64,000 bases of DNA from Alicyclobacillus acidiphilus NBRC 100859 (lineage in GTDB: Bacteria; Bacillota; Bacilli; Alicyclobacillales; Alicyclobacillaceae): positions 1-64,000 of the forward strand of contig NZ_BCQI01000002.1 in NCBI RefSeq assembly GCF_001544355.1, read 5' to 3'. Under the pieces are notes generated by a model. The model ran no database searches, had not been told where the DNA came from, and worked only from the letters and a program-made list of their open reading frames with translations. Positions 1-64,000 of this stretch are shown piece after piece (position 1 is the stretch's first letter; each line of letters opens with the position of its first letter). The position numbers and the translations under genes were made by a program.

Positions 1-123
1 TGGGGTGGCGGCGCCAGCGGCCGGGTGCTCGCGCGGGCGTAAGGGAACTTTTGTCCGCTATGGTGGGGTGGCGGCGCCAGCAGCCGGGCGCTTTTGCGGG
101 CGTAAGGGAACTTTTGTCCGCTA
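1..123. repeat. Two tandem copies of a ~60-bp GC-rich unit
   Basis: Bases 1-60 and 64-123 are near-identical copies with a 63-bp period, separated by TGG. Both carry GGTGGCGGCGCCAGC near the start and end in AGGGAACTTTTGTCCGCTA. They differ at only a few positions in the middle. The first copy begins at the window edge, so the array may extend further left. No ORF spans it. Bases 124-240 show no gene or other recognisable feature. Confidence 0.85.
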
Positions 124-240
124 CGCCGCCAAAGCCGCGCTTCTGCCCTCATAACGCCATAATGCCAGGAATCGGAAGATTCTGAACTCATCTTCCCATC
201 CATCTTCTATCCGCTTTCCATCCATTTGCAGTCGGCGATT

Positions 241-280
241 TGCAAATAAAAAAGGGATTTCGAGAAACCTCGAAATCCCT
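241..280 (-). terminator. Intrinsic terminator, originally of tRNA-Leu
   Basis: A 12-bp stem (253-264 with 269-280, loop AAAC) is followed on the minus strand by a T tract (TTTTTTATTTG). Read on the plus strand there is no T run, so it works leftwards. If the group II intron at 287-2168 is removed, this terminator lies a few bases after the CCA end of the minus-strand tRNA-Leu, so it is almost certainly that gene's terminator. Confidence 0.85.
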
Positions 281-694
281 CATCTTGTACGCCCGGCATG
301 GGCGGAATCTTTAGGGTGTAAGTCCCGAACGGGGGGTGGCGACATACCTACCGTTAGCCAAGAGCAAGGGTGTCCACCGTGAGGTGGAATCTGAAGGAAG
401 CTGGAGGCAAACCCTCGACCTGAGGTACACGAATCGCATTTGAGGCTGTCATAGTCGGACGAGTTGCCAAGTCACAACGAAGTCCGAAGTCGCCAAGGGT
501 TATGGCAGTAAACTGCGGCAGGTGCATGAGGGGAAAGAGTCCGTTCTTATCCGGGGAGACCTGTCCGATACGCTAGTAAAGCGAGCAACCGTCGATGAGA
601 ATCGGCGCTGAACGGGCAGGAGTCAGCAGACGCCATAGTACATAAGTGAGTACACACCTATGGAAGGGCTGAACATGAAGTGAGGTTGGACTGT

Positions 695-2098
695 ATGCGT
701 TCGTATGACGAACAACGACAGCAGAAAACTCCGCAAGGAGCCTCGAATCAGGAAGTAGCGGTGAAGCCGCAAGGGACTGACATGCGAGGGCTTAGTTCGT
801 CGTCGGCACAAATAGAGACCCCAACCTGCGAAGGCACGACCTCATTGTTGGAGAGAGTGCTTGAGCGTGGAAACATGATACAAGCGCTGGACCGAGTCGA
901 ATCAAACAAGGGAGCGCCGGGTGTAGATGGCGTAGACGTAAAATCCTTACGAACCTACGTCATGGAACACTGGGTTGGTATACGCCAACAGCTGCTCACG
1001 GGAACCTACAAACCGCAACCGGTCAGACGGGTCGAAATCCCGAAACCCGGAGGCGGGAAGCGGGGACTGGGTATCCCAACCGTGATTGACCGACTCATCC
1101 AACAAGCATTACTCCAAGTACTGACACCCATCTTCGACCCGACATCCAGCGAATACAGTTATGGGTTTCGACCCGGGCGTAAAGCCCACGATGCCGTACT
1201 CCAAGCACAGATCTACATCCAAGCGGGATATCGATGGACAGTAGATATGGACTTGGAGAAGTTCTTTGACCGCGTGAACCACGACATGTTGATGTCGAGG
1301 GTGGCGCGCAAGGTGAAAGACAAGCGAGTGTTAAAGCTGATTCGAGCATACCTAAATGCCGGTGTCATGGTGAATGGAATTTCAACGAGGACGGAGCTTG
1401 GGACACCACAAGGTGGACCATTAAGTCCACTACTCGCGAATGTCCTGCTCGATGACTTTGACAAGGAATTGGTGCGACGCGGACATAAATTTGTCCGTTA
1501 CGCCGATGATTGCAATATCTACGTCAAGAGTGGCCGTGCGGGAGAACGAGTAAAAGCGTCCCTAACGAAGTACTTGGAGAACAATCTGAAACTCAAGGTG
1601 AATCGGGACAAGAGTGCGGTGGATAGACCATGGAAACGAAAGTTTCTAGGGTACAGCTTTCTGTCACAGAAACGTGCACCAATACGACTTGCCGACAAGA
1701 CCATTGAACGGTTCAAAGACCGCGTGAGAGAAATCACGAATCGAACACGAAGCATGTCCGTGCAAGAGAGAATACGACAACTCAATGCCTATCTGATGGG
1801 ATGGGTTGCGTACTTTCGACTTGCGGAGATGAAAGGGCATTGCGAACGGTTTGATGAGTGGATTCGGCGACGCCTTCGTATGTGCATCTGGAAACAGTGG
1901 AAGAGGGCACGGACACGAATACGTGAATTGCGTGCGCTCAAACAGCCCGACTGGATAGCGTTTATGATGGCAAACTCACGGCGTGGATATTGGGAAATGG
2001 CGAAGAATCTGAACAACGCCATGAACAAAGTGTACTTTGAACAACTGGGTCTAAGGAGTATACAGGAGAGGTACTTGCAACTTCGTAGTGCTTCATGA
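695..2098 (+). CDS. ltrA: Group II intron reverse transcriptase/maturase (IIC, GsI-IIC-like)
   Basis: This 467-residue protein splices the intron and copies it into new DNA sites. RT motifs are in order: IPKPGGGKRGLGIPT, SYGFRPGRKAHDAV, the DMDLEKFFDRVNHD block, TPQGGPLSPLLAN, and the catalytic YADD at about residues 269-272. A maturase/X region and a C-terminal RRGYWEMAKN-type tail follow. There is no HNH endonuclease domain, as is usual for class C. It closely resembles the Geobacillus stearothermophilus GsI-IIC enzyme from memory. ATG 695 has GAGG upstream; an in-frame GTG at 680 is possible. About 45 N-terminal residues precede the LLERV start of GsI-IIC and may be untranslated or non-conserved. 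The stop codon touches domain V. Confidence 0.93.
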   Translation: MRSYDEQRQQKTPQGASNQEVAVKPQGTDMRGLSSSSAQIETPTCEGTTSLLERVLERGNMIQALDRVESNKGAPGVDGVDVKSLRTYVMEHWVGIRQQLLTGTYKPQPVRRVEIPKPGGGKRGLGIPTVIDRLIQQALLQVLTPIFDPTSSEYSYGFRPGRKAHDAVLQAQIYIQAGYRWTVDMDLEKFFDRVNHDMLMSRVARKVKDKRVLKLIRAYLNAGVMVNGISTRTELGTPQGGPLSPLLANVLLDDFDKELVRRGHKFVRYADDCNIYVKSGRAGERVKASLTKYLENNLKLKVNRDKSAVDRPWKRKFLGYSFLSQKRAPIRLADKTIERFKDRVREITNRTRSMSVQERIRQLNAYLMGWVAYFRLAEMKGHCERFDEWIRRRLRMCIWKQWKRARTRIRELRALKQPDWIAFMMANSRRGYWEMAKNLNNAMNKVYFEQLGLRSIQERYLQLRSAS

Positions 2099-2168
2099 AC
2101 CGCCGTATGCGGACCCGCATGTACGGTGGTGTGAGAGGTCGGGGGCTAGCCGCCCCCTCCTACTCGAT
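2099..2168 (+). ncRNA. Group II intron domains V and VI
   Basis: Domain V is the hairpin ACCGCCGTATGCGG... closing with GTACGGTGGT at 2099-2130. It carries the catalytic core of the ribozyme. Domain VI is the GGGGG/CCCCC stem near 2141-2157 followed by CTCCTACTCGAT. The A in CCTAC is six to seven bases from the 3' end and is the likely branch point. Confidence 0.85.
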
Positions 2169-2171
2169 TTG

Positions 2172-2258
2172 TGGTGCGGCCAAGAGGACTTGAACCTCCA
2201 CGGGGTTGCCCCCACTAGAACCTGAATCTAGCGCGTCTGCCAATTCCGCCATGGCCGC
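2172..2258 (-). tRNA. tRNA-Leu(CAG)
   Basis: The minus strand folds as a class II tRNA with acceptor GCGGCCA pairing with TGGCCGC, a long variable arm, a TTCAAGT T-loop and an encoded CCA (complement at 2172-2174). The anticodon loop TTCAGGT gives CAG, reading codon CTG. The 3' end is only a few bases from the 3' splice site of the group II intron, which separates the gene from its terminator at 241-280. Confidence 0.95.
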
Positions 2259-2288
2259 ATGTCTTAACCGAATTTCGGCAACGAATGA

Positions 2289-2317
2289 ATTATACAAGGA
2301 ATCGCGAAGTAATGCAA
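2289..2317 (-). promoter_or_regulatory. Sigma-A promoter of tRNA-Leu
   Basis: On the minus strand TTGCAT (2317-2312) and TATAAT (2294-2289) are separated by 17 bp. Transcription would start near 2282, about 24 bp before the mature tRNA 5' end. Confidence 0.75.
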
Positions 2318-2373
2318 CGAATATTTTAGTAAGAGTGAACCTCAACTTTGCAGATGGTCGAGGAGGCCCCCTC

Positions 2374-3222
2374 ATGAAGTTTACCAAGATGCATGGGTTA
2401 GGCAACAACTATATATATGTGTCGACAGCGGAGACGAAGTTGCCGGATATCGAATTGAGCGTATTGGCGCGCATGGTGAGTGATGTTCGTCGTGGTGTCG
2501 GATCGGACGGCCTTATTCTGATTGAGCCTTCGAGGGAAGCGGACGTGAAGATGCGCATTTTTAACGCCGACGGCTCGGAAGCCGAATCGTGCGGGAACGG
2601 CCTGCGCTGTGTCGCGAAATACGCGTATGAACATCGGTTGGTCCATGCTGGTACATTCCAAATCGAGACGAAGGCGGGTATTGTGGAAGCGCGTGTGCAT
2701 ATCGGTCCGGATGAAGTGGTTCGATCCGTCACGGTCGACATGGGGCCGCCGGCGTTCGGACCTGGGGCGGTTGCGTATGCGGGATCGTCTCGCGTGCCAG
2801 GGCGTGAGGCTGACGTGATTGTGGAGACGCCGTACGGGCCTGTGGAGGGGACGTTGGTCAGCATGGGCAATCCTCACTTCGTCTCGCACGTGGAGGCGGT
2901 CGACGACGCCTATGTCGAAAAAGTTGGGCCGACTATCGAGTCGCACAGCGACTTTCCGGAGCGGATCAATGCCGAGTTCGTGTCTGTCCTGTCGCCGACC
3001 GAGATCGACTTTCGCGTGTACGAGCGAGGCTCTGGGGTGACGTTTGCCTGCGGGACCGGCGCGTGTGCCAGTGTGGCCGCGCTGGCGAGCAAGGGACTCG
3101 TGTCGAAACGGGTGACTGTGCATCTGCTGGGAGGCGATCTCGATATCGAGATCGGGGAAGACGGGCATATTCTCATGACCGGTGAAGCCGTGACGGTTGC
3201 AAACGGGGAATTCGTGGTGTGA
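2374..3222 (+). CDS. dapF: Diaminopimelate epimerase
   Basis: The enzyme converts LL- to meso-diaminopimelate for peptidoglycan and lysine synthesis in the cytosol, without a cofactor. The 282-residue product starts MKFTKMHGLGNNY, typical of the family. Catalytic Cys73 lies in ESCGNGLRC, and the second catalytic Cys lies in FACGTGACAS near residue 227. ATG 2374 is chosen because AGGAGG (2361-2366) is 7 bp upstream. A longer in-frame reading from 2206 would overlap tRNA-Leu and is not credible. It is transcribed divergently from tRNA-Leu. The gene downstream is convergent. Confidence 0.97.
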   Translation: MKFTKMHGLGNNYIYVSTAETKLPDIELSVLARMVSDVRRGVGSDGLILIEPSREADVKMRIFNADGSEAESCGNGLRCVAKYAYEHRLVHAGTFQIETKAGIVEARVHIGPDEVVRSVTVDMGPPAFGPGAVAYAGSSRVPGREADVIVETPYGPVEGTLVSMGNPHFVSHVEAVDDAYVEKVGPTIESHSDFPERINAEFVSVLSPTEIDFRVYERGSGVTFACGTGACASVAALASKGLVSKRVTVHLLGGDLDIEIGEDGHILMTGEAVTVANGEFVV

Positions 3223-3308
3223 GTGGGTTTCTGGCGATGTGAGCGATCCGGTCCACATACCGGCCGCATCCGCCCGCACTAACATCCGCCGCGCGATGGG
3301 CAGCCGCC

Positions 3309-3698
3309 TTATCTGGCGGCCACCAGCGAGACTCCGACGAGGATGACGCCGACACCGACCCAGCGCAGCGGCGGAATGTGTTCATGGAATACGAAGAGAG
3401 AGACCAGGATGGCCCCGATGTACGCGAGACTCTGCAACGGGTAGAGCAGGCTCAGCGACATTTTGTTCAGCAGATAAATCCAGATGACCGTCGCGATGAC
3501 GTAGAGGACTAGGCCCGCGATGACCCATGGCGTGAACATCGCGAAGATGATGCTTTTGACGTTGGTCAAATCGCGGTGCTGCAGGCCGTACTTCCACAGC
3601 GTCTGCCCTGCGACCAGAAGACAGACGTTCGACAAAATCATGATGACATACAACATCGAGACGCTTCCCTTCGCACTTTCGGTGCTCGCTTTTCCCAT
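3309..3698 (-). CDS. Small EamA/SMR-type membrane transporter (ArnE-like)
   Basis: A 129-residue protein with four hydrophobic helices, the size of one SMR subunit or half of an EamA protein. Motifs include SLLYPLQSLAYIGAILVS and a conserved Glu in FVFHEHIPPL. Family members move drugs or, as in ArnE/ArnF, lipid-linked aminosugars. It follows a polyprenyl-phosphate GT2 gene whose stop lies 3 bp upstream. AGGGA sits 6 bp before ATG 3698; an alternative TTG at 3704 overlaps the GT2 stop. The context suggests flipping of the lipid-linked sugar made by its neighbour, which is an inference. Confidence 0.75.
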   Translation of the reverse strand: MGKASTESAKGSVSMLYVIMILSNVCLLVAGQTLWKYGLQHRDLTNVKSIIFAMFTPWVIAGLVLYVIATVIWIYLLNKMSLSLLYPLQSLAYIGAILVSLFVFHEHIPPLRWVGVGVILVGVSLVAAR

Positions 3699-3700
3699 CT

Positions 3701-4618
3701 TCAATCCCTGTACGAATTCTGCAGCAGTTCATAGTTGTCGCGGTGATTGCGGACGATGGTATCCAAGATGACTCCGCACGTGATGGCGTTGGTCGCAAGC
3801 ACCATCAGGCCCACCGCGAGAATGGCGGACGGCATCTTGGCGATCCGGCCCGTCGCGAAAAACTCCGTGATGACCGGGATGCCGACGGCAAGTCCGGCGA
3901 GAAACAGAATCAGCGCGATGGTGCCGAAGAACGCAAGCGGCTTGTAATCTTTGAAGATCCAGAAGACCGTCTTCAACACGCGCATGCCATCGCTGATGGT
4001 GTTTAACTTCGACTCGCTGCCCGGCGGCCGATCCCGGTATCGAATCGGGATTTCAACGATGCGAAACCGCTTGTCCAACGCGTGCAGCGTCATTTCCGTC
4101 TCAATTTCAAACCCTTCGCTCTTGATCGGCATAGTTTTCGCGAATCGCCGCGTGAAGACGCGATAGCCAGTCATGATGTCGCGAAGGCGCGATCGGAACA
4201 GGCGGTTGATCAGCCCTTTGACGAATTGATTGCCGAGATTGTGGAAGGGACGTTTGTTTTCGCTCTCGTACGATCCGTCCGAATGGCGATCGCCAATCGC
4301 CATGTCGGCCTCGCCGCGTTCGATGGGCCGAATCAGGTCGTGGACGAACTCGGCGGGGTACGTGTCGTCCCCATCGATCATCACGTACACATCCGCGTCG
4401 ATGTCGCGGAACATGGAACGCACGACGTTGCCCTTGCCTTGGCGGTACTCCTTGCGGACGATGGCGCCGGCCGCTTCTGCGATCTCGGCCGTCTTGTCGC
4501 GCGAATTGTTGTCGTACACGTAAATGTCCGCGTCTGGCAACTGTTCGCGAAAATCCCGAACGACTTTGCCAATCGTCAATTCTTCGTTATAGCACGGAAT
4601 CAACACTGCAATTCTCAT
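3701..4618 (-). CDS. Polyprenyl-phosphate glycosyltransferase (GT2, DPM1-like)
   Basis: The protein has 305 residues. The N-terminal GT-A domain begins MRIAVLIPCYNEE, with YVYDNNSRDKT and the metal-binding DGDDTYP (near residue 90). Two membrane helices lie at about 230-255 and 270-290. The family transfers a sugar from a nucleotide donor to undecaprenyl or dolichyl phosphate at the inner face of the membrane. It lies between a GT39-like transferase and a small EamA transporter. The three together resemble the logic of ArnC-ArnT-ArnE/F: make, flip and use a lipid-linked sugar. The sugar is unknown. Confidence 0.85.
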   Translation of the reverse strand: MRIAVLIPCYNEELTIGKVVRDFREQLPDADIYVYDNNSRDKTAEIAEAAGAIVRKEYRQGKGNVVRSMFRDIDADVYVMIDGDDTYPAEFVHDLIRPIERGEADMAIGDRHSDGSYESENKRPFHNLGNQFVKGLINRLFRSRLRDIMTGYRVFTRRFAKTMPIKSEGFEIETEMTLHALDKRFRIVEIPIRYRDRPPGSESKLNTISDGMRVLKTVFWIFKDYKPLAFFGTIALILFLAGLAVGIPVITEFFATGRIAKMPSAILAVGLMVLATNAITCGVILDTIVRNHRDNYELLQNSYRD

Positions 4619-4666
4619 CCAATACGAACCCCCGTCTATTCAAGTCACCATGCCGTTTCACGCAGT

Positions 4667-5914
4667 TCATCCGGACAAGGCCGATTTCCCGGTACGATCC
4701 TGAACGTATCGGTACCCTTCAACGACGAGAACCATGATGCCGAGGAAGAAGAAGGGCATGAGCGGAAAGACGTACCGATTGATTGGAATGAATGGCAACT
4801 GAACAATCACCAGGACTGCGACCAATGCGCTGATCCAGCGGAAATACGGGAGCCACGCCGAGATCAGGAGGCCAATCGCGCCGAGGATGACCCATGCGAT
4901 GTGAACGTGCGCGAACGCGAACATGACTCTCGTCAGCAGCCCCGCGTTCTTGCTGAGAACCGGATCATACCAGGGAGAACCAAACAGCCAGCCAATTTTG
5001 TCGATGGTGTACCACTTCAGGTACATCCATGGATGGTTGTGAAATCCTTCGTGAATCCGCTGCAGCGCCAGTGCCTTCTGCTGGGCCTGGCTCAACCCTT
5101 TGCTCAGGTTCGTGTCGTGCGCAAAGTTGGGGTCAGAGCCGAACAAAAGCGGGTTGGCGGAATCGAGATCGGTCAAGATCAGTTGGTGCATCGCGACTAG
5201 GTTGCGGATCCACCAAGGGAGCATGACGACGACAAAGACGGCGAGATAGCTGAGCCAATTGACGATGTGCCGGCGCACCGCTTCCCGCGTCTGTCTCTGG
5301 AACAGCAGCAACAGCGGCGCAAACACCAGCGGCAACACGCTCGGTCGAACCAGCGTCATCAAGCCGAGCAACAAGCCGGCCAAGATGAATGACCGAACGG
5401 TCTTCAACCGAAGCGCGCGAAGAAACGACCAGGTAAACAGCATGAGGAAAAAGACGTACAAGGTTTCGGTCAGCAATTGATCCGCGCCGTAAATGACCGG
5501 TGGATAAATCATCCACAGCACGCAGCCCACTAGACTCGCCCAGACGGGAAGCCGGAATCGCATGATGTAGTAGAGAACGACCACCGTGATCGCGGCGACG
5601 ATGTGCTGGATGAAGACTGCGACATGCATCTCGGTTTGGCGGTTGCTGGTGAAGAACATGGCGATCCGATAGGCGAACATCAGGAACACGGGATAACTTG
5701 GCGTCACCTGCGCCGCGGGTCCCCAGCTCCAATAGGTGTAGCGATGAAGCGCAATCAGCAGTGTCGCCGAGTGATCGTAATACACCGCGTCGCCAATCAG
5801 CAGTACGGGCGACTGCCATGCGCGGATTGCGAAGTAGATGTTGTACAGGAGCGCGACAATCAAAAGCCCCCATACCCATTTTTGTTCGGAGTAGCGTCGG
5901 TTCTCTGTGATCAA
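4667..5914 (-). CDS. Multi-span membrane glycosyltransferase, GT39/ArnT-like
   Basis: A 415-residue protein with about ten transmembrane segments. The first periplasmic loop has LLIGDAVYYDHSA, where Asp is the likely catalytic residue of the GT-C fold, and a later segment has GADQLLTETLYVF. Such enzymes transfer a sugar from a lipid phosphate carrier to a protein or wall acceptor on the outer face. The TTG start at 5914 overlaps the TGA of the upstream MBL gene and has GAGGAGG about 10 bp upstream, so the two are translationally coupled. The acceptor cannot be told from sequence. Confidence 0.8.
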   Translation of the reverse strand: MITENRRYSEQKWVWGLLIVALLYNIYFAIRAWQSPVLLIGDAVYYDHSATLLIALHRYTYWSWGPAAQVTPSYPVFLMFAYRIAMFFTSNRQTEMHVAVFIQHIVAAITVVVLYYIMRFRLPVWASLVGCVLWMIYPPVIYGADQLLTETLYVFFLMLFTWSFLRALRLKTVRSFILAGLLLGLMTLVRPSVLPLVFAPLLLLFQRQTREAVRRHIVNWLSYLAVFVVVMLPWWIRNLVAMHQLILTDLDSANPLLFGSDPNFAHDTNLSKGLSQAQQKALALQRIHEGFHNHPWMYLKWYTIDKIGWLFGSPWYDPVLSKNAGLLTRVMFAFAHVHIAWVILGAIGLLISAWLPYFRWISALVAVLVIVQLPFIPINRYVFPLMPFFFLGIMVLVVEGYRYVQDRTGKSALSG

Positions 5915-6792
5915 GTGAGGGATTCCTCCTCAAGGATTCGGTGGTACCTTGTCCGTAAATCGGGCGCGACGGTGCTCCGCCCAACGCTTCCTTGCTCTGA
6001 TAGATGCTCCAAATGCGCGAAGATGGTTCGTTTCGCGAATTCGAGCGCGGGACCGAGTTCGCGTCCACGATACACGATGTCCACCAGTTCGTCGACTGTC
6101 AATGGGCCGTCGGCGAGCGCATCGACGATCTGCCGCTCGCGAAGCAGCCGCCGTTCCAGCAAGGCGCGGCTGGCCTGGGCAGGGTCGGAAATCGCGTCGC
6201 CATGTCCGGGCAGCGCGATTTCCGGCGCAAGCTCTTCCACCCGCTTCAACGAGGCGTAGTAATCGCCCATATGGCCGTCCGGCGGGCCAATCCAGACGCT
6301 GCCCGTGCCTGCCAGATGATCGCCGACCACAAGCGCGTTGTCCGGGAGCACCCAGACGTGCAGGTGGCCGCGGGTATGTCCAGGGCAGTGGAGCAGACGA
6401 ATTTCGACGCCGCTGAGCTGGATGGCCGTCGGCGCCACACGTAAATCGACGGTGCCGTCCCGAACATGTTGCCTGGCGGCAGCGTGATCGAGCGGATGAA
6501 TGTAAATGGGCGCAGGCATCGACGCGGATAAGAGACCGAGGCCGCGCGTATGATCGACATGATGATGCGTCGCGACATAGGCCGCGACGGATTGGATGCC
6601 AAGCCGCTGCAGTTCCGCAAGGACGTCGGCCGCCGCCTCCGGCGTTTCGGCGCCGCAGTCGATCACGACGGCCCGCCCACCGTCACAGACGACATATGTA
6701 TTGGTTTCTCCAAATGGCGGGAGCGTCGGCGTTGGCACCGCCAGCTTCAGCACATTCGGGCTGACGCGCTTTGCGTGTAGAAGGCCCGGCAA
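5911..6792 (-). CDS. MBL-fold metallo-hydrolase (LACTB2-like)
   Basis: A 293-residue protein. The zinc-binding motif is THHHVDHT (about residue 76), with further ligands in CPGHTRGH, VVGDHLAG and LPGHGD. A C-terminal winged-helix-like segment (LLRERQIVDAL...TVDELVD) is typical of the LACTB2/YhfI-type branch, some members of which act on RNA. TTG 6792 is chosen since GAGGA lies 9 bp before it. An in-frame TTG at 6819 has no good ribosome binding site. It is the first gene of a four-gene minus-strand operon with glycosylation genes. The substrate is unknown. Confidence 0.85.
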   Translation of the reverse strand: MPGLLHAKRVSPNVLKLAVPTPTLPPFGETNTYVVCDGGRAVVIDCGAETPEAAADVLAELQRLGIQSVAAYVATHHHVDHTRGLGLLSASMPAPIYIHPLDHAAARQHVRDGTVDLRVAPTAIQLSGVEIRLLHCPGHTRGHLHVWVLPDNALVVGDHLAGTGSVWIGPPDGHMGDYYASLKRVEELAPEIALPGHGDAISDPAQASRALLERRLLRERQIVDALADGPLTVDELVDIVYRGRELGPALEFAKRTIFAHLEHLSEQGSVGRSTVAPDLRTRYHRILEEESLT

Positions 6793-7019
6793 GTCATCAC
6801 ATCCTCGATACGACGGCAATCCGCAAGATTCGCTAGCCTACGACCCGCCTGCGACTGTTGGACGGATAGTTTCATGTTAAGAGTTTCGCCAAGTATGGTC
6901 AATTTGTTTCTGAGCCGCGGCCCCATGTCGAACCGATTCGGCGTTGGACAGGGACTGGTGACCGATTCTCCTTCGCTGACATATGGATGTCAAAAAGCAT
7001 TCGATGGAGGAAGTTTGCA

Positions 7020-7529
7020 ATGGCGGAACATCCGAGCCCTACCGAGTACAACGCGCAAGTGGATCAGGCCTGGGACCTTCCGTTGCGGTATATTCGAAGA
7101 TCGGTCTACGCAGATCAGGTCTGCGCCTCATTTGTCGAAGAGTGGAGCCAGCATTCGGGACTTCGCGAGTACGTCGCGCGCACGTCGCTCGGTCAGGCGC
7201 AGCGCGACGCGAATTTCTATCGGAACCTTGTCCTCGGCTATTGCATCCGACTGCATTTTATTCCTGATGACGGCACGCCGGAACGCGTCTCCATTTATCG
7301 ATCGCTGATTCCATCGCTGTATTTGGCGCGCAACGCCGACGAACGCGCGCAAGAGGCGTTGTCGCACATGGCCGAATCCGCGCATTGGAACGAAGCTTGG
7401 TCCGATCCGACCGCGTTTTGGCACCGCGAGCGCATGCGCTGGCTGGCAAGGACGGCCTGGGCGGTTCGGCGCAACGTGCCAACCGAACTGTGGACCGAAT
7501 TTCGCCGGTATGGGTTGAAGGCGCGGTAA
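7020..7529 (+). CDS. Conserved-looking protein of unknown function
   Basis: A 169-residue soluble, helix-rich protein, rich in Arg and Trp, with no signal peptide or membrane helix. I do not recognise a family. The gene is supported by GGAGG 9 bp before ATG 7020 and by host-like codon use. In-frame starts at 6987 lack a ribosome binding site. It is divergent from the MBL operon (about 230 bp between starts, with no clear promoter seen) and lies 66 bp before the HAD phosphatase, so the two could be cotranscribed. Confidence 0.7.
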   Translation: MAEHPSPTEYNAQVDQAWDLPLRYIRRSVYADQVCASFVEEWSQHSGLREYVARTSLGQAQRDANFYRNLVLGYCIRLHFIPDDGTPERVSIYRSLIPSLYLARNADERAQEALSHMAESAHWNEAWSDPTAFWHRERMRWLARTAWAVRRNVPTELWTEFRRYGLKAR

Positions 7530-7595
7530 GTACGACGCACCCATGGTACACTGAGGAATGCGGCAGGACCGCGATGGTATGAGAGGTGACGATGG

Positions 7596-8462
7596 GTGCA
7601 ATCAAACGATACGAATCAGCGAGATAAACGAGATCCGGGGGCAGCTCAAGACGTTTCGCAGCCACGCGGGCGATATCGGCTGGCCTTGCTCGATCTCGAT
7701 GGCACGCTCTGGCGGGGAACCGACGTGATACAGGGCGCTCCGGAGTTCGTCGAACGCCTTCGCGATGAGGGAATACGCCCCGTGTATTTCACCAACAACG
7801 CGTCGCGAACGCCGGAGCACGTCGCAGAGTTGCTGCGCGGGATGGGGTTTTCCGCCGAGCCCGACGAAGTCTGCACATCCGCCCAGGCCGCGGCGCACCT
7901 GCTGAAAAAGCGGGTCCCCGAGGCTGGCGTCGTCGCCTATGTCGGTGCTGAAGGTCTGCGCGAGGCGTTGCTCAGCGAAGGATTCGACGCGCGTCGGGCA
8001 GATGGCGAACAACTCCGCGAACCGTGGGTGAATGAGACCGTCGCCGCTGTCGTTGGCCTGGACCAAAAGGTGAACTACATGGATCTCGCCCTGGTCTCGC
8101 GCGTCGCCCGGCGCCTCGGCTGGTTTGTCCTCACCAACCCGGACGTTCGACTGCCTGTCGAAGACGGATTTTTGCCTGGCAACGGATCGATTGGCGCGTT
8201 CGTTGCAACCGCGAGCGGCACGGAGCCATTGGTGACCGGCAAGCCGGACCCGTCGTTTGTCGCGTATGCGCTGGAACGGTACGGCGTGCCTGCGGACTTT
8301 GCGGTGATTATCGGTGACAATCTCCAGACGGATATCCTGGCAGGCAAGCATGCAGGCATTCATTCGATTTTGGTGCGAACCGGGATCACGCCGGATCCTG
8401 GAGTCGGCGATCCGACGCCGGACGAAATCGTGGATTCGGTAGAAAATCTTTTTCGACATTGA
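7596..8462 (+). CDS. HAD-superfamily IIA phosphatase (NagD/PGP type)
   Basis: A 288-residue cytosolic phosphatase. HAD motif I is LLDLDGTLW (residues ~30-38), motif II is YFTNNAS, the cap domain is C2 type, and motif III/IV is GKPDPSF with IIGDNLQTDI. Relatives hydrolyse p-nitrophenyl phosphate, UMP, 2-phosphoglycolate or glycerol phosphate; the physiological substrate here cannot be chosen. GTG 7596 follows GAGAGGTG at 7-bp spacing. It ends at a strong terminator. Confidence 0.9.
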   Translation: MQSNDTNQRDKRDPGAAQDVSQPRGRYRLALLDLDGTLWRGTDVIQGAPEFVERLRDEGIRPVYFTNNASRTPEHVAELLRGMGFSAEPDEVCTSAQAAAHLLKKRVPEAGVVAYVGAEGLREALLSEGFDARRADGEQLREPWVNETVAAVVGLDQKVNYMDLALVSRVARRLGWFVLTNPDVRLPVEDGFLPGNGSIGAFVATASGTEPLVTGKPDPSFVAYALERYGVPADFAVIIGDNLQTDILAGKHAGIHSILVRTGITPDPGVGDPTPDEIVDSVENLFRH

Positions 8463-8477
8463 CCGTTGATTTTCGCG

Positions 8478-8503
8478 AAAAGCCCGCCGCGGTGGGCTTT
8501 TTC
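8478..8503 (+). terminator. Intrinsic terminator of the HAD gene
   Basis: AAAGCCCGCC pairs with GGTGGGCTTT (10 bp, one G-T) around a short loop, and the 3' arm runs into TTTTTCC. Confidence 0.85.
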
Positions 8504-8519
8504 CTGTCTTTCCAGCTTC

Positions 8520-8595
8520 TTGTCACAAGTACATATAGCGTGTATAATGACCGTCGTGTACCGTTCGACACCACATATATGGATGGTTGTGGTGT
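8520..8595 (+). promoter_or_regulatory. Promoter and operator-like dyad of nrdR-nrdJ
   Basis: TTGTCA (8520-8525) and TATAAT (8543-8548) are spaced by 17 bp, a near-consensus sigma-A promoter. About 20 bp downstream lies an exact inverted repeat, ACACCACA (8568-8575) and TGTGGTGT (8588-8595), with a 12-bp centre. The left half, with ACACCACATATAT, loosely resembles an NrdR box. Autoregulation by NrdR is therefore plausible but inferred. Confidence 0.7.
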
Positions 8596-8636
8596 GTCGT
8601 TGTGGACAAGCTGTCCTGGGTGAGGGGGGAGTTTCT

Positions 8637-9104
8637 ATGAAATGTCCCTACTGCGATACGGAGAATACGCGCGTCGTTGAATCCCGTCCCGGTGAGGACG
8701 GAAATACGATTCGCCGCCGCCGCGAATGTGTCAACGAGTCGTGCGGACGGCGTTTTACGACGTACGAGCGGATGGAGCAACGGCCCTTGATGGTCGTGAA
8801 GAAAGATCAGGAGCGTGAGGAGTTTTCGGCTGAAAAACTCTATCGGGGATTGATGCGGGCGTGTGAGAAACGCCCCATCTCCGTGGAGCAGCTGGAAGCT
8901 GTGTGCAACGACATCGAGCGCGCCCTTCGCATGGAATACGAGCGGGAAGTGCCTTCGTCGGTGATCGGTGAGCGGGTGATGGACGCCCTTCGCGAGTTGG
9001 ATGGCGTCGCATACGTGCGATTCGCTAGCGTGTATCGCGAATTTCGCGATGTCGAAACGTTGGCGAAGGAAGTTTTGACACTGCTCGGTGACAAGAAGAA
9101 CTGA
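8637..9104 (+). CDS. nrdR: Transcriptional repressor NrdR
   Basis: A 155-residue repressor of ribonucleotide reductase genes. The N-terminal zinc ribbon has Cys3, Cys6, Cys31 and Cys36. A DNA-binding basic stretch (NTIRRRRECV) and an ATP-cone follow, the latter sensing ATP/dATP. ATG 8637 has a GAGGGGGGAG ribosome binding site. The gene lies 50 bp before a class II ribonucleotide reductase and shares its promoter, so it probably controls the operon it belongs to. Confidence 0.96.
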   Translation: MKCPYCDTENTRVVESRPGEDGNTIRRRRECVNESCGRRFTTYERMEQRPLMVVKKDQEREEFSAEKLYRGLMRACEKRPISVEQLEAVCNDIERALRMEYEREVPSSVIGERVMDALRELDGVAYVRFASVYREFRDVETLAKEVLTLLGDKKN

Positions 9105-9154
9105 CCGAATAGAGTCCTGAAGTTTGGATTTGAAGTTTTGGATGGGGGATAACA

Positions 9155-12100
9155 ATGTCAAATATCACAGGCGAACACATGCTGCAATTCACCGCGGAGG
9201 ACGTACTGAGTTCGACGGGCGAGAAAATTGTGGCGGATCGGTACTTGCAGAAGGATGTGCGCAAGGAAACGCTCAATGTGGGTTCGCTCGTCGTGGCGGT
9301 ACTGGACAAGAAGCGGGCGTATCATGAATTGGCGCGTGTTGTCGAGATCGATCGCGATCACGGACAGGTGACCGTCGAGTTGCGCGACGGCGCGAGGGAG
9401 ACGCTGCCGCTGCAACAGATCGACGTGCTGTTGGAAACGACGCCGCGCGAAATGTGGCGTCGCGTCGCGAAAGGTGCGGCGCAAGTGACGAACGATCCCG
9501 CGCGTTGGGAAGAGGCGTTTTACCAGTTGCAGAGCCGTTGGCGCTACGTGCCTGGCGGACGGATCAACGCGTCGATGGGCACGGGGATGCAAACGACGAG
9601 TTACAACTGCTTCGTCATTCCGAGTGTCGGCCCGACGCTTCGCGATTACGCCGTGTCGTTTGGCCAAACGCTGGAGATCCAGGCGCGCAGCGGCGGCGTT
9701 GGGATGAATCTGTCCAGGATTCCTCCACAGGGAACGCTTGTTCCGGTGTCGGACGCGGATCGGACGACGGAATTGTGTCTCGTTTTGGATGTCTGGCACA
9801 GCGACATCTTCGATTTCCTCGAAGCGAGTTATCCCCATGCGACCAAAGTCGTGCGGTTGAATACGGCGTTCATGCGCGCGGTCGACGAAGACGCGGAGTG
9901 GACGTTCCAATTCCCCGACACTTCGATAGACGGATACGATGAACTGTGGAACGGCAGACTCGAAGATTGGATTGCGGACGGCAGACCGACCGTGGAGTCG
10001 GAGTCTGTATCCGCAAGCGAACTGTACGACCGGATTTTGCAGAGCGACGCGAAAGTCTTGCCGGATCTCGTGGGTTCTGTGCTTTATCCGGGTGATCAGC
10101 GCAGCACCATCGCCTCGACGCTCGGCGATATGTGGGAACTGATGTATGAAGGCAAGCGCGTCAACATCGTTCTGTCGTCGCTGCGGCCGCGTTACAGCTA
10201 TGTTCGGGGGGTCAACGGCCGCTCCTCCGGCGCGTACTCGTGGGGACAACTGTACGATAAGGGCAATCAGGTGTTCGGCGACGGCTTCGGTCCGGTGGGT
10301 GTGGGAGAAATCATGAGCGTCGGCTGCCAACTGACCCTGCAAGGCGGTTCTCGCCGCGGTGCCTTGATGTTGATTCTGAACGATCGCCATGCAGATATCC
10401 TGCGTTTTATCCGAGCCAAGCAAGTGGACGGCGTGATCACCGGGGCAAACATCAGCGTGGGCGTGTCCGAGCGTTTCATGGAAGCGAAAGCGGCCGATGA
10501 GATGTGGTCGATTGGCTTCGTCGGCGAGACGGATGTCGATTCGTTCGATGGCAACTTTGAACAGTGGATCGAAGCGGGGAATCGCTTCATCGCGACGGAG
10601 ACGCTGCCGGCGAGGGAACTTTGGGATGAACTCTGCCTGTCGGCCTGGAAGTCGGCTGAACCAGGCGTCGTCTTCTTGGGACGGGCGAATCGGATGAGCA
10701 ACTCGTGGTATTTCAATCCGCTGGTGGCGACCAACCCGTGCGGTGAACAACCGCTGCCTGCGAACGGCATTTGTAATTTGGGCGCCGTGGTGTTGAGTCG
10801 ATTTGCGGTGGGATTTGAGGATTCGCCGGAACGAGTCGAGTTTCAGGACAAGGGCAAGGAAGAAGTGATCCGCGGCTGGCTTTCCAAACACTTCGACGTG
10901 GAGAAGACGGAATTTCTGCTCCACCACATCAAGTGGGAAGAACTCGAGGAGACGACGAGGAGCGGAATTCGCTTCCAGGACGCCGTGATTGACGCGACCT
11001 ATTATCCGTTCGAGGAAAACCGCGTCAACCAGATGTCGGAACGGCGTGTCGGCCTCGGCATCATGGGCCTTCACGATCTGCTGCTGTACTGCGGCATTCG
11101 CTACGGTTCGGAAGAGTCCGTGAAGTTGATTGACGTACTCATCGGGATGATGGCGGAGTGGTCGTATCTGGAGTCCGTGGAATTGGCGAAGGAGAACGGC
11201 CCGTTCCCGAAATTCGACGCGAACTTGTTCCTGCAATCCGGATTTATGCAGCAGATGGCCAAGGAGCGCCCGCATGTGGTTGAGGCGATTCGCCAGCACG
11301 GCGTGCGCAACGTGACCACGATGACCATTGCGCCGACGGGAACCACGGGGACGATGGTCGGCTGCTCGACAGGATGCGAACCGTATTACGCGTGGACGTA
11401 TTTCCGCAATTCCCGGCTGGGCATGTTTGAAGAGCACGCGGCCATCGTCGACGAGTACTTGCAGAAGCACGGCGCAAAGGCGGAGCTGCCAAGTTATTTT
11501 GTCACTGCGATGGAATTGAGCCCGGAAGAGCACGTGCGTGTGCAAGGGGCTTTGCAAAAGTGGATCGACAGTTCCATCTCGAAGACGTGCAACGCGCCAA
11601 ACAACTACACCGTCGAAGACACGAAACAACTGTATGATCTCGCTTACGCCCTCGGTTGCAAGGGCATCACGATTTACCGGGATGGATCGAGATCGGAACA
11701 GGTCCTTTCGCTGAAGCAGGAGAAGAGCGACGACGGCGATTCGGCGGCGGACAGCGCAGACAAGGCGCCAGTTGTGGAAGCGACGTCACCGCAAGCCTCG
11801 GCAAGCACGGTTCCAACCGCGCCGGCGGCGAGCGCGCCTGCTGCTGGGTACGTCAAACGCAAGCGTCCTGAAGTGCTGTACGGTGCGACCTATCGCAAGG
11901 ATACGCCGCTCGGGAAGGCGTTCATCACCATCAACGACGATCCGGAGACGCACGTAGCGACGGAAGTGTTTGTGAACATCGGCAAGGCGGGATCGGATGT
12001 GTACGCTGCGAACGAAGCCTTGGGCCGCGCAATCACGCTGTACCTCCGCGACTCGAACAATCCGAACCGCGAGGCCGAGCTTGTGAAGCATTTCTCCGGC

Positions 12101-12394
12101 ATCGGCGGCTCCAATGCGGTCGGCTTTGGCACAAGGCGCATCACGTCGGTGCCCGATGCGATTGCGAAGGCGTTGATCGAGCATGCGGAAACGTTCCCGA
12201 TGCGCCAAGTGGCGTATCGGGAATGGGCGAGTGGCCAGGAAACGGCATCGGTGGAATCGACGCCGACGCCTGAGCAGAATACGCTTCGTTCGTATTCCAT
12301 CGCGAAGGACTGGTGTCCGGAATGTCACCAACATTCGCTGATCCGCACCGGCGGCTGCTACGAGTGCGAAGCGTGCGGATACAGCAAGTGTTAA
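9155..12394 (+). CDS. nrdJ: Adenosylcobalamin-dependent (class II) ribonucleotide reductase
   Basis: A 1,079-residue enzyme that reduces ribonucleotides to deoxyribonucleotides using B12. Visible motifs are TTSYNCFVIP (active-site Cys), SGGVGMNLSRIP, NPCGEQPLPANGICNLGA (radical Cys and Glu region) and APTGTTGTMVGCSTGCEP. A low-complexity Ala/Ser-rich linker lies at about 860-890. The C-terminal domain ends in a Cys-rich tail, WCPECH...GGCYECEACGYSKC, used for re-reduction or metal binding. It is cotranscribed with nrdR. No B12 riboswitch is visible upstream. Confidence 0.96.
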   Translation: MSNITGEHMLQFTAEDVLSSTGEKIVADRYLQKDVRKETLNVGSLVVAVLDKKRAYHELARVVEIDRDHGQVTVELRDGARETLPLQQIDVLLETTPREMWRRVAKGAAQVTNDPARWEEAFYQLQSRWRYVPGGRINASMGTGMQTTSYNCFVIPSVGPTLRDYAVSFGQTLEIQARSGGVGMNLSRIPPQGTLVPVSDADRTTELCLVLDVWHSDIFDFLEASYPHATKVVRLNTAFMRAVDEDAEWTFQFPDTSIDGYDELWNGRLEDWIADGRPTVESESVSASELYDRILQSDAKVLPDLVGSVLYPGDQRSTIASTLGDMWELMYEGKRVNIVLSSLRPRYSYVRGVNGRSSGAYSWGQLYDKGNQVFGDGFGPVGVGEIMSVGCQLTLQGGSRRGALMLILNDRHADILRFIRAKQVDGVITGANISVGVSERFMEAKAADEMWSIGFVGETDVDSFDGNFEQWIEAGNRFIATETLPARELWDELCLSAWKSAEPGVVFLGRANRMSNSWYFNPLVATNPCGEQPLPANGICNLGAVVLSRFAVGFEDSPERVEFQDKGKEEVIRGWLSKHFDVEKTEFLLHHIKWEELEETTRSGIRFQDAVIDATYYPFEENRVNQMSERRVGLGIMGLHDLLLYCGIRYGSEESVKLIDVLIGMMAEWSYLESVELAKENGPFPKFDANLFLQSGFMQQMAKERPHVVEAIRQHGVRNVTTMTIAPTGTTGTMVGCSTGCEPYYAWTYFRNSRLGMFEEHAAIVDEYLQKHGAKAELPSYFVTAMELSPEEHVRVQGALQKWIDSSISKTCNAPNNYTVEDTKQLYDLAYALGCKGITIYRDGSRSEQVLSLKQEKSDDGDSAADSADKAPVVEATSPQASASTVPTAPAASAPAAGYVKRKRPEVLYGATYRKDTPLGKAFITINDDPETHVATEVFVNIGKAGSDVYAANEALGRAITLYLRDSNNPNREAELVKHFSGIGGSNAVGFGTRRITSVPDAIAKALIEHAETFPMRQVAYREWASGQETASVESTPTPEQNTLRSYSIAKDWCPECHQHSLIRTGGCYECEACGYSKC

Positions 12395-12450
12395 CGGTAT
12401 AGCGCGTAGGTGGATCGACCGTGGTGGGAACTCGGTTGTGTCATGTGGAA

Positions 12451-12502
12451 GGGGCTGCCCATGCGAGTGCATTGCACTTGCGGGGCAGCCCCAGTTTGTT
12501 GT
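12451..12502 (+). terminator. Long terminator hairpin after nrdJ
   Basis: GGGGCTGCC pairs with GGCAGCCCC, and inside it GCGAGTGCA pairs with TGCACTTGC. The stem is followed by AGTTTGTTGT. It closes the nrd operon. Confidence 0.8.
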
Positions 12503-12509
12503 CCGTCAA

Positions 12510-12538
12510 TTGCCGATTTCCAGATGGTCGCGTATCAT
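12510..12538 (+). promoter_or_regulatory. Probable sigma-A promoter of the SMP-30 gene
   Basis: TTGCCG (12510-12515) and TATCAT (12533-12538) with a 17-bp spacer lie just after the nrdJ terminator and about 45 bp before the start codon. Confidence 0.55.
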
Positions 12539-12584
12539 TTTCCCAAAATGACGAAGTATTTTGGCACAAAGGGGCGTGTGGGCC

Positions 12585-13442
12585 ATGGACATAGTGGTTG
12601 CAGCCAAGGCGACGTTGGGCGAAGGCCCGCACTGGGACGAGGGCAGCCAATACCTCTATTGGATGGATATCGAACAGGGCATCGTGCATCGGTACAAACC
12701 TGAGTCGAACACGGATGAGGCCGTTCGTCTAGGCGGATACGTCAGCTGTGTGGTTCCTCGGATCGCCGGGGGACTGGTGATCACGTTGCAGCATGGGATC
12801 TTCCGTTTCGATTGGAATGAAGCGCAGCTTGTGTCTCTCGCCGAAACGGAAGCGGATCCGCGATTGCGGTTCAATGATGGAAAATGCGATGCGCACGGAC
12901 GCTTCTGGGCAGGTACAATGAGGTTGGCGGATGATGGGCCAACCGGGGCCTTGTATTGTCTGGATCCGGATGGCTCGCTTCGAACGGTGCTTCAAGGCAT
13001 TTCGATTTCGAATGGCCTTGGCTGGAGTCCTGATCATCAAACGATGTATTTTATCGATACGCCGACGCGAACGGTGATGGCGTTCGATTACGATCTCGAT
13101 TCGGGAACACCGTCCAATCCCCGCGTGTTCGCCACCATCGACGATGGTTCTCCCGATGGCATGTGCGTCGACAGCGACGGCTGTCTCTGGATAGCGCACT
13201 GGGGAGGGGCGAAGATTTCGCGGTGGCATCCGAGGTCTGGACAGCGTATCGAGGAATGGAAGCTGCCTGTTTCTCTCGTCACTTCTTGCGCGTTTGGTGG
13301 AGCCAATAGAGACGAACTATACGTGACGACGGCCCGTTCAGGGCTCTCTCCTCAGCAGCTGCGGAATGAGCCGGATGCTGGTTCATTGTTCGTCACCCGC
13401 GTCCCTGCGCAAGGACAGCCGAGTTACGCGTTTCAGGGATAG
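12585..13442 (+). CDS. SMP-30/gluconolactonase-family protein
   Basis: A 285-residue six-bladed beta-propeller. Members are metal-dependent sugar lactonases; some act on other lactones or esters. Metal ligands expected in the family are seen as Glu in LGEGPHWDE (near residue 11), Asn in ISNGLGWSPD and Asp in SPDGMCVDSDG. RFNDGKCDAHGRFWAGTM is also typical. ATG 12585 with AAAGGGG upstream is preferred to the in-frame TTG at 12561. The gene has its own promoter and lies 45 bp before the glucosaminidase gene. The substrate is undetermined. Confidence 0.88.
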   Translation: MDIVVAAKATLGEGPHWDEGSQYLYWMDIEQGIVHRYKPESNTDEAVRLGGYVSCVVPRIAGGLVITLQHGIFRFDWNEAQLVSLAETEADPRLRFNDGKCDAHGRFWAGTMRLADDGPTGALYCLDPDGSLRTVLQGISISNGLGWSPDHQTMYFIDTPTRTVMAFDYDLDSGTPSNPRVFATIDDGSPDGMCVDSDGCLWIAHWGGAKISRWHPRSGQRIEEWKLPVSLVTSCAFGGANRDELYVTTARSGLSPQQLRNEPDAGSLFVTRVPAQGQPSYAFQG

Positions 13443-13487
13443 GTGGGTACAAGCGGACACTGTCAGACATTGCGATTGGAGGACGAC

Positions 13488-15308
13488 GTGTTGAATGCCA
13501 AATGGACGGCGATCGCGGTGGGCAGCGCGGCAGTTGTATGCTCCGTGCTGTCTCCCAAGGTTACCGTAAATGCTGCAAACTTTGCGATGCAAACGAAGTC
13601 GATTCAACTGAACGGCGAGGTGCTGTCTCGGCCATCCGGATTCGTCTATCAAGGCACGACGTATCTTCCTGTGTTTTACGTGCAGCAATTGCTGAACTCT
13701 CTCAAATTGCAGAACAAGTGGAACGGCAGTGTGTGGCAGATCGCGACGCCGTTTGCCAATCAGCCTTCGTCGACGCTGAAGACCAAGAGCGGTTCCGTTG
13801 TGATTGAGATCAACCAGAAAGTATTTGCAGCCCATGTGCAGAAAGTGGTTACGGCTGACCCGTCGTCGCACAAGAACACGACGTTCATCCCGATTTGGTA
13901 CATCATTCAGACGCTGCAGGCGATTGGGCTGCAGAGCACGTGGAACGGGGCGGCGTGGAACGTGAAAGTGAGCGATAGCGATTATACGAAGACGGGTACC
14001 TTGCTGGGATCGTTCTCCACCTTGGCCGACGCAAAGGCGGCCCTCGCACAGTATCCTGGGGGAACCGTGCGCGATGTGAACGGTCAGACGGTGTGGACGG
14101 AGCCTTCGTTTGTCGACGTCGACCTTCGTTATCCGGCTCCGTCCGATGTGACGGCCGCCGCGATCGACAAATATTTAACCGCGCACAATTCTCTGATGGC
14201 GGGCTTGGGATCGGTCTTCATGGAGGCCCAGGCGAAGTACGACGTGGACGCCAATTACCTGGTGTCGCACGCGCTCGAGGAGACGGGCAGCGGAGGCAGC
14301 GTGAGCGAGATTGCGCTGAAGAAAAACAATCTCTTTGGCTATGGCGCCTTCGACGCAAATGCGACGGCCGACGCGGGAACCTTTCCCAGCGAGGCGTACG
14401 CGATCCTGTTCCAAGCCTGGGAAGTCCGGAATGATTATTTGAATCCCGATTCGTCGCATTATACCAAGCCGACCTTGGCGGGCATGGCCGCGAATTACGC
14501 GTCGGATCCAGAATGGGCGAACAAGATCAACAATCTCATGGACCAGTTCGCCATCGACGTCGGCGATACGGTACAAAGCTATCATCCATACGATCCGTCC
14601 AATCAACCGCCTGTGCCCATTGGTGTCACGAGCCCGCCAGTGTATATCTTGAGCGGCATGTCGGCGACCGTGAAGGTGGATCCGTTCTACGGCGACCATG
14701 TTCCGGTTTACTCGAGTGCGGGTCTCGGCCACCAGCACATGTTTGGCCGCGTCCTGAAGCAGGGAGATCAAGGCGACGACGTGCAGACCTTGCAGCAGGC
14801 CTTGGGGATCACAGCGGATGGCCAGTTCGGCGCCCAAACGGCACAAGCGGTCGAGAGCTATCAATCGGCGCACAACCTGGGCGGCACGCCTGGACAGGTG
14901 GATCTTGCGATGTGGAACAGTCTCAACCTGACGCAGGCGCAGGCGACGGTCCAATCGGGGACGACTGTAGGGCCTGACGAGATCGTTCAAGGCATGGTCG
15001 GGGGGCAGGTCACCGAGTGGTACCACGTTCCGAGTCTCAACGCGTGGGTGAACGCCAACGACATCGTGCTGAACAACGTGTATCGGGTCGCTGTGAGCGG
15101 AACGCCGAAGGCGGCGAACGCGTCCATACCAGTGTTGAACGCGCAGGGGAAGAACATTGGCAGTCTTCATGTCGGCGACTACGTCGTGTCGGATGATCAA
15201 TTCACCAGTGGGCGCGTCGCGGTTCAGTGGAACAATCAAGCGACTGGGGCGGCGGAAACAGGGTACATTTCCGCAGAGATCGCGAATTTGGTCAAAGTCG
15301 ATGAGTGA
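13488..15308 (+). CDS. Secreted N-acetylglucosaminidase-type cell-wall hydrolase
   Basis: A 606-residue exported protein. A signal peptide covers about residues 1-30 (WTAIAVGSAAVVCSV, cleavage near VNAAN). Two copper-amine-oxidase-N/stalk-like segments follow (SFVYQGTTYLPVFYV near 45-80 and TTFIPIWYI near 135-160). A glucosaminidase domain lies at about 225-345, with catalytic Glu probably in SHALEETGSG. A PG_binding_1 repeat (LKQGDQGDDVQTLQQALG) is at about 420-490, and SH3-like segments are at the end. It should cut glycan strands during growth or sporulation. GTG 13488 or TTG 13491 could be the start, after GGAGGA. Confidence 0.88.
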   Translation: MLNAKWTAIAVGSAAVVCSVLSPKVTVNAANFAMQTKSIQLNGEVLSRPSGFVYQGTTYLPVFYVQQLLNSLKLQNKWNGSVWQIATPFANQPSSTLKTKSGSVVIEINQKVFAAHVQKVVTADPSSHKNTTFIPIWYIIQTLQAIGLQSTWNGAAWNVKVSDSDYTKTGTLLGSFSTLADAKAALAQYPGGTVRDVNGQTVWTEPSFVDVDLRYPAPSDVTAAAIDKYLTAHNSLMAGLGSVFMEAQAKYDVDANYLVSHALEETGSGGSVSEIALKKNNLFGYGAFDANATADAGTFPSEAYAILFQAWEVRNDYLNPDSSHYTKPTLAGMAANYASDPEWANKINNLMDQFAIDVGDTVQSYHPYDPSNQPPVPIGVTSPPVYILSGMSATVKVDPFYGDHVPVYSSAGLGHQHMFGRVLKQGDQGDDVQTLQQALGITADGQFGAQTAQAVESYQSAHNLGGTPGQVDLAMWNSLNLTQAQATVQSGTTVGPDEIVQGMVGGQVTEWYHVPSLNAWVNANDIVLNNVYRVAVSGTPKAANASIPVLNAQGKNIGSLHVGDYVVSDDQFTSGRVAVQWNNQATGAAETGYISAEIANLVKVDE

Positions 15309-15367
15309 TTGGGTGGGGTAACCTTCGGAACGGATCTCATCACGGGGCCTTACACAAAATTGGATTT

Positions 15368-15397
15368 GGTATCGTGGCGCATGACGGCCACGATACC
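15368..15397. terminator. Hairpin between convergent genes
   Basis: GGTATCGTGGC (15368-15378) pairs perfectly with GCCACGATACC (15387-15397) around an 8-base loop. T-rich sequence follows on both strands, so it may end the glucosaminidase transcript and the small minus-strand gene. Confidence 0.6.
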
Positions 15398-15447
15398 TGA
15401 GTGGTTTCTCTTCTCATCTGGGAACAGGAGTGGCGAAAAGGTGGAGG

Positions 15448-15630
15448 TCACTGTGTCGCCTTGGCGACAGCGTGATCCCATGAGGGAAAGTAATACAATG
15501 CGCGCCGGAGCAGTTCTGGGTAGTGTTTCTTGACGTGCTTTTTGTTCAACGTTCCGCCGTTTTGGGCGCACAATGCGCGGATTTCATCGAGTACACTGTC
15601 CGGGCTCGCAATCGGTTCTTCCACATCCAT
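15448..15630 (-). CDS. Small protein with homing-endonuclease-associated-type helical repeat
   Basis: A 60-residue protein starting MDVEEPIASP at ATG 15630, after AAAGGTGAG. The core VLDEIRALCAQNGGTLN...KHYPELLRRALYYFPSWDHAV has the pattern LNxxxVxxxYPxLxxxAxxYFxSWxxA. I know this pattern from small Bacillus proteins and from repeats in homing endonuclease-associated domains, where it is thought to bind DNA. The function is unknown. It is convergent with the glucosaminidase gene. Confidence 0.65.
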   Translation of the reverse strand: MDVEEPIASPDSVLDEIRALCAQNGGTLNKKHVKKHYPELLRRALYYFPSWDHAVAKATQ

Positions 15631-15835
15631 CTCACCTTTCGTCGAGCGCGGTGCGAGGTCAGCACGCCGGATGGCGCAGTTGACCGCGCCCGCCATTTGA
15701 TCGTAATAGTTGTATTGTTTCCTTATCCTGCGATTTCAAACAGCAATCGCTACGCCAAGCGCGGAAGTAGGGTACAATTCGAATAGCCTGATGACTCCGG
15801 CGTCGGGACAATTCAAGGTAAGGGATGTCGCGGAC

Positions 15836-17281
15836 ATGTGGATTGTTCATTTGCTGTTTTACATCGTGTTTGCCATCGATGTTCTGACGGCGTCGGTTAT
15901 CATCTTTGTCGAGCGCGAGAACGCGGCTGTTACTTGGGCATGGTTGATGGTGCTGTTGTTTGTGCCGATCGGCGGCTTTATTCTTTATCTGTTGTTTGGT
16001 CAACACGTGAGCCGATTTCGCTTATATCGTTTGCACTCCCGCAACTCCGATTTGGCGAGACAATTGGTAGAGGTACAGCGGGAGCGGCTCGAACAAGGGC
16101 ACTTAAATTATCGCGATCCGGTGACAAAGGAATACGAAAATCTCATCCACATGAACTTGACGGCCGCCTCCTCCATCTACACGCAAGATAACGACGTTTC
16201 GGTCTACACGGATGGCAAGATGAAGTTTGAGGCGTTGCTGGCGGCCATCCGCGAGGCGGTTGACCACATTCACCTGGAGTACTACATTATTCGGGCGGAT
16301 CGACTCGGCCAGCGGTTGATGGACGCTTTGGTTGAACGGGCGAAGGCAGGCGTTACGGTTCGCTTGTTGTACGATACCGTCGGTTGTGCTTGGACGCCGA
16401 GATCGTTCTTTCGTCAATTGGAAGACGCTGGAGGCGAAGTGGCGGCGTTCTTCCCTTCTCGGATCCCGTATGTCAATTTTCGGATGAATAACCGGAATCA
16501 CCGCAAGGTCGTGATCATCGACGGCAAAATCGCGTTTATTGGCGGTTTCAACATTGGCGACGAATACTTGGGTGAGGTTGAGCGCTTCGGCTATTGGCGA
16601 GACACCCATTTGCGGATCGAGGGCAGCGCTGTCTTGGAATTGCAGGCTATTTTTCTCATCGACTGGAATTCCGCTTCGACGCGGCCGTTTGAACCCGACG
16701 AACGCTATTTCGCCTTACGGCGGCACTCCGGAAGCGTCGGCATGCAAGTGGTTTCGAGCGGGCCGGACAGCGACTGGGAACAGATTCGGAACACGTATAT
16801 CCGCATGATCTATGCGGCAAAGCGCACCGTGTACATCCAAACGCCGTACTTCATTCCCGACGAGAGCCTGTTGACGGCACTGAAGACGGCGGTGTTGTCC
16901 GGTGTCGACGTTCACGTGATGCTGCCAGAGAAGCCGGATCATAGGTGGGTCTTTTGGGCGTCGCGATTTTACCTGGGTGAACTGCTGCGCATCGGAGTCA
17001 AGTGTTATCTCTACCGCAATGGGTTTCTCCACGCGAAAACCGTGGTGGTGGATCGCGCCATCGCGTCTGTGGGAACTGCCAATATCGACATTCGCAGCTT
17101 TAAGTTAAACTTTGAAGTGAACGCGATTTTGTACGATCAAGGCATAGCAGGTGAACTGGCGCGTGCGTTCGAACGAGATCTGGCGGTGTGCGACGTCATG
17201 ACGTGGGACAAGTATCGCCGCCGATCTCGGATGACCAAGATCGCCGAATCCTGCGCGAGACTGCTATCGCCGATTCTGTAG
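15836..17281 (+). CDS. cls: Cardiolipin synthase
   Basis: A 481-residue membrane enzyme that joins two phosphatidylglycerols into cardiolipin. Two N-terminal membrane helices (residues 1-60, WIVHLLFYIVFAIDVL and AWLMVLLFVPIGG) precede two phospholipase D domains, with HKD motifs HRKVVIIDGK (near 222) and HAKTVVVDR (near 400). ATG 15836 puts the first helix at the N terminus as in the family, with AAGGGATG upstream. A longer reading from 15710 is unlikely. It is followed by rpiA after 41 bp. Confidence 0.95.
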   Translation: MWIVHLLFYIVFAIDVLTASVIIFVERENAAVTWAWLMVLLFVPIGGFILYLLFGQHVSRFRLYRLHSRNSDLARQLVEVQRERLEQGHLNYRDPVTKEYENLIHMNLTAASSIYTQDNDVSVYTDGKMKFEALLAAIREAVDHIHLEYYIIRADRLGQRLMDALVERAKAGVTVRLLYDTVGCAWTPRSFFRQLEDAGGEVAAFFPSRIPYVNFRMNNRNHRKVVIIDGKIAFIGGFNIGDEYLGEVERFGYWRDTHLRIEGSAVLELQAIFLIDWNSASTRPFEPDERYFALRRHSGSVGMQVVSSGPDSDWEQIRNTYIRMIYAAKRTVYIQTPYFIPDESLLTALKTAVLSGVDVHVMLPEKPDHRWVFWASRFYLGELLRIGVKCYLYRNGFLHAKTVVVDRAIASVGTANIDIRSFKLNFEVNAILYDQGIAGELARAFERDLAVCDVMTWDKYRRRSRMTKIAESCARLLSPIL

Positions 17282-17322
17282 CGAAGTCGGTGACAGCGCA
17301 AGAAACGAGGAGTGGCAGATAG

Positions 17323-17997
17323 ATGGATAAAAAACAACTTGCGGGCGAAGCTGCGGTGAAGTATGTCGAAGACGGTATGGTCATTGGACTCGGCACGGGA
17401 TCGACCGTGTATTACGCCTTGCTGAAGTTGGGCGAACGGGTCGCTGAGGGGTTGCGCATTCAAGGCATTCCAACGTCGGAGGCGACGGCGGAGCTGGCGA
17501 ATCGACTGCACATTCCGCTGACGACATTCGCGCAGAATCCGAGGCTGGATTTGACGATCGACGGCGCCGACTCGGTCACCCCGGACTTCCATCTGATCAA
17601 GGGCGGCGGCGGCGCGCTGCTTCGTGAGAAACTGGTTGCGGCGGCATCGGATCGGCTGATTGTGATTGTGGACGACAGCAAATTGGCGCAGACGTTCGAG
17701 GGCGTCTCAATCCCGGTCGAAGTGGTTCCATTCGCATGGGAAACGACTGCCGCGCGACTGGCCGAGATCGGAGGCCGTTGGACGCTTCGGATGAAGGATG
17801 GGAAGCCGTTCGTGACAGACAACCACAATTACATTCTCGATACGGTGTTCGATCGCATTCCGTCGGTGCCGGATTTGGAGTCGACGTTGAAGCGCATGAT
17901 TGGCGTGGTTGAATCGGGACTGTTCATCGGGATGACCAGCACTCTGATTGTTGGCTATGTGGATGGTGCTCGTATCGTCGAAGTACCGACGGCCTGA
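17323..17997 (+). CDS. rpiA: Ribose-5-phosphate isomerase A
   Basis: A 224-residue enzyme interconverting ribose-5-phosphate and ribulose-5-phosphate in the pentose phosphate pathway. Motifs are GLGTGSTVYYAL (phosphate binding), LTIDGADSV, KGGGGALLREK (catalytic Glu and Lys region) and VTDNHNYILD. ATG 17323 follows CGAGGAG. It probably shares a transcript with cls and ends at the hairpin at 18007-18055. Confidence 0.96.
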   Translation: MDKKQLAGEAAVKYVEDGMVIGLGTGSTVYYALLKLGERVAEGLRIQGIPTSEATAELANRLHIPLTTFAQNPRLDLTIDGADSVTPDFHLIKGGGGALLREKLVAAASDRLIVIVDDSKLAQTFEGVSIPVEVVPFAWETTAARLAEIGGRWTLRMKDGKPFVTDNHNYILDTVFDRIPSVPDLESTLKRMIGVVESGLFIGMTSTLIVGYVDGARIVEVPTA

Positions 17998-18006
17998 CAA
18001 GCTGGG

Positions 18007-18055
18007 CTGAGGCTGGCCAATCCGCAGCCGGCCCGTGGGTATCGGACAGCCTCAG
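18007..18055. terminator. Stem-loop between rpiA and the convergent HTH gene
   Basis: CTGAGGCTG (18007-18015) pairs with CAGCCTCAG (18047-18055), with a smaller GGCC-rich inner hairpin. There is no clear T run on either strand, so termination is likely but not certain. Confidence 0.5.
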
Positions 18056-18061
18056 TTCCAA

Positions 18062-18349
18062 CTAGATTCGCAGACTGGTTTGGTCTTGGTATCTTGCAAC
18101 GACCTGGCGAACTTCCTCGATACCCTCGAGGGGCAGATGTTTGACGGCTTCCCCAAGTTGAACGGCTTCGCGCAACTGTTCCGCGGTCATCTGTCCGTTC
18201 ATAAGGTTCATCAGGCGCCGCTTTTGATTGACCGTGTTGGCTGTCACGCCGTACATTTGGGCGATTTCCGCGTCTGACTTGCCGAGATCCTGCACGAGGT
18301 GGCGCAAGGTTTCCCGGCTGATGAGTGCAAACGATTCCGTCTGATGCAC
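18062..18349 (-). CDS. Small helix-turn-helix protein of unknown role
   Basis: A 95-residue protein starting at GTG 18349, 8 bp after AAAGGAGGAG. The middle, SDAEIAQMYGVTANTVNQKRR, is a helix-turn-helix of the kind found in small DNA-binding proteins. The C-terminal half (MTAEQLREAVQLGEAVKHLP) is helical, possibly for dimerisation. The longer in-frame reading up to 18739 overlaps other features and lacks a ribosome binding site. I do not recognise the family. It is divergent from the 62-residue gene at 18503. Confidence 0.7.
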   Translation of the reverse strand: MHQTESFALISRETLRHLVQDLGKSDAEIAQMYGVTANTVNQKRRLMNLMNGQMTAEQLREAVQLGEAVKHLPLEGIEEVRQVVARYQDQTSLRI

Positions 18350-18502
18350 AGGGAATGCTCCTCCTTTACGGCAAACACATACGTGATCGTGTTTAGCATG
18401 TTCGTGTATAGCATGGAAGATCCGACCACCTCTTATTCGTTTTACTGCATACATAGGCCGCCGACAGCGGGGGACGGTAATGTCGACGAGGAGGGATGAC
18501 TG

Positions 18503-18691
18503 ATGCAAGGTCAGACGCATCGCAAACCGGGTCCGCCCATGCGCAACATCGACGAAGATCAGCTGCAAGCTTGGGACAAAGAGAACGTCGAGAAACTTGC
18601 CGTTCACCGCGACGCGTTGGATCGCAAACGCACACCGACGGCCGCGGATGCTGCGGACATCGGAGAGAAGCGGAACAGCCCGTTGCATTGA
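18503..18691 (+). CDS. Small hydrophilic protein, unknown
   Basis: A 62-residue, highly charged protein (MQGQTHRKPGPPMRNID...) without hydrophobic segments. The GAGGAGGGATGACTG ribosome binding site, 8 bp before ATG 18503, is strong support for translation. No family is recognised. It could be a small acid-soluble or cytosolic protein of spores; that is a guess from size and composition only. The 220 bp downstream hold no clear gene. Confidence 0.6.
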   Translation: MQGQTHRKPGPPMRNIDEDQLQAWDKENVEKLAVHRDALDRKRTPTAADAADIGEKRNSPLH

Positions 18692-18911
18692 CACAGGACA
18701 GGGAGAAGCGGGTTTGTCCGCAAGCAAATCCGCACGCACATGTGTTTGCCAACTCGGCGAAAACAGGCAGCTTGCCCCGGCTCCATGAGTTGGGGCGGCT
18801 TCTTGTGCGCAAGGTGCGGCTATCAGGAGTTTTGCTACGAAACGTTTGAAGCTTTACGTATAGTTTGATACTGTGAAGACAGAGTGGCAATGTGAGCGAG
18901 GAGTTAATGGC

Positions 18912-19589
18912 GTGACCGCATTTATGAAACAGGTACTCACCGACTGGCGGACCATCACCATGGTCGTTCTGGGCGCCGTCATGGTTGGTGTTGTATTGTA
19001 CCTGGATAGAAATCACCGGATTTCGGACATTATCCAGTCCTGGGGCGTCCTCGGTGTCGCATGTGGCATTCTGATGATGGTCATCTGGTGTTTGACACCA
19101 ATTCCCTCGGAAGGCTTGCTGATTATTTTCCTCAGGGTGTTCGGTCTTGTGGCTGGCACCGCGTACGCTTGGATTGGATCGACCATCAGCGCTATCATCA
19201 TTTTTTACATCGCGCGCCACTTTACTCGAATCATGTTGCGACGCGTCACTTCGCACGAGCGGTTCGATCAAGTCAACACATGGGTCTTGAAGTGGGGAAG
19301 CGGCGGGCTGTTGCTTGCACGGCTCCTGCCCGTACCTGCGTTTATTGTGAACTACGTCGCGGGTATGATACCTGCAACGAGCCTCTGGTCCTACACCTGG
19401 ACAGCGGTCGTGGCGATGACTCCGTACTATGTGGGCGTAGCCTTGGTCTATGCGGGTGTATTTGGCAACTGGATCTACGTCCTGATTGGGTGCATACCAC
19501 TCGGGGCGATGGTCTGCGTAGGAGCCTTGCTTCGCAGGAAAAACGTTCGACCCGGCTCTATCGAAGAGCGCCATCGCATGACTAGGTGA
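18912..19589 (+). CDS. VTT/DedA-family (TVP38/TMEM64) membrane protein
   Basis: A 225-residue integral membrane protein with about six hydrophobic segments. The VTT-domain signature is visible as TPIPSEGLLIIFLRVFGLVAG, with re-entrant loops, and LARLLPVPAFIVNYVAGM. Family members take part in lipid scrambling or proton-linked transport of undecaprenyl phosphate. GTG 18912 follows GAGGAG at 8 bp. Earlier in-frame GTG 18873 lacks one. A MarR regulator and a dehydrogenase follow closely and may be in the same operon. Confidence 0.85.
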   Translation: MTAFMKQVLTDWRTITMVVLGAVMVGVVLYLDRNHRISDIIQSWGVLGVACGILMMVIWCLTPIPSEGLLIIFLRVFGLVAGTAYAWIGSTISAIIIFYIARHFTRIMLRRVTSHERFDQVNTWVLKWGSGGLLLARLLPVPAFIVNYVAGMIPATSLWSYTWTAVVAMTPYYVGVALVYAGVFGNWIYVLIGCIPLGAMVCVGALLRRKNVRPGSIEERHRMTR

Positions 19590-19652
19590 GGGAAGTTGAC
19601 GACGGCCGTTCGCCGCATGCTGGAATCGAGTAACCCGTTGGAGTGGATTGTT

Positions 19653-20120
19653 GTGAATGTGGATCGCCTTGATATCGTGCAGAGGCTGGACACCATCATG
19701 GAGCGTTTCGTGCGAGGAATGCGGGCGCATTTCTCGCACAACCAGTCGTTCGGACTCACGACGACACAGATTTTTGTCATGCGTTACCTGAGTTACGTGG
19801 AGCAGGCCAAGTCCTCCGAGATCGCGCGGATTGCCGGTCTGAGTCCTGGCGCCATCACGCAAGTGTGCGACGAGTTGGTGCGGCTGAACTATGTCGATCG
19901 CGTTCGATCCAGTGAGGATCGGCGAGTGGTCAACGTCGTGTTGACCGAGGCCGGGCGCCAAAAGCTGAAAGAACTGTCGATTGATCGGGCCCAAAAGCTT
20001 GGTGCCATCATGGACAAACTCGGTGCGGAAGACGCCCGGACATTCTTGACCTTGCTGGAACGGCTCGTGGAAATTCTCGATGACGACGCAAGTGCTTCTG
20101 GGTGGGGGTGCAAACATTGA
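19653..20120 (+). CDS. MarR-family transcriptional regulator
   Basis: A 155-residue dimeric winged-helix regulator. The recognition region is SSEIARIAGLSPGAITQVCDELVRL and the wing is RSSEDRRVVNVVLTEAG. GTG 19653 is chosen because GGAG lies 9 bp upstream and it gives the usual MarR length. In-frame TTG 19596 has GAGGG only 3 bp away. Its TGA overlaps the TTG start of the next gene (TTGA), so it is coupled to the dehydrogenase it may regulate. Confidence 0.88.
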   Translation: MNVDRLDIVQRLDTIMERFVRGMRAHFSHNQSFGLTTTQIFVMRYLSYVEQAKSSEIARIAGLSPGAITQVCDELVRLNYVDRVRSSEDRRVVNVVLTEAGRQKLKELSIDRAQKLGAIMDKLGAEDARTFLTLLERLVEILDDDASASGWGCKH

Positions 20121-20983
20121 ATATTGGGTGGATCGGGCTAGGCAATATGGGTGTGCCGATGCTGTGCCACGTTGCACGGGAACATCGAGTGGACGCATAC
20201 AACCGTACGCCGAAGCCGTTCAAGTTTGAGGATGGAGTCGACGTTTGCGTCGTTTCCGACATCCGACAGGCGGTAGCGGGCAAAGTGTGCGTATTCATCA
20301 TGGTGTCGGACGCTTCTGCCGTGGAAGACGTCCTGTTTACATCGGGGGCTGCGGACGCGATGGACCGTGGCACGCTGATTGTCAACGCTAGCACCATTGG
20401 CGTCGATGAAACGCTCGAGTTCGCGAAGCGAGCGGCGGCGTTGGGACTGCGTTACATGGATGCTCCGGTGCTTGGATCGGTCAAACCAGCCAACGATGGA
20501 ACGCTTGTCGTCGTTGCCGGCGGTGACCGCTCGGATTTCGATCGCGTAGAACCTGTTTTTGCCACGTTCTCCAAGCGCGCGTTCCATCTGGGGCCGATTG
20601 GACAGGGAGCGGCTATGAAGCTGCTGGTCAACGCGTATTTGGGGATGGCGGTGGAGGCGATGGCGGAGACGGTCAGCTTCGGCAACCGATGTGGGTTTGG
20701 AACAGAGGTCATCTTCGACGTCCTTGAAACAAGCGCAGTTTGGTCGCCGATGCTGGCAGGCAAGCGGCAATTGGTCATCGACAACGAGTACGCGGCGCAA
20801 TTTGCCTTGAAACATCTGGACAAAGACCTTGGATTGACGCTGCGGCACGCTGCGGCGACCGGCGTATCGACCCCGGCCATTGCCGCAACCAAAGAGGCGT
20901 TTGCGAACGCGGTGCAAGAAGGTTTCGGCGATCTCGACATGTCCGCGATGGTGAAATTCCTGGTGTCGCAAACCAACGGGTGA
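20117..20983 (+). CDS. NAD(P)-dependent beta-hydroxyacid dehydrogenase (HIBADH family)
   Basis: A 288-residue dehydrogenase. The Rossmann motif is IGWIGLGNMGVPM at the N terminus. A substrate-binding DAPVLGSVKPANDGTL and the catalytic Lys in GQGAAMKLLVNAYLG (about residue 168) identify the 3-hydroxyisobutyrate / tartronate semialdehyde / glyoxylate reductase group. The substrate cannot be chosen. TTG 20117 overlaps the MarR stop, with GGTGGGGG upstream. Confidence 0.9.
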   Translation: MNIGWIGLGNMGVPMLCHVAREHRVDAYNRTPKPFKFEDGVDVCVVSDIRQAVAGKVCVFIMVSDASAVEDVLFTSGAADAMDRGTLIVNASTIGVDETLEFAKRAAALGLRYMDAPVLGSVKPANDGTLVVVAGGDRSDFDRVEPVFATFSKRAFHLGPIGQGAAMKLLVNAYLGMAVEAMAETVSFGNRCGFGTEVIFDVLETSAVWSPMLAGKRQLVIDNEYAAQFALKHLDKDLGLTLRHAAATGVSTPAIAATKEAFANAVQEGFGDLDMSAMVKFLVSQTNG

Positions 20984-21030
20984 GACTGGGCATACGTTGT
21001 AGGAGTCTTGTGCATTGGAGGACTTCTGCG

Positions 21031-21273
21031 ATGAAAAGCAAGTCTTGCGCGAATCGCGCAGAGTGGTACCATTGGTACGAAATCACGGAGGAACCGCTTT
21101 GGTTTCAATCGACTTCCGGCTACGAAGATCTGTCCTGGTGGCTGCGGCGCGTGTCTGCCGAAGAAGTTCAGTGGTTCGTTCAGGCGTATCCCGCACTTGC
21201 ACCGTACTATCCGGTAACTTCACTGGGAGAAGCGAACTGGCTGGATTCATATTATACGTATTGGTGGCCTTGA
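21031..21273 (+). CDS. Trp/Tyr-rich small protein, unknown
   Basis: An 80-residue protein with nine Trp and nine Tyr, for example AEWYHWYEITEEPLWF near the start and the ending SYYTYWWP. GGAGG lies 9 bp before ATG 21031. There is no signal peptide or clear membrane helix. The centre, EDLSWWLRRVSAEEVQWFVQ, is amphipathic. No family is recognised. It sits between a dehydrogenase and a GtrB-GtrA fusion, all on the plus strand. The composition suggests a membrane-surface or carbohydrate-binding role, which is speculation. Confidence 0.65.
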   Translation: MKSKSCANRAEWYHWYEITEEPLWFQSTSGYEDLSWWLRRVSAEEVQWFVQAYPALAPYYPVTSLGEANWLDSYYTYWWP

Positions 21274-21349
21274 TATCGAATCGTGGCAGTCCATTTAAAG
21301 GCATAGACACGTCTCGGTGTCGTCCATGGTGACCGAAGGAGTTGTCAGT

Positions 21350-22489
21350 TTGGACCTGAGCATCATCATCCCATCGTTCAACGAAAGAGAAAATATTCGA
21401 CCTATCGTAAAGCGTATCCACGAGGCCGTTTCTCCGGTGGGAATCGACTATGAAATTTGGTTCGTCGACGACAGCAACGACGATACGGTCGAAGTATTAA
21501 ACGAAGTAGCCGAATCGGACGAGCGGGTACATGTTCACCACCGGGTGAACGCGCGCGGGTTGGCGAGCGCCGTCGTGCAAGGATTTGAACTTGCAAGCGG
21601 ACGGTATCTCGTCGTCATGGACGCCGATTTGCAGCATCCGCCCGAACTGCTTCCTGAGATTTACGATCGGCTCCAAAACGGGATCGATCTCGTCATTCCC
21701 AGCCGTTTCGTCGAAGGCGGCTCCGATGGCGGCTTGGGCCCGCTGCGCAAGTTCATCTCGTGGACCGCGCGGGTGATCGGCCAACTTGCCCTCCATCGGC
21801 TGCGAAAGATTTCGGACTGCACCAGCGGCTTTTTTGGGTTGCGCAGAGACGTTCTGCGAGGGGCGGACTTAAACCCGATTGGGTGGAAAATCCTCATTGA
21901 GATTCTTGTGAAGGGGAACTACCGAACGGTTCACGAATTGGGTTACGCGTTTCTTGCGAGGGATGCGGGCGAATCGAAAATGAGTTTGAAGGAACAGTGG
22001 AATTATTTTCGTCACCTTGTGCGACTGGTTTCGCAGAGTCCATTGGATCGGCGGTTTTTCCTGTTTTGTCTGATTGGGCTGAGTGGTGTGGTCGTCAACG
22101 AGATCGTTCTCATGATCCTTCTCTACGGTGTGCATTTGTCCGATATGAGAGCATCCGTCATCGCATCGTTGGTGGCGATGTTGAGCAACTACATTTGGAA
22201 TGATCAGATCACCTGGCGCTCCAAAGGCGAAGGGCATAAGTGGAATGTGAAGTTGCCTTTGTTCGTCGGCATCTCGCTTGTCGGAATCGCCATTACGACG
22301 CTCGTCATGCACGTGCTGAAATTGGCGGGTGTGTCCGTGCCGATAGGACAGGCTGTTGGCATCCTGGTTTCGACGGTCTGGTCGTACTTGATGAACAACC
22401 GCGTGACGTGGCGCGAAGTCGACAAGGCCAAGCGATACGATATCGTCGTCACGCGGGAAGAGACATCCGCTTCAAGAGTCCGCTCCTGA
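21350..22489 (+). CDS. Polyprenyl-phosphate glycosyltransferase fused to GtrA flippase domain
   Basis: A 379-residue fusion. Residues 1-235 are a GT2 domain (LSIIIPSFNERENI, DDSNDDT, DADLQHPPELLPE). Residues 240-365 are a four-helix GtrA domain (FFLFCLIGLSGVVVNEIVL, ASLVAMLSNYIWN, SYLMNNRVTW). The first makes undecaprenyl-phosphate sugar, the second is thought to flip it. The TTG 21350 start follows GAAGGAG at 8 bp. The 3' end overlaps that of the convergent LCP gene by 18 bp. No separate glycosyltransferase using the product is adjacent. Confidence 0.88.
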   Translation: MDLSIIIPSFNERENIRPIVKRIHEAVSPVGIDYEIWFVDDSNDDTVEVLNEVAESDERVHVHHRVNARGLASAVVQGFELASGRYLVVMDADLQHPPELLPEIYDRLQNGIDLVIPSRFVEGGSDGGLGPLRKFISWTARVIGQLALHRLRKISDCTSGFFGLRRDVLRGADLNPIGWKILIEILVKGNYRTVHELGYAFLARDAGESKMSLKEQWNYFRHLVRLVSQSPLDRRFFLFCLIGLSGVVVNEIVLMILLYGVHLSDMRASVIASLVAMLSNYIWNDQITWRSKGEGHKWNVKLPLFVGISLVGIAITTLVMHVLKLAGVSVPIGQAVGILVSTVWSYLMNNRVTWREVDKAKRYDIVVTREETSASRVRS

Positions 22490-23533
22490 GTTCAGGCTCA
22501 CATCCGACGGTGCTTGCCACGTTTTTGTCACGATGGGATCCTGAATGGGGTTCTTCGGAACGATCCCGTCGACAAAAAATTGTTTGGCGACATATCGAGC
22601 TTCTTTGGGATTGACGATCCAATAGCTCAAATCGCCTGGGCTGTCTGACTGCGGGTCGTGGAACGAGCCGGGCAGCGTGGCGTGAATGGTCTGATACGCT
22701 TTGAGTCGATGCGACTGCGCAATCAACATGCCGAGATACAACGGCGGCGCGTCCGTATTGACGCTGTGGATGATGTCCATCGCGATGGCCGGCAACTTGG
22801 GCAAGGATTCCGGACGGAGCAACTGATCTTTGAGGGCGACCAGGAACGCTTGTTGGCGTTCGGTTCGTCCGATATCCCCCAGCGCGTCGTGGCGAAAACG
22901 AACGAAGCCCAGGGCTTGTTCGCCATTGACGTGCTGTTTGCCTTTGTGAAGCCGAATCACCCCGTGCACTTTGTCGCCTGTCCGATAGTACATGTTGCGC
23001 GGAACGTCGAGATCGAGTCCGCCCAATCGATTCACAATGTGAACCAAGCCGTCGAATTCCGTGACGGCGTAGTGATCGATGGGAATGCCGATCAGAGACT
23101 CGACGATTCGACAGGTCAAACTTGGACCGCCTGCCGCCAAGGCGTCGTTGATCTTGTGGTATCTGCCATCTGGAAACGCGACTTGTGTGTCGCGCGGGAT
23201 GGACAACATTTCGATTCGCTTGTGCTCATGGTCCAGACTGACGACGCACAGGACGTCCGAATTGCCGCCTGCGGATTGAACCCGTTCGTCGCTTCCGATT
23301 AAAAGGAAGGTTTGGCGTCCTGGCAGCGTGGTTGGTACCTGTGTACGCACCGTTTCGGTCCTGTCGAATGGCGGGACGGTTTGCGCAGTCGCTTCGCGTC
23401 TTGGGAACAGTTTCGACTCGGTATGACTTTGGGAAAGAATGATGCCGGTGATGGTCGCGCCTGCTCCGAACAGGCATGCGGCGATTCGGAGCGCTTTGCT
23501 GCGTACCGTGGGTTTGGTCGTCCGTTTGGACAT
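22472..23533 (-). CDS. LytR-CpsA-Psr (LCP) family protein
   Basis: A 353-residue protein with an N-terminal membrane anchor (ALRIAACLFGAGATITGIIL) and an external LCP domain. Signatures are LLIGSDER, LSIPRDTQVAFPDGRYHKIN, the Arg/Asp cluster around VVSLDHE, and GFVRFRHDALGDIGRTERQQ. LCP enzymes move teichoic acid or other glycopolymers from undecaprenyl phosphate to peptidoglycan. ATG 23533 follows GGGAG; ATG 23548 has its GAGGAG too close. A long inverted repeat covers the upstream region, including the GAGGAG. Confidence 0.9.
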   Translation of the reverse strand: MSKRTTKPTVRSKALRIAACLFGAGATITGIILSQSHTESKLFPRREATAQTVPPFDRTETVRTQVPTTLPGRQTFLLIGSDERVQSAGGNSDVLCVVSLDHEHKRIEMLSIPRDTQVAFPDGRYHKINDALAAGGPSLTCRIVESLIGIPIDHYAVTEFDGLVHIVNRLGGLDLDVPRNMYYRTGDKVHGVIRLHKGKQHVNGEQALGFVRFRHDALGDIGRTERQQAFLVALKDQLLRPESLPKLPAIAMDIIHSVNTDAPPLYLGMLIAQSHRLKAYQTIHATLPGSFHDPQSDSPGDLSYWIVNPKEARYVAKQFFVDGIVPKNPIQDPIVTKTWQAPSDVSLNSGADS

Positions 23534-23543
23534 TGATGACACT

Positions 23544-23603
23544 CCCATCTCCTCGGTATCCTGCGTCCAATGTACAAGCCATTGTATTGTCTGAGGAGAT
23601 GGG
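23544..23603 (-). promoter_or_regulatory. Leader inverted repeat upstream of the LCP gene
   Basis: CCCATCTCCTC (23544-23554) and GAGGAGATGGG (23593-23603) are an 11-bp perfect inverted repeat with 38 bases between. In the minus-strand transcript the downstream arm contains GAGGAGATGGGAG, the purine-rich region just before the LCP start codon. Folding would occlude it. A TATAAA at 23611-23616 on the minus strand could be the -10 box. Confidence 0.5.
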
Positions 23604-23635
23604 TGAATTTATACAGGGAGAATGGATGCAGCGGC

Positions 23636-23821
23636 TTATTTGTGCTCCAAGACCTGATTGCAGTTGACGCACACGTATTGATAGCGTTCCGACAAGGTGC
23701 GGGCGGCAAGAGGCAAGTCCTCGCGGATCACAACACTCGAGTCCAACTGAACTTGGCGTTCTTCGCGAAACCACGTATGATCACAATGAGGGCAGCGAAT
23801 TGCGTGTTGGTTGTTTGCCAT
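23636..23821 (-). CDS. Small zinc-ribbon protein
   Basis: A 61-residue protein with two CxxC pairs, CPHC near residue 10 and CVNC near residue 53, expected to bind one zinc. ATG 23821 (MANNQHAIRC) follows GGAG. The role is unknown; such proteins may bind nucleic acid or proteins. It lies just upstream of the LCP gene on the same strand, 100 bp apart. Confidence 0.75.
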   Translation of the reverse strand: MANNQHAIRCPHCDHTWFREERQVQLDSSVVIREDLPLAARTLSERYQYVCVNCNQVLEHK

Positions 23822-23957
23822 TGGGTTCACTCCAATATGGTAGGATTGTATGTGCAAGTGACAACCGTATTATAGCGACGAACCGAGATGTGGGTCAAAA
23901 TTCGGCAGCCGCGTCTGCGGTTGGCGGTATGCAATACAGCGTCGAGGAGGACTGGCA

Positions 23958-24863
23958 TTGGGCATGCGGATACGGGCGGGAACTTGCGCATTTGCAGATC
24001 ACGAGTCCTTCTATCCGAAATCCCTTCCTCCACAGGAGCGACTCCGGTATTATGCCAGGTATTTTTCGGTCGTCGAGATCGACAGCACGTTTTACGGGTT
24101 CTTAAAAGAAGGAACCTGGCAGCGCTGGCTTGACATGGTGGACGAATCGTTCCTGTTTCATGTGAAGGCGCATGGAGCTATGACGATGCACGTACGGGGC
24201 CTGTCGCGCGATGAACGGCATCGGATGGCTTCGACATTTTTAGACAGTTTGCGACCCGTGTGCGAGCGAGGGCAATTGGCCGCCGTCCTGCTTCAGTTTC
24301 CGCCGTGGTTTGACGCGACGAGGCGCAACAGGGCCATCGTGGAACGCCTCGTCGAATTTTGCCGCGATATTCCTGTCGCGGTGGAGTTTCGCGAGCGCAG
24401 TTGGTTTGACGGCCCGGAACGCCAATCGAAGACGTTGAGCTGGCTTCGATCCATGCGCGCGACACACGTGGTGTGCGACGAACCAAACAAGGGGAACGGT
24501 TGTGTGCCTCTGGTGCCAGCCGTGACGAACGAGGCCCTCGGAATTCTGCGCATGCATGGAAGAAATGCCGAGACGTGGGACAAGCCGGGGCTGAAATCGT
24601 CAAAGGAACGTTTTGACTATCGATATTCGAAACACGAGATTCTGGACCTGCTGCCGACGGTCACCAAACTGGCCAGTGACGCCGCCGAGTTTCACGTGTT
24701 GATGAACAACAATTCAAACAATGACGCGGTCTGGAACGCGTTCGACTGGGCGGAACTGCTCGGGGTGTCGCGATTGGCCCGGCCGAATCTCGTTCATTCG
24801 ACGCAACTGTCGCTCTTGGGTGAATTGGATGATTCGAATATCGCTTCACGGAGGTCACCATGA
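23958..24863 (+). CDS. DUF72 domain protein
   Basis: A 301-residue TIM-barrel-like protein of the YecE/DUF72 family. Typical motifs are IRAGTCAFAD (family GTSGW-like start), FSVVEIDSTFYGF, FHVKAHGAMT, LLQFPPWF, VAVEFRERSWF and VLMNNNSNNDA. The biochemical function of the family is not established. TTG 23958 follows GAGGAGG at 7 bp; ATG 23964 is possible. The last codons overlap the next gene by 4 bp (ATGA). Confidence 0.88.
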   Translation: MGMRIRAGTCAFADHESFYPKSLPPQERLRYYARYFSVVEIDSTFYGFLKEGTWQRWLDMVDESFLFHVKAHGAMTMHVRGLSRDERHRMASTFLDSLRPVCERGQLAAVLLQFPPWFDATRRNRAIVERLVEFCRDIPVAVEFRERSWFDGPERQSKTLSWLRSMRATHVVCDEPNKGNGCVPLVPAVTNEALGILRMHGRNAETWDKPGLKSSKERFDYRYSKHEILDLLPTVTKLASDAAEFHVLMNNNSNNDAVWNAFDWAELLGVSRLARPNLVHSTQLSLLGELDDSNIASRRSP

Positions 24864-25087
24864 GATATGGTTTTCCAGATTGGATGTTTGCCGCCATCGC
24901 CATCGCGGCGTACGAATTGGCTTCCTGGCTGAATTCGAAGTTGCACATTTCGCAGTTGATGATCGGCGCATACTGCGTCGTCGCCGCGTGTGCCGTGATC
25001 GTCGGACTGCGGTGGATCGTGCGGAGAATTCGAGCGAGGCGTCGGCGCGATCACTCGCTCGACGAGGACGATTGGCGGAACTATTGA
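24860..25087 (+). CDS. Small membrane protein
   Basis: A 75-residue protein with two hydrophobic segments (WMFAAIAIAAYELASWL and LMIGAYCVVAACAVIVGL), then a very basic stretch (RWIVRRIRARRRRDH) and an acidic end. The basic part should face the cytosol. GGAGG lies upstream, and the ATG overlaps the DUF72 stop, so the two are coupled. No family is recognised. Confidence 0.7.
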   Translation: MRYGFPDWMFAAIAIAAYELASWLNSKLHISQLMIGAYCVVAACAVIVGLRWIVRRIRARRRRDHSLDEDDWRNY

Positions 25088-25098
25088 CGCTTTTGGCG

Positions 25099-25476
25099 TC
25101 ATTGGATAGGCGCCTTGCCGGCGGCGAGAATCGATTCCAGTTGCTTGGCAAAACTCGCGGACAGTCTGGTGTAGAAGGACACATGCGTCTGTTCGATCAC
25201 GCCGTTGTCCGTCACATGATGCAGCAGGCTCGCGACAATTTTGTAGGCCCGTCCGAAACGGTCCGGCTCATATCCTATGCCTGGAGCCAAGTGCCGGGAA
25301 AATTCGCTGTCACTGCATTCAATGAAGCCGAGAATATTGTCGATGGCGATTCGATACGTGGTGCGTCCACGTTGCTGAATAAATTCTTTCGTCGTAAGCT
25401 GGTATCGAACACGATTGCGGATTTCAGTTCGTTTTAATTCGCCCCGCAAAGATTTGACTTTCGGAAATTGATACAT
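25099..25476 (-). CDS. Protein of unknown function
   Basis: A 125-residue soluble protein, basic at the N terminus (MYQFPKVKSLRGELKRTE), with a helical remainder (ITYR-like TTYRIAIDNILGFIE, YKIVASLLHHVTDN). GGGAGG lies 9 bp before ATG 25476. I do not recognise a family. It converges on the small membrane protein gene with an 11-bp gap. The 150 bp upstream, up to the CaCA gene, contain an imperfect 10-bp inverted repeat but no ORF. Confidence 0.65.
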   Translation of the reverse strand: MYQFPKVKSLRGELKRTEIRNRVRYQLTTKEFIQQRGRTTYRIAIDNILGFIECSDSEFSRHLAPGIGYEPDRFGRAYKIVASLLHHVTDNGVIEQTHVSFYTRLSASFAKQLESILAAGKAPIQ

Positions 25477-25628
25477 TGGCGAGTGCCTCCCGTCGCAGCC
25501 GCTCGTGGATAGAATGGTTTCTGGTCATTGTACCACACTACGTAGGTGCACGATGATGATGATGGTGAGAATTCAGGCGAATTCTGTTAGCATCGTGGTA
25601 CGATTGAAAAAGAGTAGGTGTCGGCCCG

Positions 25629-26684
25629 TTGAATCGCGTAATGACGATAGTCGCTGTCATTTTTGTAGCGTGCAGCATCGTGGTTCGATCCGCCACGGAC
25701 AACGCGCTCCTTCAATTCTTTGCCGCTGCCGTTGCCATCATTCCACTGGCCGCGATGATGGGGCGTTCGACCGAAACCATCGCAGCCCACGCGGGTGCTC
25801 GTTTAGGTGGTCTTCTGTCGGCGACGTTCGGCAACGCAGTGGAGTTAATCATCGGCATCTTCTCGTTGCGCGAGGGGCTCACGACGCTCGTCAAGGCGTC
25901 GATCACGGGCTCCGTGATTGGAAACCTGCTGTTCGTCCTTGGATTGAGTTTTTTTATCGGCGGCATTCGCCATCCGATTCAGGAGTTCAATATTCGGGTC
26001 GCGCGCAGCAACTCGGGCATGCTGATGCTCGGCGTTGGTGTGGCGTTTGTGATTCCGACCATTTTTGCGCGTACGTCGCCGCACTCGTCGTCCATGACGC
26101 TTTCCTTCGGCGTGGCGACGGTGTCGTTGGTGATCTATTTGCTGGGCCTGTATTTCAGCCTGTTTACGCATCGCGATGTGCTGGCGTCCGTCCCCCCGCC
26201 GGAAGAGGGTGAGACAGACGCTCATGGCCGTCTGTGGTCATCGTTGCTGATGCTGTTGGCGGCGACGGTCATGGTCAGTTTGGAAAGCGACTGGTTGGTG
26301 GACAACGTCAGGGAGATTGCGACTCGCTTGGGCTGGAGCGAGGTGTTTATCGGTGTCGTTGTGGTCGCCATCATCGGCAATGCCGCCGAGCACGCGTCGT
26401 CTGTGTGGATGGCGTGGAAAGACCGCCTGGACCTGTCATTGGAGATTGCCGTGGGCAGCACGCTTCAAGTGGCGATGTTCATCGCGCCCGTGCTGTTCTT
26501 CCTCGGACTCGTCTTTGCCACACCGATGACCTTCGTCTTTTCGTGGCCCGAAGTGATCAGCATGGTCGTGGCCGTCATGCTGGTCATCGTCCTCATGTTG
26601 GACGGGGAATCGAATTGGTTGGAAGGCGCTATGGCAGTTGGCGCGTATGCCGTGCTCGCGGTCGGTTTTTACAGTCTGCCATGA
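25629..26684 (+). CDS. cax: CaCA-family Ca2+/H+ antiporter (CAX type)
   Basis: A 351-residue protein with about eleven membrane helices. The two alpha repeats carry the ion-binding motifs GNAVELIIGIFSLREGL (about 70-86) and IGNAAEHASSVWMAWKD (about 242-258). An acidic loop (PPPEEGETD) separates the halves. The family exports calcium in exchange for protons. TTG 25629 follows GTAGGTG; ATG 25641 is an alternative. A DUF502 gene follows after 13 bp. Confidence 0.93.
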   Translation: MNRVMTIVAVIFVACSIVVRSATDNALLQFFAAAVAIIPLAAMMGRSTETIAAHAGARLGGLLSATFGNAVELIIGIFSLREGLTTLVKASITGSVIGNLLFVLGLSFFIGGIRHPIQEFNIRVARSNSGMLMLGVGVAFVIPTIFARTSPHSSSMTLSFGVATVSLVIYLLGLYFSLFTHRDVLASVPPPEEGETDAHGRLWSSLLMLLAATVMVSLESDWLVDNVREIATRLGWSEVFIGVVVVAIIGNAAEHASSVWMAWKDRLDLSLEIAVGSTLQVAMFIAPVLFFLGLVFATPMTFVFSWPEVISMVVAVMLVIVLMLDGESNWLEGAMAVGAYAVLAVGFYSLP

Positions 26685-26697
26685 AGGAGTGAATCCG

Positions 26698-27342
26698 ATG
26701 AGATGGCTTGTTCGCGTGATTGGTCGGCATTTTGGGATCGGTTTGGCAACTGTCCTGCCATTCGCTTTCGCGATTTGGGTTGTTGTATTTGTCGTCAATC
26801 AAGTGGATGGGTTGGTTAGCTGGTACATTCCGTGGGTCTATTTGCACATCCCAGGCTTAGGTTTTGCCATCGTGCTGGTCGCCATTGTCTTTTTCGGATT
26901 TCTCTCGCGAATCTACATCAGCCGCGTGCTGTTCTCATGGGCGGATAAACTGTTCATGCGGATTCCCGTCATCAGCACCCTGTACACGACTGCCAAGGAA
27001 TTGATCGACAATTTATTCAATCGCAAAAACGCGTTTCAAACGCCGGTGATCGTCGAATGGCCGGATGAGCGGGCGAGGGTTTTGGGATTTATCACATCCG
27101 AGCAATTGCCTGAGTCCATCGATCCCGATGGAACACATGTGTCCGTCTATTTGCCGAACGCGTTTCAGTTCGCTGGAACCACGGTGATTGTGCCGCGCGA
27201 CAAAGTGAAGCGCTCAGGATTGACCGTCGAACAGACGTGGAAGTTTGCCTTGTCCGCTGGTTTGGGCCAGACAACCAAGTCCGGTGGGGACGCGCCCCCA
27301 AAGGCGGCGACGCCTCCGCAGCAGCCGTCGATTCGCGCGTGA
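26698..27342 (+). CDS. DUF502 membrane protein
   Basis: A 214-residue protein with two N-terminal membrane helices (LATVLPFAFAIWVVVFVV and FAIVLVAIVFFGFLSRI). A conserved segment follows (RIPVISTLYTTAKELIDNLF, then TPVIVEWPDE and VSVYLPNAFQFAGTTVIVP), typical of DUF502. The tail is Pro/Ala rich. The function is unknown, perhaps membrane-associated. GAAGGAG lies 8 bp before ATG 26698. Probably one operon with cax. Confidence 0.88.
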   Translation: MRWLVRVIGRHFGIGLATVLPFAFAIWVVVFVVNQVDGLVSWYIPWVYLHIPGLGFAIVLVAIVFFGFLSRIYISRVLFSWADKLFMRIPVISTLYTTAKELIDNLFNRKNAFQTPVIVEWPDERARVLGFITSEQLPESIDPDGTHVSVYLPNAFQFAGTTVIVPRDKVKRSGLTVEQTWKFALSAGLGQTTKSGGDAPPKAATPPQQPSIRA

Positions 27343-27421
27343 TCGAACGGAAACTTGGACTAGTCGAGGGGCGGCTGGTCATCTACAATAGATGGATAGG
27401 TTTTTGTGGGGGTGCGTTGGA

Positions 27422-28510
27422 TTGTTCAACACGGGTCAGCAAGTTCGTCAAAATTTGAAAGACATCGAGCCATACAAGCCTGGTCTCAGCGACGAACAGT
27501 TGCGCAGGGAACTCGGCAATCGGCCGCTTGTGAAGCTGAATTCGAACGAAAATACGTTGGGACCGTCGCCGCTTGCCGTTCAAGCCATGCAGGCGGAATT
27601 GCCGAAATTGCATCTATATCCTGATGGTGGGAGCGATTTGGTTCGCGAAGCCATCGCGGCACACCACGGCGTGGCGCCTTCCAATGTGTTCGTTGGCAAC
27701 GGATCGGACGATATTATCAAGCTGATCTCCGAGACATTTTTGGATGATTCGGATGAAATCGTGATGCCGTTTCCGTCGTTTTCGCAGTACGCGTTTGGTG
27801 CGCACATCATGAAGGCGAAGGTCGTTTCCGTGCCGTTGAAGGCCGATTTCACGTACGATGTCGAACGCATGCTGGCGGCGGTGACGCCGCGGACGAAACT
27901 GTTGTACCTGTGTACGCCGAACAACCCGACAGGCACGGTTTTGCGGCAGGCGGAGTTTTCGTGGTTGATGGAGCGTTTGCCGGAACACGTATTCGTCGTT
28001 GTCGACATGGCCTACGACAACTATGCGACGTCGGCTGATCGGTTTCAATTCGAGCCGAGGCTGCTGTCCCGACCGAATCTATGTTGTCTATATACGTTTT
28101 CGAAGCTGTATGGACTGGCTGGGCTGCGCGTTGGTTACGCCTTGGGCAACCCGGAAGTGTTTTCGTTCATGCATCGAGTGCGGGAGCCGTTTAACGTCAA
28201 TCGAATCGCGCAGGTTGGGGCCATCGCCGCTTTGCAAGATGTCGAGCACGTGAAACGTTCAAAGCAGTTGGCCATGCAGAGCAGGAAGCAATATGAAGTT
28301 CTCAACGAGTATGGCATGCGCTGCGTGCCCACGGAGGCAAACTTCGTGTTGGTCGACGTCGGCGACGGTGTTCGCGTGTTCGAGGCCCTGCGTAAAGAGG
28401 GCATCTTGCTGCGCGCGGGTTACCCGGGACTCGACGCGTATGTGCGTATCACATTTGGCACGGAAGCGGAAAATGACCTATGTATCGAAGGGTTGAGGCG
28501 CACCGTTTGA
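27422..28510 (+). CDS. hisC: Histidinol-phosphate aminotransferase
   Basis: A 362-residue PLP enzyme of fold type I. Motifs are KLNSNENTLGPSP, NVFVGNGSDDII, CTPNNPTGT, DMAYDNY and the PLP Lys in TFSKLYGLAGLRVGYA (about residue 228). The C-terminal Arg motif is YVRITFG. It acts in histidine synthesis and can use aromatic amino acids. TTG 27422 has GGGGGTG upstream; ATG 27392 lacks a site. It stands apart from other his genes. Confidence 0.9.
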   Translation: MFNTGQQVRQNLKDIEPYKPGLSDEQLRRELGNRPLVKLNSNENTLGPSPLAVQAMQAELPKLHLYPDGGSDLVREAIAAHHGVAPSNVFVGNGSDDIIKLISETFLDDSDEIVMPFPSFSQYAFGAHIMKAKVVSVPLKADFTYDVERMLAAVTPRTKLLYLCTPNNPTGTVLRQAEFSWLMERLPEHVFVVVDMAYDNYATSADRFQFEPRLLSRPNLCCLYTFSKLYGLAGLRVGYALGNPEVFSFMHRVREPFNVNRIAQVGAIAALQDVEHVKRSKQLAMQSRKQYEVLNEYGMRCVPTEANFVLVDVGDGVRVFEALRKEGILLRAGYPGLDAYVRITFGTEAENDLCIEGLRRTV

Positions 28511-28556
28511 GTGTATGCTCGGGTCATCTCGAGCGCATGATGGGAAGAAGCACGAC

Positions 28557-28590
28557 GGCCCCCTTGGTAAACCAACCGGATTAGGGGGCC
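28557..28590 (+). terminator. Nested hairpin after hisC
   Basis: GGCCCCCT (28557-28564) pairs with AGGGGGCC (28583-28590), and the loop holds a second hairpin, TTGGT-AA-ACCAA. There is no T run on the plus strand, so it may be a weak or Rho-assisted terminator. Confidence 0.5.
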
Positions 28591-28726
28591 GCGCGCAATA
28601 AAGAATTGACTGTTCGTGTTATTATGTTACCTAGCCTGGTTATATCGGACAATAGGAGGTTGTTGGCAATGGTGTGAGCCATGATCCAGCAGCCATCCGT
28701 TGTTGTGAGCGGCTGAACCAGGCCGT

Positions 28727-28759
28727 CTCGCTGGCTCGAGGCTGGCGAGTTTTAGTTTT
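28727..28759 (+). terminator. Strong plus-strand terminator with no assigned gene
   Basis: CTCGCTGGC pairs with GCTGGCGAG (9 bp, two G-T) around TCGAG, followed by TTTTAGTTTT. It points rightwards, but the only known gene touching it is convergent. It implies a short plus-strand transcript from about 28600-28760. In this stretch AGGAGG precedes ATG-GTG-TGA at 28669-28677, overlapped by a GTG start at 28674. See findings. Confidence 0.7.
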
Positions 28760-29102
28760 CGCTCTCCAGCGTGTTCTCTGGCGCATCGGATTCGGGTTCA
28801 TGCAACGCGACATGTCGATCCGAGCGAATCATGTTGGCGTCGCGGTAACGCCCGGACACGGCTTGCCCTGGCAGCCAGTCCGAGCTCTTGCCTAAGCGGC
28901 TGGCGTTGGTCGCTGCTCCGTAAGGGCCGTCCGGAAATTCTTCGACGGCGAGATCGTATGTGGCGGATTGGGCTTCCCACAATTCGGCGGTGGGGTAGTC
29001 TGTTTCGCCTTCTTCGATTGGACCTGGGTCGTAGCTTCCCGAATTTGGGCTGTCTATGTCTCGATTTTGAACATCGGCGTCGCGCTTCAGACGTTTGGTC
29101 AT
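28752..29102 (-). CDS. Small acidic protein, possibly DUF3905-like
   Basis: A 116-residue hydrophilic protein. The N terminus is basic (MTKRLKRDADV) and the rest acidic. Conserved-looking blocks are DPGPIEEGETDYPTAELWEA and EFPDGPYGAAT, followed by RLGKSSDWLPGQ. These recall DUF3905 proteins of Bacillus as I remember them, but I cannot verify this. GAGGTG lies 6 bp before ATG 29102. It is divergent from gltX and convergent with the orphan terminator. Confidence 0.6.
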   Translation of the reverse strand: MTKRLKRDADVQNRDIDSPNSGSYDPGPIEEGETDYPTAELWEAQSATYDLAVEEFPDGPYGAATNASRLGKSSDWLPGQAVSGRYRDANMIRSDRHVALHEPESDAPENTLESEN

Positions 29103-29168
29103 TGGTTTCACCTCATTCGTATTGTGCGCTCACGATGACAGGGTATCCATGCAGGAGGTTTTGACGGG

Positions 29169-30662
29169 ATGGGAAAGCAGATCAGAGTGCGTTTTGCGCC
29201 TAGCCCAACTGGCGCTTTGCATATTGGTGGGGCTCGGACTGCGTACTTCAATTGGTTGTTTGCTCGGCAGCAAAAAGGGACGTTTGTGTTGAGAATCGAC
29301 GATACAGACCGTGCGAGATCGACAGAAGCGTCGTATCAACAGATTCTCGATTCGCTTCGTTGGCTCGGCATCGGTTGGGACGAGGGTCCCGATGTCGGCG
29401 GGACGTTTGGACCCTATCGGCAATCCGAGCGAATCGACGTGTACCGTACATACTTGGAGCAGCTCAAGGCGACCGATCACATCTACCCTTGCTTTTGTAC
29501 GGCTGAACAGCTCCAGGCGGAGCGGGAGGAAGCGCAACGGAAGGGAAGGGCGCCTCGCTATTCGGGGCGTTGTCGGCATATTCCTCGGGAAGAGGCGGAC
29601 CGCCGGATCGAAGCGGGAGAAGCGCACGTGTATCGCCTTCGTGTCTCGGAGGCGGGTGAGACCACGGTGCGCGATCTGATTCGCGGCGATGTTGTGTTTC
29701 AGAATTCCGAGATCGACGATTTTATCATCTGGAAGGCGGATGGCACGCCAACCTATCACTTTGCGTCGTGTGTAGACGACGCTGCGATGGAGATCTCGCA
29801 CGTCATTCGGGCGGAGGAGCATCTGTCGAACACGCCGCGGCACGTCGCGCTGTTTCAAGCATTTGGTGTGGAAGTGCCGTTGTTTGCCCATGTGCCCATG
29901 ATTCTGGCGCCGGATCGCAGCAAATTGAGCAAGCGGCATGGCGCCACGTCGGTTTCCGAATACCGCGAAGCGGGCATTTTACCCGAGGCTTTGGTCAATT
30001 ATCTGCTGCTGCTGGGATTTTCGCCGGGAGAGGACAAGGAGATCGTCAGCCGGGATGAGGCCGTTCAACTGTTTCAGTTGGATCGCGTCACCAAGCACGC
30101 CGCGATTTACGATGTGAAGAAGCTGGAGTGGCTGAACGCGCACTATTTTCGATCCCAGTCGCCCGATGCGGTCGTGGCGAAACTCTGGCCGACATGGGTG
30201 GAGTCGGGGTATGTCCGGGCTGACGAGGTCGATCGATCAACCATCGCCTGGATTCGCACGGTGACGGAGTTCGTCCTGTCGCGCAGCCGCAATTGGACCG
30301 ATGTGATGGATGGCGTCCGTCCTTATTTCGCAAAGGTCAACACGTACGACGCGAAGGGTGTTCAAAAGCAATTCAGCGGGCAGGACGTTCCGCATCGTTT
30401 GCGCTTGGTAGCCGACAGACTGCAGACTGTGGCGCCCTTTACGACGGTCGTGATCGAACGCGCGTTTCGCGAGTTGATTGAGGAGTTGCAGGTCAAGGGC
30501 GGGGAGTTAATTCATCCGACGCGCCTCGCGCTGACGGGTATGACCGTTGGTCCGGGATTGTTCGACGTGATGGCGCTGCTGGGCCGCGAAGCATCGGTGC
30601 AGCGGTTGAATGCGGCAGCGGATTTGATTGAGCGGGGCGAATTGGTCAACCTGCAAAAATAG
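29169..30662 (+). CDS. gltX: Glutamyl-tRNA synthetase
   Basis: A 497-residue class I synthetase. The HIGH motif is APSPTGALHIGGART and the KMSKS motif is SKLSKR at residues 251-256. A zinc site is likely at Cys108, Cys110, Tyr131 and Cys135, as in other bacterial GluRS. In Firmicutes it usually charges both tRNA-Glu and tRNA-Gln, the latter corrected by GatCAB. Glu-tRNA is also the substrate of HemA, encoded at 58213. GGAGG lies 10 bp before ATG 29169. tRNA-Gln and tRNA-Glu follow at once. Confidence 0.97.
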   Translation: MGKQIRVRFAPSPTGALHIGGARTAYFNWLFARQQKGTFVLRIDDTDRARSTEASYQQILDSLRWLGIGWDEGPDVGGTFGPYRQSERIDVYRTYLEQLKATDHIYPCFCTAEQLQAEREEAQRKGRAPRYSGRCRHIPREEADRRIEAGEAHVYRLRVSEAGETTVRDLIRGDVVFQNSEIDDFIIWKADGTPTYHFASCVDDAAMEISHVIRAEEHLSNTPRHVALFQAFGVEVPLFAHVPMILAPDRSKLSKRHGATSVSEYREAGILPEALVNYLLLLGFSPGEDKEIVSRDEAVQLFQLDRVTKHAAIYDVKKLEWLNAHYFRSQSPDAVVAKLWPTWVESGYVRADEVDRSTIAWIRTVTEFVLSRSRNWTDVMDGVRPYFAKVNTYDAKGVQKQFSGQDVPHRLRLVADRLQTVAPFTTVVIERAFRELIEELQVKGGELIHPTRLALTGMTVGPGLFDVMALLGREASVQRLNAAADLIERGELVNLQK

Positions 30663-30674
30663 ATTCTCCGCGTG

Positions 30675-30703
30675 TTGACAAATGGGCTAAGGGCGAGTAT
30701 ATT
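30675..30703 (+). promoter_or_regulatory. Strong sigma-A promoter of the tRNA cluster
   Basis: TTGACA (30675-30680), a 17-bp spacer and TATATT (30698-30703). The start would be near 30710, about 18 bp before tRNA-Gln. Confidence 0.85.
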
Positions 30704-30727
30704 TTAAGGCGTTGACACTCGTTCTGA

Positions 30728-30801
30728 TGCCGAATGGTGTAATGGTAGCACGACTGACTCTGACTCAGTTAGTCTAGGTTCGAGTCCTAGTTCGGCAGCC
30801 A
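30728..30801 (+). tRNA. tRNA-Gln(CTG)
   Basis: The acceptor TGCCGAA pairs with TTCGGCA (U1-A72, typical of tRNA-Gln), with discriminator G and encoded CCA. The anticodon loop CTCTGAC on an ACTGA/TCAGT stem gives CTG, reading CAG. Confidence 0.95.
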
Positions 30802-30804
30802 TCA

Positions 30805-30880
30805 GGCCCTATCGTCTAATGGTTCAGGACGCCGCCCTCTCACGGCGGTAATAGGGGTTCGAATCCCCTTAGGGTCACCA
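30805..30880 (+). tRNA. tRNA-Glu(CTC)
   Basis: The acceptor GGCCCTA pairs with TAGGGTC (one G-T), with encoded CCA. The stem CCGCC/GGCGG holds loop CTCTCAC, anticodon CTC for GAG codons. It lies 3 bp after tRNA-Gln. Confidence 0.95.
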
Positions 30881-30893
30881 CCATGGATGATGA

Positions 30894-30969
30894 GGGTCAT
30901 TAGCTCAATTGGTAGAGCATCCGACTCTTAATCGGCAGGTTGAAGGTTCGAGTCCTTCATGACCCACCA
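30894..30969 (+). tRNA. tRNA-Lys(CTT)
   Basis: The acceptor GGGTCAT pairs with ATGACCC, with encoded CCA. The anticodon loop CTCTTAA gives CTT for AAG codons. The first anticodon-stem pair is a T-C mismatch, the other four pair. Confidence 0.93.
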
Positions 30970-30990
30970 ATGAATGATACGAAGTGACAG

Positions 30991-31029
30991 GGCTGCGCCA
31001 GACGCTGAAGCGGTTGGCCAGCCTTTTTT
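30991..31029 (+). terminator. Terminator of the tRNA cluster
   Basis: GGCTG pairs with CAGCC, extended by GCCA/TGGC past a bulged C, followed by TTTTTT. Confidence 0.8.
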
Positions 31030-31151
31030 GCGGTCCAATGCTGCCCGATGCGGATCATCCCAGACTGGGAATCGGCCTGCGACTCCGTTATCATGATACA
31101 GAGATCTATTGACATGTGATGACATGTACATGCACGAAAGAGGCGGCGCGA

Positions 31152-32786
31152 ATGCGCAAGAACCTGTCGGGTGGCGAGCGTAGAAACCTTGTCGACAAAC
31201 TGTTGGAACGCTACGCCGCAGACGTGTGGAAGGCTGTACTGCGTCGGCACGACGACGCGTTGGAGGCGGAAGAGGCTTTTCTTCAGGTCTTTGTCGTTGC
31301 AATCCTCAAACTGACAAGGCCAGAAGCAGTCATTCTTTCGGACGGGTTTATCCAGAGTTGTATCGAGCAAGTGGAGAGCTCCTCGATACCGCATCGCTTG
31401 TTGGAAGGGCCGATTGAGGATGAGGTCGTGCCCATCGAGGAATTCGTCCGGAAAACTGCATCGGATGGCGATCCGTCTGCGGACGGAACGAGTGACGGCG
31501 CGATCGAGGGCGATGATGGTGCCGGTGGCGATCCGGAGAGTGACGAAGCGGAGCAGGTGCAAATTCCGGTTTCTCTGCTGTCGCGGACGGTTCAGGTGAT
31601 GCGAGCCAATATCGCGATGCAGGAGGCCATGCGGCACCATCGTGGGCCAACATGGGCTCGAGTTGGTGTCGTCGCGCTCGCCATAGTGGGTGTAGGCGCG
31701 GCCATCTACGGCGGCAGTTCGGAACTCGCGTCCTACATGCATCCGAAGTTGCCGCAGAGTTCCTCCAAACAGTCGCAAGGGCCGAACTTGCCCCGCGACG
31801 TCGGCGATTTGCCGGTGACGCAAGCGGCCATTTATCAACTTCCCAAGGGAGAAAACGTCGATCTCGACCATGTCGCGATCGACGAAGGCGACGTGTATTT
31901 CGGCGTCTTACAGGAACCTGCCAACAGTTGGCCGCGAATCAGCGTGTATCACCACAGTTTTGCCATGGGCAGCTCCCTTCGCGTCGAGGACGGAAACGCG
32001 TACTCGTTTGAACTGGTGCCGCCCACAGCGCGCACGGGCTCCACGGACGACGCGTCGTGGTCGATTGCGCAATGGTCCATTTCCGCGATGCGTCAGTGGT
32101 TGGTTACAGTGGTCACTTGGACAGACCAAGGTCCTGGCCAAGATCAGATCGTCCAAATCTATGCGATGAATCGTTCAAACGGCAAGTACAGTATTGTCGA
32201 CACGATCGCGCCGGAAAAAGGCGTTTCGAATCGTGCCGTCGTCGCCGTCGGCGACGGGGAGATCGCGGTGCAGCGAGGTTTGTCCACGGTTGCCGGCGAA
32301 GCGCCGCTCGGGTTGCCGATACAGCTGTATTCCCTGTCTGGCACGGATCCGTTGCGGGCATTGACGTACGAAAAATCGATTCCGGCGTCGTTTGGGTTGA
32401 TGCAGTCGCCCATCGTGATTTCGAATGGTTTGATGTTCCAAGGCATTGCCGGAAAGGACACGACGTCCGACAACAATACGGCCGTTTGGTACTCGCTCTC
32501 GCAGGACGGATCACTCAACCGCTACTACGGACCTCCGGTCGATGGACAGGCGCACTGGGCGGTTGAAGGGGTTTCTGGATCATTGTGGTGGGTGGAAACG
32601 ACGCCGGATTCGAGCGACAATGAAGAGATGCAGTTATTGATGGCTCCGCTCGCGACCACGAAGGCGTCGGTGGCGGCTGACAACCTGAACACGCCGATTG
32701 ACGCGTTCGGCGTCAGCGGATCGTATTTGGCCTGGGTTGAACGCGTCGGCGGAGGCAGTGATTTGGTCATTGCAAGGGTTCAGTAG
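31152..32786 (+). CDS. Single-pass membrane protein with anti-sigma-like layout, unknown
   Basis: A 544-residue protein. About 165 cytosolic residues begin with a helical segment (LVDKLLERYAADVWKAVLRRHDD) and an acidic low-complexity region. One membrane helix follows (VGVVALAIVGVGAAIYGG, ~165-185), then about 350 external residues with repeated beta-strand patterns (AIDEGDVYFGV, SVYHHSFAMG, LWWVETTPDS). The layout is like transmembrane anti-sigma factors or stress sensors with a beta-propeller sensor, but no sigma-factor gene is adjacent and I recognise no family. ATG 31152 follows AAGAGG. uvrC starts 18 bp downstream. Confidence 0.7.
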   Translation: MRKNLSGGERRNLVDKLLERYAADVWKAVLRRHDDALEAEEAFLQVFVVAILKLTRPEAVILSDGFIQSCIEQVESSSIPHRLLEGPIEDEVVPIEEFVRKTASDGDPSADGTSDGAIEGDDGAGGDPESDEAEQVQIPVSLLSRTVQVMRANIAMQEAMRHHRGPTWARVGVVALAIVGVGAAIYGGSSELASYMHPKLPQSSSKQSQGPNLPRDVGDLPVTQAAIYQLPKGENVDLDHVAIDEGDVYFGVLQEPANSWPRISVYHHSFAMGSSLRVEDGNAYSFELVPPTARTGSTDDASWSIAQWSISAMRQWLVTVVTWTDQGPGQDQIVQIYAMNRSNGKYSIVDTIAPEKGVSNRAVVAVGDGEIAVQRGLSTVAGEAPLGLPIQLYSLSGTDPLRALTYEKSIPASFGLMQSPIVISNGLMFQGIAGKDTTSDNNTAVWYSLSQDGSLNRYYGPPVDGQAHWAVEGVSGSLWWVETTPDSSDNEEMQLLMAPLATTKASVAADNLNTPIDAFGVSGSYLAWVERVGGGSDLVIARVQ

Positions 32787-32803
32787 TGATGAGGTGAGCG
32801 ACC

Positions 32804-34636
32804 GTGAATCAAATGCTTCAAGATAAGCTCGCTCTGCTTCCGACGAAGCCCGGTGTCTACCTGATGAAAGGAAGCGCCGGGGAGATTCTGTACGTCGGCA
32901 AGGCGAAAGTCCTTCGTAATCGGGTGAGGTCGTACTTTACGGGATCGCACGATCGCAAGACACAAGCGCTCGTCTCGAATATCTGCGACTTCGAATATAT
33001 CGTCACCGATACGGTGGCGGAGGCGCTGGTGTTGGAGTGCAACCTGATCAAGCAGCACACGCCGCCTTACAACATCATGCTGCGAGATGACAAGACGTAC
33101 CCGTACATCAAATTGACGCGCGAGCGCCATCCGCGGTTGCAGATTGTGCGGCGCGTGAAGAAGGACGGCGCGAAGTATTTTGGCCCTTATCCGAGCGCCT
33201 TCTCCGCGCAAGCGACGAAGCGCCTGCTGGATCGCCTGTACCCGCTGCGCAAGTGCAAGACGCTCAAGAAGCAAGTCTGTCTTTACTACCACATTCATCA
33301 GTGTTTGGCTCCGTGTGAATTTGAGGTGCCGGACGAAACGTATCAGCAAATGACCAAGGAAATCACCAGCTTCTTGAACGGCGGACATCGCGAGGTCGTG
33401 CGCGATTTGACCGCGAAGATGACGGAAGCCGCTGACGCGCTTGAGTTCGAACGCGCGTCGGAGTTGCGGGATCAAATTCGTCATATCGAACAGGTGATGG
33501 AAGATCAGAAGATGACGACGCCGGACGGGATCGATCGCGACGTGTTCGGCTTCGCCGAAGACAAAGGACTGCTCAGCATTCAGGTGTTCTATGTGCGCAG
33601 CGGCAAACTGATTGAACGCTCCGTCGTGATCATGCCGCATTACGACGATCCCGTCGTCGATTTCATGTCCTACGTCGAACAGTTCTACCACGAGCGCGCC
33701 GACGTGCCGAGCGAGATTCTGCTGCCTGAGGGCGTGCCGAGCGAAGCGTTGGAGATGGTGCTGGATGCGAAAGTGCTTCAGCCGAAGCGTGGACAGAAGC
33801 GGGATTTCGTCGCGTTGGCGACGGAAAACGCCCGGCAGGCACTCGAGGAAAAACTGCGGCTGATTGAGAAGAATATGGATCGTACGCTGGGGGCGATCAT
33901 GGAACTCGGCGACGTCCTGGCGATCGCCCCGCCAAGGCGCATCGAGTCGTTCGACAACTCGAATATCCAAGGGGCCGACGCGGTGGCGGCGATGGTCGTC
34001 TTTATCGACGGAAAGCCGGCGAGATCGGAATACCGAAAGTACAAGATCAAATCGGTCACTGGGCCGGACGACTACAATTCGATGCGAGAGGTGATCCGGC
34101 GTCGCTACAGTCGTCTGCAGCGCGAGGGCAAAGCGTTGCCCGACCTCGTCGTGATCGACGGCGGCAAGGGCCAGTTGGCGGCGGCGCTCGAAGTGATTGA
34201 AGGTGAACTGGGACTCGACATTCCCGTCTGTGGTCTCGCCAAGGACGATCGACATCGGACGAGTCAGTTGTTCTTTATGGACGAGGACGCGCCTGTCCAA
34301 ATTGGACGGCACTCGCAGGCTTTCTACTTGCTCGAGCGCATTCAGGACGAGGTTCACCGCTTCGCCGTCGACTTTCACAGGCAGACGCGCAAACGCACTG
34401 GGCTGACGTCGATCCTCGACGAGATACCCGGCGTTGGCCCTGAGCGGCGAAAGGCGTTGCTTCGTCATTTTGGCTCCGTGAAGGCGATCGCGGAGGCTTC
34501 CATGGACGATTTTCGCGGTCTCGGCATCGGCGACAAGCTGGCGTCATCGGTTCTCGATCACGTCCGGAGTTCGCTGGGCGTGTCGGAAGCCGCCGGCGGC
34601 TCAGATGCGCCTTCTGTGGAGCACGACATTTCTTGA
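32804..34636 (+). CDS. uvrC: Excinuclease ABC subunit C
   Basis: A 610-residue nuclease that cuts on both sides of a lesion in nucleotide excision repair with UvrAB. The N-terminal GIY-YIG domain has PGVYLMKGSAGEILYVGKAK. A UVR motif lies near residues 200-235 (ADALEFERASELRDQI). An RNase H-like second nuclease domain has SFDNSNIQGADAVAAMVVF and LVVIDGGKGQL, and a helix-hairpin-helix ends the protein (IPGVGPERRKALL). GTG 32804 follows GAGGTGAG. uvrC before sdhCAB is the Bacillus order. Confidence 0.97.
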   Translation: MNQMLQDKLALLPTKPGVYLMKGSAGEILYVGKAKVLRNRVRSYFTGSHDRKTQALVSNICDFEYIVTDTVAEALVLECNLIKQHTPPYNIMLRDDKTYPYIKLTRERHPRLQIVRRVKKDGAKYFGPYPSAFSAQATKRLLDRLYPLRKCKTLKKQVCLYYHIHQCLAPCEFEVPDETYQQMTKEITSFLNGGHREVVRDLTAKMTEAADALEFERASELRDQIRHIEQVMEDQKMTTPDGIDRDVFGFAEDKGLLSIQVFYVRSGKLIERSVVIMPHYDDPVVDFMSYVEQFYHERADVPSEILLPEGVPSEALEMVLDAKVLQPKRGQKRDFVALATENARQALEEKLRLIEKNMDRTLGAIMELGDVLAIAPPRRIESFDNSNIQGADAVAAMVVFIDGKPARSEYRKYKIKSVTGPDDYNSMREVIRRRYSRLQREGKALPDLVVIDGGKGQLAAALEVIEGELGLDIPVCGLAKDDRHRTSQLFFMDEDAPVQIGRHSQAFYLLERIQDEVHRFAVDFHRQTRKRTGLTSILDEIPGVGPERRKALLRHFGSVKAIAEASMDDFRGLGIGDKLASSVLDHVRSSLGVSEAAGGSDAPSVEHDIS

Positions 34637-34661
34637 CCCGTTCGACACCAATCATTACAAT
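34633..34661 (+). promoter_or_regulatory. Sigma-A promoter of sdhCAB
   Basis: TTGACC (34633-34638) overlaps the uvrC stop codon. TACAAT follows at 34656-34661 after 17 bp. This leaves an untranslated leader of about 150 bases. Confidence 0.8.
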
Positions 34662-34750
34662 TTAGTAGGTGCAAATACGAGTTCGTGATGCGACGTGATC
34701 GACAACTCCGTCACGCGCTTCTACGAACACAAGAAGTACCCTATCCGGTA

Positions 34751-34771
34751 GGTAGCCGTCCAGCGGCTACC
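34751..34771 (+). promoter_or_regulatory. Leader hairpin of the sdh mRNA
   Basis: GGTAGCCG (34751-34758) and CGGCTACC (34764-34771) form a perfect 8-bp stem with a 5-base loop, about 40 bp before the sdhC ribosome binding site. There is no T run, so a stability or control element is more likely than a terminator. Confidence 0.5.
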
Positions 34772-34819
34772 GTTACATATGCAACGAGAACTGGCTAGGA
34801 GTCGAAAGGAGGAAACTTT

Positions 34820-35446
34820 GTGGCAGTGGCCCAAGCATCGCGCGGCAATCGGGAATTTCTGTGGCGGCGGTTACATACGTTGTCCGGTGTGATTCCGGTT
34901 GGGCTATTTTTGTTGGAGCACCTGTTCACCAATGCGACAGCGCTTGATGGCGCAGCTTCGTACAACAACGCTGTCGAAGCCATTCAATCTTTGCCGTTGC
35001 TTCACTTCATCGAATTCTTCTTTATCTTTCTACCCATCACCTATCACGGTGTCTTTGGGTTGTACGTGGCGTTCGTTTCCGGGTACAACGCGGGCCAGTA
35101 TTCGTGGGCGAGAAATGTGTTGTTCACTGTGCAGCGGATCACGGGCGTGATTACGTTTGTGTTCATTATTTTCCACCTGTGGACCACGCGTTTTTCTGGC
35201 AATGCGCCGACCTTCGACATGGTTCACAACCTCGTATCCAATCCTGCGTACTTCTGGTTCATGGTGGTTGGCGTCGTCGCGGCGACGTTCCATTTTGCAA
35301 ACGGCCTCTGGTCCTTTTGCATCCACTGGGGTATTACGGTTGGCGCCCGCGCTCAGAAGATCACAGCTTGGGTGACCATGATTGTGTTCGTCGTATTGGC
35401 AGGTATGGGCGTCGCGTCCCTTATCGCGTTTACACATTCGGCCTAA
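34820..35446 (+). CDS. sdhC: Succinate dehydrogenase cytochrome b558 subunit
   Basis: A 208-residue membrane anchor with five hydrophobic helices, as in the B. subtilis di-haem type. Haem-ligand His candidates include FLLEHLF, FIEFFFIFLPITYHG, FIIFHLW and ATFHFANGLWSF. It passes electrons from succinate to menaquinone. GTG 34820 follows AAAGGAGG. It is the first gene of sdhCAB. Confidence 0.95.
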   Translation: MAVAQASRGNREFLWRRLHTLSGVIPVGLFLLEHLFTNATALDGAASYNNAVEAIQSLPLLHFIEFFFIFLPITYHGVFGLYVAFVSGYNAGQYSWARNVLFTVQRITGVITFVFIIFHLWTTRFSGNAPTFDMVHNLVSNPAYFWFMVVGVVAATFHFANGLWSFCIHWGITVGARAQKITAWVTMIVFVVLAGMGVASLIAFTHSA

Positions 35447-35501
35447 GGGTCTTCGCCCATTTGACCGATACAGGACAGGGAGCATGGGAGGGAACTTCAT
35501 C

Positions 35502-37262
35502 GTGGCAGAACAGACGATCATCGTTGTCGGCGGCGGACTGGCTGGCCTTATGACGACGATCAAAATCGCTGAAGCAGGCGTTCCAGTTAAACTATTTTCA
35601 CTTGTTCCCGTAAAACGTTCCCACTCCGTTTGCGCCCAAGGCGGCATCAACGGAGCGGTAAACACCAAGGGCGAGGGCGACTCGCCGTGGGAACACTTCG
35701 ACGATACCATATACGGCGGCGACTTCCTGGCGAACCAGCGGCAGGTGCTTGGCATGTGCGAAGCTGCGCCTGCGATTATCCACCTGATGGACCGCATGGG
35801 CGTGATGTTCAACCGGACACCTGAAGGATTACTCGATTTTCGGCGTTTCGGCGGCACGAAACACCATCGGACGGCGTTTGCCGGCGCTTCGACGGGTCAG
35901 CAGTTGCTGTACGCGCTCGACGAGCAGGTTCGCCGCTACGAGGTAGCTGGTCTCGTAGAGAAATACGAGGGCTGGGATTTTCTTGGCGCGGTCCTCGACG
36001 ACGAACAGATTTGCCGTGGGATTTGTGCGCAGGATTTGCGCTCGATGGAGATACACTATTTCAAGTCTGACGCGGTTGTCATGTGCACCGGCGGCAACGG
36101 TTTGATCTTCGGAAAGAGCACAAACTCCATGATCAACACCGGATCGGCCGGTTCGGAACTGTATCAGCAAGGCGTGAAGTACGCAAACGGCGAGATGATT
36201 CAGGTGCACCCAACCGCGATACCGGGAGACGACAAGCTTCGCCTGATGTCCGAGTCCGCGCGCGGCGAGGGTGGTCGCATCTGGACCTACAAGGACGGCA
36301 AGCCGTGGTACTTCCTTGAAGAAATGTATCCGGAATACGGAAACCTCGTGCCTCGCGACGTAGCGACTCGGGCCATTCACAAAGTGTGCGTCGAGATGGG
36401 GCTCGGGGTGAATGGAGAAAATCAGGTTTATCTCGATCTCTCCCACATTCCGGCCAATGTCCTCAACGTGAAACTCGGCAACATTCTGGACATCTACGAG
36501 AAGTTCGTCGGCGACGACCCGCGCAAGGTGCCCATGCGCATCTTCCCGGCCGTGCACTATACGATGGGCGGACTTTGGGTCGATATCGATCAGATGACCA
36601 ATATTCCTGGGCTGTTTGCGGCCGGCGAAGCCGAGTATCAATACCACGGCGCAAACCGTCTCGGTGCAAACTCGCTTCTTTCATGTATTTATGGCGGCAT
36701 GATCGCCGGACCCAATGCCGTTCGCTACGCCAAGAACGTGAAGAGGTCGGTCGACAGTCTGCCGGAATCGCTGTTTGAATCGTATCAGAAGAAATATCAG
36801 GACGAGTTTGAGGACATCCTCCGCATGGAGGGAGACGAAAACCCATACCAGTTGCACCGCGAACTGGGGCAGTGGATGAATGACAACGTCACTGTCGTCC
36901 GTGTGAACGAGCGGCTGCGCCAGACCGACGAAAAGATCCTCGAACTGCAGGAGCGGTTTAAACGGATCAACATGGCTGACAGGTCGCGTTGGGAAAATCA
37001 GATGGCGCAGTTCACGCGTCACTTGAAAAACATGCTGGTGATGGCCCGCGTCATCACGCTTGGCGCGCTCTATCGGGACGAGAGCCGCGGCGCCCACTAC
37101 AAACCGGAATTTCCGGAACGCGACGACGAGCGGTTCCTGAAGACGACCATTGCGGAACACACGCCGGACGGCCCGAAGATTTCCTACGAGGACGTGGACG
37201 TGTCGCTGATTAAACCGCGGTTGCGCAACTATGCGGTCAGCAAGGAGGCCACCAAGGAATGA
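35502..37262 (+). CDS. sdhA: Succinate dehydrogenase flavoprotein subunit
   Basis: A 586-residue FAD protein oxidising succinate to fumarate on the cytosolic side. FAD-binding IIVVGGGLAGLMT opens it. SVCAQGGINGAVNT and HHRTAFAGASTGQQL mark the flavin and substrate region. HYTMGGLWVD and GANRLGANSLLSCIYGG complete the signature. GTG 35502 is preferred because GGGAGGG is 9 bp upstream; ATG 35484 has too short a spacing. It overlaps sdhB by 4 bp. Confidence 0.97.
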   Translation: MAEQTIIVVGGGLAGLMTTIKIAEAGVPVKLFSLVPVKRSHSVCAQGGINGAVNTKGEGDSPWEHFDDTIYGGDFLANQRQVLGMCEAAPAIIHLMDRMGVMFNRTPEGLLDFRRFGGTKHHRTAFAGASTGQQLLYALDEQVRRYEVAGLVEKYEGWDFLGAVLDDEQICRGICAQDLRSMEIHYFKSDAVVMCTGGNGLIFGKSTNSMINTGSAGSELYQQGVKYANGEMIQVHPTAIPGDDKLRLMSESARGEGGRIWTYKDGKPWYFLEEMYPEYGNLVPRDVATRAIHKVCVEMGLGVNGENQVYLDLSHIPANVLNVKLGNILDIYEKFVGDDPRKVPMRIFPAVHYTMGGLWVDIDQMTNIPGLFAAGEAEYQYHGANRLGANSLLSCIYGGMIAGPNAVRYAKNVKRSVDSLPESLFESYQKKYQDEFEDILRMEGDENPYQLHRELGQWMNDNVTVVRVNERLRQTDEKILELQERFKRINMADRSRWENQMAQFTRHLKNMLVMARVITLGALYRDESRGAHYKPEFPERDDERFLKTTIAEHTPDGPKISYEDVDVSLIKPRLRNYAVSKEATKE

Positions 37263-38035
37263 GCGTGAATATGGAAACAACAGCTCAAGACACGAGGACG
37301 GTCCACCTGATTATCGAACGTCAAAAGGACGCCGAATCACCGGCGTATACGGAAGAATTTGAAGTTCCGTACAGGCCTGGAATGAACGTGATTGCGTGTT
37401 TGATGGAGATTCAGCGCAATCCGGTCAACAAGAAGGGCGAGCCGATCGCCCCGGTCACATGGGAAATGAACTGTCTGGAAGAGATCTGCGGAGCGTGCAC
37501 CATGGTCATCAACGGCAAGCCGCGCCAGGCGTGTTCGACTCTCGTGGACAAACTGGAGCAGCCCATTCGGCTGCGGCCGATGCGGACGTTCCCCGTGGTT
37601 CGTGATTTGGTCGTGGATCGCAGCCGCATGTTCGACGCGCTGAAGAAAGTGAAGGCGTGGGTGCCCATCGACGGGACGTACGATTTGGGGCCAGGGCCGC
37701 GGATGTCCGCGTCGGATCAGCAGATCGCCTACGAACTTTCGCGTTGCTTCACGTGCGGCGCGTGCGTGGAGGCCTGTCCGAATGTCAATGACAAGAATTC
37801 ATTTATCGGACCCTTTGCGATTTCGCAAGCGAGACTGTTCAACATGCATCCGACGGGTGCCATGAACAAGGAAGACCGTTTGGAGGCTTTGATGGGCGAA
37901 GGCGGCATCCACGAGTGTGGAAATGCCCAAAACTGTGTCCAAGTTTGTCCAAAAGGCATTCCACTGACGACTTCCATCGCCGCGATGAACCGACAAGTTA
38001 CGTATCGTGCGATTGGTGCATGGTTGCGAAAGTAA
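37259..38035 (+). CDS. sdhB: Succinate dehydrogenase iron-sulfur subunit
   Basis: A 258-residue protein with three clusters. The [2Fe-2S] ligands are in CLEEICGACTMVINGKPRQAC, which is one stretch of the plant-ferredoxin-like domain. The [4Fe-4S] motif is CFTCGACVEACP and the [3Fe-4S] motif CGNAQNCVQVCPK. It links the flavin to the haem subunit. The ATG overlaps the sdhA TGA; AGGAGG lies 10 bp upstream. Confidence 0.97.
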   Translation: MSVNMETTAQDTRTVHLIIERQKDAESPAYTEEFEVPYRPGMNVIACLMEIQRNPVNKKGEPIAPVTWEMNCLEEICGACTMVINGKPRQACSTLVDKLEQPIRLRPMRTFPVVRDLVVDRSRMFDALKKVKAWVPIDGTYDLGPGPRMSASDQQIAYELSRCFTCGACVEACPNVNDKNSFIGPFAISQARLFNMHPTGAMNKEDRLEALMGEGGIHECGNAQNCVQVCPKGIPLTTSIAAMNRQVTYRAIGAWLRK

Positions 38036-38044
38036 AGACGGCCG

Positions 38045-38086
38045 AGCCCTCTGTCCCAGCGTATCGGGCGCTGGCCGGAGGGCTTT
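38045..38086 (+). terminator. Terminator or attenuator after sdhB
   Basis: AGCCCTC (38045-38051) pairs with GAGGGCT (38078-38084), and inside it CCAGCG pairs with CGCTGG. TTT follows. The T run is short, so some read-through into the next gene is possible. Confidence 0.65.
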
Positions 38087-38119
38087 GGCGTGGTCGATCT
38101 TTTTCTTGGAGGTTTGAGA

Positions 38120-38572
38120 TTGAATACACAGACGCAACAGAGGCGCAGCCGCGCTCGGACGAATAGTTTCATCATTCTCGTCGTGTCAGTGCTCATATTG
38201 GGGTTTGGCTCATTCTTCTTATTGCGGTCCATCTTGAATGACCAACGAAGCAACACGCCGCTCAATACGGTGGAGCGCTTCATTGGCTTTGTCGAATTGC
38301 AGGAGTTTGATCAAGCGAAGAAATTGATGACGCCGACATTCCAAAACACGCCAGGTTGGCATGCTTCACTGTACAACTTGTATCTTTCGATGGATCCTGC
38401 TGAATCGTCCTTTGCATTGACCGGCGAACAAGGCGACTTGGCACAGGTTCAGTTTTCAAGTGAACAAGGCGGCGTTCTCTACGTCAAGAAAGTCGATGGC
38501 AAATGGCTCATCGCAAGTCCAAACGAAGTAAGCCAATCGAGCAGCGCGACAGGGAACTCGACCAGCAGCTAA
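38120..38572 (+). CDS. Membrane-anchored protein with DUF4878/NTF2-like domain
   Basis: A 150-residue protein with one N-terminal membrane helix (SFIILVVSVLILGFGSFFLL). A small extracytoplasmic domain follows: NTVERFIGFVELQEFDQAKKLM, then VLYVKKVDGKWLIAS. The pattern of helix, then strands ending in GKWLI, is that of NTF2-like/DUF4878 domains. The function is unknown. TTG 38120 follows GGAGG at 8 bp. Confidence 0.75.
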   Translation: MNTQTQQRRSRARTNSFIILVVSVLILGFGSFFLLRSILNDQRSNTPLNTVERFIGFVELQEFDQAKKLMTPTFQNTPGWHASLYNLYLSMDPAESSFALTGEQGDLAQVQFSSEQGGVLYVKKVDGKWLIASPNEVSQSSSATGNSTSS

Positions 38573-38602
38573 TGATTGTGCAAGGGCGAAGGGGGAAGCG
38601 AC

Positions 38603-39526
38603 ATGCTCGATTACGAGATTTTACTTTACTATAAATACGTGCAGATCGAAGATCCCGACGCGTTTGTTGCGGAACACCTCACGCTGTGCGAACAGCTTGG
38701 CCTCCGCGGCAGGATCATTGTGGCCAAGGAAGGAATCAACGGCACCGTTTCAGGGTTGAAACGCGCGACGGCGGCGTACATGCACTTCATGCATCAAGAC
38801 CCGCGATTTGCCGATATGATCTTCAAGGTCGACGAAGCCTCTGAACACGCGTTCAGGCGGATGTCGGTTCGTCACAAGCGGGAAATTGTGTACTTCGGTG
38901 TCGAATCGGTCAATCCCAACGAGTTGACCGGCAAACGTCTGTCACCCGAGGAATTCCACGAGATGTTGCAGCGGGACGACGTGGTCGTTCTTGACGGTCG
39001 GAACGATTACGAGTACGAGATTGGCCACTTTCGCAAGGCGATTCGCCCGGATGTTCGCACTTTTCGGGAGTTTCCGGAGTGGATTCAAGCGCACCGCGAT
39101 GAATTCCAAGGGAAAAAGGTTTTGACGTACTGTACGGGTGGCATTCGCTGTGAAAAACTCTCCGGATACCTGTTGAAGCAGGGTCTCGATGAAGTGTATC
39201 AATTGGACGGCGGCATTGTGACCTATGGGAAAGATCCAAAGGTCAAAGGCCATCTGTTCGACGGCAAGTGTTACGTGTTTGACGGTCGAATCGCGGTGCG
39301 AATCAATCACACGGATGAAGACACCGTGATCGCGCATTGCAGTCACTGCGGGCAGCCGAGTGATCGATATATCAATTGCGCTTACTTGGACTGTCACCGT
39401 CAGCACATTTGCTGTGAGCAGTGCGAGCAGATGACGGCTGGATTCTGCTCTGAAGAATGTGAAGTGTCGGCGAAGCGGGAAGGCCGAATCGATCCGCTGT
39501 TCATGCACTTGCAGGCGCAGCATTGA
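38603..39526 (+). CDS. trhO: tRNA uridine(34) hydroxylase (rhodanese-domain, UPF0176)
   Basis: A 307-residue protein. TrhO forms 5-hydroxyuridine at tRNA position 34 using oxygen. An N-terminal domain (LYYKYVQIEDP, GRIIVAKEGINGTVSG) precedes a rhodanese domain with catalytic Cys177 in YCTGGIRCEK. A Cys-rich tail (HCSHCGQPSD, CCEQCEQM, FCSEEC) probably binds zinc. ATG 38603 follows AAGGGGGAAG. Confidence 0.93.
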   Translation: MLDYEILLYYKYVQIEDPDAFVAEHLTLCEQLGLRGRIIVAKEGINGTVSGLKRATAAYMHFMHQDPRFADMIFKVDEASEHAFRRMSVRHKREIVYFGVESVNPNELTGKRLSPEEFHEMLQRDDVVVLDGRNDYEYEIGHFRKAIRPDVRTFREFPEWIQAHRDEFQGKKVLTYCTGGIRCEKLSGYLLKQGLDEVYQLDGGIVTYGKDPKVKGHLFDGKCYVFDGRIAVRINHTDEDTVIAHCSHCGQPSDRYINCAYLDCHRQHICCEQCEQMTAGFCSEECEVSAKREGRIDPLFMHLQAQH

Positions 39527-39632
39527 CGCTCTTCCTGCCGTTGCCTGGACGGTGTTCCGACACTTAGACGACATATGATTTCGATACCGCGGTGTCTATG
39601 CGTATGCAGGCATCGCGTTTTTTTTCGCGCGG

Positions 39633-40484
39633 TCACGAATCGGTCTGCCGGAGCGACGGCGGAAGAAATCCGTCGCGGCTCAGAAAAATGTGCTCTTTCG
39701 GAAAGTACCTGGCGATTCTTTCGTAGGCTCGCTGGTCGGGACAACCGTCCCACCACACGGTTCGTTCTTCGTCCGTGTATCGTTCCTCGAGTCGAAAGCT
39801 TCGCGACCTGCGGCCATTCGCGCCGTCTCCAGTGAACAGGCTGTCGATCACGACGTCGTCCACCACGTCGGCGAGACGGCGGCCGAAGTCGTCGCTCATC
39901 GGCAGGACCGGTGCCACCGCCGCCTGCGTCCGTATTCCGGCTTCACGCAACGTGTAAAGTGCCCGAAGCCGCAGTGGAATCGGCGGCGCGGCTGGTGAGA
40001 AACGCTTGCGGACATCGTCCAGATCCGTCTCCACCGTGATCGAAACGAGCGCCTTGTCGCCGAGCGCCCGGATTCGCTCCAGGTCCGCGGTCACCAACGG
40101 GGACCTCGTTTGGATAAAGAGAAAATCGAATGCCTCTGGTTGTCGAATCAGTGCGTCGAGGACGCTGCGTGTCACGCGGAATCTGGCTTCCATGGGTTGG
40201 TACGGATCGGTCGCCGAAGACATGAAGATACGAACGCTGCCTCTGCGGCGGGCGGCGGCGAGTTCGCGATCCAATCGTCGTTCGACGGTCCGTTTGACGT
40301 CGACATACGTTCCCCATTCGCCAGCGTGGAATCTGGCCACCGGCATGGCCCGCACGTAACAGTAGTGGCAGCCGAACACACAGCCGACGTACGGATTCAG
40401 GGTATAGTCGTAGCCGTCGAGATAACCACCCGTGCGCGTCAGCAGCGTTCGCCCCTCCAATTCGGTCACGGTGATCCGGTCCAC
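39633..40484 (-). CDS. Radical SAM protein (spore photoproduct lyase-related/Rv2578c-like)
   Basis: A 283-residue protein. The radical SAM cluster motif is CVFGCHYCYVRA (about residue 35), followed by MSSATDPYQPMEARFRVT and SITVETDLDDVRKRF. This is the short SPL-related family often annotated as DNA repair photolyase; true spore photoproduct lyases are longer, so the activity is open. GTG 40484 follows GGGAGTG. It stands alone on the minus strand. Confidence 0.85.
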   Translation of the reverse strand: MDRITVTELEGRTLLTRTGGYLDGYDYTLNPYVGCVFGCHYCYVRAMPVARFHAGEWGTYVDVKRTVERRLDRELAAARRRGSVRIFMSSATDPYQPMEARFRVTRSVLDALIRQPEAFDFLFIQTRSPLVTADLERIRALGDKALVSITVETDLDDVRKRFSPAAPPIPLRLRALYTLREAGIRTQAAVAPVLPMSDDFGRRLADVVDDVVIDSLFTGDGANGRRSRSFRLEERYTDEERTVWWDGCPDQRAYERIARYFPKEHIFLSRDGFLPPSLRQTDS

Positions 40485-40520
40485 TCGCTGTCACTCCCAA
40501 AACATAGTCGGAACATAACT

Positions 40521-40575
40521 TGGGGAAGCCCAGAGGGGCTTCCCCAGATCATAACCATCGTTACCAACGATGGTT
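40521..40575 (-). terminator. Two hairpins ending the rhodanese operon
   Basis: On the minus strand AACCATCGTT/AACGATGGTT (40553-40575) includes the stop codon of the upstream gene. A perfect 11-bp stem TGGGGAAGCCC/GGGCTTCCCCA (40521-40546) follows, then AGTTATGTT. Confidence 0.7.
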
Positions 40576-40969
40576 ACCAGTTGCGGATGGGACCATCATC
40601 GATACATCCCGGACGCACGATACCTCGAAGGAAATTCTCGCTCATCGGAAGTGATACCAGATGGTTCAGCCAATGTTCTTGTTCGTTTTGCGGAATCTTG
40701 TAAACCCAAGCCTGCGCGGGAATGTGTATGTATGCGTCCCCGTCACCGCTGATGCCGAAGTCCACACTGAAGCCGCCAGGTTTGCTCACCCTGCCGGACG
40801 TGTCCGTGCGGATGATGCGATAACCTTCCGTCTCGCGATAGCGGTTCAGAACTTCGGAGCGGAAGAACAACTGAGCGAGTTCCGGTTGTTTCTTTTGCGT
40901 CATCGCTCCGAACAAGAGCTTCGCGTTCGGCTTCAGTTCTGTGGAAAACCCCATTGGATTATCGCTCAA
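40574..40969 (-). CDS. Protein of unknown function coupled to a rhodanese
   Basis: A 131-residue soluble protein. Segments such as RIIRTDTSGRVSKPGGFSVD and DAYIHIPAQAWVYKIPQNEQ are well formed, but I recognise no family. TTG 40969 overlaps the end of the thiosulfate sulfurtransferase gene by 11 bp; ATG 40954 is an alternative. The coupling suggests a role with the sulfurtransferase. Confidence 0.7.
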   Translation of the reverse strand: MSDNPMGFSTELKPNAKLLFGAMTQKKQPELAQLFFRSEVLNRYRETEGYRIIRTDTSGRVSKPGGFSVDFGISGDGDAYIHIPAQAWVYKIPQNEQEHWLNHLVSLPMSENFLRGIVRPGCIDDGPIRNW

Positions 40970-41792
40970 TGGGCACGCCTACCATGGAGCCCCATTCGGT
41001 CCAGGAGCCATCGTAGTTCTTGACGTTCTGGTAGCCAAGGAGTTCGCGAAGCACAAACCAGGTATGCGAGGAACGTTCACCGATCCGGCAGTACGCAATG
41101 ACGTCCTTATCCGGCGTGACACCTACGGAGCTATAGAGCTCTTTGAGTTCTTCTTCGGATTTGAACGTGCCGTCTTCGTTGACCGCTTTTGCCCAAGGAA
41201 CGTTGACCGCGCCTGGGATGTGGCCGCCGCGTTGAGCCGTTTCCGTCATGCCTGGAGGTGCAATCACTTCGCCCGTAAACTCTTGTGGACTCCGCACGTC
41301 GACGAGGGCGACGTTGCCTTTGCCAAGCGCGTTCAGCACGTCGATTTGACGAGCGCGGATGGATGTGTCGAGATCGCCAGCTGGCACCGGATAGTTGGTT
41401 GCCGGACGGTTTGGAACGGCGGTGACCAATTCACGGCCTTCGAGTTCCCACTTCTTGCGTCCGCCGTTCATCAATTTCACGTTCTCGTGTCCGAACAGCT
41501 TCAATTGCCAGTAGGCGAATGCGGCAAACCAGTTGTTGTTGTCCCCGTAGAGAACCAACAACGTGTCCGGGGTGACTCCGCTCTTGCTGAGCAGTTCAGC
41601 CCATTGCTCTTTGTTCAACACATCGCGGCGAACTTGGTCGTTCAATTGCGTCGTCCAGTTCCATGCGATCGCGCCTTCGATATGGCCGCTGTCGTATGCT
41701 GTGGTGTCCACGTCGACTTCAACCAGAACCACGTTCGCGTCGTTCTTGTGTTCGGCAACCCAATCGGTTGTAACAAGCACATCCTTTGCCAT
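40959..41792 (-). CDS. Thiosulfate/3-mercaptopyruvate sulfurtransferase
   Basis: A 277-residue protein of two tandem rhodanese domains. Only the C-terminal one has the active Cys, Cys235 in AYCRIGERSSHTW, which is of the thiosulfate type (CRxGxRSS). The N-terminal half has LVLYGDNNNWFAAFAYW. It transfers sulfane sulfur, for example in cyanide detoxification. AGGAGGG lies 8 bp before ATG 41792. It is divergent from the C-S lyase gene at 42015. Confidence 0.93.
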   Translation of the reverse strand: MAKDVLVTTDWVAEHKNDANVVLVEVDVDTTAYDSGHIEGAIAWNWTTQLNDQVRRDVLNKEQWAELLSKSGVTPDTLLVLYGDNNNWFAAFAYWQLKLFGHENVKLMNGGRKKWELEGRELVTAVPNRPATNYPVPAGDLDTSIRARQIDVLNALGKGNVALVDVRSPQEFTGEVIAPPGMTETAQRGGHIPGAVNVPWAKAVNEDGTFKSEEELKELYSSVGVTPDKDVIAYCRIGERSSHTWFVLRELLGYQNVKNYDGSWTEWGSMVGVPIER

Positions 41793-42014
41793 GTCATGCC
41801 CTCCTAGGCTTCTTGTTTCAAGTCGTCGGGGATAAAACCATGTTTTCCGACCCCTTAAATTAACATTAGTGAAACTCGCCCGAGATCGCAAGAGGGAAAT
41901 GCGCCTTTGATTTGAATTTCGCGATTTTTACGAACGGCCGATGGTTCGCGCGGGCGTTCAATATGATAGATTAGAACACAGCATGTACGTCAACAGCATG
42001 GGGGGACACAAAGA

Positions 42015-43190
42015 ATGCTAGAGGAATTTGACCTCGTGATTGATAGAGTGAACACAGCGACGTCCAAGTGGGACACGCTCGCGACGCGATTTGGCAGAGA
42101 CGACGTGCTGCCGATGTGGGTGGCGGATATGGACTTTGCGTCGCCGCGAGCGGTTCAGGACGCTTTGCTGCGGCGAGTGCAGCACGGCGTGTACGGATAC
42201 ACCGTGAAGTCGCAGGCGTACACCGACAGTATCGTATCCTGGATGGGACGTCGTCACGGTTGGGCCATCGACGGTTCGTGGATAGTCCCTGCGCCCGGTG
42301 TCGTACCCGCCTTGGCTGTGATTGTCCAAGCGTTCACGCAGCCAGGGGACGGCGTGTTGATTCAACCGCCCGTGTACCACCCGTTCAAGCGCACCATCGA
42401 GAGCTGGGGACGCCGGGTCGTGGAAAATCCGCTCGTCGAACGCGACGGCCGATATGAAGTGGATTTTGACGATTTGGAACAGAAGGCGAGACAGGCGAAG
42501 GTGATGTTCCTGTGTTCGCCGCATAATCCGGTGGGCCGTGTTTGGCACGAAGACGAACTTCGGCGCATCGGCGAGATTTGTCTGCGCCATCAGGTGCTGG
42601 TCGTCGCCGATGAAATTCACGCCGATCTCGTCTTTGCTCCGCACCGCCACATCCCGTTTGCCTCCTTGAGCGAACGGTTTGCCGCCAATTCGATCACGTG
42701 CGCCGCTCCGAGCAAGACGTTCAACCTCGCCGGCCTCAACACGGCCTACGTTGTGGCGCCCAATGCCGCCATCCAAGCGAGGTACGCTGCCATGTCCGCA
42801 AAGGCGTCGATGGCGGAACTGAACGTCTTCGGATCGGAGGCGATGATCGCGGCGTACAACGAAGGGGAGGCCTGGCTGGACGCGCTGTTGCTGTACCTCA
42901 AAGAAAATTTCAACTACCTGCAGTCCTTTATCGAAACGGAAATTCCGGCGGTCAAGGTGTTTCCTTTGGAAGGCACGTATTTGGCCTGGCTGGACTTCCG
43001 CGGTTTGGAACTTGGCGTCCAGGAACTGGATCACTTGCTGGTCCACGAGGCGAGAGTCGGTCTCAACGAAGGACATTTGTTTGGCCGGGAAGGCGAAGGT
43101 TTCCAACGCATGAATATCGCTTGCCCAAGAAGTCTTTTGGCCGAGGGCTTGACTCGTTTGCGGGACGCCATCGTTCGCCCATCCGAGTGA
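42015..43190 (+). CDS. patB: PatB/MalY-type cystathionine beta-lyase
   Basis: A 391-residue PLP enzyme. Signatures are WDTLATRFGRDDVLPMWVAD, MDFASPRAVQDAL, CSPHNPVGRVW, DEIHADLVF and the PLP Lys in APSKTFNLAGLNTAYV (about residue 236). It cleaves cystathionine and related thioethers and can have aminotransferase activity. GGGGGGA lies about 10 bp before ATG 42015. It probably forms a separate unit from the split gerE downstream. Confidence 0.9.
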   Translation: MLEEFDLVIDRVNTATSKWDTLATRFGRDDVLPMWVADMDFASPRAVQDALLRRVQHGVYGYTVKSQAYTDSIVSWMGRRHGWAIDGSWIVPAPGVVPALAVIVQAFTQPGDGVLIQPPVYHPFKRTIESWGRRVVENPLVERDGRYEVDFDDLEQKARQAKVMFLCSPHNPVGRVWHEDELRRIGEICLRHQVLVVADEIHADLVFAPHRHIPFASLSERFAANSITCAAPSKTFNLAGLNTAYVVAPNAAIQARYAAMSAKASMAELNVFGSEAMIAAYNEGEAWLDALLLYLKENFNYLQSFIETEIPAVKVFPLEGTYLAWLDFRGLELGVQELDHLLVHEARVGLNEGHLFGREGEGFQRMNIACPRSLLAEGLTRLRDAIVRPSE

Positions 43191-43199
43191 AACGACGGA

Positions 43200-43227
43200 A
43201 CGCTCCATGCGGCGGAGTCATACTATA
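43200..43227 (+). promoter_or_regulatory. Sigma-K-type promoter of gerE
   Basis: AC at 43200-43201 and CATACTATA at 43219-43227, 17 bp apart, match the sigma-K consensus AC-N16/17-CATANNNTA at every fixed base. The start would be about 45 bp before the gerE ATG. gerE is a sigma-K-dependent mother-cell gene in B. subtilis. Confidence 0.75.
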
Positions 43228-43278
43228 CCCTGACTGTATCCCGCTCTTGTATTGAAAGCGACAAGGAGGGATAAGGGG

Positions 43279-43424
43279 ATGTCTTCTGCGAAGGACGCGC
43301 GCATGAAATCGCTGCTCACGAACCGGGAGAGGGAAGTCTTTGAACTTCTCGTACAGGATAAGACGACCAAAGAGATTGCCGGATTGTTGTTCGTCAGCGA
43401 AAAAACTGTCCGGAACCACATCTC
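43279..43424 (+). CDS. gerE: gerE, 5' half (interrupted)
   Basis: Forty-nine codons of the spore-coat gene regulator GerE, a LuxR-type DNA-binding protein of the mother cell. LLTNREREVFELLVQDKTTK and the recognition helix VSEKTVRNHIS are nearly identical to B. subtilis GerE from memory. Homology stops exactly after HIS. In the present DNA the frame runs on to a stop at 43482 with unrelated residues (67 aa product), lacking the last helix needed for binding and dimerisation. ATG 43279 follows AAGGAGGGATAAGGGG. The remainder is at 47075-47156. Confidence 0.93.
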
Positions 43425-43440
43425 TAAAGAGATATGGCTA
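43411..43440 (+). other. Left attachment junction (attL) of the gerE element
   Basis: gerE sequence CCACATCTC ends at 43424 and element sequence TAAAGAG begins. CTC (43422-43424) is shared with the right junction. The deduced empty site, CACATCTCAAATGTG, is a short dyad (CACAT/ATGTG) around the core, as expected for a serine-recombinase attB. Confidence 0.8.
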
Positions 43441-43478
43441 CTGCGCGAACCGCAGGCTGGAGAAATGGAGGTCATTGG

Positions 43479-43973
43479 ATGAGCGACAAACTGCGGCTCG
43501 AAGTTGCCAAGTTGTTGCATGACAACGCCAAACTTTCGTTGGAGTCGATTGCGAAAATGCTGGGCGAGCCATTGGAGACGATCGCGCAGACGGTAACGGA
43601 ACTGGAAGAGGAAAAGGTCATTTTGCGCTATTCGGCAGTCGTCAACTGGGACAAGCTCGAGACGAACCAGGTGACGGCCGTGATCGACGTGCGGGTCCTG
43701 CCGCAGCGCGAAGTCGGTTTTGACGCGATCGCCAAAAAAATCTACCGTTTCGACGAAGTGAAATCCGTTTCACTGATGTCCGGCGGGTTCGATTTGCAGG
43801 TGATCGTCGAGGGCCGCGACATTCGCGAAGTTTCCCGCTTCGTTTCGGAAAAACTGGCGACCATTGAAAATGTCACCGGCACCACGACGCACTTTTTGCT
43901 GAAAACCTACAAATCCGACGGCGTGATCTTCGACGACACGGACGGGGAAAGGCGACTGATGATTACGCCATGA
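43479..43973 (+). CDS. Lrp/AsnC-family regulator (AlaR-like)
   Basis: A 164-residue regulator. The N-terminal helix-turn-helix is SLESIAKMLGEPLETIAQTV, and the C-terminal AsnC ligand domain has VTAVIDVRVLP and VKSVSLMSGGFDLQVIVEG. ATG 43479 follows GGAGG, only 54 bp inside the element, and no clear promoter lies within the element before it. The stop overlaps the aminotransferase start (ATGA). The same pair, alaR-alaT, occurs in B. subtilis at another locus and controls alanine transamination. Confidence 0.9.
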   Translation: MSDKLRLEVAKLLHDNAKLSLESIAKMLGEPLETIAQTVTELEEEKVILRYSAVVNWDKLETNQVTAVIDVRVLPQREVGFDAIAKKIYRFDEVKSVSLMSGGFDLQVIVEGRDIREVSRFVSEKLATIENVTGTTTHFLLKTYKSDGVIFDDTDGERRLMITP

Positions 43974-45136
43974 GTTCCTTGTATGACCGTCTGTCGCCAG
44001 TCGTGGTGAATTTGCCTCCTTCGGGCATCCGCAGATTTTTCGATCTCGCCAATCAGATGCAGGACGTCATCTCGCTTGGCGTCGGCGAACCTGATTTCGT
44101 TACGCCGTGGCACATCCGCGAAGCGTGCATGTATTCGCTGGAGCAAGGCTATACCACGTACACGTCGAATCGCGGCTTGCCAGAGCTGTGTGCCGAGATT
44201 GCGAACTATTTGACCAAGTTCAACCTGGCATACGATCCAGCAAGCGAAATCATGGTCACGGTGGGCGGCAGCGAAGCCATTGACATCGCCTTGCGCATGT
44301 TGGTTTGCGCCGGGGACGAGGTATTGATACCTGCGCCAACTTATGTATCGTATCGGCCGTGTGCCCTGCTCGCTGGCGCCGTGCCCATCGATGTGCCGAC
44401 CCACGCGGAGGATCAGTTTCGCTTGACCGCGGATGCGCTCGAGGGCGCGATCACGCCGAACAGCAAGGTACTCGTCCTGTGTTTCCCGAACAATCCAACC
44501 GGGGCCACGATGTCGAAGGAAGATCTGGAACGCATTGCGAACGTCGCGATCAAACACGACTTATTTGTGGTCTCCGACGAGATCTATGCCGAATTGACGT
44601 ACGACGGAAAACACACGAGTATCGCGTCTCTCGAAGGCATGAAAGAACGCACCGTGGTCATCAGCGGCATGTCGAAAGCCTTCGCCATGACGGGATGGCG
44701 AATCGGTTACGTGGCGGCTCCGGCTCCGTTGTTGTCAGCGATGCTGAAGATCCACCAGTACACCATCATGTGCGCTTCGAATATGGCGCAGCGCGCCGCA
44801 TTGGAGGCCTTGCGCAACGGCGAGTCGGAGATGGAGCGCATGGTCGAAAGCTACGATCGCCGCCGCCGGCTCATCGTCCAGGGCTTCAACGAGATTGGAC
44901 TGACGTGCCATGAGCCAAAAGGCGCGTTCTACGCGTTTCCCGACATTCGCTCCTCCGGTTTGTCGTCGGAAGCGTTCGCGGAACGCCTCCTGCGCGAGCA
45001 AGGCGTCGCCGTCGTGCCAGGCAACGTGTTCGGCGAGACGGGCGAAGGCTTTGTTCGCTGTTCATACGCGACGTCGGTGGAATTGATTGAACAAGCGTTG
45101 GAGCGCATTCGGACGTTTCTGGAATCGCTGAGGTGA
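43970..45136 (+). CDS. Class I/II aminotransferase (AlaT/PatA-like)
   Basis: A 388-residue PLP enzyme. Motifs are ISLGVGEPDF near the N terminus, MVTVGGSEAIDIAL, CFPNNPTGATM, VSDEIYAELTYDGK and the PLP Lys in SGMSKAFAMTGWRIGYV (about residue 234). Arg in VRCSYAT binds the carboxylate. Substrate could be alanine, aromatic amino acids or N-acetyl-LL-diaminopimelate. It is translationally coupled to the Lrp gene and ends at the terminator at 45183. Confidence 0.92.
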   Translation: MSSLYDRLSPVVVNLPPSGIRRFFDLANQMQDVISLGVGEPDFVTPWHIREACMYSLEQGYTTYTSNRGLPELCAEIANYLTKFNLAYDPASEIMVTVGGSEAIDIALRMLVCAGDEVLIPAPTYVSYRPCALLAGAVPIDVPTHAEDQFRLTADALEGAITPNSKVLVLCFPNNPTGATMSKEDLERIANVAIKHDLFVVSDEIYAELTYDGKHTSIASLEGMKERTVVISGMSKAFAMTGWRIGYVAAPAPLLSAMLKIHQYTIMCASNMAQRAALEALRNGESEMERMVESYDRRRRLIVQGFNEIGLTCHEPKGAFYAFPDIRSSGLSSEAFAERLLREQGVAVVPGNVFGETGEGFVRCSYATSVELIEQALERIRTFLESLR

Positions 45137-45182
45137 TGGATGCCGGGCATGGCCTGAAGACATTGACCCTAAGACACTTGTA

Positions 45183-45206
45183 CGCGCCTTCCGAGGCGCG
45201 TTTTTT
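45183..45206 (+). terminator. Terminator of the regulator-aminotransferase operon
   Basis: CGCGCCT/AGGCGCG with a TCCG loop is followed by TTTTTTGTTT. It separates the cargo operon from the recombinase unit. Confidence 0.9.
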
Positions 45207-45246
45207 GTTTGCGGCCGTCGATCGATGCGAATGGCATGTCAGGCAA

Positions 45247-45273
45247 ACGGGAAAAGCCGTCCTGCATAGGCTC
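45247..45273 (+). promoter_or_regulatory. Possible mother-cell sigma (E/K) promoter of the recombinase unit
   Basis: AC (45247-45248) and CATAGGCTC (45265-45273) are 16 bp apart. This matches the sigma-K consensus except for the last A, and CATANNNT also fits sigma-E -10 boxes. No sigma-A promoter is visible between the terminator and the 53-residue ORF. Short motifs like this occur by chance, so this is suggestive only. Confidence 0.4.
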
Positions 45274-45293
45274 GAACGAGGGGTGTGAGGCAG

Positions 45294-45455
45294 ATGCGAC
45301 TCGAGGAGCGTCCAAGGCGCAAAATCGGCGAACGCGAACTGAAGAGCGGCGTCGTCGTGGAGTACTTCTGTGATGAGCGGGGGCCGACCGTTCAGGAATG
45401 CGTGGACCGATCCGCGGAAATCGCGGCGCAGGCACTGGCGAGCAAACTTGACTAG
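45294..45455 (+). CDS. 53-residue protein upstream of the recombinase, RDF candidate
   Basis: ATG 45294 to TAG 45455, with GGGGTG 8 bp upstream. The product starts MRLEERPRRKIGERELKSG and continues VVVEYFCDERGPTVQECVDR, ending EIAAQALASKLD: basic N terminus, acidic helical C terminus. It lies 43 bp before the serine recombinase on the same strand. Small proteins beside such recombinases can be directionality factors, as SprB (58 residues) is for SprA in SP-beta. No sequence similarity to SprB is claimed. Confidence 0.65.
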   Translation: MRLEERPRRKIGERELKSGVVVEYFCDERGPTVQECVDRSAEIAAQALASKLD

Positions 45456-45498
45456 GCGGCGAATGGTTTAGCCTTACTTCGCCCTGCGAGGTGGTGGA

Positions 45499-47082
45499 AT
45501 GCGCGCGGCTATCTACATTCGAGTGTCTACGGATCACGAGGAACAGAAACTTTCTCCGGACCATCAACTGATGACCTGCCGCGAATACATTGAGGACATT
45601 GGCTTGGAGACGGATGATCGGCTGATTTACAACGATGCGGGTTTGAGCGGAACGGAGATGGAGAATCGAACGGAGGTGCGGAGGCTTGTCGCGGACGCTC
45701 GAAACGGTCGATTCGACGCCGTTGTGTTCACCGCGATCTCTCGTTTTGCCCGCGATCTCTCCGACGCCCTGGCACTCAAAAAGCGACTGGAAACAGTCTA
45801 CGGAATTCGCATTATCAGCGTCGAAGAAGGCTACGACACGGCGGTGGACGGACGCAACAGCGAGATGATTTTCACGGTTCACGCGATGGTCGCGGCTCAC
45901 AAGAGCCACGAAATGAGCAAGGCGATTCGCCGCGGGCTTCGACAGTCCGCCGCAACGGGCAGGCACATCGGCAACGTCCCACCGTTCGGATACGTCAAGA
46001 CGGCCGGCAAGCGGCTCGTTCCAGACGAACGGACGGCGCCCATCGTCCAGGAGATCTTTCGTCTCTACCTCGCCGGGGTGGGGAGCAAGGCGATCGCGGA
46101 AGAGTTGAATCGCCGCGGTGTGCCCACCGCAAGCAAGTCGCGCGGCAAGGGCGACACATGGTGGCAGGCCAGCACCATTCAGCGAATTCTCCGCAACCCA
46201 GTGTACGCGGGCGATCTGGTGGCGAACCGTTGGCGCAACGACGTGGACATCAGGTTGTCACGCCAGCTGGACTCGAAGGTGAAACGGCAGATGATGCGCG
46301 ATCGGGACGAGTGGGTCGTCGTGCGGAACAATCATCCTGCCCTTGTCGATCGCGCCGCGTTCAACCTTGTCCAGGACACGATGGACATGAAGGCGAAGAA
46401 CAAGGGCTTGCGCAGAACCAGCAACGTGTTGTCGGGCTTGATGAAGTGCGGCGCATGCGGCGGCGCAGTCGTCGTATCGGGACGAAGCGGGCGGAACGGA
46501 CAGGCGTACAAGTATGTCGGATGCGCCGCCGTGAAGCGGATCGGCAAGCACGCTTGCGCAAATCACAGCTTGGTTCGCTACTCGGATGTTCTGGACGCCG
46601 TGTTGACGCCTCTGCGTGCCTTTGCAACCAATCCAGATACGGCGGATCGGCTCGTCGATTGGATACTGCAGTCCACGGTCGATCACGGCATCACCGAACG
46701 GCTAGCCCTGTTGCAGCGGCGATTGGAGCGAAATGAGCAGAGGCAGGAAAAGGCCCTGGCAGCCTATACGGAAGGCGGCTTCCCGCTGGACATGATCCAG
46801 AAACATCGGGCTGAATTGCTCGAAGAGAAGCGCCGCCTCCAGGACGAGATGGAACGGTTGGAACAACGACGGTTGTCGAAGGAGGCCTTGAGGAGTCAGC
46901 GTGATCGATGGATGGAGATGTTGAACGTGTTTCGCCACCTCGACGAGTACGATCCCGTCACCGCGCGGGCCGCGCTGTCGGCCGTCGTCGAATGTGTCGT
47001 TCTGACGCCGGATCGGCGCTTGCATGTGTTGTGGAAATGGTGCGCCTGCGATTGTACCTGTGTGAACGCACCTCAAATGTGA
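45499..47082 (+). CDS. Large serine recombinase
   Basis: A 527-residue site-specific recombinase. The resolvase domain starts MRAAIYIRVSTDHEEQ with nucleophile Ser10, and has FTAISRFARDLSDAL. The recombinase domain has NVPPFGYVK and WWQASTIQRILRNPVYAG. A zinc ribbon follows (MKCGACGGAVVVSG, then YVGCAAVKR and KHAC). A coiled coil at about 400-460 is rich in Glu, Arg and Leu. ATG 45499 follows GAGGTGG. The last 8 bases of the gene (QM-stop) are gerE sequence, so the C terminus differs in the excised circle, where the frame would run about 33 residues further. Confidence 0.96.
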   Translation: MRAAIYIRVSTDHEEQKLSPDHQLMTCREYIEDIGLETDDRLIYNDAGLSGTEMENRTEVRRLVADARNGRFDAVVFTAISRFARDLSDALALKKRLETVYGIRIISVEEGYDTAVDGRNSEMIFTVHAMVAAHKSHEMSKAIRRGLRQSAATGRHIGNVPPFGYVKTAGKRLVPDERTAPIVQEIFRLYLAGVGSKAIAEELNRRGVPTASKSRGKGDTWWQASTIQRILRNPVYAGDLVANRWRNDVDIRLSRQLDSKVKRQMMRDRDEWVVVRNNHPALVDRAAFNLVQDTMDMKAKNKGLRRTSNVLSGLMKCGACGGAVVVSGRSGRNGQAYKYVGCAAVKRIGKHACANHSLVRYSDVLDAVLTPLRAFATNPDTADRLVDWILQSTVDHGITERLALLQRRLERNEQRQEKALAAYTEGGFPLDMIQKHRAELLEEKRRLQDEMERLEQRRLSKEALRSQRDRWMEMLNVFRHLDEYDPVTARAALSAVVECVVLTPDRRLHVLWKWCACDCTCVNAPQM

Positions 47083-47085
47083 TGA
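47061..47085 (+). other. Right attachment junction (attR) of the gerE element
   Basis: Element sequence ends GAACGCACCTC at 47074 and gerE sequence AAATGTGATG resumes. CTC (47072-47074) is shared with attL. The deduced circle junction (attP) reads GCACCTCTAAAGAG. Confidence 0.8.
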
Positions 47086-47156
47086 AAAAGCTCAATGTGA
47101 AAGGGCGGTCACAAGCGGTTGTGGAACTGGTTCGTCTCGGTGAGTTGGTGATTTGA
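47075..47156 (+). CDS. gerE: gerE, 3' half (interrupted)
   Basis: The last 26 codons plus stop, NVMKKLNVKGRSQAVVELVR then LGELVI, match the C terminus of GerE. There is no start codon or ribosome binding site of its own in this frame. Joined to 43279-43424 it gives 228 bases: 75 residues and a stop, close to the 74 residues of B. subtilis GerE. No premature stop or frameshift is present in either half. Confidence 0.93.
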
Positions 47157-47160
47157 GATC

Positions 47161-47189
47161 GAACACCCCTGCTGCGGGTAGGGGTGTTC
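47161..47189 (+). terminator. Terminator of gerE
   Basis: GAACACCCCT (47161-47170) and AGGGGTGTTC (47180-47189) form a perfect 10-bp stem, 4 bp after the gerE stop, followed by TGCGTCTTTTC. Confidence 0.75.
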
Positions 47190-47256
47190 TGCGTCTTTTC
47201 AGAAGACCTGTGTTGGACGCTTCGCGCAGTTTGGCAATTTGGTTGAATTTTGCTCG

Positions 47257-47286
47257 TTGACCGTACAATTTGTCGGATGGTACTAT
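47257..47286 (+). promoter_or_regulatory. Probable sigma-A promoter of the MarR gene
   Basis: TTGACC (47257-47262) and TACTAT (47281-47286) with an 18-bp spacer, about 30 bp before the start codon. Confidence 0.6.
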
Positions 47287-47323
47287 TTACGGGATGTGAG
47301 ATCCGACTGGATGTGGGCGTTGC

Positions 47324-47761
47324 GTGAGTACATATGGCGAGTACGTCGAAGAGATTGAAAAGTCCCTGCGCTTGGTTGCCGGCACCGTTCGGCGAAGAGG
47401 GCGGGTTTTGTTGCGCAGCTACGACATCACTTCACCGCAGTTCGACGCGCTCATCGTGTTGAACAACGAGGGCGAATTGACCATCGGTGAATTGAGCAGC
47501 AAATTGTATCTGGCGTATTCCACGACAACGGATTTGGTGGATCGGTTGGAGCGCGCGGGATATGTGGCGCGTCAGCGGGATCATCTGGATCGCCGCGTCG
47601 TCCGTGTTCAATTGCGGGAAGCTGGCGTGAACGTGATCGAATCGGTGTTGGTAGCAAGACGAGCCTACTTGGACTCCGTTCTTGAAAATGTAGATATAGA
47701 GTCTCGGAAAAACATTCTCCATTCACTGGATTTGCTGTTGATGAATATGGGTAACCGGTAA
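47324..47761 (+). CDS. MarR-family regulator (YsmB-like)
   Basis: A 145-residue winged-helix regulator with TIGELSSKLYLAYSTTTDLV as the recognition region and RQRDHLDRRVVRVQL as the wing. It occupies the place of ysmB between gerE and racE in B. subtilis. GTG 47324 is the start; its ribosome binding site is weak, which is unusual in this window. Confidence 0.85.
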   Translation: MSTYGEYVEEIEKSLRLVAGTVRRRGRVLLRSYDITSPQFDALIVLNNEGELTIGELSSKLYLAYSTTTDLVDRLERAGYVARQRDHLDRRVVRVQLREAGVNVIESVLVARRAYLDSVLENVDIESRKNILHSLDLLLMNMGNR

Positions 47762-47822
47762 GGGCCTGACGGAATGTTGAGACATCACGAGCGGCTGATA
47801 CTCGTCAAGAGGAGCGGTACCC

Positions 47823-48671
47823 ATGGAAAAGTCTATTGATCCGATTGGCATATTCGACTCTGGCATCGGCGGGCTGACCGTCGCGCAAGCTATTGCGAAG
47901 GCATTGCCGTTGGAAGCAATCACTTATTTAGGGGATCGGGCCAGGTGTCCGTACGGCGATCGTTCGTCCGCGGAAGTCGCGCGATTTTCGCTGGAGATTG
48001 GCGAGTATCTGGTTGGACTCGGCGTCAAGTGCCTCGTCGTCGCGTGCAACACCGCGACTGCGGTCGCGCTTCCTCTGCTGCGGGAGGCACTGCCGATCCC
48101 GGTCGTCGGCGTGATCGAACCCGGCGCCCGCGCCGCGGTGCAGGCGAGCGAAACGGGACGCATTGGCGTGATCGGAACGTCGGTGACCATCGCAAGCCAC
48201 GCGTATCGCCAGTCCATACACGCGATATCGCCTGACGCGCATGTCGTTGAACACGCGTGTCCGGCTTTCGTGCCGTTGGTCGAAGCGGGACGATTCAACG
48301 GGCCCGAGGTGGAGCAAGCGGTCCGGGCTTCACTTCGCGTGTTTGAGTCGACAGGCATCGACTGCCTGGTGTTGGGATGCACGCATTACCCCTTGTTGTC
48401 CGAGGTCATTGAGCAGGTGGTTGGCCCGTCGGTGAAAGTCATCTCATCGGCCGACGCAACGGCCGCATACGTCGCCAATCTGCTTCAAGAGAAGCGGGTG
48501 GCCAACAGAGATGCTTCGGCTCGAAGGTATAGGTACTTGACGACGGGGGATAAACAAAGCATGAAAACCGCCCTGAACCAGTGGTTCGGGCAGGCGGTTG
48601 AAGAAGATGCCATCACGCACGTCGCATTGCCGGAAGCGGCGCAGAGGCTCACACAGTCCGTACGGCTATAG
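47823..48671 (+). CDS. murI: Glutamate racemase
   Basis: A 282-residue cofactor-independent racemase that makes D-glutamate for peptidoglycan (RacE in Bacillus). IGIFDSGIGGLTV opens it. The two catalytic Cys are Cys75 in VACNTATAVAL and Cys186 in GCTHYPLL. GAGGAG lies 8-9 bp before ATG 47823. rdgB follows after 50 bp. Confidence 0.96.
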   Translation: MEKSIDPIGIFDSGIGGLTVAQAIAKALPLEAITYLGDRARCPYGDRSSAEVARFSLEIGEYLVGLGVKCLVVACNTATAVALPLLREALPIPVVGVIEPGARAAVQASETGRIGVIGTSVTIASHAYRQSIHAISPDAHVVEHACPAFVPLVEAGRFNGPEVEQAVRASLRVFESTGIDCLVLGCTHYPLLSEVIEQVVGPSVKVISSADATAAYVANLLQEKRVANRDASARRYRYLTTGDKQSMKTALNQWFGQAVEEDAITHVALPEAAQRLTQSVRL

Positions 48672-48721
48672 ATGTATCCCGATGGGGGGTTCCCCTGTTG
48701 AACAGCACATGGGAGGTTCAC

Positions 48722-49324
48722 ATGAAGTTATTTGTCGCAACCAAGAATCAACACAAGGTGGACGAGCTGAAGCTCCTCTTGCACGAACCGACCATTGAAC
48801 TCGTACGGTTGCCGGACGGCCTTCCGGACGCTGTGGAGGATGGCGTCACATTTGAAGAGAATGCCATGAAGAAGGCGGTGTTCTACTCGCAGCTCGTATC
48901 GGGAAAGGTTCTATCCGACGACTCCGGCCTCGTGGTGCCGATGCTCAATGGCGAACCTGGCGTGTTGTCGGCGCGCTATGCGGGCAAACACGGCGACGAC
49001 GAGGCGAACAATGAACGACTCATCGAGCGGTTGCGCGAAGTTGGGGTTGTCGAGGTGCCTGCCTATTTCGCGTGCGCGCTCGCGATTGCGCAAGCGGGGC
49101 AGGTGCTCGTCACAGTCGAGGCGCGCGTGTCTGGCACCGTCTATACCGAGCGCAGGGGCACGCATGGCTTTGGATACGATCCGCTGTTTACGCCGTATGG
49201 GCACAAACACCGATACGCGGAAATGTCGCCGGAGGAGAAATCGCTCTTCTCTCACCGGGCCATGGCGGTTCGAATGCTGCGGGATCGAAAGTCGCAGTGG
49301 ATGTCCCATGAATCGGTATCTTGA
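48722..49324 (+). CDS. rdgB: XTP/dITP diphosphatase
   Basis: A 200-residue enzyme that removes non-canonical purine triphosphates. FVATKNQHKVDEL, VLSDDSGLVVPML, GVLSARYAG and HGFGYDPLF are family signatures. ATG 48722 follows GGGAGG; an in-frame ATG at 48698 lacks one. In B. subtilis gerM and rph stand between racE and this gene; both are absent here. Confidence 0.96.
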   Translation: MKLFVATKNQHKVDELKLLLHEPTIELVRLPDGLPDAVEDGVTFEENAMKKAVFYSQLVSGKVLSDDSGLVVPMLNGEPGVLSARYAGKHGDDEANNERLIERLREVGVVEVPAYFACALAIAQAGQVLVTVEARVSGTVYTERRGTHGFGYDPLFTPYGHKHRYAEMSPEEKSLFSHRAMAVRMLRDRKSQWMSHESVS

Positions 49325-49349
49325 TATCACCATGGTGATCGTCTAGAAT
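49321..49349 (+). promoter_or_regulatory. Sigma-A promoter of tRNA-Gly/tRNA-Arg with palindromic spacer
   Basis: TTGATA (49321-49326) overlaps the rdgB stop. TAGAAT is at 49344-49349 after 17 bp. The spacer holds the perfect palindrome ATCACCATGGTGAT (49326-49339). Confidence 0.7.
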
Positions 49350-49372
49350 ATCATAGGTAACATTGCCGCTAA

Positions 49373-49446
49373 GCGGGTGTAGTTCAATGGTAGAACTCCA
49401 GCCTTCCAAGCTGGTAGCGTGGGTTCGATTCCCATCACCCGCTCCA
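49373..49446 (+). tRNA. tRNA-Gly(TCC)
   Basis: The acceptor GCGGGTG pairs with CACCCGC, with encoded CCA. Stem CCAGC/GCTGG holds loop CTTCCAA, anticodon TCC. Confidence 0.95.
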
Positions 49447-49448
49447 GT

Positions 49449-49525
49449 GTCTCAGTAGCTCAGCAGGATAGAGCAACAGCCTTCTAAGCTGTGGGTCGGG
49501 GGTTCGAATCCCTCCTGGGACGCCA
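49449..49525 (+). tRNA. tRNA-Arg(TCT)
   Basis: The acceptor GTCTCAG pairs with CTGGGAC (one T-G), with encoded CCA. Stem ACAGC/GCTGT holds loop CTTCTAA, anticodon TCT for AGA codons. It lies 2 bp after tRNA-Gly. Confidence 0.95.
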
Positions 49526-49537
49526 CGGTGGACACGC

Positions 49538-49563
49538 TCGAGCATCCCTGTCGGGGTGCTCGA
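49538..49563 (+). terminator. Hairpin after the tRNA pair
   Basis: TCGAGCATCCC (49538-49548) pairs with GGGGTGCTCGA (49553-49563), 11 bp with one G-T. A T run is lacking until TTTGGTTTTTCC about 20 bp on. Confidence 0.6.
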
Positions 49564-49703
49564 TTCGCAAATGCGACGGTTTGGTTTTTCCGAAAGACCG
49601 TTTTGATATGCTTTCGTATCGTCGCGTTGTTTGAGCGAAATCCAGCGATCCTAAGAATAGTAAAGCGGTCCGACGGATGTGGACTATTGGGAGGAAATTT
49701 TGC

Positions 49704-50996
49704 ATGACAGCTAAGTGGGAAAAAACCGAAGCGAATGTAGGCGTTCTGGAAGTGGAGGTCGCTTCGGATCGATTTGTACAAGCGTTGGATCAGGCGTTTA
49801 AAAAAGTCGTCAAGAACGTCAACGTGCCTGGTTTTCGCAAGGGAAAGGTGCCGCGCAAGCTGTTTGAGGCCCGCTTTGGTGTAGAGTCGCTGTATCAAGA
49901 AGCGGTTGACATCCTCTTGCCGCAAGCGTACTTGGAGGCTGTCGCTGAGACGGGGATTGAGCCGGTGGATCAACCGTCTGTCGACGTTGTGCAAGTCGAA
50001 AACGGCAAGCCATTTGTGTTCAAGGCGACTGTGACCGTGAAACCGGAAGTCAAGCTCGGCGAATACAAGGGACTCGAAGTAGAAGACAAATCGTTCGAAG
50101 TGACGGACGAGAAGGTCGAAGAAGAAATTGAAAACATCTTGAAGAGCCACGCTCAAATCGAAGTCGTCGAGGATGGCGCGGTGGAGCAGGGCGACACCGT
50201 AAGCATCGACTTCAAGGGCACAGTCGACGGCGAAGAATTCGAAGGCGGCGAAGCGGAAAACTTCCAGTTGGAAATCGGCAGCGGCACGTTCATCGCTGGC
50301 TTTGAAGACCAGTTGGTGGGCATGAAGCCTGGCGAAGAACGCGACATCGAAGTGACGTTCCCAGAGACGTACCACGTCAAGTCGCTGCAAGGCAAAGCGG
50401 CGAAGTTCCACGTCGTCCTTCACGACATCAAGCGGAAAGTCCTGCGTGAACTGAACGACGAATTCGTTCAGGAGATAAGCGACTTCGAAACCGTCGACGC
50501 GTTCAAGGAAGACCTGCGCAAGAACTTGGAGGTCCGCGCCGAACAGGAACACAAGGCCTACATCGAAGATCAAGTTGTGCAAAAGGCTGTCGAGAACGCG
50601 ACCATCGATTTGCCGCAAGTGATGATTGAACACGAGATCGATCATCAAATCAATCATTTTGCGCAACAATTGCAAATGCAGCAGATTCCGTTCGACGCGT
50701 ACTTGGAATTCACAGGGACGACGCTCGACGAACTGAAAGACCAGTTCCGCGAATCGGCTGAAAAGAATGTCCGCACGAGCCTGGTTTTGGAAGCATTGAC
50801 GCAGGCGGAAAACGTCGAAGTTACGCAGGAAGACATCGACAACGAATTGCAGAAAGTCGCCGAATCGTCGGGCCTCGAACTGGATCGCGTGCGGCAGTTG
50901 ATGAGCATGCGGGATCCCAATCTCGAAGGCTTCGCACGCGAATTGAAGACGCGCAAAACCATCGACTTGCTCGTGGAGCATAGCAAACTCGTGTAA
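49704..50996 (+). CDS. tig: Trigger factor
   Basis: A 430-residue ribosome-bound chaperone and prolyl isomerase. The ribosome-binding loop is VPGFRKGKVPRKLFE near residue 43. The FKBP-like domain lies near 155-245 (GDTVSIDFKGTVDGEEFEGG), and the C-terminal helical chaperone domain makes up the rest. ATG 49704 follows GGGAGG; an in-frame start at 49677 lies further upstream without a site. Confidence 0.97.
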   Translation: MTAKWEKTEANVGVLEVEVASDRFVQALDQAFKKVVKNVNVPGFRKGKVPRKLFEARFGVESLYQEAVDILLPQAYLEAVAETGIEPVDQPSVDVVQVENGKPFVFKATVTVKPEVKLGEYKGLEVEDKSFEVTDEKVEEEIENILKSHAQIEVVEDGAVEQGDTVSIDFKGTVDGEEFEGGEAENFQLEIGSGTFIAGFEDQLVGMKPGEERDIEVTFPETYHVKSLQGKAAKFHVVLHDIKRKVLRELNDEFVQEISDFETVDAFKEDLRKNLEVRAEQEHKAYIEDQVVQKAVENATIDLPQVMIEHEIDHQINHFAQQLQMQQIPFDAYLEFTGTTLDELKDQFRESAEKNVRTSLVLEALTQAENVEVTQEDIDNELQKVAESSGLELDRVRQLMSMRDPNLEGFARELKTRKTIDLLVEHSKLV

Positions 50997-51037
50997 AACA
51001 CGGTACAATATGTTCAACTGAATGTCCGGTTGTCGTA

Positions 51038-51070
51038 CACAAGACAAGGTGATTCACGCCTTGTCTTGTG
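51038..51070 (+). promoter_or_regulatory. Perfect 12-bp inverted repeat between tig and clpP
   Basis: CACAAGACAAGG (51038-51049) and CCTTGTCTTGTG (51059-51070) are fully complementary with a 9-base loop. No T run follows, so it may be an operator, an mRNA stabiliser or a partial terminator. It does not match the CtsR heptamer. Confidence 0.6.
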
Positions 51071-51104
51071 ACGCAAGTGGCATTGTAGGCGAGGAGGGAA
51101 CGGC

Positions 51105-51698
51105 ATGAGTCTGATTCCGTATGTGATTGAGCAGACCAGCCGCGGGGAGCGATCGTACGACATTTATTCAAGATTGCTCAAAGATCGCATTGTGTTGCTG
51201 GGTACTGCCATCGACGATAACGTCGCGAACGCGATTGTCGCTCAATTGCTGTTTTTAGCAGCGGACGATCCGGATAGGGATATTCAACTGTACATCAACA
51301 GTCCGGGGGGTTCTGTTACCGCAGGACTAGCCATATATGATACTATTCAACATATCCGGCCCGCGGTGTCGACCATGTGTGTGGGGATGGCGGCAAGCAT
51401 GGGCGCGTTTCTCCTGGCGGCCGGTGAAAAGGGCAAGCGGTATGCCTTGCCAAATGCGGAAATCATGATTCACCAGCCGCTCGGCGGCGTACAAGGCCAG
51501 GCTTCCGACATTCAAATTCACGCGGAGTGGATGTTGAAGACGAAGGACAAACTGAACCGGATTCTTTCCGAGAGAACCGGCCAGCCTTTGGATGTCATCG
51601 TGCGGGACACGGATCGCGACAACTTTCTGTCCGCCGACGAAGCGAAGGCGTACGGACTGGTCGACGATGTGTTGCAAGGACCTGGAGTTCAGGTGTAA
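51105..51698 (+). CDS. clpP: ATP-dependent Clp protease proteolytic subunit
   Basis: A 197-residue serine peptidase forming the 14-mer of ClpXP. Catalytic residues are Ser98 (GMAASMGA), His123 (IMIHQPLGG) and Asp172 (DTDRDNF). GAGGAGGG lies before ATG 51105. It lies between tig and clpX, unlike B. subtilis, where clpP is elsewhere. Confidence 0.98.
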
Positions 51699-51784
51699 TG
51701 CCCTCATTCCGGGACGAGTGGATCGATTTCACGTTTTGAGTTAGACAGCAGGTGTGGTAACCTCGACTTGGGGAGGGAACATGG

Positions 51785-53059
51785 ATGTTCAAATTTAACG
51801 AGGAAAAGGGCCAACTCAAATGCTCCTTCTGCGGAAAGACGCAGGAACAGGTGCGCAAGTTGGTTGCTGGTCCTGGCGTATACATTTGCGATGAATGTAT
51901 CGAACTGTGCAATGAAATCGTCGAGGAGCAACTCGGGGAAGAAGAAGATTTTGAACTGAAGGACGTGCCCAAACCGACTGAGATCAAGACGATTCTCGAC
52001 CAGTACGTCATCGGCCAGGAGAAGGCCAAACGTTCACTGTCGGTCGCCGTATACAATCATTACAAGAGAATCAACGCTGGTTCGCAGAAGACCGATGAGG
52101 TCGAACTGGCGAAGAGCAACATTTTGTTGATTGGTCCTACCGGCAGCGGTAAGACCCTGTTGGCGCAAACGCTGGCGCGCATTTTGAATGTGCCTTTTGC
52201 GATTGCCGACGCGACGTCGCTCACGGAGGCTGGCTACGTCGGTGAAGATGTCGAAAACATTCTTTTGAAGTTGATCCAAGCGGCTGATTACGATATTGAA
52301 AAGGCCGAACGGGGTATTATTTATATCGACGAGATCGATAAAATTGCCCGGAAGTCGGAAAACCCGTCCATCACGAGAGACGTGTCTGGTGAAGGCGTAC
52401 AGCAGGCGCTGCTGAAGATTCTTGAAGGAACGGTCGCGAGTGTTCCGCCTCAAGGTGGACGTAAGCATCCGCATCAAGAGTTTATTCAAATTGATACGAC
52501 GAATATTCTCTTCATTTGCGGCGGTGCGTTCGACGGCATTGAACCTATCATCAAGCGCCGTCTCGGCAGCAAGGTGATTGGGTTCGGCAGCGGCAAGGAT
52601 CAACCGGATACGAAGGACACGGCCATCATGCAGCACGTTCTTCCTGAAGATCTGCTGAAGTTTGGGCTGATTCCTGAGTTTATTGGACGCTTGCCGGTCG
52701 TGACCACCTTGGATGCGCTGGACGAAGAGGCGTTGAAGCGGATTCTTACGGAACCGAAGAATGCCCTTGTCAAACAATTCCAGAAATTGCTTGACATGGA
52801 CAGTGTGGTTCTGGAGTTCCATGAAGACGCCCTTGCCACCATCGCCAAGGAAGCGATTCGTCGAGGAACGGGCGCGCGTGGTTTGCGCGCGATTATCGAG
52901 TCCATCATGCTGGACGTCATGTACGAATTGCCGTCTCGCGACGACATCCAAAAGTGCATTATCACGAAGGATGCGGCGCTTCGAGAGGCTGCGCCAATCG
53001 TCTTGAAGAAGGACGGAAGCTCGATACCGTTTACGCGGAAGTCGGAAGAGACCGCTTAA
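51785..53059 (+). CDS. clpX: Clp protease ATP-binding subunit ClpX
   Basis: A 424-residue AAA+ unfoldase. The zinc-binding domain has Cys13, Cys16, Cys35 and Cys38. Walker A is GPTGSGKT and Walker [29 protein letters not shown] and the ClpP-contacting loop near IGFGSG are present. GGGAGGG lies before ATG 51785. It ends at a terminator. Confidence 0.98.
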
Positions 53060-53099
53060 CTGGGAGCGTGTTCCGCACAGTCCTATAGTTCTTTGAGTT

Positions 53100-53133
53100 G
53101 GGCGTTGATGCCGTTGCGGCGGTGTCAACGCCC
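53100..53133 (+). terminator. Terminator after clpX
   Basis: GGGCGTTGA (53100-53108) pairs with TCAACGCCC (53125-53133), followed by TCTTCGTTT. It separates clpX from lonB. Confidence 0.7.
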
Positions 53134-53199
53134 TCTTCGTTTATGCCTTTCGGTCCGTGGCAATACTGCATAGAGCAGCATGGATTGGGAGGGATTGCG

Positions 53200-54891
53200 A
53201 TGACTGCAACGATTTTGGCAGCGATACAAGTGTTTTTTGCGATTGTGATTGGGCTGTATTTTTGGAACTTGCTGAAGACCCAGAATCACAACAAGCATGC
53301 GATTGAACGGGAATCTCGCAAGGAGCTTGACAAACTTCGCAGGCTTCGGTCCGTTTCACTCTCGGAGCCGTTGGCAGAGCGTACACGTCCCGAGAGCATT
53401 GACGATATCATTGGTCAAGCCGATGGGATTCGCGCACTGCGCGCTGCCCTGTGCGGACCAAATCCGCAGCACGTCATCGTCTATGGGCCGCCTGGAGTCG
53501 GGAAGACCGCAGCGGCGCGCGTGATTTTGGAAGAAGCCAAGCGGACGGGTACGTCTCCATTTCGACCGGACGCGAAGTTCGTAGAATTGGACGCCACGAC
53601 GGCGAGATTTGATGAGCGAGGTATCGCCGATCCGCTGATTGGGTCCGTGCACGATCCGATCTACCAGGGGGCCGGTGCGATGGGCATCGCCGGCATTCCC
53701 CAGCCGAAGCAAGGCGCTGTCACAAAGGCCCACGGAGGCGTGTTATTCATCGACGAGATCGGGGAATTGCACCCCATTCAGTTGAACAAGTTGCTGAAAG
53801 TGCTCGAAGATCGAAAAGTGTTTCTCGAGAGTGCGTACTATAGCAGCGAGGATAACAATATTCCGTTGCACGTGCACGACATTTTTCAAAACGGTCTGCC
53901 TGCGGACTTTCGCTTGATTGGCGCGACGACGCGATCGCCCGAAGAACTGCCGCCGGCCTTGCGATCGAGATGTGTCGAAGTGTTTTTCCGCCCGTTGTCG
54001 CGCGAGGAAATCCACAAGGTTTCGCTGGGCGCTGCCCAAAAGCTGGGCATGCCGCTTGGCGAAGGCGTCGCAGAAGCGATTATGGAGTATGCGACGAACG
54101 GCCGCGACGCGGTGAACCTGGTTCAAGTTGCGGGAAGCGTGGCGATATCGGAAGGACGAAGCGAGATTTCGATTGAGGACGTCGAATGGGTCATTCAGTT
54201 CAGCCGCCTGAATCCACGTCCCGAGCGAAAGATTGGCGAGCATCCGCAAGTTGGCGTGGTCAATGGATTGGCGGTGTTTGGTCCGCAGTTGGGCATGCTG
54301 CTTGAGATCGAGGTGACGGCGACACCCGCTTCGACCCACGGTGCCGGCAAGGTGACCATCACCGGGTTGGTCGAAGAGGAGACGATTGGCGGGCGGGATC
54401 GAAGCATGCGAAGGAAGAGCATGGCGATGGGGTCGCTGGACAATGTGATGACGACGCTCCGCCGCGTGATGGGCATTCGCGTGGAAGATTACGATCTTCA
54501 CGTCAACTTCCCCGGCGGCATGCCCGTGGACGGCCCGAGTGCCGGAATTGCCATGGCTGTGGCGATGTATTCCGCGATTCGTCACCAACCCGTGTTGAAT
54601 ACGATCGCGATGACGGGGGAACTCTCCATCCTGGGCTCCGTTCGTCCGGTTGGCGGCGTTGCGGCAAAAGTGACTGCGGCTGCCGAAGCGGGCGCGAAGG
54701 TCGTCTTGGTGCCGAAGGCGAATTGGCAGGAGACGTTCCGGCACATGGACGGTATTCAGGTTGTTCCGGTCGAGCGCCTGGAGGACGTCCTGAAACTATC
54801 GCTCGTCGGCGGATTGGACGATTACGAGGCCCCGCGGGTGGGGGATATTGTGTCCAACTCGGCGCACAATTCGTATTCTTCCGCGCAATAG
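53200..54891 (+). CDS. lonB: LonB-type ATP-dependent protease
   Basis: A 563-residue membrane-linked protease. An N-terminal hydrophobic segment (ILAAIQVFFAIVIGLYFWNLL) precedes the AAA+ module (Walker [12 protein letters not shown], Walker B LFIDEIGEL) and the Lon peptidase domain. The catalytic Ser is in DGPSAGIAMA and the Lys in GGVAAKVTAA. In B. subtilis lonB is expressed in the forespore under sigma-F. ATG 53200 follows GGGAGGG; the longer reading from 53098 runs into the terminator hairpin. Confidence 0.94.
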   Translation: MTATILAAIQVFFAIVIGLYFWNLLKTQNHNKHAIERESRKELDKLRRLRSVSLSEPLAERTRPESIDDIIGQADGIRALRAALCGPNPQHVIVYGPPGVGKTAAARVILEEAKRTGTSPFRPDAKFVELDATTARFDERGIADPLIGSVHDPIYQGAGAMGIAGIPQPKQGAVTKAHGGVLFIDEIGELHPIQLNKLLKVLEDRKVFLESAYYSSEDNNIPLHVHDIFQNGLPADFRLIGATTRSPEELPPALRSRCVEVFFRPLSREEIHKVSLGAAQKLGMPLGEGVAEAIMEYATNGRDAVNLVQVAGSVAISEGRSEISIEDVEWVIQFSRLNPRPERKIGEHPQVGVVNGLAVFGPQLGMLLEIEVTATPASTHGAGKVTITGLVEEETIGGRDRSMRRKSMAMGSLDNVMTTLRRVMGIRVEDYDLHVNFPGGMPVDGPSAGIAMAVAMYSAIRHQPVLNTIAMTGELSILGSVRPVGGVAAKVTAAAEAGAKVVLVPKANWQETFRHMDGIQVVPVERLEDVLKLSLVGGLDDYEAPRVGDIVSNSAHNSYSSAQ

Positions 54892-54952
54892 TCGAAACGA
54901 CTGCGTAGACTGCCGCGGCGCGGGCCCATCGCCGTGAAAGTCGCAGTACGAA

Positions 54953-54982
54953 TTAGACTTGGCCGAATCGATTCTGTACAAT
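54953..54982 (+). promoter_or_regulatory. Possible sigma-A promoter of lonA
   Basis: TTAGAC (54953-54958) and TACAAT (54977-54982) with an 18-bp spacer, about 40 bp before lonA. Confidence 0.45.
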
Positions 54983-55023
54983 AAGGCCAATCCAATGGGA
55001 GAGTCGAAATCGGAGGTGGGGAA

Positions 55024-57459
55024 ATGGCGGCACAGACAAACTCGAATGAATATGGCAAAACCACGTACCCGTTGTTGCCACTCCGCGGATTGCTCGTGTA
55101 TCCCTCGATGGTGCTGCACTTTGACGTGGGCCGTCCCAAGTCGGTCAGCGCGCTGGAAGCGGCTATGGTGGAAGACCACTTGATTGTCTTGGCTTCTCAA
55201 GAAGACGGTCAAATCGACGAACCAGTTGTCGACGATCTCTACGGTGTCGGGACGCTGGCACGAGTCAAGCAAATGATGAAGCTGCCGAACGGTACAATCC
55301 GGGTCCTTGTCGAGGGCTTGGCGCGTGCCGAAATTCTGGAATATACCGGAGAACAGGACTATTTTCAGGTCGAAGTTCGCATTCACTCTGAACCTGACGA
55401 TGTGCAAGCGACGCCGGAAATGCAGGCTATGATGCGATCCGTTTCACAACAGTTTGAGCAATACGTCAAGCTGTCCCGCAAATTGGATCAGGAGACGTAC
55501 GCCGCTGTCGTGGACATCAATCATCCGGGCCGTTTCGCCGACATGGTCGCGTCGCACCTTCCGCTCAAAGTGCGCGAAAAGCAGGAGATTCTCGAGTGCT
55601 TCGACATTCAGGAGCGACTCGAACGTCTGTTGCAGATTTTGTCGGATGAACGCGAAGTATTGGAATTGGAGCGGAAAATTCATCAACGTGTCCGTAAACA
55701 GATGGAGAAGACGCAAAAAGAATACTATCTTCGCGAACAGATGAAGGCGATTCAGCGCGAACTTGGAGACAAGGAAGGCCGTATGGCCGAAATTGAAGAG
55801 TTGCGCGAAAAGCTTGAGGCGAAGCAGCTTCCGCCGCAGGTCTACGAAAAGGTTGAGAAAGAGATTGTTCGCCTGGAACGGATTCCTGCCTCCTCTGCCG
55901 AAGGAACCGTTGCGCGGACCTACATAGATTGGCTGTTGGAACTGCCATGGACGGAAGAGGCCCGGTCCACGCCGGACGTCGCACGGGCGGAGCGAATTTT
56001 GAACGAAGAGCACTATGGACTGGAGAAGGTGAAGGACCGCATCCTCGAATTCATCGCGGTTCAGGCCTTGACAAACCGTCAGTCGGGCCCAATCATCTGT
56101 CTCGCTGGCCCGCCAGGCGTAGGTAAGACGTCGCTGGCCCGCTCCATCGCGAAATCGTTAAACAGGCCGTTCGTGCGCGTGTCGCTCGGCGGCGTTCGCG
56201 ACGACGCAGAGATTCGAGGCCACCGAAGAACGTATATCGGCGCCATGCCCGGACGGATTCTGCAAGGCATGAAGCAGGCGCAGGTCATCAATCCCGTGTT
56301 TTTGCTCGATGAGATCGACAAGATGGCGAGCGATTTCCGAGGCGATCCCGCCGCGGCCATGCTGGAGATTCTCGATCCGGAGCAAAATGAGACTTTTTCG
56401 GACCATTACATCGAAATACCGTACAATCTTTCGAACGTGCTGTTTATCACCACGGCGAACAATCTGTATGATATTCCGGGACCGCTTCGGGATCGGATGG
56501 AGATCATTCAGCTCGCGGGCTACACGGAGTTGGAGAAACTCCATATCGCGAAGGGCCATCTGCTGCCTAGACAGCGCGATCGACACGCGTTGAAGGGCGA
56601 TCGGCTGCGGATGTCGGACGACGTCATTATGGAAATCATCCGCCATTATACGCGCGAATCGGGTGTGCGGAACCTGGATCGGCTGATCGCGAGCATTTGT
56701 CGGAAAGCGGCCCGCATCATCGCGTCCGGCGAGAGCAAGCGGGTGACGGTTACCTCGGCCTTGCTCACCACGTTCCTGGGCGCGCATCGGTTTGAGTACG
56801 GCCAGGTCGAAGAGACGGATCAGATTGGCGGCGTGGCGGGTCTCGCTTGGACCGAGATGGGCGGCGACATGTTGACGGTCGAAGTATCGGTCGTTCCAGG
56901 CACCGGCAAGGTGGTGTTGACGGGAAAACTGGGCGACGTGATGAAGGAAAGCGCGCAGACGGCGTTGTCCTATGTTCGATCCCGTGCGAAGTCGTTGCAC
57001 ATTCCGACGGATTTTCACGAAAAGGTCGACTTGCACATTCACGTGCCGGAAGGCGCGATTCCCAAGGACGGTCCTTCGGCCGGCATCACGATGGCGACGG
57101 CTGTCGCTTCAGCGCTCACCAATCGGCGCGTTCACCGCGAGATTGCGATGACCGGGGAGATCACCTTGCGGGGCCGGGTTCTGCCCATCGGCGGGCTCAA
57201 GGAGAAGAGCTTGGCCGCGCATCGGGCAGGCATTCAGACCATCATCATGCCGAAGGGCAATATCAAAGATTTGGAAGAAATCCCGTCGATCGTGCGCGAA
57301 GCCGTCCGCTTTGTGCCAGTGTCTCACATGGACGAAGTCCTGGAACTGGCGTTGGAAGAAGCGCCGCTGGTCGACGATTCGGAACAATCGAACCACGACG
57401 CTTGGTTTGCCGATCTCCTGTCGGAAGGCAAATACGGTGGAGGCGAGGCTCACCAGTGA
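55024..57459 (+). CDS. lon: ATP-dependent protease La (LonA)
   Basis: An 811-residue soluble protease that removes damaged and regulatory proteins. The N-terminal LAN domain begins [16 protein letters not shown]. Walker A is [11 protein letters not shown] near residue 361. The catalytic dyad is Ser685 in [11 protein letters not shown] and Lys726 in [20 protein letters not shown] lies before ATG 55024. The stop overlaps the start of engB (GTGA). Confidence 0.98.
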
Positions 57460-58097
57460 TTATTCGAAGCGCGGAATTTGAAATCAGTGCTGTCCGGCCA
57501 AATCAATGGCCGGAGGGCGGCTTGCCCGAATTTGCCTTTATCGGCCGCAGCAACGTCGGCAAATCGACGTTGCTGAATCGCCTTTTGAACCGCAAATCCC
57601 TGGCCAGGGTATCGGCGCAGCCGGGCAAGACGAGACAGATTAACTTTTTTCGGATCAACGACGCTTTTCGATTCGTCGATTTGCCTGGCTACGGGTATGC
57701 CGCCGTCAGCAAACGGGAACGAAGCGCGTTTGCCGACATGATCGACGAGTATTTGCTGAATCGGGAACCGCTTGCGCGCATCTTTCAGTTGGTGGATATT
57801 CGGCACGAACCTAGCAAAGACGATGTGGCGGTCCATGCGGCGCTGTTGGAGCTGGATGTGCCGGTCAGCGTGATCGCGACGAAATTGGATAAGATAGGGA
57901 AATCCCAAGTGCAGAAGCATTTGAAGATCATTCGGACCGCTTTGTCAACGCCTGTGCAAGTCTATCCTATCTCTGCGGAAAAACGAATTGGTCTCGACGA
58001 CGTGTGGCAATTGATGGAGGCTGATTTGGAGGCGCCTGTGTATCGCGACGTGGAGCCGATCGACGGCGAAGACGCCAAGGACGGCAAAGATTCATAG
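57456..58097 (+). CDS. engB: Ribosome biogenesis GTPase YsxC/EngB
   Basis: A 213-residue GTPase needed for 50S assembly. G1 is [10 protein letters not shown]2/switch [13 protein letters not shown]3 DLPGYGYA, G4 TKLDKIGK and G5 PISAEK. GTG 57456 overlaps the lon stop, so translation is coupled. The longer frame reading upstream inside lon is a shadow. lonA-ysxC-hemA is the Bacillus order. Confidence 0.96.
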
Positions 58098-58111
58098 ACG
58101 TGTCACAGGCG

Positions 58112-58144
58112 TACCACGCCGCTTGTCGAAACGCGTGGTATACT
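58112..58144 (+). promoter_or_regulatory. hemA promoter overlapped by an inverted repeat
   Basis: TACCACGC (58112-58119) and GCGTGGTA (58133-58140) form a perfect 8-bp inverted repeat with a 13-base centre. The right arm overlaps TGGTATACT (58136-58144), an extended -10 box. No -35 box is seen. A protein bound here would block or adjust hemA transcription; PerR is a known hem regulator in Bacillus, but this is not a PerR box. Confidence 0.5.
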
Positions 58145-58212
58145 ATCGAAGGCGACATAAACCTGCGGCAAGAGGGCATCCGGTAGATTGAGCAGGGGAG
58201 GAGGACGAGCGT

Positions 58213-59595
58213 ATGCACATCATCGTGGTAGGGATGAGTCACAAATCCGCATCCGTAGAATTGCGTGAGCGCGTGAGCTTTTCGGAAGAGGCGCTCGACG
58301 GCGTGTTGACGCAACTCTATGGAACGCGGACGGTACTAGAAAGTCTCGTGTTGTCGACGTGCAATCGAACAGAAATATACGCGTTGGTGAGCAGCGTGCG
58401 GGCAGGGCACGACTTCTTTGTGACCCTGATGGCGCAGCATGCGGGATGCTCGAAATCGGAGATCGAACAGCACACGTATATGCTTCAGGGGGAAGATGCC
58501 GTCGCCCACGCCATGAGAGTGGCCTCTGGCCTCGATTCCGTCGTGATCGGCGAGACGCAGATCTTGGGCCAAATGAGAGACGCGTTCACGAAGGCGTTCG
58601 AAGTGGGCAACACGGGCGCGATGTTCAACAGACTCTTTCGCGAGGTACTGCACGTCGGGAAACGGGCACAGACGGAAACGACGGTTGGACAGCACTCGGT
58701 TTCCGTCAGCTACGCGGCGGTTCAGCTGGCGTCGAAGGTGGTCGGCGGTTTATCCAACAAGTCGGCCCTCGTGATTGGCGCGGGCCAAATGGGGACGCTC
58801 GCGATTCGGCACCTTGCCGCGCAGGGGATTGGTCGTTTGATCGTCGCGAATCGCAGTGTGGATAAGGCGCGGAACGCAATTGGCGATCTCGCCGAGGTCG
58901 TGCCGCTCACGGCGATTCCCGATGTGATGCCGGATGTCGACGTCGTCTTCTCGGCGACCGGTGCGCCAGGGTACACCGTGTCCGTCGACGTCGTCAAGGC
59001 GTCGTTGGCGCAACGCAAGGCCCGTCCGGTGGCTATGCTCGACTTGGCGGTTCCGCGCGACATCGATCCGGCCATCGCGGCCTTGCCGATGGCGTACGTG
59101 TACGATGTGGACGATCTCGACGGCGTGATCGACGCCAACCTCAAGGAACGCGAACGCCAGGCCCAGGCGATTGAGGCGATGATCGCCGACGGCGTGCAGT
59201 CGTTCTCGAATTGGCTGACGGAACAAGAGGTTGTGCCGCTGATTGCGGCCCTGCGGAGCAAGGGAGAGGCGATTCAGCGCGAAGTGATGGCGAGCTTGCT
59301 GAACAAGCTGCCAAACCTCAGCGAACGGGAACAGAAGATCTTGAACAAGCACACGATGAGTATCGTGAACCAATTGTTGCGGGAGCCGATCCAAAACGTC
59401 AAGGAATTGGCCATTGCTTCCGGGGACGCGACGTACGCCTCGGTATTCGCGAAGCTGTTTGGCATCGATGTTGCAGAGGAGCGTGCGGAAACGTCGCTAT
59501 CAGCGGCTGCCGGTCACACCGTTGCGGAGCTGTTCGGACGGTTGCTTGGGGAGCAGATGGAGCACAAGCCTCGGCTGCACCCTGTGCTTCGGTGA
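58213..59595 (+). CDS. hemA: Glutamyl-tRNA reductase
   Basis: A 460-residue NADPH enzyme that makes glutamate-1-semialdehyde from glutamyl-tRNA, the first step of C5 haem synthesis. It begins MHIIVVGMSHKSASVELRE. Catalytic Cys50 lies in LSTCNRTEIYA. The Rossmann domain has VIGAGQMGTLA, and a C-terminal helical dimerisation domain follows. GGGGAGGAGG lies before ATG 58213. It is the first of hemAXCDBL. Confidence 0.97.
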   Translation: MHIIVVGMSHKSASVELRERVSFSEEALDGVLTQLYGTRTVLESLVLSTCNRTEIYALVSSVRAGHDFFVTLMAQHAGCSKSEIEQHTYMLQGEDAVAHAMRVASGLDSVVIGETQILGQMRDAFTKAFEVGNTGAMFNRLFREVLHVGKRAQTETTVGQHSVSVSYAAVQLASKVVGGLSNKSALVIGAGQMGTLAIRHLAAQGIGRLIVANRSVDKARNAIGDLAEVVPLTAIPDVMPDVDVVFSATGAPGYTVSVDVVKASLAQRKARPVAMLDLAVPRDIDPAIAALPMAYVYDVDDLDGVIDANLKERERQAQAIEAMIADGVQSFSNWLTEQEVVPLIAALRSKGEAIQREVMASLLNKLPNLSEREQKILNKHTMSIVNQLLREPIQNVKELAIASGDATYASVFAKLFGIDVAEERAETSLSAAAGHTVAELFGRLLGEQMEHKPRLHPVLR

Positions 59596-59601
59596 TGCTC
59601 G

Positions 59602-60417
59602 ATGATTTGGGTGCGTGTACTGTCGGACACGGCGATGAGCGCCTACGCGCTGAGTTTAACCTTGTTGTTCAGCGATGTGGTCGAACCGCGCCGACGGATC
59701 AACCGGGCGGCGGTTGTGCTCTTGTTCGTGGCCTTTGTTGCGATGACCGCGCTCCTGTTCGAACGGTTTGCCCGCCTTCCTGTGTTTCCGGCTTACTCGA
59801 AGTCTGACCTGCTGCTGTTCATCGCTTGGTTTATGCTGGCGATCACGCTGGTGCTGGATACCTTCTTTCAGATTGGGCTCGTCGTGTTCTTCGCCAACGT
59901 GGTCGGCTTCGGTCTGACGTTGTTCGCGGGCGGCGAACAATCGAGACATCCGTTCCCGTGGTTTCCGCACGGCGATCTGTTGTTCGTTCACATCGTGATG
60001 GCCACGATGAGTGAAATCGCGTTCGCTTTCGGATTTGTTTTCGCCCTGATGCACGTGGTGCAGGATCGGAATCTGCGAAGGCATCGGTTCAATCGCTGGT
60101 TTCTCCAATTGCCATCGCTTGCGGCCTTGGATCGGTGGGCATTGTTTTCGTCGGCATTGGGCTTCTTTCTCCTGTTCGTCGCGATGGCCATCGGTGAAGA
60201 ATGGGCGCAGGTCGTTCTTCACCACTGGATTCTCGGTTCCCTGAAAACGGTTGTGACGCTGCTGACGTGGGCCATGTACGCCGTCTATTTGATTCAACGC
60301 GTGCGCCGCCAAGGGACGGGCAGGGGCCTGATGGCCTACCAAATGATCTGTTTTGTCGCCACGGTGGTCAACTTGGTGGCCGTTGCCGATCCGGCGCAGT
60401 TTCCGGTGCGCCCCTAG
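59602..60417 (+). CDS. hemX: HemX, cytochrome c assembly-like membrane protein
   Basis: A 271-residue protein with about eight membrane helices, a CcsA/HemX-type fold with WFPHGDLLFVHIVMATMSEIAFAF. In B. subtilis HemX lowers the amount of HemA. ATG 59602 is 6 bp after the hemA stop. It is the expected second gene of the hem operon. Confidence 0.9.
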   Translation: MIWVRVLSDTAMSAYALSLTLLFSDVVEPRRRINRAAVVLLFVAFVAMTALLFERFARLPVFPAYSKSDLLLFIAWFMLAITLVLDTFFQIGLVVFFANVVGFGLTLFAGGEQSRHPFPWFPHGDLLFVHIVMATMSEIAFAFGFVFALMHVVQDRNLRRHRFNRWFLQLPSLAALDRWALFSSALGFFLLFVAMAIGEEWAQVVLHHWILGSLKTVVTLLTWAMYAVYLIQRVRRQGTGRGLMAYQMICFVATVVNLVAVADPAQFPVRP

Positions 60418-60476
60418 CCTGTGAGATGCTAGCCTGCGAGATGATAGATACGAAGATGACGGAGAGGATCGAACGT

Positions 60477-61412
60477 ATGAACACTATCCGCGTTGCATCG
60501 CGTACCAGTCAATTGGCCATGACGCAGACCAACTGGGTCATCGACAGGTTGACTGAGATATTGCCAGGTACTTCATTCGAAGTTGTGCCGATCCGGACAA
60601 AGGGCGATCAAATTCTCGACGTCACCTTATCCAAGATCGGCGGAAAAGGTTTGTTCGTCTCCGAGATCGAACACGCCCTCCTCCACGGTGAGGCGGATAT
60701 CGCGGTACATAGCATGAAAGACGTCCCGTACGAACTCGCACCGGGCCTGCAACTGGCTGGCATTCCGAAGCGCGAGGATCCCCGGGACGTTGTCATTTCC
60801 GCAAGTGGCCTGCCTTTGAACCAATTGCCAAACGGTGCGCGCGTGGGAACGTCAAGCCTTCGCCGCGTCACGCAACTGCGGATGGTCCGGCCGGACTTTC
60901 ACATCGAGCCGTTGCGCGGCAACATCGATACCCGGCTGAGGCGCGTCCGCGAAGGCGAGTTTGACGCCATTGTGCTCGCCGCCGCGGGATTGCACCGCAT
61001 GGGATGGCAAGGGCAAATCACGGAGTATTTGCCGCCTGACGTCTGTCTGCCTGCGATTGGACAAGGTGTGTTGGCGGTGGAATGCCGCGAGTCCGACGCT
61101 GATCTCGTCGCTGTGCTGCGGCGCTGGTCGGATCGGGAGACGGTGGAGGCGGTCACGGCGGAGCGCGCGTTGCTTCATGGGTTGCAAGGAAGCTGCCAAA
61201 TTCCCATCGGCGGTTACGCGACCCTTGACGATAGCGGTGTCATTCATTTGACAGGCCTCGTCGCCGATCCGGATGGGGACGCCTGTGTGCGGGAATCCGC
61301 AGCCGGAACGGACCCAGTCCAACTTGGCAAGGCGTTGGCCGACAAACTGCTGAGCCTCGGGGCCGACGAGTGGATCGCGAAGGCGGAAGCTCGTCTGAAG
61401 CAAGATGAATGA
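60477..61412 (+). CDS. hemC: Porphobilinogen deaminase
   Basis: A 311-residue enzyme that joins four porphobilinogens into hydroxymethylbilane. RVASRTSQLAMTQ, DVTLSKIGGKGLFVSEIE and AVHSMKDVPYELAPGL are conserved. The dipyrromethane cofactor binds Cys240 in GSCQIPIGGYA. ATG 60477 follows GGAGAGG. A tandem 15-bp repeat (CTAGCCTGYGAGATG twice) lies just upstream at about 60415-60444. Confidence 0.97.
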   Translation: MNTIRVASRTSQLAMTQTNWVIDRLTEILPGTSFEVVPIRTKGDQILDVTLSKIGGKGLFVSEIEHALLHGEADIAVHSMKDVPYELAPGLQLAGIPKREDPRDVVISASGLPLNQLPNGARVGTSSLRRVTQLRMVRPDFHIEPLRGNIDTRLRRVREGEFDAIVLAAAGLHRMGWQGQITEYLPPDVCLPAIGQGVLAVECRESDADLVAVLRRWSDRETVEAVTAERALLHGLQGSCQIPIGGYATLDDSGVIHLTGLVADPDGDACVRESAAGTDPVQLGKALADKLLSLGADEWIAKAEARLKQDE

Positions 61413-62166
61413 GCCTGTCCCGGTCATCATCACGCAATCGGGACCGCGTGGAGCCTTGCTTCGAGAGATGCTTGCGGCAGAAGGGCGGATCGCCGTCCAT
61501 GTCCCGCTGATCGAAACGCGTCCCGTCGAGATTCCTCGGGACGTATTGTCCGGTTTGTCGAGTCGATCATTCGCAGGGTGGATCTTCACGTCGATGCCTG
61601 CCGCGAAGTTTTGGTTGGAAGCGATGGAGACCTGCGGCGAAGCGTTGAATTGGCGCAGGGATTCCTTCGTCTGCTATTGTATTGGAGAGGCGACTGCCAA
61701 CGTGCTGCGCCGCGCTGGCTTGCGCGCGCGCACATTTGACGGCGTGGGCGATGCCGAAGGGCTTGCCCAGGCACTGATCAAGCACGTGCAACCGCCAGCC
61801 GCGTTCTTGTTCTGCAAGGGCGCTCAAGCGTTAAGCACGTTGCCTGATCTGATGCGGGCACAATCGTACGAGATTGTGGAAGTGACGACGTATCACACCA
61901 GGCCGGCGGAGATCGCCGCCGATCAATTGACGAAACACGCGCCGGCCATCTTGACGTTGTTCAGTCCGTCGGGTGTACAAGCTTTGGTGTCCCATCCTGA
62001 GCTTCGCGTTTGGGTAGGCCGATCCGACGTCTGGGTGGTGCCATTTGGCGAGACGACGGCACTCGAAGCGGAGCGGTGCGGACTTCGGATTGCGGCGAAA
62101 CCGACGCGCCCGACGCACGAAGCGCTTATTGCGGCCATCCATTCTATTTTGAACCTGTGGGAGTGA
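61405..62166 (+). CDS. hemD: Uroporphyrinogen-III synthase
   Basis: A 253-residue enzyme that closes and inverts ring D of hydroxymethylbilane. The family is weakly conserved; here VIITQSGPRGALL, WIFTSMPAAKFWLE, FCKGAQALSTLPD and TLFSPSGVQALV fit the two-domain fold. ATG 61405 overlaps hemC by 8 bp. The place between hemC and hemB confirms it. Confidence 0.9.
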   Translation: MNEPVPVIITQSGPRGALLREMLAAEGRIAVHVPLIETRPVEIPRDVLSGLSSRSFAGWIFTSMPAAKFWLEAMETCGEALNWRRDSFVCYCIGEATANVLRRAGLRARTFDGVGDAEGLAQALIKHVQPPAAFLFCKGAQALSTLPDLMRAQSYEIVEVTTYHTRPAEIAADQLTKHAPAILTLFSPSGVQALVSHPELRVWVGRSDVWVVPFGETTALEAERCGLRIAAKPTRPTHEALIAAIHSILNLWE

Positions 62167-62172
62167 AGAACC

Positions 62173-63153
62173 ATGTCGTTTACAAGACACCGTCGCTTGC
62201 GGAGTCATGCATCGTTGCGCGCGTTGGTGCGCGAACATGCGGTCGCGATCGACGATTTGGTATATCCGATGTTCGTGGAAGAGGACCTTTCCGGCGCGAG
62301 CGAGCTGCCGTCCATGCCGGGCGTGCACCACTACGGGATCGAGGCGTTCCGGCGCGAGATCGAACGCCTGTCGGAACTGGGCATCAAAGGGATCTTGTTG
62401 TTCGGACTTCCGGCGGAAAAGGACGAGCTGTCGACTTCGGCGTACGCGGAACACGGCATTGTGCAAGAGGCGATCCGTGCCGCAAAGGCGGAAAATCCGG
62501 ACATGGTCGTGATGACGGACGTTTGTCTGTGCCAGTACAATCCAGCAGGGCATTGCGGACTTGTTCGCGACGGCAAAATTGTCAACGATCCGTCGCTTGA
62601 ACTGATCGCGAAGACCGCCCTGTCGCATGCCGCGGCTGGCGCGGACGTCGTGGCGCCTTCCGACATGATGGACGGCCGCGTCGCGAAAATCCGCGAGATG
62701 CTTGACGATCACGGCTACCTCGACGTGTCGATTTTGTCGTACGCGGTCAAGTACGCGTCGGCGTTTTACGGACCTTTCCGGGAGGCGGCCAATTCCGCGC
62801 CCGCGTTCGGCGATCGGAAGACGTACCAGATGGACCCTGCCAACGCCCGCGAAGCCTTGCTTGAGGCACAGTCGGACATCGAGGAAGGCGCCGACATGCT
62901 GATGACCAAACCGGCCTTGTCCTATCTCGACGTGACATTGCGTTTGCGGCAAGCGTTCCATCTGCCCATTGCGACTTACAACGTGAGCGCGGAGTACAGC
63001 ATGGTCAAAGCGGCCGCGCGCAACGGCTGGATCGACGAGCGCTCCACGGTGATGGAAATGATGACCTCGTTCAAGCGAGCGGGAGCAGACATCATTCTCA
63101 CGTACCATGCTCCAGACGTCGCGACATGGATTCGCGAGGAACAAGGACGATAA
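62173..63153 (+). CDS. hemB: Delta-aminolevulinic acid dehydratase (porphobilinogen synthase)
   Basis: A 326-residue enzyme that condenses two aminolevulinates. Zinc ligands Cys118, Cys120 and Cys128 lie in DVCLCQYNPAGHC, so this is the zinc-dependent type. Schiff-base lysines are Lys193 (SYAVKYASAFYGPF) and Lys246 (MTKPALSYLD). It starts 6 bp after hemD. Confidence 0.97.
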   Translation: MSFTRHRRLRSHASLRALVREHAVAIDDLVYPMFVEEDLSGASELPSMPGVHHYGIEAFRREIERLSELGIKGILLFGLPAEKDELSTSAYAEHGIVQEAIRAAKAENPDMVVMTDVCLCQYNPAGHCGLVRDGKIVNDPSLELIAKTALSHAAAGADVVAPSDMMDGRVAKIREMLDDHGYLDVSILSYAVKYASAFYGPFREAANSAPAFGDRKTYQMDPANAREALLEAQSDIEEGADMLMTKPALSYLDVTLRLRQAFHLPIATYNVSAEYSMVKAAARNGWIDERSTVMEMMTSFKRAGADIILTYHAPDVATWIREEQGR

Positions 63154-63168
63154 GGGGGAGGTCGGACG

Positions 63169-64000
63169 ATGGGATACGAGAAATCCGCCGCGGCGTTCGA
63201 ACGCGCGCAGAAAGTCCTCGTCGGAGGCGTGAACAGCCCAGTGCGGGCGTTCAAGAGTGTGCAGGGGACACCGTATTTCGCGGACCACGGAAGCGGCCCG
63301 TATCTGTACGACATAGACGGCAATCGCTACATCGATTACTTGATGTCGTGGGGGCCGCTGATTTGGGGACATGCCCATCCAACAATTTTGGAAGCCATCT
63401 CGCAAGCCGCGGCCCGCGGCACGAGTTTTGGCGTGCCAACCGAGCTTGAGACGGAAGTCGCCGAAACGATGGCGAGGCTCATTCCATCTGTCGAGGTCGT
63501 TCGTATGGTGAACAGCGGCACAGAAGCCACGATGAGCGCCGTTCGGCTGGCGCGCGCGGCAACTGGGCGTACGTATGTGGTCAAGTGCATCGGCTGTTAC
63601 CACGGCCACGCGGATCAGTTCCTGGTCAAGGCCGGATCGGGCGTCGCGTCGCTCGGCCTCCCGGATTCCCCTGGTGTGCCGCAGGCCATCGCTGAACGAA
63701 CGCTGACTGTACCCTACAACGATCTCGACGCGATGCGGGCCTTGTTTTCCGAAATGGGACAGGACATCGCCGCCGTGATCCTCGAACCTGTGGCAGGCAA
63801 CATGGGCTGCGTTCTCCCGCGGGAAGGCTATCTGCAGGGCGTTCGCGACATCACGCGGGAACACGGGGCACTGTTGATCTTCGATGAAGTGATCACCGGC
63901 TTTCGCGTAGGCCTTGGCGGGGCTCAAGTGCGTTTCGGCATCCAGCCTGACTTGACCACGTTTGGCAAGGTGATCGGCGCGGGCCTGCCCGTCGGAGCGT
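63169..64000 (+). CDS. hemL: Glutamate-1-semialdehyde 2,1-aminomutase (partial)
   Basis: The first 277 codons; the gene runs off the window's right end. It converts glutamate semialdehyde to aminolevulinate with [62 protein letters not shown] and [10 protein letters not shown] are present, and the PLP Lys is in [11 protein letters not shown] near the end. GGGGGAGG lies 7 bp before ATG 63169. Confidence 0.96.

Follow-up and report, generated by a model that had tools for sequence, protein, structure and literature searches.

A gerE-splitting element with its own serine recombinase in Alicyclobacillus acidiphilus, and related elements at the same site across the order

Results

The window analyzed here is a stretch of 64,000 nucleotides from Alicyclobacillus acidiphilus NBRC 100859, in which gerE is cut after codon 49 by an element of 3,650 bp. 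The locus comprises the following features.

43200..43227, + strand: sigma-K-like gerE promoter, AC-N17-CATACTATA (from the sequence)
43279..43425, + strand: gerE 5' half, codons 1-49 (PF00196 residues 2-39 of 57, 51.3 bits)
43426..43427, + strand: predicted AA crossover in attL, the left end of the element (attL/attR comparison, dyad)
43479..43973, + strand: cargo gene, Lrp/AsnC-type regulator (PF01037, 58.6 bits)
43970..45136, + strand: cargo gene, class I/II aminotransferase (PF00155, 263.8 bits)
45182..45201, + strand: terminator-like hairpin 3' of the aminotransferase gene (hairpin scan of the region, 7 found vs 4.4 expected from shuffles)
45243..45272, + strand: promoter-like block before the small protein, GCAAACG-N15-CATAGGCT (motif; CATANNNT in other elements)
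45285..45455, + strand: small protein, 56 aa with a GTG start or 53 aa with an ATG start at 45294 (conserved directly upstream of the recombinase)
45499..47082, + strand: large serine recombinase, 527 aa (PF00239, PF07508, PF13408)
47076..47077, + strand: predicted AA crossover in attR, the right end of the element (attL/attR comparison, dyad)
47076..47156, + strand: gerE 3' half, codons 50-75 and stop (sequence, joining test)
47161..47189, + strand: gerE terminator-like hairpin (same scan, with the same 7 vs 4.4)

Both halves of gerE are open and in frame, and joining them by script yields a GerE of 75 residues followed by a stop codon. This bears out the positions, open frames and product given in a first-pass annotation of this DNA, and the length it assigned to the element is likewise confirmed. 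In the split state, the frame of the 5' half continues inside the element to a stop codon at 43480-43482, which the ATG of the regulator gene overlaps. The gene lies in its usual place, as had been claimed, with a PatB-type gene upstream and a MarR-type gene and glutamate racemase downstream, and its promoter and terminator are both where that annotation had put them. The promoter is called sigma-K-like by reference to the sigma-K consensus. Among the 9 of 14 same-genus relatives taken into the promoter and leader comparison, CATACTATA and the leader are kept upstream of gerE, one genome having CATACGATA. The assembly of A. acidiphilus (165 contigs, completeness estimate 99.96%) contains a single N-terminal and a single C-terminal gerE half, and a second intact gerE was not found in it. 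The only other short PF00196 frame, an 88-aa LuxR-type frame on contig C13, is not GerE.

Four genes of more than 50 codons were identified in the element: the regulator, the aminotransferase, the small protein and one serine recombinase. Structural, packaging and lysis genes are absent among these four, and we rejected a prophage origin for this element on that basis. All three recombinase domains score above their cut-offs (PF00239, 96.9 bits; PF07508, 91.4 bits; PF13408, 37.4 bits), and the final codons and stop of the recombinase extend past attR into the 3' half of gerE. In a PHROGs scan that covered the small protein and the recombinase, the latter matched an integrase family. Its top-listed NCBIfam match is XisF (NF041201), but the score of 120 bits is below the curated cut-off of 375, and membership of the XisF family was rejected. 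The regulator and the aminotransferase have homologues elsewhere in 9 same-genus genomes, at 79-87% and 80-83% identity, respectively; the next best match to the aminotransferase in its own genome is at 48%. A search of that genome for a native Lrp-aminotransferase locus returned, for the transporter adjoining the pair in a relative, a match at only 39%.

Split gerE genes were surveyed in 59 genomes of the order (Alicyclobacillus, Sulfoacidibacillus, Ferroacidibacillus and kin). The gene was detectable in 54, intact in 39 and split in 15, and all 15 split genes share the site found in A. acidiphilus. With 15 of the 54 gerE-bearing genomes split in this same way, the split is not a chance event. 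Empty sites, which the first-pass annotation had proposed to look for, are present in the form of an intact gerE in 14 of 14 same-genus relatives. In 14 of the 15 split genomes, a recombinase of one clade lies on the contig of the gerE 3' half. These 14 recombinases (E <= 1e-90) are all from split genomes and form a single clade with support 100/99, within which that of A. acidiphilus groups with those from another family of the order. In the remaining genome, G041, which was scored as split on the basis of an element-like end before the gerE 3' half, the contig ends roughly 330 bp upstream, and the clade recombinase was not found. A class-wide scan of 398 genomes, with at most three candidates scored in each, gave nine recombinase matches at E <= 1e-75, all inside the order, which provisionally suggests that the clade is absent outside it. 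The corresponding gerE scan matched in 253 of the 398 genomes; 18 stretches, picked for short frames or repeated copies, were examined among the matches listed.

The elements differ in size and content. In A. mengziensis S30H14 (G061), whose chromosome is complete, the same split arrangement is formed by an element of 1,978 bp with two genes, the small factor and the recombinase, while at the gerE site of G020 the element is prophage-like and in G018 it is conjugative. Others carry metabolic cargo that is single-copy as detected, namely bioA with bioF/bioD, cobQ with cobB and pduO, and the Lrp-aminotransferase pair. Cargo was assigned to the element by inference in G053 and G037 (F. organovorans), whose contigs lack the gerE 5' half, and in G047, whose gerE halves lie on two contigs.

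The split genes show no sign of the decay that had been named as evidence against the first-pass reading. No stop codon interrupts any of the halves read (12 five-prime, 15 three-prime), and the codon differences between split genes are mostly silent (silent/changed: G039/G040 (G040, S. thermotolerans), 33/1; G038/G039, 18/1; G038/G040, 27/2; G018/G020, 38/6; G000/G043, 40/12; G000/G061, 40/8). These silent changes may predate insertion.

Comparison of the element ends points to a crossover that differs slightly from the one first proposed. Across the 11 elements with both ends read, AA (offsets 0 and 1) are the sole adjacent positions at which attL equals attR in every element; the single positions +3 and +6 are also identical across the same elements. 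The rebuilt element-end site forms a dyad centered on AA in each of the nine elements tested, with 120 of 198 pairs, compared to 33-61 at 12 neighboring centers; the A. acidiphilus site is the weakest of the nine, with 9 of 22 pairs. The crossover is therefore most likely the AA that opens codon 50, giving a predicted rejoined gerE junction of CACATCTCTAATGTG and a predicted circle junction of GCACCTCAAAAGAG. The first-pass annotation had placed the seam at a shared CTC (CACATCTCAAATGTG), which is not common to attL and attR in other elements, for example that of G061. The joint and circle predicted here are each displaced by one base from those of that annotation, with no change in the protein.

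Each of the 15 recombinase copies is immediately preceded by the gene of a conserved small protein of 53-56 aa. Every one of these small proteins ranks first in a leave-one-out search, with E <= 7e-6 in 14 and a weak 0.042 in G021. Searches of Pfam, NCBIfam, PHROGs, and PDB sequences and folds gave no known match. From its position and conservation, we consider it a candidate recombination directionality factor. Of the 15 elements, 11 have the motif CATANNNT ahead of the small protein, one of these probably by chance, and the motif is missing from G061, G035, G021 and G018. With near-duplicates removed, it is present in 8 of 12 elements, compared to at most 6 in shuffles. The A. acidiphilus block GCAAACG-N15-CATAGGCT, taken alone, is not above chance, being matched in 23/100 and 10/100 shuffles. 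The spoIVA promoter has CATATATT in 15 same-genus genomes, and the -35 region of the small protein is unlike that of spoIVA in this genus.

Discussion

We consider it highly probable that this element is a site-specific cassette that is excised in the sporulating mother cell, rebuilding gerE. The split, its intact halves, the shared crossover, the recombinase, the conserved small protein and the recurrence can be read from the DNA, and from these we infer that the element is excised, in which cell and when, and what the small protein does. The recombinase of an integrating cassette would act at a single position in gerE, the AA of codon 50, and as long as cells grow the gene would stay divided and silent. 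When the cell sporulates, the mother cell would produce both the small protein and the recombinase, the promoter probably being of the sigma-E/sigma-K type. The recombinase would then join attL to attR at AA, the element would leave as a circle, and the rebuilt 75-codon gerE would be transcribed from its own sigma-K promoter. Because the forespore would retain the element, it would be inherited.

A similar arrangement has been described for gin, the gerE-intervening element of Bacillus cereus ATCC10987, which is excised during sporulation; it is inserted in gerE at codons 48-50, and Abe et al. predicted an AA crossover (PMC5595907). The two elements share the gene, the codons and the predicted crossover, and, going by the published description of gin, each has its own large serine recombinase and a small factor (a candidate one in A. 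acidiphilus), lacks phage genes and has flanks that give an intact gerE once joined (PMC5595907). They differ in that gin spans 28.6 kb with three serine recombinases, girA, girB and girC, plus recJ, compared to 3.65 kb and one recombinase here, and in that the cargo of the A. acidiphilus element is a metabolic operon, unlike that of gin as described; the deletion map described for gin places the 42-aa GirX apart from girC (PMC5595907). The authors of that study proposed that the interruption may guard late coat regulation against early transcription (PMC5595907). The principle of splitting gerE is thus already known from gin (PMC5595907). The intervening-element organization put forward in the first-pass annotation is supported, since the element carries the components such a system would require, and it extends further than that annotation had recognized; gin had been overlooked there.

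Three other explanations of the locus were weighed. A mobile cassette might use gerE as an attachment site and exit at a low rate in growth or under stress, without sporulation control, so that gerE would be rebuilt only in cells that chance to lose the element. Such behavior would fit the prophage-like and conjugative relatives at the same site (G020 and G018, respectively), the patchy presence of the elements, the grouping of the recombinase with those of another family and the moderate promoter evidence. We nevertheless regard it as unlikely, given that reading frames are kept in the split gerE genes, that CATANNNT recurs before the small protein and that gin, at the same site, exits during sporulation but not in response to mitomycin C (PMC5595907).

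It is very unlikely that the element has killed gerE and never exits, leaving a strain that sporulates without GerE or not at all. The gerE halves, promoter, leader and terminator are all intact, the recombinase and small-protein frames are open, and the 15 split genomes read show the same arrangement with no decay. These observations outweigh, in our view, the weakness of the end-site dyad and the possibility that the insertion in A. acidiphilus is recent, as the intact gerE of all same-genus relatives suggests. The draft state of the assembly, with its 165 contigs and 2.71% estimated contamination, could point to an artefact or a contaminating contig, but the element sits well within a contig of 162 kb, its genes have a GC content of 0.54-0.62, like the 0.53-0.61 of flanking genes, and the arrangement is also found in other assemblies, including the complete A. 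mengziensis chromosome. An origin of this kind is exceedingly improbable.

We somewhat favor a broader proposal: in this order gerE would be the docking site of a dedicated family of self-removing cassettes built on a minimal unit of factor and recombinase, several of which would have taken up metabolic genes detected in single copy, so that each mother cell would delete them. This would be a programmed loss of metabolic genes from a terminal cell, with the split late regulator acting as a timer. Apparently new are the recombinase clade, which spans the order and is separate from two others seen near gerE; the 2.0-kb, two-gene form of the element; and elements that carry the genome's only detected copy of bioA, cobQ or this type of aminotransferase. 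Gene-splitting sporulation elements are thereby extended from single described cases to an order-wide family. The 14 recombinases, 15 small partner proteins and 11 attachment-site pairs form a natural set on one target, useful for studying how a small protein reverses a serine recombinase and for deriving new recombination tools. Should excision be confirmed, the vitamin and amino-acid genes detected in single copy would lie in DNA that the mother cell discards, and the reason gerE is a preferred home becomes testable: loss would be free for the inherited genome, and late coat regulation may be protected by the split.

The intervening elements skin, SP-beta and vfbin are prophages or prophage remnants. 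They occupy other target genes, and the A. acidiphilus element contains no phage gene. In heterocyst-forming cyanobacteria, the fdxN element is removed by the recombinase XisF through developmental excision from a terminal cell, a case that differs from the gerE element in both development and target. For skin in sigK, SP-beta in spsM and vfbin in spoVFB, a serine recombinase restores the gene in the mother cell (PMC5595907). The prophage MMB025 is a phage genome located in sigK of Alicyclobacillus acidoterrestris, with a proposed core of TCTC, and its description does not mention gerE (PMC13141910). Like the gerE element, MMB025 splits a late mother-cell gene by integration, in a bacterium of the same genus name (PMC13141910).

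A gerE gene split by a 3,650-bp element

In A. acidiphilus NBRC 100859, gerE is interrupted after codon 49. The halves are open and in frame, and their joined translation is a 75-residue GerE free of stops and frameshifts, separated in the genome by the 3,650 bp that the first-pass annotation had reported. The gene and element are laid out as follows.

43279-43425: gerE 5' half, residues 1-49
43426-47075: element; from left to right, Lrp/AsnC-type regulator, class I/II aminotransferase, terminator-like hairpin, promoter-like block, small protein (53-56 residues), large serine recombinase (527 residues; resolvase, recombinase and zinc-ribbon domains)
47076-47156: gerE 3' half, residues 50-75 and stop
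47161-47189: terminator-like hairpin after gerE
49373-49522: two adjacent tRNA genes, downstream of racE

The neighborhood, promoter and terminator claimed for an ordinary gerE are likewise present. A PatB-type C-S lyase gene lies on one side, and on the other come a MarR-type gene and then the glutamate racemase gene. The hairpin follows the stop codon, and the promoter CATACTATA and leader are kept upstream of gerE in the nine same-genus genomes compared, one of which has CATACGATA in place of CATACTATA. In the 43190-43482 region, the scan detected no terminator-like site separating gerE from the PatB-type gene, and the cargo regulator starts with an ATG that overlaps the stop codon of the gerE 5' frame; read-through transcription from upstream may thus reach the cargo genes.

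The assembly, which the tool rates at 99.96% complete, contains a single N-terminal half of gerE, a single C-terminal half and no second intact copy. Ten of 11 other PF00196 matches lie in frames of 152-297 residues. The eleventh, an 88-residue frame on contig C13, was rejected as a second gerE, as it aligns to GerE only piecewise (29% identity, E 0.016). The split is a real finding, and the earlier reading of it, a sporulation gene rebuilt in the mother cell once the element is removed, is very probably right.

Recurrence across the Alicyclobacillales

Among 59 genomes of the order, the gerE C-terminal half was found at E <= 0.001 in 54; the other five are 60-85% complete. All 54 were read across the site: gerE is split in 15 and intact in 39, counting as intact one (G045) that starts at a contig edge inside the gene. 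The search for empty sites proposed earlier found gerE intact in all 14 same-genus relatives. Recombinases close to that of A. acidiphilus (E <= 1e-90) occur in 14 of the 59 genomes, all among the 15 with a split gene; the 13 others are 46-60% identical to it over nearly their full length. Each shares a contig with the gerE 3' half, within about 0.4 kb in 12 genomes and at 3.7 kb in Sulfoacidibacillus thermotolerans (G040) and 24.7 kb in G035. These 14 recombinases form a single clade (support 100/99). Outside it in the tree fall seven other recombinases of the order as well as 12 on gerE 3' stretches of other Bacilli, the latter dividing into one group of 8 and another of 4. Its members include Alicyclobacillus mengziensis S30H14, S. 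thermotolerans Y002, Ferroacidibacillus organovorans SLC66 and several metagenome assemblies. In genome G047, a recombinase fragment lies on the contig bearing the gerE 5' half; the small gene and recombinase occur there twice, on two contigs (L092 C22 and L080 C76), one by each gerE half, and are perhaps two tandem elements.

Element lengths (n=11, both ends read at known contig positions)
G000 (A. acidiphilus): 3,650 bp
G061 (A. mengziensis): 1,978 bp
G038: 4,138 bp
G021: 4,378 bp
G039: 10,507 bp
G040 (S. thermotolerans): 10,716 bp
G049: 12,717 bp
G043: 19,579 bp
G020: 19,791 bp
G035: 29,224 bp
G018: 33,345 bp

The halves show no sign of the decay considered in the first-pass annotation: no stop codon interrupts any of the halves read, 12 five-prime and 15 three-prime. 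Where split genes differ in a codon, the change is mostly silent, with silent/changed counts of 33/1 (G039/G040), 18/1 (G038/G039), 27/2 (G038/G040) and 38/6 (G018/G020), and of 40/12 (G000/G043) and 40/8 (G000/G061) in more distant pairs; in simulations for three pairs, random substitution would alter the residue in 78-82% of changed codons. This codon record shows genes that were functional over most of their divergence, though not necessarily while split, as silent changes may predate insertion.

The elements also point to the crossover. Across all 11, attL and attR (the left and right element ends) share just one pair of neighboring positions, the AA starting codon 50; single positions +3 and +6 agree as well. 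In nine rebuilt element end-sites, the arms are complementary about this AA at 120 of 198 pairs, compared to 33-61 at twelve neighboring centers, and AA is the best dyad center in 9/9, the A. acidiphilus dyad being the weakest (9/22 pairs). The CTC joint proposed earlier is probably one base off, with the protein unchanged. The recombinase frame crosses attR into the gerE 3' half (47076-47082), as in G043, G053, G047 and G061, so that the protein would have one C-terminal tail when the element is integrated and another when it is a circle.

A candidate directionality factor and possible sporulation control

An open frame of common pattern lies directly upstream of all 15 recombinase copies (14 genomes, G047 twice). 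Frames were chosen by eye and then tested with leave-one-out profiles, which omitted the held-out member and its near-duplicate and scored all frames of at least 25 residues in the element. The chosen frame ranked first in 15/15 cases, and its E was <= 7e-6 in all but G021 (0.042). Run against 27 control loci, namely seven in the order with other recombinases, 18 around gerE in other Bacilli and two from genome G041, the full profile gave no E below 1.1. The predicted fold, two strands and a helix (mean pLDDT 88, pTM 0.45), had no significant match among solved structures. In the A. mengziensis element, the recombinase is the sole non-overlapping frame of at least 90 residues, accompanied by the small frame; if this element is excised unaided, the small protein is the sole visible candidate factor. 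We infer that it is a candidate recombination directionality factor.

Within 150 nt before the small-protein core, CATANNNT, a -10 of the kind found in promoters for sigma-E and sigma-K, occurs in 11/15 elements (8/12 without near-duplicates); 2000 shuffles gave a mean of 1.3 and at most 6. The match in G020 lies inside the reading frame and is probably due to chance, and omitting it leaves 10/15 and 7/12. The motif is absent from the 150 nt searched in G061, G035, G021 and G018, the A. acidiphilus copy by itself is not above chance, and the -35 of its promoter-like block is unlike that of spoIVA in the same genus. The recurrence of CATANNNT lends moderate support to sporulation control of the excision genes.

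Cargo

The A. acidiphilus cargo regulator and aminotransferase are 79-87% and 80-83% identical, respectively, to a pair found elsewhere in 9 of 14 same-genus genomes. The next aminotransferase in its own genome is 48% identical to the cargo copy, and the five remaining same-genus genomes have only similarly distant aminotransferase matches. The recombinase, by contrast, groups in the tree with recombinases from a different family of the order. The cassette thus seems to have picked up a host-type operon.

Other elements carry bioA, bioF and bioD (S. thermotolerans); cobB, cobQ, a PduO-type gene and an arsenical pump (G049); glucuronate isomerase and mannonate dehydratase (G043); KdpA, KdpB and a molybdopterin dehydrogenase (G035); asparagine synthase (G021); and a sulfocyanin-domain protein (G038 and G039). 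In F. organovorans (G037), cobQ lies upstream of the gerE 3' half, on a contig lacking the 5' half. Single-copy status was examined for bioA, cobQ and the aminotransferase: no second bioA match reaches E <= 1e-80 in S. thermotolerans, and each cobQ is the only match in its genome at E <= 1e-60. A phage tape-measure protein in G020, and a relaxase and coupling protein in G018, show that phage-like and conjugative elements also use the gerE site.

Relation to known elements

Elements that split gerE are already known. As described in PMC5595907, gin of Bacillus cereus ATCC10987 sits in gerE. GirC, together with GirX (42 residues), excises it during sporulation, from hour 4 onward, with no excision after mitomycin C; its authors predicted cleavage at the same AA. 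It is the direct precedent, occupying the same codons of the same gene, and the A. acidiphilus element probably works like it. However, gin has three recombinases and this element one, so it is not gin as defined there. A phage in sigK of Alicyclobacillus was reported in 2026, in a text whose available part does not mention gerE (PMC13141910). Searches of open-licence papers, preprints excluded, turned up none describing a gerE element from the order. Apparently new are the recombinase family spread over the order, the small protein conserved beside it, the form with only two genes and the metabolic genes carried as cargo.

Outside the order, 12 genomes (L133-L139, L141-L145) have gerE 3' pieces and a serine recombinase on one stretch, with the 5' half seen in 3/12. 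Given their two other recombinase groups, gerE splitting looks common in Bacilli. In four further stretches, L148 (G320:C3), L146 (G364:C47), L149 (G094:C1) and L150 (G074:C1), one or two additional gerE 3' pieces lie a few kb downstream of a complete gerE, perhaps marking elements that supply a new 3' end and thereby keep the gene whole.
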